Part shown: piece by piece, positions 1 through 38,626 of the stretch
Position numbering within the stretch: position 1 is the stretch's first letter
How the letters are laid out: every line of letters starts with the position of its first letter
Assembly: GCA_001771975.1 (NCBI GenBank)
Contig: MERE01000020.1
Coordinates: forward strand, 1-38,626
From: Betaproteobacteria bacterium RIFCSPLOWO2_02_FULL_68_150
GTDB lineage: Bacteria > Pseudomonadota > Gammaproteobacteria > Burkholderiales > SG8-39
Length of the DNA: 38,626 nt
Reading direction: 5' to 3'
Program-made: the position numbers and the translations under genes
The notes under the pieces: generated by a model
Database searches by the model: none
The model's input: only the letters and a program-made list of their open reading frames with translations
What the model was told of the DNA's origin: nothing

Positions 1-745
1 CCTCCATCTGCGCGAGCAGGAACGCGGCGACGATCTCGCCCGGCAGGAACGACGAGCCGATGTCGACCCAGGTGTACTTGTCCACCTCGCCGCGAAAGAA
101 GCGGCTGCGGTCGGTACCTTTCTCGCGCACGATCTCGGCGCGTGCGATCAGGCGCTCGTCGTTCACCAGCAGCGCGCCGCCTTCGCCCGAGATCACGTTC
201 TTGGTCTCATGGAAGCTCAGCGCGCCGAGCGCGCCAAGCGCGCCCAGGGCGCGCCCGCGGTAGTCCGACATCAGGCCCTGCGCCGCGTCCTCGATCACCA
301 GCAGGCCGCGGCGCCGGGCGATCTCGAGGATCGCGTCCATCTCGCAGGCGACGCCGGCGTAGTGCACCGGCACGATGGCGCGCGTGCGCGGCGTGATCGC
401 GGACTCGATGAGCGATGCGTCGAGATTGAGCGTGTCGGCGCGGATGTCGACGAACACCGGGACGCCGCCGCGCAGCACGAAGGCATTGGCCGTGGAGACG
501 AAAGTGTAGGAGGGCAGGATCACTTCGTCGCCCGGCCCGATGCCGGCGAGGATCGCGGCCATGTCGAGCGCCGCGGTGCACGAGTGCGTCAGCAGCGCTT
601 TGCGCGCGCCGGTTCGCTGCTCGAGCCAGCGGCTGCAGGCGGCGGTAAACGGGCCGTCGCCGGCCAGCATGGAATTCTGGTGGGCGCGCGCGATGTAGCT
701 GAGCTCCCGGCCGGTCATGTGCGGCCGGTTGAAGGGGACCTTCAT
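1..745 (-). CDS. DegT/DnrJ/EryC1/StrS-family PLP aminotransferase (WecE-like), truncated by window edge
   Basis: Reverse frame from ATG at 745 reads MKVPFNRPHMTGRELSYIARAHQNSMLAGDGPFTAACSRWLEQRTGARKALLTHSCTAALDMAAILAGIGPGDEVILPSYTFVSTANAFVLRGG...HETKNVISGEGGALLVND; typical sugar aminotransferase with ETKN lysine. No stop before position 1. Confidence 0.92.
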   Translation of the reverse strand, partial: MKVPFNRPHMTGRELSYIARAHQNSMLAGDGPFTAACSRWLEQRTGARKALLTHSCTAALDMAAILAGIGPGDEVILPSYTFVSTANAFVLRGGVPVFVDIRADTLNLDASLIESAITPRTRAIVPVHYAGVACEMDAILEIARRRGLLVIEDAAQGLMSDYRGRALGALGALGALSFHETKNVISGEGGALLVNDERLIARAEIVREKGTDRSRFFRGEVDKYTWVDIGSSFLPGEIVAAFLLAQME

Positions 746-748
746 GTC

Positions 749-1114
749 TCAGCGGCCGTAACCGATGACGACCGCGCCGAGCACGATCAGCGCCACGCCG
801 GCGGCCTTGTGCAGCGACAGCTGCTCGCCGAGCAGCCACGCGCTCAGCACCAGCACCAGGGCGAAACTGAGGCTCATGAGCGGGTACGCCCGGCTCAGCT
901 CGAGTTGCGTCAACGCCGCCATCCAGGCGAGCGCGGCGGCGAACGCGGCGCCCAGGCCCGCCAGGATGTAGGGATCGAGCAACAGCCGCAGGACGAATCC
1001 CGCCTGGGCGGGCAGCGCTTCCGGCAGCGCGCCGTAGGCTACGACGCGCCACTTGATCAGCAGCTGGCCGGCGACGGTGAGCAGCAGCGTGATGGCGAGA
1101 TAGGCGTAACCCAT
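749..1114 (-). CDS. EamA/SMR-like small membrane transporter (ArnE/ArnF-like half-transporter)
   Basis: 121 aa, four hydrophobic helices: MGYAYLAITLLLTVAGQLLIKW...LELSRAYPLMSLSFALVLVLSAWLLGEQLSLHKAAGVALIVLGAVVIGYGR; 3 nt upstream of the aminotransferase on the same strand. Confidence 0.85.
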   Translation of the reverse strand: MGYAYLAITLLLTVAGQLLIKWRVVAYGALPEALPAQAGFVLRLLLDPYILAGLGAAFAAALAWMAALTQLELSRAYPLMSLSFALVLVLSAWLLGEQLSLHKAAGVALIVLGAVVIGYGR

Positions 1115-1122
1115 CCGCCGAG

Positions 1123-1485
1123 CTAACGACCCGGTTTGCGCCCCATCGGCCGCCGGCCGCGGGACTTGGAGGCGTGTGGTTGCCCGCCTCGGCGTCCGTC
1201 CCCACCCCGGCCGGGCCGGTTGCCGCCCTGCGGCGGGCGCTGGCCAGGCGTGCCCGCTGACGACGAAACCCTGCGGATCGCAGCGTTCAGGGCTTCGATG
1301 TTCGCCAGCCGGTGCTCGCCGGGACCGTGCAACTGCAATGCCTCCTGCTCGAGGCGAAGCAGTTCGCGCAATCGAGGCAGCGCATAGTCACGCGCGACCG
1401 CAACGCCGGATTCATTCTCGATTTCCTGCCGGTGCATCTGAATGCTGGCAATCTCATCCGTCACTTCGTCCGACGCTGTCCCCAC
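1123..1485 (-). CDS. Hypothetical protein with basic Gly/Arg/Pro-rich C-terminal tail
   Basis: GTG start at 1485 preceded by AAAGGGAG; VGTASDEVTDEIASIQMHRQEIENESGVAVARDYALPRLRELLRLEQEALQLHGPGEHRLANIEALNAAIRRV...RPPQGGNRPGRGGDGRRGGQPHASKSRGRRPMGRKPGR. Confidence 0.6.
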   Translation of the reverse strand: MGTASDEVTDEIASIQMHRQEIENESGVAVARDYALPRLRELLRLEQEALQLHGPGEHRLANIEALNAAIRRVSSSAGTPGQRPPQGGNRPGRGGDGRRGGQPHASKSRGRRPMGRKPGR

Positions 1486-1655
1486 CCGTGAACTCCCTTT
1501 GACCTGCACGTGGGCTCGCGGTCGGGTCAAAGGCCAACCGGGGCACCACACTCGAGGTTCGCCATTCTAGCGCCGGAGCGGGGCTGCATCTGACGGGATT
1601 GAGGAGCCGATCCGAAATCGAAGGCGCAGCGACCGGGATGGGGCAGAATGAGCCC

Positions 1656-2939
1656 ATGGCGAGCCCCGAAACACTGGCGATCCTGGTCGGGGGCGGACCG
1701 GCCCCCGGCATCAACGGCGTCATCAGCGCGGCGACCATCCGCGCTCGACTGCAAGGCCTCCGTGTCGTGGGCATCCGCGACGGTTTTGCCGACATCATGC
1801 AGGGAAAACTGGAGCGCGTGGTTCCGCTCACCTCGGAAGAGGTCAGCCGCATCCACTTCAGCGGCGGATCCTACCTCGGCACCTCGCGTGCCAACCCGAC
1901 CAGGGAGCGCGCACACCTGGACCACGTGCTGCGCTCGTTGGCGGCGCTTGGCGTCGGCCAGTTGATCACGATCGGGGGCGACGACACGGCCTTTTCCGCG
2001 ATGCACGTCGCGCAGGGCGCCGGCGGCCGGATCCGGGTCGCGCACGTGCCCAAGACCATCGACAACGACCTCGATCTGCCGGCGCACATCGACACCTTCG
2101 GCTACCAGACGGCGCGCCACGTCGGCGTCGGGCTGGTGAAGAACCTGATGATCGACGCTTACGCGACGAGCCGCTGGTACCTGGTGGTCGCGATGGGACG
2201 CAAAGCCGGCCACCTCGCCCTAGGCATCGCCAAGGCGGCCGGAGCGACGCTCGGCATCATTCCCGAGGAGTTTCCCGGCACCAAGACGAACCTCGATACG
2301 ATCGTCGACATCCTGACGGGCGCGGTCGTCAAGCGACTCGCGGCTGGACGCAAGGATGGCGTCGCGGTGCTGGCCGAAGGCCTGGCCGAAAGCGTGCCCG
2401 AGGCCGAGCTCGAGCGCTTCGGTGCCATCGAGCGCGACGAGCACGACCATATCCGCTTCGCCGAGCTCGACCTCGGCCGCGGCATCAAGCGGCAGCTCGA
2501 GGCGAGGCTGGCGAGCCTTGGTCTCAAGACCACGCTGGTGGCGAAAGACATCGGCTACGAGTTGCGCTGCGCAGACCCCATCCCGTTCGACATCGAGTAC
2601 ACGCGCGACCTTGGCTACTGCGCCGCGAAGTTCCTCCTCGAAGGCGGCTCGAACGCCATGATTTCTCTGCAGGGCGGCAATTTCGTGCCGGTGCCCTTCT
2701 CGACGATGCTCGATCCGCAGACGCAGCGCACCCGGGTGCGGCTGGTCGATATCCGCTCGACCCGCTACGCGATCGCGCGGCGCTACATGATCCGCTTGCG
2801 CCGCGACGACTTCGACAACCCCGCCAAGCTCGCGAGGATCGCGCCCGTGGCCGGGCTGTCCGCCGACCAGTTCCGCAGCCGCTTCGCCTACGTCGTGGAG
2901 CACGAGCCGCCGCCCCTGGTGCTGACACCGTCGCCGTAA
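1656..2939 (+). CDS. 6-phosphofructokinase family, probably pyrophosphate-dependent
   Basis: GGGPAPGINGVISAATIRA, ITIGGDDTAFSA, PKTIDNDLDLPAHIDTFGYQTA, MGRKAGHLALGIAKAAGA: PFK fold motifs; GGDD and PKTIDND rather than GGDG/PGTIDND. Start could also be ATG 1638. Confidence 0.92.
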   Translation: MASPETLAILVGGGPAPGINGVISAATIRARLQGLRVVGIRDGFADIMQGKLERVVPLTSEEVSRIHFSGGSYLGTSRANPTRERAHLDHVLRSLAALGVGQLITIGGDDTAFSAMHVAQGAGGRIRVAHVPKTIDNDLDLPAHIDTFGYQTARHVGVGLVKNLMIDAYATSRWYLVVAMGRKAGHLALGIAKAAGATLGIIPEEFPGTKTNLDTIVDILTGAVVKRLAAGRKDGVAVLAEGLAESVPEAELERFGAIERDEHDHIRFAELDLGRGIKRQLEARLASLGLKTTLVAKDIGYELRCADPIPFDIEYTRDLGYCAAKFLLEGGSNAMISLQGGNFVPVPFSTMLDPQTQRTRVRLVDIRSTRYAIARRYMIRLRRDDFDNPAKLARIAPVAGLSADQFRSRFAYVVEHEPPPLVLTPSP

Positions 2940-2976
2940 CCCGCGGCGGCGAGGCACGGTCACGGAGCACCATCAC

Positions 2977-5900
2977 TTGAGATTGAGCGGCAATACCGTT
3001 CGCGACGCCTTGCTCGATTGGGGCGCGCGTCTGCGCCGCAACCGACCTGCCCCGCAATTCGCCGAAGACGAGCCGCCGCTGCGCTCCGAGCTGTTCAGCG
3101 CGGACCAGATGGAGCAGCACGGCAAGATCCTGGCCGGCACGCACCGGTTGAGCCTCAAGCGGGCGCCCGACCAGCTTCTGACCCGCCTGGCCGCAAATGA
3201 AGCCGTGCTGGTCGGGGTCTGCAACCTGCTCACGGCGGCGGTCAGGGCGAACCGCCGGATCTCTCCCGCCGGGGAGTGGCTGCTCGACAACTTCTATCTG
3301 ATCGAGGAGCAGATCCGGACCGCCAAGCGGCACTTGCCGAAGGGCTACAGCCGGCAGTTGCCGCGCCTCGCCTACGGTCCCTCGGCGGGGCGGCCGCGCG
3401 TCTACGACATCGCGCTCGAATCGGTTTCGCACGGCGACGGGCGAGTGGATCTGGAAAGCCTCAGCCGCTTTGTCGCCGCGTACCAGCAGGTGACCGCGCT
3501 CACCCTGGGCGAGTTGTGGGCCATCCCGATCATGCTGCGGCTGGCGCTGATCGAGAATCTGCGGCGCGCGGCGGCCCGGATCTCCACTGGCACCCTGGAG
3601 CGCGACCAGGCGGACGCCTGGGCGGACCAGATGATGGAGGTCGCCGAGAAGGACCCGAAGAGCCTGATTCTCACGATCGCGGATATGGCCAGGTCGGGTC
3701 CGCCGATGACTACTCCGTTCGTAGCCGAATTCGCGCGCCGCTTGCAGGGACAGAGCTCGGCCCTGGCGCTGCCCCTCACCTGGATCGAGCAGCGCCTCTC
3801 CGAGTCCAGCCTGACGATCGAACAGCTGGTGCAGGCCGAAGCCCAGAAACAGGCGGCCGACCAGGTCTCCATCAGCAACAGCATCGGCAGCCTGCGTTTT
3901 CTGGGGGCGATGGACTGGCGCGAGTTCGTCGAGACCATGAGCGCGGTGGAGAAGAAACTGCGCGAGGATCCGGGCGGGATCTACGGCCGGATGGACTTTG
4001 CCACGCGCGACCGCTACCGGCACGTCGTGGAAAGGGTTGCGAAGGCGAGCCGCCTTTCCGAAAGCGACGTCGCGCGCAAGGCGATCCAGCTGGCGCACGA
4101 AGGCGCGGCACGGACCGGCGCTGACCATCGCGTCGCGCACGTCGGTTTCTACCTGATCGACAAGGGGCTGCCGCAGCTCGAGCGCGCGGCGCAGGCGCAG
4201 CGGTCCCCCGCCGAGGCCCTGCGCCGGGCTGCCGGGCGGCTCCCGTTGTTCCACTATCTGGGCGCGATCGCGTTGCTCACGCTGGTACTGGCGGCAGCGT
4301 TAACGGCGAAGACCCGGGCGGACGGGGCGAGCGACGCGGTGCTGGTGTCGATCGGCATCCTCGCGGTGCTGGCGGCGAGTCATTTCGCGGTGACGCTGGT
4401 GAACTGGCTGGCAACGCTGCTGGCGACACAGCACGCGCTGCCGCGGATGGATTTCGGCGCGGGAATCCCGGCCGAGTTCCGCGCTCTGGTGGTGGTGCCG
4501 ACCCTGCTCTCGAGCGACCAGGGCATCGAAGATCTGGTCGAGGCGCTCGAGGTCCGGTTCCTGGCGAACCAGGATGAAAACCTGCACTTCGGCCTGCTGA
4601 CCGATTGGCGCGATGCGCCCGCGGAGAGCCTTGCGGAGGACGCGGCGCTGCTGCTCCTCGCCGCCAGGAGAATCGAGGAACTGAACCGGAAATACGCCGG
4701 CGCCGCTGCCGACCGGTTCTTCCTGTTCCATCGCCCGCGCTGCTGGAATGCGCAGGAACGCCTCTGGATGGGCTACGAGCGCAAACGCGGCAAGCTGGCG
4801 GACCTGAATGCGTTCCTGCGCGGCGCAGCGAAGGATCGTTTTGCGCTGGTGATCGGTGCCACCGAAGTATTGTGCAACGCGAAGTACGTGATCACGCTCG
4901 ACACCGATACGCAGCTGCCGCGCGATTCGGCGCGCCAGTTCGTCGGCGCCATGGCGCATCCTCTGAATCGCGCGCGCTACGACGAGGAGCGGCGCCGCGT
5001 CTGCGACGGCTATGCCATCCTGCAGCCGCGCCTGGCGGCGAGCCTGTCGAGCACCAACCGGTCGCGTTATGCGCGGCTGTGCGGCAGCGAGCCCGGCATC
5101 GATCCGTATACGCGCGCGGTGTCCGATGTTTACCAGGACCTGTTCGCCGAAGGCTCCTTTATCGGCAAGGGCATCTATGACATCGATGCCTTCGAGCGCG
5201 CGCTCAAGGGGCGCCTTCCCGAGAACCGGATCCTGAGCCACGACCTGCTGGAAGGTTGCTACGCGCGGGCCGGGCTGTTGAGCGACGTGCAACTGTTCGA
5301 GGAATACCCCTCCGGTTACGGCGCGGACGTGAGCCGGCGGCAGCGCTGGATCCGCGGCGACTGGCAGATCGCGCAGTGGTTGCTGCCGCAGGTTCCCGGA
5401 GGCGGCGCGGGCCGCGAGCGCAACCCGCTCTCCGCGCTGTCGCAATGGAAGCTGTTCGACAACCTGCGCCGCAGCCTCGTGCCGGGGGCATTGACGCTGC
5501 TGCTGCTGTGCGGGTGGACCGTCTCGCCAGCGGCCGCGTTCTGGACCCTGGCCGTGCTGGCAATCGTGCTGATTCCCCCCTTGCTAGCGTCCGCACTGGA
5601 GCTGATACGCAAGCCGGACGATGTGCCGCTTGGACAGCATCTGTCCGGTTCATTGCGATCGGCCGGACGCCATATCGCGCAGGCGGCCTTCGCGCTGGCC
5701 TGCCTTCCGTACGAGGCGTTCTTCAGCCTGGATGCGATCGTGCGCTCGGCGACGCGGATCCTGCTCACGCATCGCCGGCTCCTGGAGTGGAGCCCATCGA
5801 ACGAGCCGGGGCGCGCGGATTTCGTCGCGCTCTGCGGGGCGATGTGGATCGCTCCCGCGATCGCCGCGGCCGCGGCAGCGTGGTTGGCCGCAGCGAGTCC

Positions 5901-8900
5901 GGCAACGCTGCCAATTGCCGGGCCGATCCTGTGCTTGTGGTTTGCATCCCCGGCGCTCGCGTGGTGGCTCAGCCGGCCGCTCGCGCGCCCCGAGGCGAGA
6001 CTGACCGTCGAACAGCTGCTGTACCTGCGCAAGCTTGCGCGCAAGACCTGGGCGTTCTTCGAGACCTTCGTCGGCCCGGACGAACAATGGCTGCCGCCGG
6101 ACAACTTTCAGGAGTATCGCGGCGCGGTGGTGGCGCATCGCACATCGCCGACCAACATGGGGCTTGCGCTGCTCGCCAATCTGACTGCGTACGACTTCGG
6201 CTACCTGCCGGCGGGGCCATTGCTCGAGCGCAGCGCAAATGCGCTGCGCACGATGGCGGCGCTGGAACGGCATCAGGGCCACTTCTTCAACTGGTACGAC
6301 ACGCAGTCCCTGCAGCCGCTGCCGCCGCGCTACGTTTCATCGGTGGACAGCGGCAATCTCGCCGGCCATCTGCTGACCCTGCGCCAGGGGCTGCTCGCGC
6401 TGCCCGATGAACGGATTCTCGCGCCGCGCGTCTTCGAGGGGCTGAGCGATGCCCTCGCCATTCTCGTGGACGTTGCGGGAGAGGCGGCGACGGCGCAACT
6501 GGCTCAGCTGCACAAGGACCTGGAGTCCGCCTACGATTCGCGGCCGGTCACGCTCGACGCCGCGTGGCGCTGGCTCGAACCGCTGGCGACCACGGCAACG
6601 GAAATCGCGCGCAGCTTCGATGCCGGCCGCTCTTCCGGGACGGAAAGCGAAGCGCAGTGGTGGGCGCAGGCGTTGGATCGTCAATGCCGCAGCGCGGTTG
6701 ACGAACTGTTGTGGCTCGCGCCGTGGCTTGCGCTGCCGGTGGCGCCGGCAAGGTTGGTCACGCTCCCGGGTCTCGACGGGATTCCGACGTTGCGCCAATT
6801 GGCGGGGCTCGAGGCGCAATTGCGGCCGGCCATCGGGCGTTGGCTGGACGCTGACGTGCCGCCCGATGAACGCGCGTGGCTCCTGGAGCTGCAACGCGCG
6901 GTCGCGCTGGCGAGTGCCCGCGCCCGGCAGCGCATCGCGGCGATCGAAGACCTCGTGCGGCAAGCCGGCGAACTTGCCCGGATGGAATACGACTTCCTGT
7001 ACGACCGGGCGAGCCATCTGCTGGCCATCGGCTACAGCGTGGGTGAGCGCCGGCGCGACTCGAGCTACTACGATTTGCTCGCCTCGGAGGCGCGCCTCGC
7101 CTGTTTCGTGGCGATCGCCCAGGGACAACTGCCGCAGGAAAGCTGGTTCGCCCTCGGGCGCCTGCTCACCACCGCCGGCGGCGAGCCGATTCTCCTCTCG
7201 TGGAGCGGCTCGATGTTCGAGTACCTGATGCCGCTCCTGGTGATGCCGGCCTACGAAAACACGCTGCTCGACCAGACCTGCAGGGCTGCAGTGGCGAGGC
7301 AGATCGAATACGGCCGGCAGCGCGGCGTGCCCTGGGGCATGTCGGAGTCCGGCTACAACGCGGTCGACGTCCATCTCAATTACCAATACCGGGCCTTCGG
7401 CGTTCCCGGGCTGGGGCTGAAACGCGGGCTGGCGGAAGACCTCGTCGTCGCGCCGTACGCCTCGGCGCTCGCGCTGATGGTGGCCCCCGAGGCGGCGTGC
7501 CTGAACTTGCAGCGCCTCGCGGCCGACGGGCTGGAGGGCAGGTTCGGCTTGTATGAGGCCATCGACTACACCCCGCCGCGGCAGCGACGCGGCGAATCGA
7601 GCGCGGTGGTCCGGTCCTACATGGCGCACCACCAGGGCATGACGCTGCTTTCTCTCGCCCACCTGCTGCTGGATCGCCCGATGCAGCGGCGCTTCGAAGC
7701 GGATCCGCTGTTCCAGGCCACCACGCTGCTGCTGCAGGAGCGGATTCCGAAGGCCACGGCGTTGCATCTGCACGCGGCCGAACTTTCCGATATTCGCGCC
7801 ATCTCCAGCGGTCCGGAGATGCCGGTGCGCGTGCTCGCCAGCCCCGACACGCCGGCACCCGAAGTGCAACTGCTGTCCAACGGCCGCTACCACGTCATGG
7901 TGACGAACGCGGGCGGCGGCTACAGCCGCTGGAAAGACCTCGCCGTGACGCGCTGGCGCGAGGACAGCACCGGCGACCGCTGGGGTACCTTCTGTTTCAT
8001 CCGCGACCTGGCGAGCGGCGAGTTCTGGTCGAGCGCCCATCAGCCGACGCTCGAACCCGCGCTCGCGTACGAAGCGATGTTCTCGGAGGCGCGCGCGGAG
8101 TTTCGCCGCCGCGACCACGATATCGATACCCATACCGAGATCGTCGTGTCGCCGGAAGATGACATCGAGTTGCGCCGGCTGCACATCACCAATCGCTCCC
8201 GCACGCGCCGGGTGATCGACATCACGAGTTACGCCGAAGTCGTGCTTGCGTCGAGCGTCGCGGACGCCCTGCATCCGGCGTTCAGCAATCTGTTCGTGCA
8301 GACCGAGATCATCCGCCAGCGGCAGGCGATCCTGTGCACGCGCCGGCCCCGCTCGCTCGAGGAGCACCCGCCCTGGATGTTTCATCTGATGGCGGTGCAC
8401 GGCGCGGACAGCCGGGAGTCCTCCTACGAGACCGATCGCCTGCGTTTCATCGGCCGCGGGCGCTCGCTCGCGGCGCCGCAGGCCATGTCCGAGCTGGCGG
8501 CGCTCTCGGGCAGCGAGGGCTCGGTGCTGGATCCCATCGTCGCGATCCGGCACCAGATCACGCTCGATGCGGAGCAATCGGCGATCATCGACATGGTCTC
8601 CGGCATCGGCGAGACGCGCGAAGCCGTCCTGGGCCTGGTCGGCAAGTACCAGGACCGGCATCTGGCGGATCGCGTCTTCGACCTGGCGTGGACGCATAGC
8701 TGGGTGACGCTGCGCCAGATCAACGCCACGGAGTCTGACGCACAACTGTATGGACACCTGGCGGGCTCGGTCATCTACGCCAATCCGTCGTTGCGCGCAG
8801 ACGCAGCCGTTCTCGCCAAGAACCGCCGCGGGCAATCCAGCCTGTGGGGCTACGCCATTTCGGGCGATCTTCCGATCGTGCTGCTTCAGATTGGCGACCT

Positions 8901-11721
8901 GGCGAATATCGATCTGGTGCGCCAGCTGGTGCAGGCCCACGCCTACTGGCGCCTGAAGGGACTGGCGGTGGACCTCGTGATCTGGAACGAGGATCGCGCC
9001 GGGTACCGGCAGCTGCTCCAGGAACAGATCATGGGGTTGATCGCCGCGGGCATCGAAGCGCATGTCATGGACCGGCCGGGCGGCATCTTCGTGCGGCGCG
9101 CGGAACAGATCTCGGAGGAGGATCGCATCCTGCTGCAAACGGTCGCGCGCGCCATCATCACCGACCGGCGCGGCTCGCTGGGCGAGCAGATCAACCGGCG
9201 CGGCGTGATGGAAGTGCGCGCGCCGCATTTGAATCTGCCGCGTTTCAGCCCGACCCGAAGCCGGCGCGCCGAGACTCCGGCTGCCGAGAGCGCGCCGCCG
9301 CGCAACGACCTGATCTTCGGCAACGGGCTGGGGGGTTTTACTCCCGATGGGCGCGAGTACGTCATCACCACCGCGCATGGGCAGGTGACCCCGGCGCCGT
9401 GGGCGAACGTGCTGGCGAATCCGCACTTCGGCAGCGTCGTCTCGGAAAGCGGCCCGGTGTACACCTGGAGCGAGAACGCGCACGAGTTCCGCCTTACGCC
9501 CTGGGATAACGACCCGGTGTGCGATTCGGGCGGCGAGGCGTTTTATCTGCGCGACGAGGAAAGCGGGGTTTTCTGGTCTCCCGCGCCACTGCCCGCGAGA
9601 GGGGCGAGCGCCTACACCAGCCGGCACGGGTTCGGCTACAGCGTGTACGAGCACAGCGAAGAGGGCATCCGCTCCGAACTGTGGATCTATGTCGAGCGGG
9701 AGGCAGCGGTCAAGTTCTCGGTTCTCAGAGTGCGCAACGATTCGGACCGGCCGCGCCGGCTCAGCGCGACCGCCTACGTGGAATGGGTGCTCGGCGATCT
9801 GCGGCCGAAAACCGCCCTGCACGTGATCACCGAGATCGACCCTGCGAGCGGGGCGCTCTTCGCGCGCAACGCCTACAACATCGAGTTCGCCGATCGCATC
9901 GCGTTCTTCGATACGGACGAGACGACCCGGAGCGTGAGCGGCGACCGTACCGAGTTCGTCGGGCGCAATGGCTCCCTGCGAAACCCTGCCGCCATGACCC
10001 GGTCGCAGCTTTCCAACAAGATGGGCGCAGCACTGGATCCCTGCGCGGCAATCCAGGTGCCGCTCGAGCTTGCCGAGGGCGAAGAGCGCGAAATCGTCTT
10101 CAGGCTCGGCGTCGCCGGCCGCCGCGGCGCCGATGAAGCCAACAAGCTCGTGCGTCGTTTCCGGGGGTCCGCCGCTGCGCGCAATGCGCTCGAGGCGGTG
10201 CGGCAGTACTGGCACGAGACGCTCGGCGCGCTACAGGTGGAAACGCCCGACCGGTCGCTCGACGTGCTGACCAACGGTTGGCTCGTGTATCAGACGCTGG
10301 CCTGTCGTCTCTGGGCACGCAGCGGCTATTACCAATCGGGCGGCGCATTCGGTTTCCGCGACCAGCTGCAGGACGTGATGGCGCTGATCCACGCCGAGCC
10401 CGGGCTCGTGCGCGAGCACCTGCTGCGCTGCGCGGCGCGTCAATTTCCCGAAGGCGATGTCCAGCACTGGTGGCACCCGTCATCGGGCCGCGGGGTGCGC
10501 ACGCGTTGCTCCGACGACTATCTCTGGCTGCCGCTGGCTGTGAGCCGTTACGTCCTCGCCACGGGGGACCGGGCAGCGCTGGAGGAAATCGTCCACTTCA
10601 TCGACGGCCGGCCGGTCAATCCCGGCGAGGACTCGTATTACGACCTGCCCGGCCGCTCCGAAGAAGCGGCAAGCCTGTACCAGCACTGCGTGCGTGCGAT
10701 CCTGAGAGGCCTTCGCTTCGGCGAGCGCGGCCTGCCGCTCATCGGCACCGGTGACTGGAACGACGGCATGAACATGGTCGGCGCGCAGGGCAGGGGCGAG
10801 AGCATTTGGCTTGGGTTTTTCCTCCATGAAGTGCTGGCGCAGTTCGGCCGGCTGGCGCGCGTTCATGGCGACGTCCCGTTTGCCGAGCGCTGCCAGGCGG
10901 AGGCGGAGCAGTTGCGCCGGAATATCGAGCAGCAAGGCTGGGATGGGGCGTGGTACCGCCGTGCCTATTGCGACGACGGCACGCCGCTGGGATCCGCGAG
11001 CAACAGCGAATGCCAGATCGATTCGATCGTGCAAAGCTGGTCCGTGCTCTCCGCTGCGGGCGATGCCCGCCGTTCGCGCCAAGCCATGGAGTCATTGGAC
11101 CAACGGCTCGTGCGCCGCGAACACGCGCTGATCCAACTGCTCGATCCGCCGTTCGACAAGTCGGCCCTGAATCCCGGATATATCAAGGGCTATGTGCCGG
11201 GCGTGCGGGAAAATGGCGGGCAATACACGCATGCCGCGATCTGGGCGGCGATGGCATTCGCGGTATTGGGCGACAGCCGGCGCGCATGGGAACTCACCGC
11301 CATGATCAATCCGCTGAACCACGCGGCATCGGCAGCGGCCATAGCCACTTACAAGGTGGAGCCCTACGTGGTCGCCGCAGATGTCTATGCCGTTTCGCCG
11401 CACATCGGCCGCGGCGGCTGGACCTGGTACACGGGCTCGGCCGGCTGGATGTACCGGCTGGTCGTGGAATCGCTGCTTGGCCTGCGCCTGGAAGTGGACC
11501 GTTTGCGCCTGCAGCCGTGCCTGCCTGCGACGTGGGAGGGGTTCAAGCTGCACTACCGGTACCGGGAGACGGTCTACCATATCAACGTGCGGCAGGCGTC
11601 CGAAGGCGATGCAGCGCGCATCGTGGTGGACGGCGTCGTGCAAGCCGACCAGGCAATTGCGTTGCTCGACGACCATCAAGAACATTCGGTCGAAGTCACG
11701 ATCCCCGCCGCGCGCAGTTGA
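2977..11721 (+). CDS. ndvB: Cyclic beta-1,2-glucan synthase (GT84/GH94, NdvB/ChvB-like)
   Basis: 2914-aa ORF (TTG start); GT core VITLDTDTQLPRDSARQFVG and RRQRWIRGDWQIAQW; C-terminal glycoside phosphorylase-like region (GTGDWNDGMNMVG, YKVEPYVVAADVYA, GWTWYTGSAGWMYR). Confidence 0.94.
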   Translation: MRLSGNTVRDALLDWGARLRRNRPAPQFAEDEPPLRSELFSADQMEQHGKILAGTHRLSLKRAPDQLLTRLAANEAVLVGVCNLLTAAVRANRRISPAGEWLLDNFYLIEEQIRTAKRHLPKGYSRQLPRLAYGPSAGRPRVYDIALESVSHGDGRVDLESLSRFVAAYQQVTALTLGELWAIPIMLRLALIENLRRAAARISTGTLERDQADAWADQMMEVAEKDPKSLILTIADMARSGPPMTTPFVAEFARRLQGQSSALALPLTWIEQRLSESSLTIEQLVQAEAQKQAADQVSISNSIGSLRFLGAMDWREFVETMSAVEKKLREDPGGIYGRMDFATRDRYRHVVERVAKASRLSESDVARKAIQLAHEGAARTGADHRVAHVGFYLIDKGLPQLERAAQAQRSPAEALRRAAGRLPLFHYLGAIALLTLVLAAALTAKTRADGASDAVLVSIGILAVLAASHFAVTLVNWLATLLATQHALPRMDFGAGIPAEFRALVVVPTLLSSDQGIEDLVEALEVRFLANQDENLHFGLLTDWRDAPAESLAEDAALLLLAARRIEELNRKYAGAAADRFFLFHRPRCWNAQERLWMGYERKRGKLADLNAFLRGAAKDRFALVIGATEVLCNAKYVITLDTDTQLPRDSARQFVGAMAHPLNRARYDEERRRVCDGYAILQPRLAASLSSTNRSRYARLCGSEPGIDPYTRAVSDVYQDLFAEGSFIGKGIYDIDAFERALKGRLPENRILSHDLLEGCYARAGLLSDVQLFEEYPSGYGADVSRRQRWIRGDWQIAQWLLPQVPGGGAGRERNPLSALSQWKLFDNLRRSLVPGALTLLLLCGWTVSPAAAFWTLAVLAIVLIPPLLASALELIRKPDDVPLGQHLSGSLRSAGRHIAQAAFALACLPYEAFFSLDAIVRSATRILLTHRRLLEWSPSNEPGRADFVALCGAMWIAPAIAAAAAAWLAAASPATLPIAGPILCLWFASPALAWWLSRPLARPEARLTVEQLLYLRKLARKTWAFFETFVGPDEQWLPPDNFQEYRGAVVAHRTSPTNMGLALLANLTAYDFGYLPAGPLLERSANALRTMAALERHQGHFFNWYDTQSLQPLPPRYVSSVDSGNLAGHLLTLRQGLLALPDERILAPRVFEGLSDALAILVDVAGEAATAQLAQLHKDLESAYDSRPVTLDAAWRWLEPLATTATEIARSFDAGRSSGTESEAQWWAQALDRQCRSAVDELLWLAPWLALPVAPARLVTLPGLDGIPTLRQLAGLEAQLRPAIGRWLDADVPPDERAWLLELQRAVALASARARQRIAAIEDLVRQAGELARMEYDFLYDRASHLLAIGYSVGERRRDSSYYDLLASEARLACFVAIAQGQLPQESWFALGRLLTTAGGEPILLSWSGSMFEYLMPLLVMPAYENTLLDQTCRAAVARQIEYGRQRGVPWGMSESGYNAVDVHLNYQYRAFGVPGLGLKRGLAEDLVVAPYASALALMVAPEAACLNLQRLAADGLEGRFGLYEAIDYTPPRQRRGESSAVVRSYMAHHQGMTLLSLAHLLLDRPMQRRFEADPLFQATTLLLQERIPKATALHLHAAELSDIRAISSGPEMPVRVLASPDTPAPEVQLLSNGRYHVMVTNAGGGYSRWKDLAVTRWREDSTGDRWGTFCFIRDLASGEFWSSAHQPTLEPALAYEAMFSEARAEFRRRDHDIDTHTEIVVSPEDDIELRRLHITNRSRTRRVIDITSYAEVVLASSVADALHPAFSNLFVQTEIIRQRQAILCTRRPRSLEEHPPWMFHLMAVHGADSRESSYETDRLRFIGRGRSLAAPQAMSELAALSGSEGSVLDPIVAIRHQITLDAEQSAIIDMVSGIGETREAVLGLVGKYQDRHLADRVFDLAWTHSWVTLRQINATESDAQLYGHLAGSVIYANPSLRADAAVLAKNRRGQSSLWGYAISGDLPIVLLQIGDLANIDLVRQLVQAHAYWRLKGLAVDLVIWNEDRAGYRQLLQEQIMGLIAAGIEAHVMDRPGGIFVRRAEQISEEDRILLQTVARAIITDRRGSLGEQINRRGVMEVRAPHLNLPRFSPTRSRRAETPAAESAPPRNDLIFGNGLGGFTPDGREYVITTAHGQVTPAPWANVLANPHFGSVVSESGPVYTWSENAHEFRLTPWDNDPVCDSGGEAFYLRDEESGVFWSPAPLPARGASAYTSRHGFGYSVYEHSEEGIRSELWIYVEREAAVKFSVLRVRNDSDRPRRLSATAYVEWVLGDLRPKTALHVITEIDPASGALFARNAYNIEFADRIAFFDTDETTRSVSGDRTEFVGRNGSLRNPAAMTRSQLSNKMGAALDPCAAIQVPLELAEGEEREIVFRLGVAGRRGADEANKLVRRFRGSAAARNALEAVRQYWHETLGALQVETPDRSLDVLTNGWLVYQTLACRLWARSGYYQSGGAFGFRDQLQDVMALIHAEPGLVREHLLRCAARQFPEGDVQHWWHPSSGRGVRTRCSDDYLWLPLAVSRYVLATGDRAALEEIVHFIDGRPVNPGEDSYYDLPGRSEEAASLYQHCVRAILRGLRFGERGLPLIGTGDWNDGMNMVGAQGRGESIWLGFFLHEVLAQFGRLARVHGDVPFAERCQAEAEQLRRNIEQQGWDGAWYRRAYCDDGTPLGSASNSECQIDSIVQSWSVLSAAGDARRSRQAMESLDQRLVRREHALIQLLDPPFDKSALNPGYIKGYVPGVRENGGQYTHAAIWAAMAFAVLGDSRRAWELTAMINPLNHAASAAAIATYKVEPYVVAADVYAVSPHIGRGGWTWYTGSAGWMYRLVVESLLGLRLEVDRLRLQPCLPATWEGFKLHYRYRETVYHINVRQASEGDAARIVVDGVVQADQAIALLDDHQEHSVEVTIPAARS

Positions 11722-11791
11722 AGCGAGCCGGCGAACGCCCGTGGCGCCGCGGCGGTCGCAGCCGCCGGCGCAATGGCAGCGGGTCCAGCCG

Positions 11792-11926
11792 CTAACGCTT
11801 CTTGCCTGGCGCCGGCGGCAGCATTCTGTTTGGCGAAACACCGAACGCCGGTGCCGGCGCGGCGGCCTTCTTGGTTTGCTTGGGTTTCTTCTTTTCGCGA
11901 TTGCTGCGCAGCTGTCCTTTGGCCAT
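11792..11926 (-). CDS. Small lysine/arginine-rich protein (44 aa)
   Basis: Reverse strand ATG at 11926 preceded by AGGAGAAATTGA; MAKGQLRSNREKKKPKQTKKAAAPAPAFGVSPNRMLPPAPGKKR*. Not in the supplied ORF track. Start resembles a small basic protein family I recall from proteobacteria. Confidence 0.65.
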   Translation of the reverse strand: MAKGQLRSNREKKKPKQTKKAAAPAPAFGVSPNRMLPPAPGKKR

Positions 11927-11949
11927 TCAATTTCTCCTTTGGCGAATCG

Positions 11950-12365
11950 AATCCCACAATGAACCAGGAATTATGCGGCTAACCGGCTCGACGTGCATCA
12001 CCATCGCCGGATACTCGGCGCGAATATCGAACTGAAGCGGGCGTTGCGCGATGGGCAGCGTATCTTCCGCATCCGCAGGGCTCGCCGCTCGAGCGAAGAT
12101 TAATCCCAGGTCGGCAGGTGATGGAATCAGGGACAAAGGAATTCGCGTTCCTCGAGTAGCCGGCGAAACGCCAACTTGTCGCGCACTCGGCGCACCGCAT
12201 CGCCGGAAATTCCCGGAAAACCGAAACGCTCCGCGAGCAGCGCCGCGAGCTCGACGCCCGAATCGTCCGCCGCCAGCACGGCATCCGGGTTGGCGTCGGT
12301 CTCCCGCAGAACGGTGTCGTCGGAGGTCTTTGCTGGAGCGTGGAAGCGGTGGCTTTGGGCTTTCG
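11950..12365 (-). pseudogene. Remnant of an ATP-grasp family protein (N-terminal and C-terminal pieces, middle missing)
   Basis: Reverse frame: DTVLRETDANPDAVLAADDSGVELAALLAERFGFPGISGDAVRRVRDKLAFRRLLEEREFLCP* (ATP-grasp pre-domain pattern), then in another frame LGLIFARAASPADAEDTLPIAQRPLQFDIRAEYPAMVMHVEPVSRI (C-terminal-like). Confidence 0.5.
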
Positions 12366-12530
12366 CTCATGCGCGATTCGGACACCTCGCGGACCTCAAG
12401 AATCCCCGCGCTGCCGCTCTTGGGCACGACTGGAACAAGTGCTAAACCGGTCCCTCGCCCTTGTACTGCATGGTTATTCAAAAACTCAAATGCTCCAGCT
12501 AGGACCGTTGGCCATTATCGTCGCAAGCAG

Positions 12531-12601
12531 TTGATACAGATGGTATTTTACATATGATATATTGAACCATAATAAAGCACGCGATATGTTGTGATATGCT
12601 G
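12531..12601 (+). promoter_or_regulatory. Putative sigma70-like promoter plus three GATATRYTG repeats upstream of HTH-helicase gene
   Basis: TTGATA (12531-12536), 16 bp, TATGAT (12553-12558); repeats GATATATTG 12556-12564, GATATGTTG 12583-12591, GATATGCTG 12593-12601, immediately before ATG 12610. Confidence 0.4.
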
Positions 12602-12609
12602 GTAAGCGC

Positions 12610-15600
12610 ATGTCCACAACAATTTCAGTCGCACGCATCCGTACACTTCGCGCGCATCTAGGACTGACGCAAGCGAAGCTTGCGGAGTTGATGGGAGTGT
12701 CGTTCGTCACCGTCAACCGCTGGGAGAACGGACAGTCGAGTCCGTCGCGGCTCGCATTGGAAAAAATCGTCCGCGCCGAGCGTCTCGGGCTGGATGGTTT
12801 TTCTGCCGATGCTCCCGCGATGCCGAAGGTGCAACCCGCACCGTCTGACACAACCCTCGACTTCTCCTCCGATCCCGAAGACGTCCGCATTGTCGTCGAG
12901 GCCGAGCGCCTGAGCTACGGCCACCTCGCCAATCCGGCCTTCGCCGCCGAGGTATCGCTCGTCGATCCGCTGCCGCACCAGCGCATCGCGGTGTACAAAC
13001 ACATGGTGCCGCAACCTCGGCTGAGGTTCCTGCTCGCGGACGACGCGGGCGCGGGCAAGACAATCATGGCGGGTCTCTACATCCGCGAGATGCTCGCGCG
13101 CCGGCTCATCCGCCGGGTGCTGGTCGTTCCGCCCGCTGGCCTGATCGGCAACTGGGAACGGGAGCTGCGTCGCCTTTTCAGCCTGTCGTTCCGCATTGTC
13201 ACGGGCGCGGACGCGCGCACGGGGAATCCCTTCGCCGGACCGGGAAGCGACCTCGTCATCGTGAGCCTGGACACGCTGACTGGCGCGCGCCTGTTCACGC
13301 ACCTTCGGTCGGAGACGACCGAGCCCTACGACCTCGTCATCTTCGACGAGGCGCACAAGCTCTCCGCGCGGCGCGATCCGGACGGCACCGTTCGCCCAAC
13401 CGCTCGCTATTGCCTCGCGGAGGCGCTCGCTGGCCTGCGCGGACTCGACGCCGACTGGAAGCTCGGCTGGTCGGCGACGCATCTGCTCCTTCTCACCGCG
13501 ACGCCGCACATGGGGAAGGACTTTCCGTACTACTGCCTGTGGCGCCTGCTCGAGCCTGAGGCGCTTGCCACCGAATCGGCCTTCGCCGCCTACCCGCCCG
13601 AGGCGCGTGCGCGCCGCTTCATCCGGCGCGTCAAGGAGGAGATGGTCTACTTCGACGGTCGGCCGATCTATCCGCAGCGGATCAGCGGCACGCACAGCTA
13701 CGATCTGACGCGGGGCCCGGAGAGCGAACAACAGCTCTACGACGAGACCACCGACTACATCCAGCACTACTACAACCAGGCGCGCATTCTCAATCGCAGT
13801 GCGGCACGCTTCGCCGTGGGTGTTTTCCAGCGGCGCTTGGCCAGTTCGAGCTGGGCGCTCCTTTGCTCGCTCAAGAATCGCCTCGGCAAGCTCGACCGCC
13901 TGATCGAAGCGATTCGCTCCGGACAGATCGACGAAGAGCAGTTGCGCCAGCGCCAGCAGCGGCTCGATCGCGAGCTTGATCGCCATGATCCATTTGAAGC
14001 GACTGCCGACGAAGAAGATTCGGAAGATGGCCGCGAGGCGCACGAGCTCGAGGAGGACAAGGTCCTCGAGGGCGTCATCGCCGTGTCGCTCTCCCAACTC
14101 ATGGTCGAGCGCAGCCGGGTAGAGAGCCTGGTTCATCTCGCGGAGCGCGTGCACGCGAAGGGCGAGGAGTCCAAATTCGAGAAGCTGCGCGATCTGCTTC
14201 GCGCCGAGCGCTTTTCCGGCGAGAAAGTGATCATCTTCACCGAGCACCACGATACGCAGTCATTCCTACTACGGCGCTTCGAAGGGCTGGGCTTCACCGG
14301 CCGCGTCGCGCAGATTCACGGCGGCATGAACTACCGCGAGCGCGAGGCGCAGGTCGAGTTCTTCCGCAAACCGGTCGAAAGGGGCGGCGCCCAATACCTG
14401 GTGTGCACCGACGCCGCGGGCGAAGGCATCAACCTGCAGTTCGCCTGGCTAATGATCAACTACGACATTCCTTGGAACCCGGCACGGCTGGAGCAGCGCA
14501 TGGGCCGCATTCACCGCTACAAGCAGATGCACGACCCGGTGATCATCGCCAACCTCGTCGCCGGGCGCACGCGCGAGGGCCGGGTGCTCAAGACACTGCT
14601 GGAAAAGCTCGAGCGCATCCGCAAGGAGCTGGGTTCGGACAAGGTGTTCGACGTGGTCGGGCGGCTCTTCGAGGGCGTGTCGCTCGCCGAGTATATGGAG
14701 CGCGCAACCGAGAGCGAGGAAGGCGCCGAGCGCGCGGCGCGCGAGCTGGACGGCCGGCTCACCAAGGAGCAGGTCGAGGCGATCGAGGAGGCGAGGCGCT
14801 GCCTCTACGGCGCGGGCGGCGAGGTGCGCGCGGAGCTTGGCGCGCTGCGCGAAAGCCTGTCGGTCGAGGAGTTGCGCAGGCTCCTTCCCGGCTACGTCAT
14901 GCGTTTCCTGGACAAGGCCTGCCCGAAGCTCGGCATCGGCGTCGAGGGAGACCTGGGCAAGACTTTCACGCTGCGGCCGATCGAGCCGCACGCGCTCGAT
15001 CCCGTGCTGCCCCTCGTCGAGTCCTATCCGGAAGCCGCTCAAGGCCGGTATACCGTGTACCGGCCGATCCAGGAAGAGGAAGCGATCTTCCTTCATCCCG
15101 GGGAGCCGGTCTTCGAGGCGCTGCGCGGCGCCGTGCTCGAACGGCTCGCCGCCGCGGCCCGGAAAGGCGCGGTGTTCGTGGACCCGACCGCGACGCAGCC
15201 GTACCTCGTTCACCTTGCGCTTGTCACAATCGTGCGCGCCGCGGATGCGGGCGTGCCGGGGCTCGAGCGCGAGGAGGTACTCGAGCAGCGCCTCATCGGC
15301 CTGCGGCAAGAGGTGGACGGAGCGGTCCAGACCGTACCGGTCGAGCATCTTCTGCTTCTGAAAGGGGCGCCAGGCATCGCTCCGTCGGCGATCGGCCTCG
15401 TCGCCGTGTCGGCGCAACTGAAGGCTGCCGCCGGGGACTACCTCAACGAGCGCGTCGCGCAGCCGCTCGCCGAGGCGAAGCGCGCCGAGGCGCGCGCCGC
15501 GCGCGAGGACGATGATCTGTTCGTCCGCCGCGGCTTCGACTACCAGGACGCGGAGCTCGCCGCCGCGCGCACGCGCCATGCCGGCAAAGCGCGCGCGGGC

Positions 15601-16182
15601 GACGCCATCGCCGGCAAGGATCTCGCCGAAATCAAGGAGCGCCAGCGCGAGCTCGGCGCGCAGCGCGACGCCGCGCTCGCGCGCCTGCGCCGTGGACCGG
15701 AACTGATCCGCGTGGGCCGCGTCGCCTTCCTCGCCCATGCGCTCGCTGCGCCATCCACTCGGCCGGAGGACCGCAAGCACCGCGACGACGCGATCGAGGC
15801 GATTGCCATGCAGCACGCGATCGCGCACGAAGAGGCGCAGGGTGCATCGGTCAAGGACGTCTCCAAACCCCACCTCGCGCGCGCCGTGGGCCTGGGCGAA
15901 TACCCGGGGTTCGACCTTTTCTCCAAGCGTCAGGGCGGCGAGGACCGCGCCATCGAAGTCAAGGGCCGTGCGGGCGTCGGCGAGATCGAACTGACTGAGA
16001 ACGAATGGGCGCGGGCGTGCAATGAGCGGGGGCGGTATTGGTTGTATGTGGTTTTCGACTGCGGAACACCCGCGCCGAAGTTGTTCCGGGTGCGCGACCC
16101 GTTCGGGACTCTCATAGTGGGAACCAAAGGGGGCGTTGTAATCCAATCGCAGTCTATCCTTGCTGTCTCGTCGGAAGGCTAG
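12610..16182 (+). CDS. XRE-HTH / SNF2-family helicase / DUF3883 nuclease-like fusion protein
   Basis: N-term IRTLRAHLGLTQAKLAELMGVSFVTVNRWENGQSSPSRLALEKI (HTH_XRE); LLADDAGAGKTIMAGLYI, VIFDEAHKLS, LLTATPHMG, EQRMGRIHRYKQ (SNF2); C-term EYPGFDLFSKRQGGEDRAIEVKGR (DUF3883/PD-(D/E)XK-like). Confidence 0.92.
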   Translation: MSTTISVARIRTLRAHLGLTQAKLAELMGVSFVTVNRWENGQSSPSRLALEKIVRAERLGLDGFSADAPAMPKVQPAPSDTTLDFSSDPEDVRIVVEAERLSYGHLANPAFAAEVSLVDPLPHQRIAVYKHMVPQPRLRFLLADDAGAGKTIMAGLYIREMLARRLIRRVLVVPPAGLIGNWERELRRLFSLSFRIVTGADARTGNPFAGPGSDLVIVSLDTLTGARLFTHLRSETTEPYDLVIFDEAHKLSARRDPDGTVRPTARYCLAEALAGLRGLDADWKLGWSATHLLLLTATPHMGKDFPYYCLWRLLEPEALATESAFAAYPPEARARRFIRRVKEEMVYFDGRPIYPQRISGTHSYDLTRGPESEQQLYDETTDYIQHYYNQARILNRSAARFAVGVFQRRLASSSWALLCSLKNRLGKLDRLIEAIRSGQIDEEQLRQRQQRLDRELDRHDPFEATADEEDSEDGREAHELEEDKVLEGVIAVSLSQLMVERSRVESLVHLAERVHAKGEESKFEKLRDLLRAERFSGEKVIIFTEHHDTQSFLLRRFEGLGFTGRVAQIHGGMNYREREAQVEFFRKPVERGGAQYLVCTDAAGEGINLQFAWLMINYDIPWNPARLEQRMGRIHRYKQMHDPVIIANLVAGRTREGRVLKTLLEKLERIRKELGSDKVFDVVGRLFEGVSLAEYMERATESEEGAERAARELDGRLTKEQVEAIEEARRCLYGAGGEVRAELGALRESLSVEELRRLLPGYVMRFLDKACPKLGIGVEGDLGKTFTLRPIEPHALDPVLPLVESYPEAAQGRYTVYRPIQEEEAIFLHPGEPVFEALRGAVLERLAAAARKGAVFVDPTATQPYLVHLALVTIVRAADAGVPGLEREEVLEQRLIGLRQEVDGAVQTVPVEHLLLLKGAPGIAPSAIGLVAVSAQLKAAAGDYLNERVAQPLAEAKRAEARAAREDDDLFVRRGFDYQDAELAAARTRHAGKARAGDAIAGKDLAEIKERQRELGAQRDAALARLRRGPELIRVGRVAFLAHALAAPSTRPEDRKHRDDAIEAIAMQHAIAHEEAQGASVKDVSKPHLARAVGLGEYPGFDLFSKRQGGEDRAIEVKGRAGVGEIELTENEWARACNERGRYWLYVVFDCGTPAPKLFRVRDPFGTLIVGTKGGVVIQSQSILAVSSEG

Positions 16183-16192
16183 GGAGCGTGGC

Positions 16193-18892
16193 ATGAGAAA
16201 TGAAAAGCAGGCGAAGCAACAATCGGAGCTTTTGAGTGGCGCGCACTTCCTTCGTTGCGCGCTCCAGGTTAATCCTCATCATTACGCAGAGACGTACCGC
16301 GGAAAGAAGAGTTCGGGACTCGATGAGTCCGGGTATGTCAAGGCTGTTCTGGAGAAGGCGCAAGAACTCGACATTCGCGTACTTGCGATCACGGATCACA
16401 ACCACGTTGGGAGCGTCAAAGCATTCCGGGACGCGGCCAAGCCTTTAGGAATCACGGTATTTCCGGGATTCGAAATAAGCTCACAAGAAGGCATTCACGT
16501 GCTCAGCTTGTATGACGTCGATACGCCCGTGGCCAGCCTGGAAAGGTTCTTGGGCCAACTTGGGATCACCGATACCTCGCCCCAGTCCTCCCTCTCCAAT
16601 CATTCTTTTTCGAGCTTGCTGGAAACCGTGAAGGCTCAGGGGGGCCTCACGATTGCTGCTCACGTCACTCTTGATGACGGTTGCCTGAAGAAGCTGACCG
16701 GGCAATCCCGCATCGCCGCATGGCGAGATCCGAACCTTCTCGCGGTTCAGATTCCGGGAAATGTGGAAGACCTACCTCCGGAGTACAAGTCCATCGTCCA
16801 GAACAAGAACCCTGACTATCGTCGCGACCACGCTGCAGGCAAAGCGTTGGCAGTTGCGGTCGTCAATGCAAAGGACGTATGCAAGGCGGAAGACTTGGCT
16901 GATCCTTCTGCGAGTTGCTTCATCAAGATGTCATGGCCCTCTCTGGAGGCTATACGTCAAGCATTCCTCGACCCTGAATCGCGCGTACGACTCAATTCTG
17001 ACCCGGCGCCGGAAGAGCACGCGGAGATCACGGAGATTGCCTGGGAGGGAGGGTTTCTTGGGGGCGGGGAAGTTCGTTTCAACGACAACTTGAATGTCCT
17101 GATTGGCGGACGCGGTACCGGGAAATCCACGGTCATCGAAAGCCTGCGATACGTGCTGCAGCTCGATCCATTGGGTGCGGACGCGCAGAAGACGCACGCA
17201 AACATGGTCAAGGACGTCATTCGGAGCGGCACCAAGATTTCACTCAAAGTTCGCACGCGATCGCCCGACACGCGCGACTACGTGATCGAGCGCACGGTAC
17301 CGAATCCTCCGATCGTGCGAGAAGTGAATGGCGCGATCGCACGGCTGACGCCACGCGACATACTCCCCAGGGTCGAGGTCCTCGGGCAGCACGAGATCGC
17401 CGAACTGGCTCGACAACCGGATAAGCTCACTCAACTATTAAACCGGTTTCGAAAGTCCAAGACGGACATCGGGGGGGCGAAGCAAGCCGCTCTGCGGGGC
17501 CTCGAACAATCCAGAGGGCGGTTGAAGGAGATCCAAGCGCAGTCCGCGCAAATCGGTGATCGGCTCTCGAAGCTTCCTGCATTGGAGGAGATGCTCAAGC
17601 GTTTCCAACAGGCAGGACTGGAAGATCGTCTCAAGGAACAAAGTCTTCTCGTGCGTGAGGAGCGCATCCTCAAGACAGCGTACGAGCGCATTTCGGAATT
17701 CCAGGAGACAGTAAAAGGCATTCGCGACATGCTGCCGCTCGACACGGCATTTGCTTCGCCGAAGGCATTAGAGGGACTGCCATCCGCTCATCTGTTTCTG
17801 GAGATTGAGGGATCCTTTGCCAATTTGAGCAGAGATGTAACTAGGCTTATCGGCGAGATCGAGAAGGCAATCGGCACATGCAAGTCCTCGGTCGATGCGA
17901 CGGCCGGTAGGTGGCGCGAGCATCAGGCTGCGGTGCAGCAACGATACGAGAAGCTCCTTCGCGAGCTTCAGCGCGCTAGTGTCGACGGCGAGGAGTTCAT
18001 CCGTCTCCGTAAGCAACTTGAGGAGTTAAGGCCTCTGAGAGATCGAAAGAAAGCGCTCGACAAGCAGCTTCAAGAGGAAATCGCTAGGCGCGACGAACTG
18101 CTCGTTCAGTGGGAAGAGGTCCTGCGGCTGGAGTTTCAGGAAATCCAGGCAGCCGCGCAGACCGTAAGCAAGCAGCTCAAAAATCAGCTTCGAGTTGACG
18201 TCAAGATTAGCGGCGATCGAACGCCCTTGGAAAGTTTCCTGCGGGATCACATCGGCGGCCGGTTGACCGAGACGGTCGACCGCATCTCCGGAATGGATCA
18301 ACTGTCCCTCAGGCAGTTCGCCGCCGCGTGCCGCCAAGGAGGTGCCACGCTCATTGTCGACTACGGCATCCCGAACTCGCAAGCCGATCGTATCGCGAAT
18401 GCGCTGCCAGACATTCTCTTGCAACTCGAGGAGCTATACCTACCGCCCACGACGGATATCGCCCTGAACGTCTCGCCGGAGGCAGCGCAACCGGAGTGGA
18501 AACTGCTCAAAGACCTCTCAACAGGGCAAAAGGCAACAGCCGTACTCCTTCTACTCCTGCTTGAAAGTGACGCGCCGCTCGTGGTGGACCAACCTGAAGA
18601 CGATCTAGACAACCGCTTTGTCACCGACACCATCGTTCCGAGAATGCGTGCCGAGAAGCGCAGGCGGCAGTTCATCTTCGCGACGCATAACGCCAACATT
18701 CCGGTACTGGGAGACGCGGAGCAGATCGTCGGTTTGTCTCCGGCCGGGGAGGCGGTCGGTGACGGGACCATCAAACTTCGGCCGGAGCACATGGGTTCGA
18801 TCGACTCGAAACCAGTCCGGGAATTGGTCGAAGAAGTTCTGGAGGGTGGCAAGGAAGCGTTCGAACGTCGTCGCGCAAAGTACGGTTTCTAG
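16193..18892 (+). CDS. PHP-domain phosphoesterase fused to SMC/ABC-type ATPase (TrlF-like)
   Basis: LDIRVLAITDHNHVGSV, GITVFPGFEISSQEGIHVLSLYD, GLTIAAHV (PHP); NLNVLIGGRGTGKSTVIESLRYVL (Walker A), DLSTGQKATAVLLLLLLESDAPLVVDQPEDDLDNRFV (signature/Walker B), IFATHNANIPVLGDAEQIV. Confidence 0.88.
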   Translation: MRNEKQAKQQSELLSGAHFLRCALQVNPHHYAETYRGKKSSGLDESGYVKAVLEKAQELDIRVLAITDHNHVGSVKAFRDAAKPLGITVFPGFEISSQEGIHVLSLYDVDTPVASLERFLGQLGITDTSPQSSLSNHSFSSLLETVKAQGGLTIAAHVTLDDGCLKKLTGQSRIAAWRDPNLLAVQIPGNVEDLPPEYKSIVQNKNPDYRRDHAAGKALAVAVVNAKDVCKAEDLADPSASCFIKMSWPSLEAIRQAFLDPESRVRLNSDPAPEEHAEITEIAWEGGFLGGGEVRFNDNLNVLIGGRGTGKSTVIESLRYVLQLDPLGADAQKTHANMVKDVIRSGTKISLKVRTRSPDTRDYVIERTVPNPPIVREVNGAIARLTPRDILPRVEVLGQHEIAELARQPDKLTQLLNRFRKSKTDIGGAKQAALRGLEQSRGRLKEIQAQSAQIGDRLSKLPALEEMLKRFQQAGLEDRLKEQSLLVREERILKTAYERISEFQETVKGIRDMLPLDTAFASPKALEGLPSAHLFLEIEGSFANLSRDVTRLIGEIEKAIGTCKSSVDATAGRWREHQAAVQQRYEKLLRELQRASVDGEEFIRLRKQLEELRPLRDRKKALDKQLQEEIARRDELLVQWEEVLRLEFQEIQAAAQTVSKQLKNQLRVDVKISGDRTPLESFLRDHIGGRLTETVDRISGMDQLSLRQFAAACRQGGATLIVDYGIPNSQADRIANALPDILLQLEELYLPPTTDIALNVSPEAAQPEWKLLKDLSTGQKATAVLLLLLLESDAPLVVDQPEDDLDNRFVTDTIVPRMRAEKRRRQFIFATHNANIPVLGDAEQIVGLSPAGEAVGDGTIKLRPEHMGSIDSKPVRELVEEVLEGGKEAFERRRAKYGF

Positions 18893-18901
18893 GAGGCGAG
18901 A

Positions 18902-20131
18902 ATGCTACGAGCCGAGTTGCAGGAACTGATCAGAAACGGCGAGAGCTCAGGAGTCGAATTCAAGCTAGATGCCCTTCAGAACTACGAGCTCGCCAAGGAG
19001 ATCGTTGCGTTCGCAAACTTCGCTGGCGGGGTGGTGCTGCTCGGCGTCGCCGATGACGGCAGCGTGCAGGGAATCACGCGCGCCAACCTCGAGGAGTGGG
19101 TGATGGAACTGTGCCGTAGCAACGTTGATCCCCCAATTATTCCCTATTACGAAGCGTTTCCAGACTTTGAGCCTGGCCGAACGGTGGTAGCTGTGCGGGT
19201 CCTTCAAGGGCCCGACAAGCCCTATGCGTGGGTGCACCACAATCGCCGGACCTACTGTATTCGCGTCGGCACCACCTCGCGTGAGGCGAGCCGCGAGGAG
19301 CTCGAACGCATGTTCCAGGAAGCGGGCGGTCTCCGGTACGGCATGAAGCCACTCCCCGGCGCGGCTTTTGAAGACCTCGATCTGCGCCGTCTCAAGGATT
19401 ATTTCGGCCGAGTCCTTGGGCAACACTTTCCCGCGGACCCCGATAGCACTGGGTGGTGTCGCTTACTCTCCAACCTTGAACTAATGGTGGCCGCAGGCGA
19501 CCGGACCGTCCCCACCGTTGACGGAATGCTGCTGTTCGGTCGCAACCCGAAGCGCTTTCTTCCACAGTCGGGGGTCCGGGCGATTGCCTACCCAGGGCAC
19601 CTACCGGATTACGCCGCCCGAGCCGATCAGGAGTTGGTTGGCCCGATGGTTCCCCTTCTGTCTGAATCCGGCAGCCCTCCCGAAGTTGTCATGGTCGAGA
19701 ATGGTTTAGTCGAGCAGGCACTCGACTTCGTCAATCGCAATACGCAGCCGGAGGCCCGGATCGAAAACGGGACGCGCGTCGATTGCAGAGCCTATCCGGT
19801 CGAAGTACTTCGAGAGGCGATTGTCAACGCGCTCGTTCACCGCGATTACACCATCGCGGGGACAGACATCACGATGACGATCTTCAACAACCGGCTAGAG
19901 ATCCAGAGCCCCGGCCGCTTACCAAATACAGCGACCGTGGAGGCCCTCAAATCAGGCTTTCGCTACGCTCGCAACCAGATGCTCGTAAACATCATGCGCG
20001 ACTACCGTTACGTCGAATTCCGCGGCATGGGCATCCGCGACAAGATCATTCCGGGGATGCGCGCGCACAACGGCACCGAGGCGGTATTTGTAGAAGGCGG
20101 TCATTCTTTCGCCGTGACGTTGCTCCAGTAG
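18902..20131 (+). CDS. AlbA_2/Schlafen-core ATP-binding protein with HATPase_c-like C-terminus
   Basis: ESSGVEFKLDALQNYELAKEIVAFANFAGGVVLLGVADDGSVQGI (AlbA_2), REAIVNALVHRDYTIAGTDITMTIFNNRLEIQSPGRLP, FRGMGIRDKI; RBS AGGAGG upstream. Confidence 0.9.
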   Translation: MLRAELQELIRNGESSGVEFKLDALQNYELAKEIVAFANFAGGVVLLGVADDGSVQGITRANLEEWVMELCRSNVDPPIIPYYEAFPDFEPGRTVVAVRVLQGPDKPYAWVHHNRRTYCIRVGTTSREASREELERMFQEAGGLRYGMKPLPGAAFEDLDLRRLKDYFGRVLGQHFPADPDSTGWCRLLSNLELMVAAGDRTVPTVDGMLLFGRNPKRFLPQSGVRAIAYPGHLPDYAARADQELVGPMVPLLSESGSPPEVVMVENGLVEQALDFVNRNTQPEARIENGTRVDCRAYPVEVLREAIVNALVHRDYTIAGTDITMTIFNNRLEIQSPGRLPNTATVEALKSGFRYARNQMLVNIMRDYRYVEFRGMGIRDKIIPGMRAHNGTEAVFVEGGHSFAVTLLQ

Positions 20132-20144
20132 AGGCGTTGCACAA

Positions 20145-23100
20145 ATGAACAATGGGCGCCTCATCGAATCCGCCTTTCCGCTTAAGCAAGCTTCGCTTGA
20201 CTCGGTGCACGAGAAAAACGTCCGCCACGGGCACATCTCGACGCTACACATCTGGCCGGCGCGGAGGCCGCTGGCAGCGTGCCGCGCTGCACTGATCGCG
20301 ACGTTGCTTCCCGATCCAGGCAGCGCGGAGAAAAGAACGGAGCTGCTCGAACGAATCGGTGGCAGGCTCGAACCGAAGCTGATCAGGAAGAAACTGCCCT
20401 CGGGCAAGGTCGAGGAGATTGCGGCCTTCGAGACAGTTGGCGGCATTTTGCATTGGGGCCGCGAATCCGATCCGGACATCAATTGGTTCCGCGCCGAAAT
20501 CCGCAAAGCCTACGGTGGCCGCGCGCCGCGCGTGCTTGATCCGTTCGCGGGTGGCGGTGCTATTCCACTGGAGGCGATGCGCCTTGGGTGCGAGGTGACT
20601 GCGGTAGATATCAATCCGGTCGCCTGGTTCATCCTGAAGTGCACGCTCGAATATCCGCAGAAGCTCGCCGGGCAGAAGCGGCGGCTGCCCGACTTTGCCT
20701 TACAGGACCGGGAGTTCATGGGGGCGTTCTTTAAGGCGCAGGGATTGAAGGGTGCGCTCCTTCGCACGCGCCTTGAGCGGCTCGGGCTCGGCGAGGACCC
20801 CGCGCCGCAGCTCACCGGAATCGAGGCGGGCGATCCACTTTTAGAGGCAGATCTCGCGTGGCATGTGCGCGCGTGGGGCCGCTGGGTGCTTGCGCGTGCG
20901 CGGAAAGACCTCGCCCGTTTCTATCCCACTTACGCCGAGTTCGAGCCGGTAGATGGTTCCCCGCGCGAACCGAAGAAGAGCAAAGGCCTTCAGTTCGTGC
21001 CGCTCGACACCGAGGGGCGTGCGAATGTGGATGCCCTGAACGCCGAGTTCGACGAGAAATACCTTGCCGACGGGCGCAACGCTCGCTGGGTCGCGAAGCC
21101 CACGGTTGCCTACCTCTGGGCGCGCACGGTCGCGTGCAAGAACTGCCGCGCAACCGTGCTGCTCCTTAAGACGCGGTGGCTTTGCAGGAAGGACACGAAG
21201 CGGGTGCTCCTTGGGATAGAGCCAAACAAGGAGAAGACAGGCATCGTATTCGGTGTTGAGCAAAACGTACCGGTCGTCGGCGCGAACGCGGCCGCGCGGC
21301 GCGAGCACGACAAACGCATCGGTGCGGGCACAATGTCGCGTTCAGGCGCTCAGTGTCTGTGCTGTAAGGCCGTTATCGAGATGGAGGACATCCGCCTTGA
21401 AGGTCGCGCCGGCCGCTTGGGCACTGTGATGACTGCGGCTGTCGTAGATGGGCAGGACGGCAAGGAGTACCGGCTGCCAACTGAGGTGGAGTTGCGCGCA
21501 GCTGAGGAAGCCGCGCGCGAGGTGCCAAGGGTCTTCGCTGATATTCCCTTCGGACTGCCGACTGAGCCGCTACCGAGCAAAGAAGCGCTCGGCTTTCGCG
21601 TTCCACTATACGGCATTGACCAGTGGCACAAGCTGCATACATCCCGGCAACTAGTCGCTCTCGGAACGCTACTGAGAGCAATTAGAAACGCGACAGAGGC
21701 TACCGCTTCCTTTGGCTATTCGCAGCTTTGGTCACAAGCGCTTGCGATGTTCCTGGCAGCAGCCCTCGACCGAACCGCAAACTATCTGAGCACGTTGTGT
21801 ATCTGGGAATCAGTGGCAGAGGAAGTCAAACAAACGTTTCTCCGTTTTGCTCTTCCGATCACTTGGGACTTCGGGGAAGGGAACCCCCTCGCGCCAAATG
21901 AGCGCTTCTTCATCGGCGCCATCGCCAATGTTGCAGATGTCTTGGATCGCCTACTCAATGCCGTTACTGCTTGGTCTTCTTCTCCGACGGTTGAGGCGCG
22001 AAGTGCAACCGCTGCCTCCGCGAGTACCTTTGACTTGGTCCTGACTGATCCGCCGTATTACGACGCTATACCCTATTCGGATCTGATGGATTTCTTTTAC
22101 GTTTGGCTGCGACGCGTTCTGGCGGGGCAAGACGCCGAGATCGACCGGGCATTCTCGATGCCCTTGGGGCCAAAGTGGGATGCCCAAACGGAAGACGGCG
22201 AGTTAATCGATGATGCATCACGGTTTGCTGGCGACGGTGCAAAGTCCAAGCGAGCCTATGAGGAGGGAATGTTCCGTTCGTTTCGGCGTTGCCAGGAGGC
22301 ACTGAACGTCGACGGGCGCATGGTGGTTGTATTCGCGAACAAGAAACCTGACGCGTGGGAAACGCTTGCTAGTGCAATGATCCGAGCCGGTTTTGTAGTA
22401 GATGGGTCTTGGCCAATCATGACGGAGATGAGAGGTGGTGTTAGGAATTTCGGGAGGGCGTCGCTGGCTTCTTCTGTATGGCTGGTGTGCCGCAAGCGCT
22501 CCGAAGCCGCGCGCCCCGGCTGGGACAACCGGGTGTTGGAAGATATGCATCGAAACATCACGCTGAAGCTGCGCGAGTTCTGGGACACAGGGATTCGTGG
22601 CCCGGACTTCGTGTGGGCAGCAACGGGTCCGGCGCTGGAGGCGTACAGCCAGCACCCGGCGGTGAAGAAGGCGAACAATCCCGGCGAATTGATGACGGTG
22701 TCGGAGTTCCTCAAGCACGTACGCCGGATTGTGGTGGACTTCGTGGTCGGCCGGGTGCTGCTTGGGGATGCGTCGAGCGAGGAGGCTTCGGGGCTAGACG
22801 ACGTAACCAGCTACTACCTTCTGCACCGGCACGACTTCGGGTTGAAAGAGGCACCGGCTGGCACGTGCATCCTGTACGCGCTCTCGTGCGGGCTCTCCGA
22901 TCGGGAACTTGCCGATCAATACGACCTGCTCGTACGCACGGGCGGCAAGGACGAGGCCGAGGCAGACGACGACGTGGAGGAGGTGGAAGGCGAGGAAGAA
23001 GGCTCCAAGGGTTCGGGCAGCAGGGTGAAACTCAAACCCTGGCAGCAGAGAAAGGTCCGCAGCCTCGGCTATGAGACCGCAGGCGGCCGGGCGGCGCCAC

Positions 23101-23330
23101 TGATTGACCAGGTGCATCGGCTCATGCACCTGTGGAAGTCCGGCGAGGTAGTGAAGGTAAACGAATACTTGGATGCGCGCGCGCTGCGCCAGAACAGGAT
23201 GTTCCACCACCTGCTGCAGGCGCTGATCGAGCTCGCACCGCACGCGAGCGAGGAACGCTCGCTACTGGAGTCGATCAGCAATCACGTCGTTGCACGCGGC
23301 GTGGCGCCGCAGGAGGAGTTGCGACTGTGA
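20145..23330 (+). CDS. DUF1156 DNA methylase with Zn-ribbon (COG1743-like)
   Basis: RLIESAFPLKQASLDSVHEKNVRHGHISTLHIWPARRPLAACRA (DUF1156), VLDPFAGGGAIPLEAMRLGCEVTAVDINPVA (SAM motif), CKNC and CLCC pairs, LVLTDPPYYDAIPYSDLMDFFYVWLRR (DPPY). Confidence 0.93.
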   Translation: MNNGRLIESAFPLKQASLDSVHEKNVRHGHISTLHIWPARRPLAACRAALIATLLPDPGSAEKRTELLERIGGRLEPKLIRKKLPSGKVEEIAAFETVGGILHWGRESDPDINWFRAEIRKAYGGRAPRVLDPFAGGGAIPLEAMRLGCEVTAVDINPVAWFILKCTLEYPQKLAGQKRRLPDFALQDREFMGAFFKAQGLKGALLRTRLERLGLGEDPAPQLTGIEAGDPLLEADLAWHVRAWGRWVLARARKDLARFYPTYAEFEPVDGSPREPKKSKGLQFVPLDTEGRANVDALNAEFDEKYLADGRNARWVAKPTVAYLWARTVACKNCRATVLLLKTRWLCRKDTKRVLLGIEPNKEKTGIVFGVEQNVPVVGANAAARREHDKRIGAGTMSRSGAQCLCCKAVIEMEDIRLEGRAGRLGTVMTAAVVDGQDGKEYRLPTEVELRAAEEAAREVPRVFADIPFGLPTEPLPSKEALGFRVPLYGIDQWHKLHTSRQLVALGTLLRAIRNATEATASFGYSQLWSQALAMFLAAALDRTANYLSTLCIWESVAEEVKQTFLRFALPITWDFGEGNPLAPNERFFIGAIANVADVLDRLLNAVTAWSSSPTVEARSATAASASTFDLVLTDPPYYDAIPYSDLMDFFYVWLRRVLAGQDAEIDRAFSMPLGPKWDAQTEDGELIDDASRFAGDGAKSKRAYEEGMFRSFRRCQEALNVDGRMVVVFANKKPDAWETLASAMIRAGFVVDGSWPIMTEMRGGVRNFGRASLASSVWLVCRKRSEAARPGWDNRVLEDMHRNITLKLREFWDTGIRGPDFVWAATGPALEAYSQHPAVKKANNPGELMTVSEFLKHVRRIVVDFVVGRVLLGDASSEEASGLDDVTSYYLLHRHDFGLKEAPAGTCILYALSCGLSDRELADQYDLLVRTGGKDEAEADDDVEEVEGEEEGSKGSGSRVKLKPWQQRKVRSLGYETAGGRAAPLIDQVHRLMHLWKSGEVVKVNEYLDARALRQNRMFHHLLQALIELAPHASEERSLLESISNHVVARGVAPQEELRL

Positions 23331-23695
23331 AGTCTTTCGAACCCGCCTATCTGGAGCGACCAGTGTCGCAGAACCTGCTGCGCAGCGTGGGACTGCTGCG
23401 GGAGTTCAAGGGGCGGCAGGATTTGCACAAGCGGTGGGTGCCCCAAGCGCTCCAAACGCTCCGGCAGGCGGCGATCATTCAGAGCACCGAGTCGTCGAAC
23501 CGCATTGAGGGCGTGACCGCGCCGCTGAAACGCATTCAGGCGCTGGTGGCCGAAAAGACCACGCCGGGCGACCGGTCGGAGCACGAAATTGCAGGCTATC
23601 GAGACGTCTTGGACATCATCCACGCCAACCACGCTGCGATTCTGATCATGCAACCCAGCGTCCAAACAACCGGCGCTGGCACACATAGTACGTAA
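23327..23695 (+). pseudogene. Truncated Fic-family gene (N-terminal part only)
   Basis: GTGA overlap with methylase stop; (V)KSFEPAYLERPVSQNLLRSVGLLREFKGRQDLHKRWVPQALQTLRQAAIIQSTESSNRIEGVTAPLKRIQALVAEKTTPGDRSEHEIAGYRDVLDIIHANHAAILIMQPSVQTTGAGTHST*; no HPFx(D/E)GNGR motif. Confidence 0.82.
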
Positions 23696-23764
23696 TTATT
23701 AGGTACTGAATAAGACTCCGTACGTATATAGGCGTCTAGATCACGGTTCAGAGAGGAAGCCCCG

Positions 23765-26700
23765 ATGGCGAAGCCTGCATGGAAACCCTGGCATGAGGTA
23801 GTGAAGCTGCGCGAGGACGTGCGCACGGGCGAACTGTCGCTCGCGACCTTCGCTGCGGATCTCCACCAAGTGATGATGGGGCAGGCGAAGCCGGTCTATC
23901 AGGAGCCGACAGAATTCTTCGCGCTCACCTATCCGACGTACAACCTGCGCGAACTCTCGAAAGAGGTTGTGCTGCGGCTCGCCGGGAAGAACGACAAGGC
24001 TGTGCGGCAGTTAGCGTTTCCCTACGGCGGCGGCAAGACCCACACGCTGATCACGCTCTACCACCTCGTCAACGAACCGAAGAAGCTGCCCGACCTGCCG
24101 GCGGTGCGCGAATTCAGGCAGGCGATCGGGGTGGAGCCCCCTCAGGCGCGAGTGGTGGCGCTGCCTTTCGATCAGATCGACCCTGAGAGGGGAATGAATA
24201 CCAAGTCTCCGGCCGGCGATCTGCGTTGGCTGAAGCATCCCTGGAGCATTCTGGCGTTTCAACTTGCTGGCAAAGCTGGGTTGGAAGCGCTGCATGCGGA
24301 AGGCAAATCCGAAGAGCGTGAGACCGCGCCCGCGGAGAACTTGCTGACGCAAGTGCTCAAGCTCGCGCGCAACGGAGGATTTTCAGTCCTTGTGCTGGTA
24401 GACGAGGTGCTGATGTATGCGCGCGAGAAGGCCGGTGCAAATCCAGTGTGGCGCTCCCGGCTCGCGAATTTCTTTCAATACCTGACGCAAGCGGTCAGCA
24501 AAGTCGACCGTTGCGCCCTGGTTGCTTCGCTGCTTGCTTCCGATCCGAGACGGATGGATGCTGCGGGAAACGAGATCTTCAATGAGCTTTCCACCATCTT
24601 CGGCCGGCTGCAGGAGGAGACGGTGCAGCCGGTCTCGAAAGATGATGTTGCCGAGGTGCTGCGTCGGCGTTTCTTCAAGCCGGAGTCGATCAAGGATCGG
24701 GAGGCGTTTCGTCCCCACGTCGTCGCAGCGATGAAAGGCATCGCCGATATCGATGAGCAGACAAGGAAGGAAGGCAAGAGCGCCGAGGCGCGCTTCGTGG
24801 CGAGCTATCCCTTCCATCCGGACCTGACCGACGTGCTCTACGCCAAGTGGACCAACCTCGAGCGCTTCCAGCGTACGCGGGGCGTCCTGCGAACCTTTGC
24901 GCTCGCACTGCGCGATGCGGAGAAGTGGGACCAGTCGCCGCTCGTCGGAGCGAATGTGTTTCTGCAATCTGAGGGCAAAACAGGTCTCACCGAGGCGGGG
25001 CGCGAACTCACCTCGGTAGCGGATTTCGAGGAGTACGACAACCGGCGCTACGACTGGAGCGGAATTCTCGAGGAGGAGCTGAAGAAAGCGCGCGAGATCC
25101 AGGCCGAAATGTCCGGGCTCGCCTACCGGGAGCTGGAGCAGGCGGTGTTCGCCACGTTCCTGCACTCGCAGCCGATCGGGCGCCACGCGGTGACTCGCGA
25201 GCTGATGGTGCTGCTCGGCGCGACTCGCCCGGACCGGATCGTGCTGGAGAAGACGCTCAAGCGCTGGACCGAGGTATCGTGGTTCCTCGACGAGGCGGCG
25301 ATCAGCGACCGCGAGGAAGGCATCACGCTGCCGAAGTTATGGCGCCTGGGCTTCAAACCGAACCTGCGGCAGATGCATTCGGACGCGATGCAGCGCGTGC
25401 CCGACGATCTGATCGAGGCGCGTCTCATCGACGAAATCGCGCGTACGAAGAGCCTGACAGTAGGCGCGAGCGCGGCTGGTGCGAAGGTGCACACCTTGCC
25501 GCAACGACCGAACGACATCGAAGACGAAGGAGACTTCCACTTCGCAGTGCTCGGGCCCAAGGCAGCGTCCGAATCCGGCAAGCCGAGTACCGAGGCGCGG
25601 CGCTTCATCGAGGAAACAACCGCCCCAGACAGGCCCCGCGTGAACCGCAACGCTGTGGTCCTCGCAGTACCCGCCAGGGAGGCGATCGAGGTGGTGAAGC
25701 AACGCATTCGCGAGTATCTGGGCTGGGAAGAAGTGCGCGCGATGCTCAAGGACCAGAAGATCGATCCGATCCGCGAGCAAACTCTTTCGGTACACATCGA
25801 CGCTTCTAAGCGCGCGATTCCAGAGTCCGTGCAGCAGGCGTATTCGATCGTTGTTACATTTTCGGAGAAAGGCGAAGTACACGCCTTCAAGATCGCGCCG
25901 AACGGCGAGCCGCTCTTTGCGCTAATCAAGAAGGACCAGCGCGCACGGATTCAGGAAACCGCGGTCACGGCCGAAGCCCTGTTGCCCGATGGTCCGTACA
26001 ACCTGTGGCGGCCGGGAGAAACAACGCAGTGGGTCAAGAACCTCGTTGGCGCGTTCGCCCAATTCCCGCATCTGCCGAAAATGCTCAATCGCGACGCAAT
26101 CGTGCAAACGCTCGTGCGCGGCTGCGAAGAGGGCGCGTTCGTGCTGCGCCTTACTCGGCCGGACAAGTCGGTGAAGACGTACTGGCGCGAGCGGCCGGAC
26201 GAAGCCGCGCTCAGGGATCCCGGCCTCGAGGTGGTGCTGCCTGAAGCCGCCGAAGTGACGGCGCTCGATCACACGCTGCTTGCACCACAGCGGCTGCCGG
26301 GTCTCTGGACCGGCGCGGAGATTCCGGTCAAGCGCCTCCACGAGTTCTTCGCCGGCAAGGTCGTGGTCAAAGTGGACCGCGGCGGCTACCAAGAGCCGTT
26401 GGTGATTCCGAAAGCCAGTCGCGGTGTGACCGAGTCTGCGGTCCAAGCTGCCGTGAAGGAAGGCGTCCTTTGGCTGACCGCGGGGCCGGCGTCGCTGCTT
26501 GGCGAAGAGATTCCCGCAGGGGTGCTCAGCGTTGAGGCGGTCCTTCAGGCCCCGCCCGAGGCGATTCCCGCGACGCAACTGCTGCCGGCTAATCTGCCCG
26601 ACGCGTGGAAGAGGGAAGAAAGCACCGCTCTTGCGATGGCGGTTGCCCTCTCGCAGAAGCATGGGCGGACGCTGCCGTGGGGAACGGTGAAGCAGGCGAT

Positions 26701-27046
26701 CGATGGAGCACTCCGCGCGCGGTTCCTGGAGCGGCCGGAGAGCTTTCCGCTTTGGCCCTGCGCATATCCAGACGCCGGGAACCTTAAGCTTCGCGTCACG
26801 AAAGGGGAAGCGCCCGGCGCGCAGGAACGCAAGGCAGGCGTCAAGTCGACGCATGCCGAGTTACGAGGCAATGAGTTGCAGGATCTCGCGGAAGTAATCG
26901 CAGAGATCACGAAAGTTGCGGCAGGGCATGATCTCAAGTATTTCGTGCGCATCGAGCTGGGCGGCGAAAAACCGGTACCGGAAAGTGTAGTCGAGGACGT
27001 GAACAAGGCGCTTTCAAAAGCGTCGGAGAAGCTGAGGCTGGAATAA
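23765..27046 (+). CDS. DUF499 AAA+ ATPase (COG1483-like, anti-phage-associated family)
   Basis: 1093 aa; KPWHEVVKLREDVRTGELSLATFAADLHQVMMGQAKPVYQEPTEFFALTYPTYNLRELSKEVVLRL; Walker A FPYGGGKTHTLITLYHL; Walker B VLVLVDEVLMYAREK; RBS GAGGAAG. Confidence 0.9.
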   Translation: MAKPAWKPWHEVVKLREDVRTGELSLATFAADLHQVMMGQAKPVYQEPTEFFALTYPTYNLRELSKEVVLRLAGKNDKAVRQLAFPYGGGKTHTLITLYHLVNEPKKLPDLPAVREFRQAIGVEPPQARVVALPFDQIDPERGMNTKSPAGDLRWLKHPWSILAFQLAGKAGLEALHAEGKSEERETAPAENLLTQVLKLARNGGFSVLVLVDEVLMYAREKAGANPVWRSRLANFFQYLTQAVSKVDRCALVASLLASDPRRMDAAGNEIFNELSTIFGRLQEETVQPVSKDDVAEVLRRRFFKPESIKDREAFRPHVVAAMKGIADIDEQTRKEGKSAEARFVASYPFHPDLTDVLYAKWTNLERFQRTRGVLRTFALALRDAEKWDQSPLVGANVFLQSEGKTGLTEAGRELTSVADFEEYDNRRYDWSGILEEELKKAREIQAEMSGLAYRELEQAVFATFLHSQPIGRHAVTRELMVLLGATRPDRIVLEKTLKRWTEVSWFLDEAAISDREEGITLPKLWRLGFKPNLRQMHSDAMQRVPDDLIEARLIDEIARTKSLTVGASAAGAKVHTLPQRPNDIEDEGDFHFAVLGPKAASESGKPSTEARRFIEETTAPDRPRVNRNAVVLAVPAREAIEVVKQRIREYLGWEEVRAMLKDQKIDPIREQTLSVHIDASKRAIPESVQQAYSIVVTFSEKGEVHAFKIAPNGEPLFALIKKDQRARIQETAVTAEALLPDGPYNLWRPGETTQWVKNLVGAFAQFPHLPKMLNRDAIVQTLVRGCEEGAFVLRLTRPDKSVKTYWRERPDEAALRDPGLEVVLPEAAEVTALDHTLLAPQRLPGLWTGAEIPVKRLHEFFAGKVVVKVDRGGYQEPLVIPKASRGVTESAVQAAVKEGVLWLTAGPASLLGEEIPAGVLSVEAVLQAPPEAIPATQLLPANLPDAWKREESTALAMAVALSQKHGRTLPWGTVKQAIDGALRARFLERPESFPLWPCAYPDAGNLKLRVTKGEAPGAQERKAGVKSTHAELRGNELQDLAEVIAEITKVAAGHDLKYFVRIELGGEKPVPESVVEDVNKALSKASEKLRLE

Positions 27047-27285
27047 CGCAAATCCAAACGCCGTCCTACGAGGAAACGACGTCGGCGAACTCGAAACGCA
27101 CTCCGCTACCATGGCAGTGCAAACGACTACATCAGCCGACTCGGGCGATGGCGCAACGTCACATTTTGACAAATCGTGAGGCCGGTGTATGAGTTGAGTC
27201 AAGCGCGGGCGCATTCGCCGCGCTCAGCCGATGTCGGGAACGCGATAGTCTCTTGCTAAGTTGACGGGTCTGAAAGGGCTCATCG

Positions 27286-29631
27286 ATGCAAACGCCTGAT
27301 CCACCGGTGCTGCGGGACATCGTGCTCGTCGGCGGCGGCCACAGCCATGTAGGCGTGCTCAAGCGCTTCGGCATGCATCCGCTGCCCGGCGTGCGGCTGA
27401 CGGTAATCTGCCGCGACACGCATACGCCCTACTCCGGAATGCTGCCCGGCTACATCGCGGGGCACTACGCCTACGACGAGGTTCACATCGACCTGCGGCG
27501 GCTGGCGCAGTTTGCCGGGGCGCGTTTTTTCCGCGACGAAGCGGTTGCGCTGGATCGCGCCGCGCGCAGGGTGCTTTGCAGGAACCGCCCGCCGGTTCCC
27601 TACGACCAGTTGTCGATCAACATCGGCTCGACGCCGCGCATGGACAATGTCGCTGGAGCGCAGGAGCACGCCGTTCCGGTGAAGCCGATCGGCGCCTTCA
27701 ACGAGCACTGGCTCGCGCTCCTCGAGCGGGTTCGCAGGCACGCCGGCGTCACCCGCATCGCGGTGGTCGGGGGAGGCGCCGGCGGCGTGGAACTGACTCT
27801 GGCGATGCAGTACCGCCTGCGCAACGAGCTGCGCGCGCTGGGCCGCGATCCTGACGAGCTGAGCTTCGAGTTGCTGAGTGCGGAAGCCGATGTCCTGCCC
27901 ACCCACAACGCGATGGTGCGCAAAGCCTTCGCGCGCGTGTTGGCCGAACGCGCCGTCGTGGTTCATCGCCGTGCGGCGGTCACCCAGGTGTCTGCCGGTT
28001 GCATCGGCACCGCGAGCGGAGCGACGCTGCAGGCCGACGAGGTCATCTGGGTCACGCAGGCGAGCGGCGCGCCGTGGCTGCGCGATACCGGGCTCGCGCT
28101 CGACGCGCAGGGCTTCATCGAGGTCGGCGAGACCCTGCAGAGCGTCACCGATCCGAACGTGTTCGCTGCGGGCGACATCGCGAGCATGGTCGGCCGGCCG
28201 CACGAAAAAGCGGGCGTGTTCGCGGTGCGTCACGGCAAGCCGCTGGCCGAAAACCTGCGCCGCGCGGTGCAGGGCCGGCCGCTGGTCACCTACCGCCCGC
28301 AACAGCGCTGGCTCGCTTTGATCAGCACCGGCGACCGTTCGGCGGTCGCATCGCGCGGCCTGCTTTGCCTGAGCGGCGACTGGGTCTGGCGCTGGAAGGA
28401 CTGGATCGATCGCCGCTTCATGGCCAGGCATGCCGATCTGCCCGCGATGCAGACGGCGCCGGATGCCGGGCCGTCGCCGGTGCAACTGCACGAGGACGAG
28501 GCGGCCCAGGCGATTTCCGCGATTGCCATGCGCTGCGGCGGTTGCGGCGCCAAGGTGGGCGCCACGGTGCTCGCGCGCGCGCTCGACGCCCTGCGTCCGG
28601 TCGAGCGCAGCGAGGTGCTCATCGGCCTGCACGCGCCGGACGACGCCGCGGTGGTGCGCGTGCCGGCCGGCAAGGCGATGGTCCACACGGTGGATTTCTT
28701 CCGCGCCTTCATCGACGACCCTTACGTCTTCGGCAAAGTGGCGGCCAATCATGCGCTGGGGGACCTGTTCGCGATGGGTGCGGAAGCGCAGTCCGCACTG
28801 GCGATCGTCACCGTGCCTTCCGGCCTGGAAGCGAAAATCGAGGACGTCCTGTTCCAGATGATGTCGGGCGCTCTCGAAGTGCTGAACGAGGCCGGTTGCG
28901 CGCTGGTGGGCGGCCATACCGGTGAAGGGCGCGAGCTTGCACTCGGCTTCGCCGTGAACGGGCTGATCGACGAAGACCTCGGAGCCGTGATGCGCAAGGG
29001 CGGCATGCGAGCGGGCGACGTGCTGATCCTCACCAAGCCGATCGGCACGGGGACGCTGTTCGCCGCGCACGCGCGGCTGCAGGCGCGCGGCGCCTGGATC
29101 GATGACGCGCTCGCGGCGATGTGCCAGTCGAATCGCCTCGCCGCCCGGTGCCTCCTCGAGCACGGCGCGACCGCCTGCACCGACGTGACGGGCTTCGGCC
29201 TGCTGGGGCACCTCGTGGAGATGACGCGGCCGTCGGCCGTGGATGCCGAACTCGATCTGGCCGCGCTGCCGGTCCTCGAGGGTGCCGAGGAAACCAGCGC
29301 TGCCGGCATCCTCAGTTCCTTGCAGCCGGCCAACGTGCGGCTGCGCCGCGCCGTTCGCAATCAGGCGCAAATGCTGCGCCACCCGCGCTATGCGCTGATC
29401 TTCGATCCGCAGACGGCGGGCGGCCTGCTTGCCAGCGTGCCCGCCAACCGCGCCGATGCGTGTCTGAGCGCGCTGCGCGCCCAGGGCTACCGTCACGCCG
29501 CCGCGATCGGCCGGATCCTGCCGCAGGGCGACGCGCTGGAACCGATCCGTCTCGTTACTTCGACTTCGGCCGCTGCTCGAACGGCGCCGCCGCCGCATCG
29601 CGGCTCGCACCCGTCTCCGCCAGCCGCTTGA
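27286..29631 (+). CDS. selD: FAD/NAD(P) oxidoreductase-selenide, water dikinase fusion (SelD)
   Basis: N-term DIVLVGGGHSHVGVLKRFGM, VVGGGAGGVELTLAMQYRLR, VFAAGDIASM; C-term AMRCGGCGAKVGATVL, APDDAAVVRVPAGKAMVHTVDFFRAFIDDPYVFGKVAANHALGDLFAMGA. Confidence 0.94.
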   Translation: MQTPDPPVLRDIVLVGGGHSHVGVLKRFGMHPLPGVRLTVICRDTHTPYSGMLPGYIAGHYAYDEVHIDLRRLAQFAGARFFRDEAVALDRAARRVLCRNRPPVPYDQLSINIGSTPRMDNVAGAQEHAVPVKPIGAFNEHWLALLERVRRHAGVTRIAVVGGGAGGVELTLAMQYRLRNELRALGRDPDELSFELLSAEADVLPTHNAMVRKAFARVLAERAVVVHRRAAVTQVSAGCIGTASGATLQADEVIWVTQASGAPWLRDTGLALDAQGFIEVGETLQSVTDPNVFAAGDIASMVGRPHEKAGVFAVRHGKPLAENLRRAVQGRPLVTYRPQQRWLALISTGDRSAVASRGLLCLSGDWVWRWKDWIDRRFMARHADLPAMQTAPDAGPSPVQLHEDEAAQAISAIAMRCGGCGAKVGATVLARALDALRPVERSEVLIGLHAPDDAAVVRVPAGKAMVHTVDFFRAFIDDPYVFGKVAANHALGDLFAMGAEAQSALAIVTVPSGLEAKIEDVLFQMMSGALEVLNEAGCALVGGHTGEGRELALGFAVNGLIDEDLGAVMRKGGMRAGDVLILTKPIGTGTLFAAHARLQARGAWIDDALAAMCQSNRLAARCLLEHGATACTDVTGFGLLGHLVEMTRPSAVDAELDLAALPVLEGAEETSAAGILSSLQPANVRLRRAVRNQAQMLRHPRYALIFDPQTAGGLLASVPANRADACLSALRAQGYRHAAAIGRILPQGDALEPIRLVTSTSAAARTAPPPHRGSHPSPPAA

Positions 29632-29956
29632 GGTAGCGCTGCCACATTTCGTCATGCTGCAGGCCGTACTCGTACAGCACGTCCCACGAGTACAGCCCGG
29701 TGTCGTGACCGTCCGAAAACGTGAGCTGGATGGCGTAACTGCCGACCGGCTCGATATGGGTGATCTCGACGTTTTTCTTGCCCACCTGCAGCACTTCCTG
29801 CCCCGGGCCATGGCCGCGCACTTCGGCAGAGGGCGAATGCACGCGCAGAAACTCGCAGCCGAGCGCAAACGTCTTGCCGTCTGAAAAGGCGATCTCCAGC
29901 ACGCGCGACTGGCGGTGAAGCTTGATTTCGGTCGGGTGCGGCGTGTCGCTGTCCAT
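29555..29956 (-). CDS. DUF971 / gamma-butyrobetaine hydroxylase-like N-terminal domain protein
   Basis: MDSDTPHPTEIKLHRQSRVLEIAFSDGKTFALGCEFLRVHSPSAEVRGHGPGQEVLQVGKKNVEITHIEPVGSYAIQLTFSDGHDTGLYSWDVLYEYGLQHDEMWQRYLKRL. Confidence 0.88.
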   Translation of the reverse strand: MDSDTPHPTEIKLHRQSRVLEIAFSDGKTFALGCEFLRVHSPSAEVRGHGPGQEVLQVGKKNVEITHIEPVGSYAIQLTFSDGHDTGLYSWDVLYEYGLQHDEMWQRYLKRLAETGASRDAAAAPFEQRPKSK

Positions 29957-30130
29957 GGCGGCGGGTTCACCAGTTCCAAAGTGCGGCGATCGCAGGCGCG
30001 AGCAGCCGTTCGCGCAGTATAGCAACGCGTCGTCCAGACGCGGTTCGTTGATTCGGATCAATTGCCGGCAATCTCCGGGCATCAAGATGCGCAGGGCGCC
30101 GCTGGGTGCGGCGCGGTGCGGGAGGACGAA

Positions 30131-32382
30131 TTGGCTGGGCGGGTGGCAACGACCTTGTGCTTCGGCGCGGCGGGGCTGGCCTTGGGCGCAGCGCTCGGAT
30201 CGGGCTTCGCTGCGCCGGTCCATGCGCAAGCCGATGGCGCGCGGCCGGATGAGTCGGCGGTGGTCATCGTGACCGCGACGCGCTCGCCGGCGGGATCGCT
30301 TTCCGTGCCGGCGAGCGTCTCGGTCGTGGGCGACTCCGAACTGCGCTCGCGCTATGCGCTGCGCCTGGGCGACGTGCTGGCTGACGTTCCCGGGCTATAC
30401 GTGCGCGGCGCGGCAATGGGCGCCGGTTTCCCGGGATCCGGCACCTCGGTACTCTCGCTGCGCGGTATCCCGCGCACGCCGCGCACGCTGGTGATGATCG
30501 ACGGCCAGCCGCTCAACAATGCGCTCTCGGGCGGCGTCAACGTCGCCGGGATCCCGCTCGATGCGGTGGCGCGCGTAGAGGTCGTGCGCGGTCCCTATTC
30601 CGCGCTCTACGGCGGCAACGCCATGGGCGGAGTCGTCAATTTCATCACCGCGGGGCCCGACGCTCCGGCCGCCGAATTGCGCCTCGGCGCGGGCAGCCTC
30701 GGCCAGCGCGGCGCGAAGCTCATGTACCGCAGGCGCTACGAAAGCGGGCTGGGCATCTCCTTGTCGGCGGCGTATCACGAGAGCGATGGCCACCCGGACA
30801 GCGATTACGTGATCAAGCGGCCGGCCGCCGGTGACGCCGGAATTCCGGTGAGCGGCGCGCGCGCGACGACGACGCCGGACGGCGCGCCCGCCTACTGGGT
30901 CGGACTGAAGGGGCCGCGGCCGTGGACGCAGAATCACGCGCAGTTGACGCTGCATTTCAGCCCCACCGCGTCTACGCAACTGAGCGCAGGTTTCGCCTCG
31001 GCCGAATACCGGGTCGGCTACGCGCCGCCCGAGACGTTCCTGCAAAATGCCCTGGGCGCGCCGGTTGTCGCAGGCAGCGTGACCTTCAACGATGGCGCTG
31101 CGCGGCGGCTTTCCATGGCCGAATCCGATTTCCTCACCGCGACGCCGGCCCGCGAGCGCGACCTGAGGGTCTTTGCGCGCCTCGAGCACCGCTTCCACGG
31201 CGGCAGCGTGGTGCGCGCGAACCTCGGGACGCTGCGCCACCAGTTCCAGTTCGCGCAGGCGAGCGCCGGCCTGGCCGGCTATGAAAGCGGACCCGGCGAT
31301 TTCACCGACCAGCCCAACCAGCGCACCGATCTGGATCTTTCGCTGCGCACGCCGATGACGCAGCATTGGACGCTGGTCGGCGGCGGCGCCTTGAACCGCA
31401 GCAGCCTCGATCGGCAAACGGTGGCGCTCAGCTATTGGCGCGACTCCGGGACGCAGGGCGCGCTGCTCAATGCAGGACGCGGGCGCGCGAGCAACGCGGC
31501 GCTGTTCGTGCAAAGCGTGCACGCTACGACCGCTTCGACACCGACGGCGAAGTGCTCCAGAACACCGCGCCCGCGTTCACCCAGGTCTACGCCAGGCGCT
31601 CGTTCGACCATCTGAGTCCGAAGCTGGCTGCGCTCTGGGCGGCCCGCCGCTGGCTGTCGCTGCGCGCCTCGTACGGCGAGGGCTTCCGGCCGCCGGCGCT
31701 GCTCGACCTTTATTCGCGCACCGTCGTCCCGACCGCGGTGGCGGGCGTCGCCTCGGTGAACGAACCTTCACCGCAACTCAAGCCGGAACGCGTGCGCTCA
31801 CTCGAGTTCGGGGCCGACGCGGCATTCACTGGCGGCGCGCGTGCCTCGTTCACCCTGTACCGGCAGCAGCTCACCGATCTGATCTACCGGCGGCGATTGT
31901 CGGCGACCCTGACCCGCACCGAGAATTCCGGCGCGGCCGATGTCGACGGCGTCGAGGCGAGCTTGCATTGGCCGAGCGGCGTGCGCGGGCTCGCCGTGGT
32001 CGCTTCGCTGACGCGGCAGTTGCGCTACGAGATCACGCGCAACGAGGCGGTTCCGGCGAGCGTCGGCAAGGTGCTCACCGACGTGCCGCGGACGCTCGTT
32101 TCGCTCGGCGTGCAGCTCGAGCGGGAGCCGTGGTCGGGCATCCTGGTGTATCGCCAGGTCGGCCACGTGTTCGGCTCGGGCGACGACCTGAATCGCAACG
32201 GAATCGAGGGCGTTTACGGCTCGTACGACCGTTACGCGATCGTGAGCGGCAAGCTGACCCGCCAGCTCGGCCGCCAACTCAGCCTGAGCCTGGCGATCGA
32301 CAACCTGACCGACCGCCAGTACTTCGTCTTCAACAAGCAGCCCGGACGCACGCTCTACGGTGAGCTCGCCTGCCGGTTTTAG
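30131..32382 (+). pseudogene. TonB-dependent outer-membrane receptor, interrupted by a frameshift near 31510-31525
   Basis: TTG start 30131 after GGGAGG with signal peptide AGRVATTLCFGAAGLALGAALGSGFAAPVHAQ; plug VIVTATRSP...RVEVVRGPYSALYGGNAMGGVVNFIT; C-term barrel RYDRFDTDGEVLQNTAPAF...NLTDRQYFVFNKQPGRTLYGELACRF in a different frame. Confidence 0.85.
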
Positions 32383-33317
32383 CCGTCGCGCTCGTCCGCG
32401 CCGCGCCGCCAGACCTTGCGGATCACGGTGTAGGGGCGGCGCTTCGATTCGATGAACACCTTCGACAGGTAGATGCCGATCACGCCGAGAAACGAGATGA
32501 TCAGGCCGCCCAGCAGCCAGACCGACGCGATCACCGAAGTCCAGCCGAGCACCGGCTGCTCCTGGGCGCTCCAGCGGGCGACCAGGTAGACGATGTAGCC
32601 GAAAGCACTCGCCGAGATCGCCAGGCCGACGTAGAAGATCAGCACCAGCGGCAGGTTGCTGAACGAGGTGATCGAATTCACCAGCACCGCGAACTTGCGC
32701 CGCAGCGTGTAGTTCGAATGGCCGCGCGAGCCTTTCGTCACGCTCAGCGGGACCTGCTCGAAGCCGGTGATCTGCCAGAGGCCGGCGAGGAACACTTCCT
32801 GATCGCGGAAGCGCACCAGGTTGCGCACGTAGCGCCGCGTCATGAGGCGCGCCGTGATCAGGTTCGCCGGCACGCGCACCGGCGACAGCCAGTTGAACAG
32901 GCGCCAGAAGAGGGCGCCCGAGGCGCGCTCGAACCAGCCGCCCTTGCGCCCGGCCTGCACGCCGTAGACGACGTCGCAGCCGCGCGCATCCATCTGCGCG
33001 CTGAACTCGGCCAGCAGCTCGGGATCCTCTTCCAGGTCGCTGTCGATCAGGAACACGCGCTCGCCGCGGCAGAAGCCGAGACCGGTCATGATCGCCTTGT
33101 AGTGGCCGAAGTTGCGCGACAGGTCGACACCGACCACGCGCGCGTCGCCGCGCTGCAGCTCGATCACCTGCGCGAACGCATCGTCGGGCGAGCCGTCGTT
33201 GACGAAGACGATTTCGAAGTCCTCGGTGAGGCGCGCCGCGGCGCGCCGTGTGCGCTCGTAGAACTCGCGCACGTGCGGGGCGCTGTTGTAGAGCGTGGTG
33301 ACGATCGATAGACGCAT
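32379..33317 (-). CDS. Family 2 glycosyltransferase with C-terminal TM helices (polyprenyl-phosphate GT, ArnC/DPM1-like)
   Basis: MRLSIVTTLYNSAPHVREFYERTRR...DFEIVFVNDGSPDDAF...VDLSRNFGHYKAIMTGLGFCRGERVFLIDSDLEEDPELL; C-term hydrophobic segments. Confidence 0.92.
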   Translation of the reverse strand: MRLSIVTTLYNSAPHVREFYERTRRAAARLTEDFEIVFVNDGSPDDAFAQVIELQRGDARVVGVDLSRNFGHYKAIMTGLGFCRGERVFLIDSDLEEDPELLAEFSAQMDARGCDVVYGVQAGRKGGWFERASGALFWRLFNWLSPVRVPANLITARLMTRRYVRNLVRFRDQEVFLAGLWQITGFEQVPLSVTKGSRGHSNYTLRRKFAVLVNSITSFSNLPLVLIFYVGLAISASAFGYIVYLVARWSAQEQPVLGWTSVIASVWLLGGLIISFLGVIGIYLSKVFIESKRRPYTVIRKVWRRGADERDG

Positions 33318-33334
33318 GTTGCAGCGCCTCGAGA

Positions 33335-34108
33335 TCAGCGCAACGCGGTCAGCAGCTGCGCGAACACCTTGGGCGCGCCGGCGACGATGTCGCCGCTCTC
33401 GAGATAGCCGGGCTCGCCCGCAAAATCGCCCACCAGCCCGCCCGCTTCCTGGATCAGCAGCGCCCCCGCGGCCATGTCCCAGGGCGAAAGGCCCATCTCC
33501 CAGAACGCGTCCAGCCGTCCGGCGGCTACGTAGGCGAGGTCGAGCGCGGCCGCGCCGGCGCGGCGCACGCCAGCGCTCGAGGTCATCAGCGTCCGCAGCT
33601 GCCGCACGTAGCGGTCGAGGTGCTGCAGTTCCTTGAACGGAAATCCCGTGCCTACGAGCGCCTCCTTGAGCCGCGGGCAACGCGTGACGCGGATGCGCCG
33701 GTCGTTGAGGAAGGCGCCGCCGCCGCGCGATGCGGTGAACAGCTCGTTGCGCGCCGGGTCGTACACCACTGCATGCGAGGTGACACCGCGGTGCTGCACG
33801 GCGATTGAAACGCAGTATTGCGGGAAGCCGTGGATGAAATTGGTGGTGCCGTCGAGCGGATCGATCACCCAGCGGTAATCCGATGCGCTCGCGCTGGCGC
33901 CGGACTCCTCGGCGAGGATGGCGTGCGCGGGATAGGCACGGCGTACGATGTCGATGATCGCGCTTTCGGCGGCCTGGTCGACCTGGGTGACGAAATCGTT
34001 GGCCTGCTTGGAGCGCACCGCAAGCGCCGTGCCGTCGAATGCCGCGCGGTTGATGATGGCGCCGGCGCGCCGGGCGGCCTTCACCGCAACGTTGAGCATC
34101 GGATGCAT
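33335..34108 (-). CDS. suhB: Inositol monophosphatase family protein
   Basis: [22 protein letters not shown]...[71 protein letters not shown]. Confidence 0.94.
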
Positions 34109-34135
34109 GGGGCGCGCGCATTGTATCCTGCGGGC

Positions 34136-34882
34136 ATGAAGGCACCGCTCGATCGATTGCGCATCGTGCTGTGCAGGCCGGGCCACCCGGGCAACATCGG
34201 CGCCGCCGCGCGCGCCATGAAGACCATGGGTGTCACCGACCTGCGCCTGGTCGCGCCCGCACGCTTTCCTGCGCCGGAAGCGCAGTGGCTCGCGACGCAC
34301 GCCGCCGACGTGCTCGAGAGCGCACGCACGCACGCATCGCTCGGCGACGCGCTGGCCGATTGCGTGGCCGCTTTCGCGCTCAGCGCGCGACCGCGCGAGT
34401 GGTCGCCGCAGGTGCTCGCGGCGCGTGCGGCGGCGGCGCGCGCCCTCGAACTCGCCGCGCACGGACCGGTGGCGTTCGTGTTCGGCAACGAGTCCGCCGG
34501 CCTGAGCAACGACGAGCTGTTCGCGTGCCAGCACCTGGTTCACATTCCCGCGCATGCGGAGTACAGCTCGCTCAATCTGGCGCAGGCGGTGCAGGTGGTG
34601 TGCTACGAGCTTTTCGTCGCCGCTGGAGCCGGCATTCCCGGGTCGCGCGCCGAGCGGCTCGCCACCATCGAGGACATCGAAGGCCTGTACCGTCATCTCG
34701 AGCAGGCGGCGGTGGAAAGCGGTTTCCTCGTCCCGGGTTCGGGATCGAAGCTGCGCGAGCGCTGGCGGCGGCTTTTCTCGCGCGTGCCGGCGCTCGAAAG
34801 GGAGGAAGTGAACATTCTGCGCGGCTTGCTGAAGGCCCTGCAAGCGGGCCGCAAAGGCAAGTTCTTTGACGCGGAACAATAG
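34136..34882 (+). CDS. trmJ: tRNA (cytidine/uridine-2'-O-)-methyltransferase, TrmH family
   Basis: [77 protein letters not shown] (SPOUT motifs). Confidence 0.93.
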
Positions 34883-34918
34883 TTGACCGCGTTGGTCGGA
34901 TAACCTAGGATTACCTTC

Positions 34919-35638
34919 ATGTTCAGACAACTACGCGACGATATCCAGAGCGTCTTCGAACGCGATCCGGCGGCGCGCACGGCCTGGGAGGTGCTCACCT
35001 GCTATCCGGGCCTGCACGCGATCTATTTTCACAAGCTGTCGCGCTGGTTCTGGAGCCACGGGCTGCGCTGGTTCGGCCGCCTGACCTCGCACTTCGGGCG
35101 CCTGCTCACCGGAATCGAGATCCATCCCGGTGCCACGATCGGAAAGCGGGTTTTCATCGACCACGGCATGGGCGTGGTGATCGGCGAGACCGCGGAGGTC
35201 GGTGACGATGTCACGCTCTATCACGGCGTCACCCTTGGCGGCACGACGTGGCAGAAGGGCAAGCGCCATCCGACTTTGGGCCGGGGTGTGGTGGTCGGCG
35301 CCGGCGCCAAGATTCTCGGGCCGATCCTCGTAGGCGAGGGCGCCAAGATCGGCTGCAATGCGGTAGTGGTCAAGGAAGTTCCGGCAGGCGCGACCGTAGT
35401 GGGCGTGCCGGGCCGCTTGGTCGAGGAGGCCGCGACCAAGAAGCAGGCCCGATTTGCGGCCTACGCCGTCTTGCAGGATCAGGATGATCCCTATGCCAGC
35501 GCGATCCAGATGCTGATCGAGCATTCCCGCGAGCTGGAACAGGCCGTTTCCGATCTGGGGGCAAAACTGAAAGAACTTGAACGCGGACCAGCGGACGCCC
35601 AGGGAGCCAAGCCTGAGCCCATCAGGGCAATCAAGTAA
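34919..35638 (+). CDS. cysE: Serine O-acetyltransferase
   Basis: [75 protein letters not shown]; hexapeptide repeats. Confidence 0.95.
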
Positions 35639-35657
35639 TTGAATAGGTTGAACAAAA

Positions 35658-35692
35658 ATAGTTGAGTGAATTGCTCAGGTTTTGGGTATACT
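35658..35692 (+). promoter_or_regulatory. Putative iscR promoter with IscR type-1-like operator
   Basis: ATAGTTGAGTGAATTGCTCAGGT (35658-35680) resembles the ATAGTTGACT..ACTCGGGTAT class of IscR sites; -10-like TATACT at 35687-35692. Confidence 0.5.
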
Positions 35693-35725
35693 TGAGCGCG
35701 TCAATCAGGCATAGACGAGGACATC

Positions 35726-36208
35726 ATGAGACTCACGACCAAAGGCAGGTTCGCGGTGACGGCAATGGTCGATCTGGCGATGCGGCAGGCGCGGGGCCCC
35801 GTGACACTCGCCGGGATCAGCGAGCGCCAGAGAATTTCGCTTTCCTATCTCGAGCAGTTGTTCGGAAAACTGCGCCGGGCCGGCATCGTCTCCAGCGTGC
35901 GTGGGCCGGGCGGCGGTTACAACCTGGCGCAGAAAGCACAGGGCGTCACGGTTGCCGATATCATCGTCGCGGTGGATGAGCCGCTCGATGCCACGCAGTG
36001 CGGCGGCAAGGAAAATTGCCTGGACGACAAGCGCTGCATGACACACGACCTGTGGGCGCGGCTCAACGAGAAAATGTACGACTACCTGGCGTCGGTGACG
36101 CTCGCCGACCTGGTCGCGTACCAGCACGGCAAGCAGGTTGCGGTGCTGCAGGATTGGCGCGCCGCCGAGCAGCCGCCGGTGAAACCCGCGATCGCGGTTG
36201 CCGCATGA
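35726..36208 (+). CDS. iscR: Rrf2-family Fe-S cluster assembly regulator IscR
   Basis: [68 protein letters not shown]; ligand region [19 protein letters not shown]. Confidence 0.95.
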
Positions 36209-37413
36209 AGCTGCCGATCTACCTCGACTACTCGGCGACCACGCCGGTCGATCCGCGTGTCGCGGAGAAGATGATCCCGTACCTCACCGAGCATTTCGGC
36301 AATCCGGCGAGCCGATCGCACGTGTTCGGCTGGAAGGCCGAGGAGGCGGTGGAAGAGGCGCGCGCCAGCGTCGCCGCACTGGTGAACTGCGACGCCAAGG
36401 ACCTCGTCTGGACCTCGGGGGCGACGGAATCGATCAACCTGGCGCTGAAGGGCGCGGCGGAGTTCTACAAGACGCGCGGCAAGCACCTGGTCACGGTCAA
36501 GACCGAGCACAAGGCCACGCTCGATACCTGCCGCGAACTGGAGCGGCGCGGTTTCGAGGTCACCTATCTCGACGTGGCGGCCGACGGCCTGCTGGACCTG
36601 GGCGAGCTCGAGGCGGCGCTGCGCGCGGACACCCTCCTCGTCTCGGTGATGTTCGTGAACAACGAGATCGGCGTGGTGCAGGACATCGCGGCGATCGGCG
36701 CGCTGTGCAGGTCCAAGGGCGTGCTGCTGCACGTCGATGCGGCGCAGGCCACCGGCAAGTGCCCGATCGACCTGCAAAGCCTCAAAGCCGACCTGATGTC
36801 GTTTTCGGCGCACAAGACTTACGGCCCGAAGGGCGTTGGCGCGCTCTACGTGCGGCGCAAGCCCCGCGTGCGGCTGGAGGCGCAGATCCACGGCGGCGGA
36901 CACGAGAGGGGTTTGCGCTCGGGCACGCTGGCGACGCACCAGATCGTCGGCATGGGCGAGGCGTTTCGCCTTGCGCGGCTCGAAATGGCGATCGAGAACG
37001 AGCGCATCCGCTCGCTGCGCGACAAGCTGCTGCGCGGCATGCAGGAGATCGAGGAAGTTTTCGTCAACGGCCATCTCGAGCAGCGCGTGCCGCACAATCT
37101 CAACGTCAGCTTCAATTTCGTCGAGGGCGAGTCGCTCATCATGGCGGTCAAGGACATTGCAGTCTCCTCCGGCTCGGCCTGCACCTCGGCGTCGCTCGAG
37201 CCGTCGTATGTCCTGCGGGCGCTGGGACGCTCGGACGAGCTGGCGCATTCGTCGATCCGCTTCACGCTCGGCCGCTTCACCAGCGAGGACGAGGTGGACT
37301 ACACCATCGATCACCTGAAGGCCAAGGTGAAGAAGCTGCGCGAGATGTCCCCGCTGTGGGAAATGCACCAGGAAGGCATCGACCTGGACTCCGTCCAGTG
37401 GGCGGCGCATTGA
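36205..37413 (+). CDS. iscS: Cysteine desulfurase IscS
   Basis: ATGA overlap with isc[75 protein letters not shown]. Confidence 0.97.
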
Positions 37414-37460
37414 GACAGGCGAGGAGGGCAACGGCCCGGACGAATTTGAATTTCCTCATC

Positions 37461-37497
37461 TCTGCCGAGCTGGAGTGAATCATTCCAGGTCGGCAGA
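37461..37497 (+). other. Intergenic stem-loop between iscS and iscU
   Basis: TCTGCCGA-g-CTGGA-gtgaatcat-TCCAG-g-TCGGCAGA: 8 bp + mismatch + 5 bp stem, 9-nt loop; not followed by a T tract. Confidence 0.6.
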
Positions 37498-37559
37498 CCG
37501 GGGAAAATCAACTGACGCGCATTCCGATGCAAATTGACGGAAACTAGCTGGAGAGCACC

Positions 37560-37970
37560 ATGGCATACAGCAACAAAGTCATCGATCACTACGAGAACCC
37601 GAGAAACGTGGGTTCGTTCGACAAGTCCGACGAGGCGATAGGCACCGGCATGGTCGGCGCGCCGGCCTGCGGCGACGTGATGAAACTGCAGATCAGGGTG
37701 AACGCAGCCGGCGTCATCGAGGACGCGCGCTTCAAGACCTACGGTTGCGGCTCGGCCATTGCCTCCAGCTCGCTCGTCACCGAGTGGGTCAAGGGCAAGA
37801 CGCTCGCCGAGGCGGCGACCATCCGGAACACGCAGATCGCCGAGGAGCTGACGCTGCCGCCGGTCAAGATCCACTGCTCGATCCTGGCGGAGGACGCGAT
37901 CAAGGCGGCAGTGGCGGATTACCGCAACAAGCACGGCGAGCAGGCGACTGACGCCAAGAAAGTCGCCTGA
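37560..37970 (+). CDS. iscU: Fe-S cluster scaffold protein IscU
   Basis: [22 protein letters not shown]...[14 protein letters not shown]...[15 protein letters not shown]...[14 protein letters not shown]. Confidence 0.97.
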
Positions 37971-37984
37971 GCGCGGAGGATGGC

Positions 37985-38308
37985 ATGGCTGTAACACTGA
38001 CCGAGAAGGCGGCGAGCCACGTGCAGGGATTCCTGGCCAAGCGCGGCAGGGGTATTGCGCTGCGCGTCGGCGTGCGCACATCGGGCTGCTCCGGCATGGC
38101 CTACAAGCTGGAGTTCGCCGACGCCGTCGCGCCGGAGGACATCCAGTTCGAGTGCCACGGCGTCAAGGTCGTGGTCGATCCCAAGAGCCTGCCGTATGTC
38201 GATGGCACGGAACTCGATTACACGCGCGAGGGCCTCAACGAGGGGTTCAGGTTCAACAACCCCAACGTCAAGGACGCCTGCGGCTGCGGCGAATCGTTCA
38301 ACGTCTGA
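37985..38308 (+). CDS. iscA: Fe-S cluster assembly protein IscA
   Basis: [44 protein letters not shown]...[17 protein letters not shown]. Confidence 0.96.
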
Positions 38309-38626
38309 AGAACCATTTCGAGCTCTTCGGGCTGCAACCGGCCTACGCGCTGGAGACTGAGCAGCTCGAGCGCGCCTATCGCGAGATCCAGGCGCGCATC
38401 CACCCGGACCGTTTCGCGCATGCGGGCGACGCCGAGCGCCGCGCGTCGATGCAATGGACCACGCGCGTCAACGAGGCCTATCGCATCCTGAAGAGCCCGG
38501 TGCAGCGCGGCAAGTACCTGCTGGGACTGCAGGGCGTCGACGTCGCGTTCGAGACCAACACGGCGATGCCGGCCGAGTTCCTCGCGCAGCAGATGGAATG
38601 GCGCGAGCAACTGGAAGAGGCGCTGG
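38305..38626 (+). CDS. hscB: Fe-S co-chaperone HscB, partial (3' end outside window)
   Basis: [78 protein letters not shown] (J-domain HPD); frame open to window end; apparent start is CTG overlapping iscA TGA. Confidence 0.88.

What the first reader, a model, noticed from the sequence alone, without database searches (positions are those of the whole stretch)
12531..27046. Six-gene putative anti-phage cassette: HTH-SNF2-DUF3883 / PHP-ATPase / Schlafen-AlbA / DUF1156 methylase / Fic remnant / DUF499 ATPase
Seen directly: six co-directional ORFs with gaps of 10, 9 and 13 nt, a 4-nt overlap, and 69 nt, flanked by unrelated core genes and a decayed gene. Established: DUF1156 (COG1743-like) methylases, DUF499 (COG1483-like) ATPases and SNF2/DUF3883 helicases are associated with defence islands, and helicase-methylase-ATPase systems (such as Hma in PADLOC) have been described. 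Inference: the added PHP-SMC ATPase and Schlafen/AlbA ATP-binding protein may form an expanded or hybrid system, with modification (methylase), sensing or translocation (DUF499, SNF2) and nuclease effectors (DUF3883, PHP).
Basis: partly seen in the sequence, partly recalled or inferred. Interest (0 to 1): 0.9.

Follow-up and report, generated by a model that had tools for sequence, protein, structure and literature searches.

The report
Hma defence operon with nested TrlFG
This is a known kind of bacterial anti-virus operon (Hma, also called a type-1 BREX-related system) that carries, nested inside it, a separate two-gene growth-arrest module (trlF-trlG) which we also find nested in other DNA-methylation-based defence operons.

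Summary
The reading frames and spacings are real. Three of the six genes are the core of a named system: HmaA, HmaB and HmaC (PADLOC E 1e-155, 2e-109, 3e-85), renamed 'type-1 BREX-related' in 2026. The 'PHP-ATPase' and 'AlbA' genes are not new Hma subunits. They are trlF and trlG, the pair described as the Photorhabdus 'temperature restricting locus', where TrlG arrests growth. TrlG directly follows TrlF at 22 of 31 TrlF loci in same-phylum genomes. The pair is also nested in type I R-M operons, BREX type-1 and type-3-like operons and three other Hma operons. Two operons with 89-93% identical cores differ cleanly at the HmaA|HmaB site: one holds trlFG, the other a NYN nuclease gene. So trlFG is exchangeable cargo. 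The HmaB and TrlF trees disagree, which also points to transfer. The Fic gene is a truncated relic of another cargo gene. Most likely Hma modifies and restricts DNA, while TrlF senses trouble and switches on TrlG to stop growth (inferred). The 2026 catalogue of such cargo lists Schlafen proteins but not TrlF. New variant of a known kind; interest moderate.

The parts
12610..16182 (+). HmaA: SNF2 helicase with C-terminal NOV_C (PD-(D/E)XK-like) domain and an N-terminal XRE-type helix-turn-helix
   Evidence: PADLOC HmaA 9.7e-156 over residues 75-1165; HTH_3 residues 10-56, NOV_C 1062-1158. The N-terminal region aligns in 49 of the 56 relatives with a near-complete HmaA
16193..18892 (+). TrlF: PHP-like domain plus SMC/OLD-type ABC ATPase (nested cargo, gene 1)
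   Evidence: NCBIfam NF045780 TrlF family 523.9 bits, cut-off 350; Walker A GGRGTGKST, LSTGQ, DQPEDDLDN intact; PHP metal motif I changed to QVN
18902..20131 (+). TrlG: Schlafen/AlbA_2 domain plus GHKL-type ATP-binding domain (nested cargo, gene 2)
   Evidence: SLFN_AlbA_2 5.5e-18 and HATPase_c_4 6.7e-20, the TrlG architecture of Photorhabdus (PMC7554251); 50-62% identical to TrlG of other Hma operons
20145..23330 (+). HmaB: DUF1156 DNA methyltransferase with DPPY motif
   Evidence: PADLOC HmaB 2.4e-109; DUF1156 5.7e-18; DPPYYDAIPYSD invariant in relatives
23327..23695 (+). Truncated Fic gene: keeps the N-terminal part with the inhibitory-type motif SNRIEG, lacks the HPFxDGNGR core
   Evidence: 60% identity to residues 1-103 of the intact 347-aa Fic between HmaB and HmaC in L054; L054 protein matches PF02661
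23765..27046 (+). HmaC: DUF499 AAA+ ATPase without the N-terminal HEPN domain
   Evidence: PADLOC HmaC 2.6e-85; PF04465 1.5e-17; Walker A PYGGGKTHT, Walker B LVLVDE in the sequence

Best explanation
The locus is an Hma (type-1 BREX-related) operon whose HmaA|HmaB junction carries a nested, exchangeable two-gene module, trlF-trlG, and whose HmaB|HmaC junction carries a broken Fic cargo gene. HmaB methylates host DNA; HmaC and the helicase-nuclease HmaA recognise and restrict unmodified DNA (inferred from the family). TrlF, an ABC-type ATPase with weak similarity to the AriA sensor of PARIS, most likely monitors infection or failure of the surrounding restriction system and activates TrlG. TrlG is a Schlafen-type protein with an ATP-binding domain that arrests growth, probably by cutting RNA, as a second line when restriction fails. 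Shown here: gene identities, the pairing of TrlF with TrlG, nesting in several host systems, the clean cargo swap, tree conflict. Shown by others: TrlG-dependent growth arrest in Photorhabdus. Inferred: the trigger, RNA cleavage, and any role in phage defence.
For: Core identity. TrlF family above cut-off and TrlF-TrlG adjacent in 22 of 31 loci. Photorhabdus trlG point mutations restore growth at 36 C and an intact operon copy restores arrest (PMC7554251). Nesting: Hma in L040, L041 and L068; type I R-M in L143, L183, L185, L186; BREX-1 in L145; PglXI-TrlF-TrlG-...-BrxH in L155 and L158, and PglX-AIPR-PtuAB-TrlFG in L178. Swap: L041 and L044 share HmaA at 92.9%, HmaB at about 91% and HmaC at about 89% DNA identity, but carry trlFG versus a NYN gene between HmaA and HmaB. 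Cargo is the rule in this clade: gaps over 1 kb in 44 of 69 A|B and 34 of 72 B|C junctions, 190 of 212 gap frames co-directional, with families such as AAA_21, Schlafen, TIR, NYN, SIR2, ApeA, AbiJ. Trees: TrlFs of the four Hma operons form one clade (100/99) while their HmaBs are scattered. TrlF's C-terminal ATPase region is weakly similar to AriA (E 0.005).
Against: No experiment links TrlFG to phage defence; the only known phenotype is heat-linked growth arrest. In Photorhabdus no trlF mutant was selected, so TrlF may not be needed for TrlG action (PMC7554251). TrlF of the window type has lost the two PHP histidines of motif I (QVN for HxH) and the motif-IV histidine, and often occurs without TrlG, so sensor-effector roles could be otherwise. 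The second Schlafen glutamate is Gln in the Yersinia/IncC TrlGs, so RNA cutting may not be general. The TrlG structure model was poor (pLDDT 45). In L040 HmaA is only a C-terminal piece, so that operon may be broken.
Confidence: 0.62

Rival explanations
1. An integrated six-gene (or five-gene) system in which TrlF and TrlG are working subunits of Hma.
For: Close spacing of 9-13 nt and one direction. The four Hma-associated TrlFs are one clade, which suggests adaptation to Hma.
Against: 77 of 80 relatives lack TrlF next to the core, although some of those loci are cut short. There is a clean swap for a NYN gene between 89-93% identical operons. The pair sits at two different positions in Hma operons and lives in other systems or alone.
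Confidence: 0.12
2. TrlFG acts as a stand-alone stress or addiction module (such as heat, stationary phase or plasmid maintenance) that merely hitch-hikes in defence operons, with no role in phage defence.
For: Temperature-linked growth arrest in Photorhabdus (PMC7554251); many free-standing copies on plasmids and chromosomes.
Against: Repeated nesting inside methylase-based defence operons of at least three kinds. It shares its sites in Hma with known abortive-infection effector families.
Confidence: 0.22
3. TrlF and TrlG inserted by chance and are now unselected passengers.
For: The Fic gene next door is already broken.
Against: Both frames are intact with ABC, Schlafen and GHKL motifs kept. 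Three relatives carry the pair against about 0.014 expected.
Confidence: 0.04

Closest known systems
Hma system (PADLOC; PMC8565338), renamed type-1 BREX-related (BR) system (PMC12839542)
   Same: HmaA helicase, HmaB DUF1156 methylase, HmaC DUF499 ATPase, co-directional; C-terminal nuclease-like domain on the helicase; no PglZ found in the operon
   Different: N-terminal XRE helix-turn-helix on HmaA where the published architecture has a TUDOR domain; trlFG and a Fic relic nested between core genes
Temperature restricting locus trlR-trlF-trlG of Photorhabdus (PMC7554251)
   Same: Adjacent trlF (PHP-ATPase) and trlG (AlbA_2 + HATPase_c_4)
   Different: No trlR; nested in a restriction-like operon; a different TrlF subfamily (PHP motif I QVN, about 25% identity to the Yersinia ruckeri pYR3 relative)
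PARIS (AriA-AriB) and other OLD-ABC modules embedded in BREX/BR loci (PMC12839542)
   Same: ABC-ATPase plus nuclease-like partner nested in methylase-based defence operons; weak AriA similarity in the TrlF ATPase
   Different: TrlF adds a PHP-like domain; the partner is Schlafen-GHKL, not a TOPRIM nuclease
PrrC-like anticodon nucleases nested in type I R-M operons (own knowledge)
   Same: Growth-arrest gene inside a restriction operon
   Different: Two genes; other folds; trigger unknown
Ppl (PHP-ATPase anti-phage protein)
   Same: PHP + SMC-like ATPase layout
   Different: 193.8 bits against a cut-off of 1000, so not a member; TrlF usually has the partner TrlG

Membership tests
Hma / type-1 BR | SNF2 helicase HmaA, methylase HmaB and DUF499 ATPase HmaC in one locus | tested here: met
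   PADLOC hits 9.7e-156, 2.4e-109, 2.6e-85
Hma / type-1 BR | C-terminal PD-(D/E)XK-type nuclease on the helicase | tested here: met
   NOV_C 3.5e-16, residues 1062-1158; fold inferred, catalysis untested
Hma / type-1 BR | N-terminal TUDOR domain on the helicase (PMC12839542) | tested here: inconclusive
   The first 60 positions of the HmaA profile are unmatched and an XRE HTH sits there; a divergent TUDOR cannot be excluded without a structure
Type-3 BR / BREX | PglZ (and iSTAND) in the core locus | tested here: not met
   All frames of the operon are accounted for and none is PglZ
Type-2 BR | Stand-alone DUF3780 gene and N-terminal HKD nuclease on the helicase | tested here: not met
   No such Pfam match in any of the six proteins
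TrlF family (NF045780) | Score above curated cut-off 350 | tested here: met
   523.9 bits
TRL locus (trlRFG) | trlF next to trlG (AlbA_2 + HATPase_c_4) | tested here: met
   Gap of 9 nt; domains
TRL locus (trlRFG) | Small regulator trlR next to the pair | tested here: not met
   Upstream neighbour is HmaA, downstream neighbour is HmaB
TRL locus (trlRFG) | Growth arrest by TrlG | not testable with these tools
   Known only for Photorhabdus (PMC7554251)
Ppl | Score above curated cut-off 1000 | tested here: not met
   193.8 bits
Any anti-phage system | Protection against phage | not testable with these tools

The most novel reading that the evidence does not exclude
TrlF-TrlG is a general guard module that nests in methylase-based defence operons (Hma, type I R-M, BREX 1 and 3) and stops growth when the host restriction system is overcome; the Photorhabdus 'temperature restriction' is this defence module misfiring.
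Probability: 0.4. Interest if true: 0.75.

Novelty: new variant of a known kind. Interest (0 to 1): 0.52.

Why it matters
It joins two literatures that do not meet in the text searched: the 2026 catalogue of BREX/BR backup effectors lists Schlafen-histidine-kinase proteins but has no mention of PHP, TrlF, temperature or Photorhabdus, and the 2020 trlFG paper treats the pair as a temperature switch. If TrlFG is a defence guard, a natural limit on bacterial growth temperature would be explained as an immune by-product. E. coli genomes also carry a testable nested copy (38 of 5,426 genomes). The clade is a clear case of a defence operon whose effector cargo is swapped in place.

Tried and rejected
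Six-gene integrated system: rejected on the L041/L044 swap and the 77 of 80 loci without TrlF. Ppl membership: rejected on score. Solved-structure search: no relative of HmaB or HmaC, only weak hits for TrlF (AriA, SMC3) and TrlG (3lmm). Mapping Photorhabdus mutations on the window: only approximate, since the Photorhabdus sequence was not held and Yersinia numbering drifts by about two residues; used only for Ser16, which falls between the two Schlafen glutamates. Phage records: only distant TrlF relatives. Paper searches for TrlF with phage found none. A bioRxiv preprint on bacterial Schlafens, cited in PMC12839542, is not held and could not be read.

Full report
Observation. The six co-directional frames are present with the reported spacings, and the domain calls are right. 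The G+C content dips to 0.57-0.62 over 16-25 kb against 0.67-0.70 outside. Flanking genes are ordinary metabolism.

Core system. HmaA, HmaB and HmaC match the PADLOC Hma models at 9.7e-156, 2.4e-109 and 2.6e-85. Hma was named in PMC8565338. PMC12839542 renames it a type-1 BREX-related (BR) system: DUF499 ATPase, DUF1156 N6-methylase and SNF2 helicase with a C-terminal nuclease, no PglZ. The window fits: NOV_C on HmaA, DPPY in HmaB, no PglZ, no DUF3780. Its HmaA bears an XRE helix-turn-helix in place of the published TUDOR position, and 49 of the 56 relatives with a near-complete HmaA align through that region. The HmaC has no HEPN fusion.

Relatives. One scan of 85,462 genomes with an HmaB alignment gave 80 loci from many phyla at 53-65% identity. 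HmaA-HmaB-HmaC is kept in nearly all that are not cut short. TrlF and TrlG together occur in three (L040 Dehalococcoidia, L041 Gammaproteobacteria, L068 Accumulibacter). About 0.014 would be expected from the frequency of TrlF in 399 same-phylum genomes (a rough Poisson estimate).

What the two extra genes are. The PHP-ATPase scores 523.9 bits against the TrlF family cut-off of 350. The gene name trlF comes from the Photorhabdus temperature restricting locus trlR-trlF-trlG (PMC7554251); that the family is named after it is my inference. There TrlG has AlbA_2 plus HATPase_c_4, the same layout as the window gene. In Photorhabdus 19 of 29 sequenced tolerant clones had a SNP in trlG and one more had an IS insertion, and complementation with the operon restored arrest. 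One mutation, Ser16Asn, lies between the two conserved glutamates of the Schlafen motif (E14-x4-E19, window numbering; inference from similar numbering). In same-phylum genomes TrlG directly follows TrlF in 22 of 31 loci, so this is a genuine two-gene unit.

Nesting. On plasmids the pair lies inside type I R-M operons in two arrangements: HsdM-HsdS-TrlF-TrlG-HsdR in L143 and HsdR-TrlF-TrlG-HsdS-AAA-HsdM in L183 and L186, with L185 cut after HsdS. It also lies inside a BREX-1 operon, PglX-TrlF-TrlG-PglZ-BrxL in L145. In genomes it sits in PglXI-TrlF-TrlG-(ABC pair)-BrxH in L155, a PglXI-TrlF-TrlG-BrxH fragment in L158, and PglX-AIPR-PtuA-PtuB-TrlF-TrlG in L178. It also stands alone (most distant chromosomal copies). 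TrlF without TrlG is common on plasmids.

Exchange. L041 and L044 have HmaA 92.9% identical through 77 nt past the stop codon, HmaB about 91% and HmaC about 89%. Between HmaA and HmaB L041 carries 4.0 kb with trlFG; L044 carries 1.1 kb with a NYN-domain gene. The four Hma-borne TrlFs are one clade (100/99), while their HmaBs need at least four changes of the label on starred branches. The HmaB tree used a quick method and there are only four labelled rows, so this is supportive rather than decisive. In L040 the pair lies between HmaB and HmaC instead. Across the clade, cargo between core genes is the rule: gaps over 1 kb in 44 of 69 HmaA|HmaB and 34 of 72 HmaB|HmaC junctions, with 190 of 212 gap frames on the operon strand. 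The families are mainly ABC ATPases (22), Schlafen (7), TIR (4), DUF2806 (4), YhcG (3), NYN (3), and SIR2, ApeA, AbiJ and GmrSD (2 each). The Fic relic is one more such cargo: L054 has the intact 347-aa gene at the same junction, and the window keeps 103 residues.

Mechanism. From the families: methylase self-marking, helicase-nuclease restriction, TrlG-dependent arrest. Inferred here: TrlF senses and TrlG executes. Active sites bear on this. In the window subfamily the ABC motifs and the Schlafen glutamates are kept, but PHP motif I is QVN rather than HxH and the last histidine is lost. In the Yersinia/IncC subfamily PHP motif I is intact, but the second Schlafen glutamate is Gln. Other TrlF-TrlG pairs have both. 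So PHP catalysis may be dispensable when the Schlafen site is whole, and the reverse; this is a hypothesis.

Comparison and verdict. The core is already known. PMC12839542 lists Schlafen-histidine-kinase proteins next to BREX/BR loci in at least 1,017 taxa, which covers TrlG in type. It does not mention PHP, TrlF, temperature or Photorhabdus, and no held paper joins TrlF with phage. New here are the identification of that cargo as trlFG, its recurrence as one unit across Hma, type I R-M and BREX, and the in-place swap. The Photorhabdus paper had already noted type I methyltransferase fragments beside the pair on pYR3. Supplementary tables of the 2026 paper and bioRxiv were not searchable, so priority cannot be fully excluded.

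Noticed in passing
L030-L109 (HmaA|HmaB and HmaB|HmaC junctions): The HTH-bearing Hma clade carries different effector genes between its core genes in about half or more of loci, a possible source of undescribed defence effectors (112 singleton ORF clusters, some of them probably spurious frames).
   Followed up: partly
L033:13292-15504 and L060:7813-9995: A Schlafen/AlbA gene paired with a ParA-like AAA_31 ATPase, nested in Hma operons; a second Schlafen pairing besides TrlF.
   Followed up: partly
L178:1195-12388: PglX - AIPR - PtuA - PtuB - TrlF - TrlG in a row: several abortive modules stacked behind one BREX-type methylase.
   Followed up: partly
L155:4766-17182: PglXI - TrlF - TrlG - ABC/HEC-03-like pair - unknown - BrxH: type-3-like BREX with two nested modules.
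   Followed up: partly
window 16193-16920 (PHP region of TrlF): PHP metal motif I is QVN instead of HxH throughout the subfamily that includes Hma, IncC type I, BREX-1 and Gram-positive plasmid TrlFs; it is conserved, so probably functional in an altered form.
   Followed up: partly
window 12610-12780: XRE helix-turn-helix fused to the N-terminus of HmaA; could give DNA-site binding or autoregulation. Conserved across the clade.
   Followed up: partly
L040:4878-8940: HmaA is reduced to a C-terminal piece next to another SNF2 helicase on the opposite strand; this trlFG-bearing operon may be broken.
   Followed up: no
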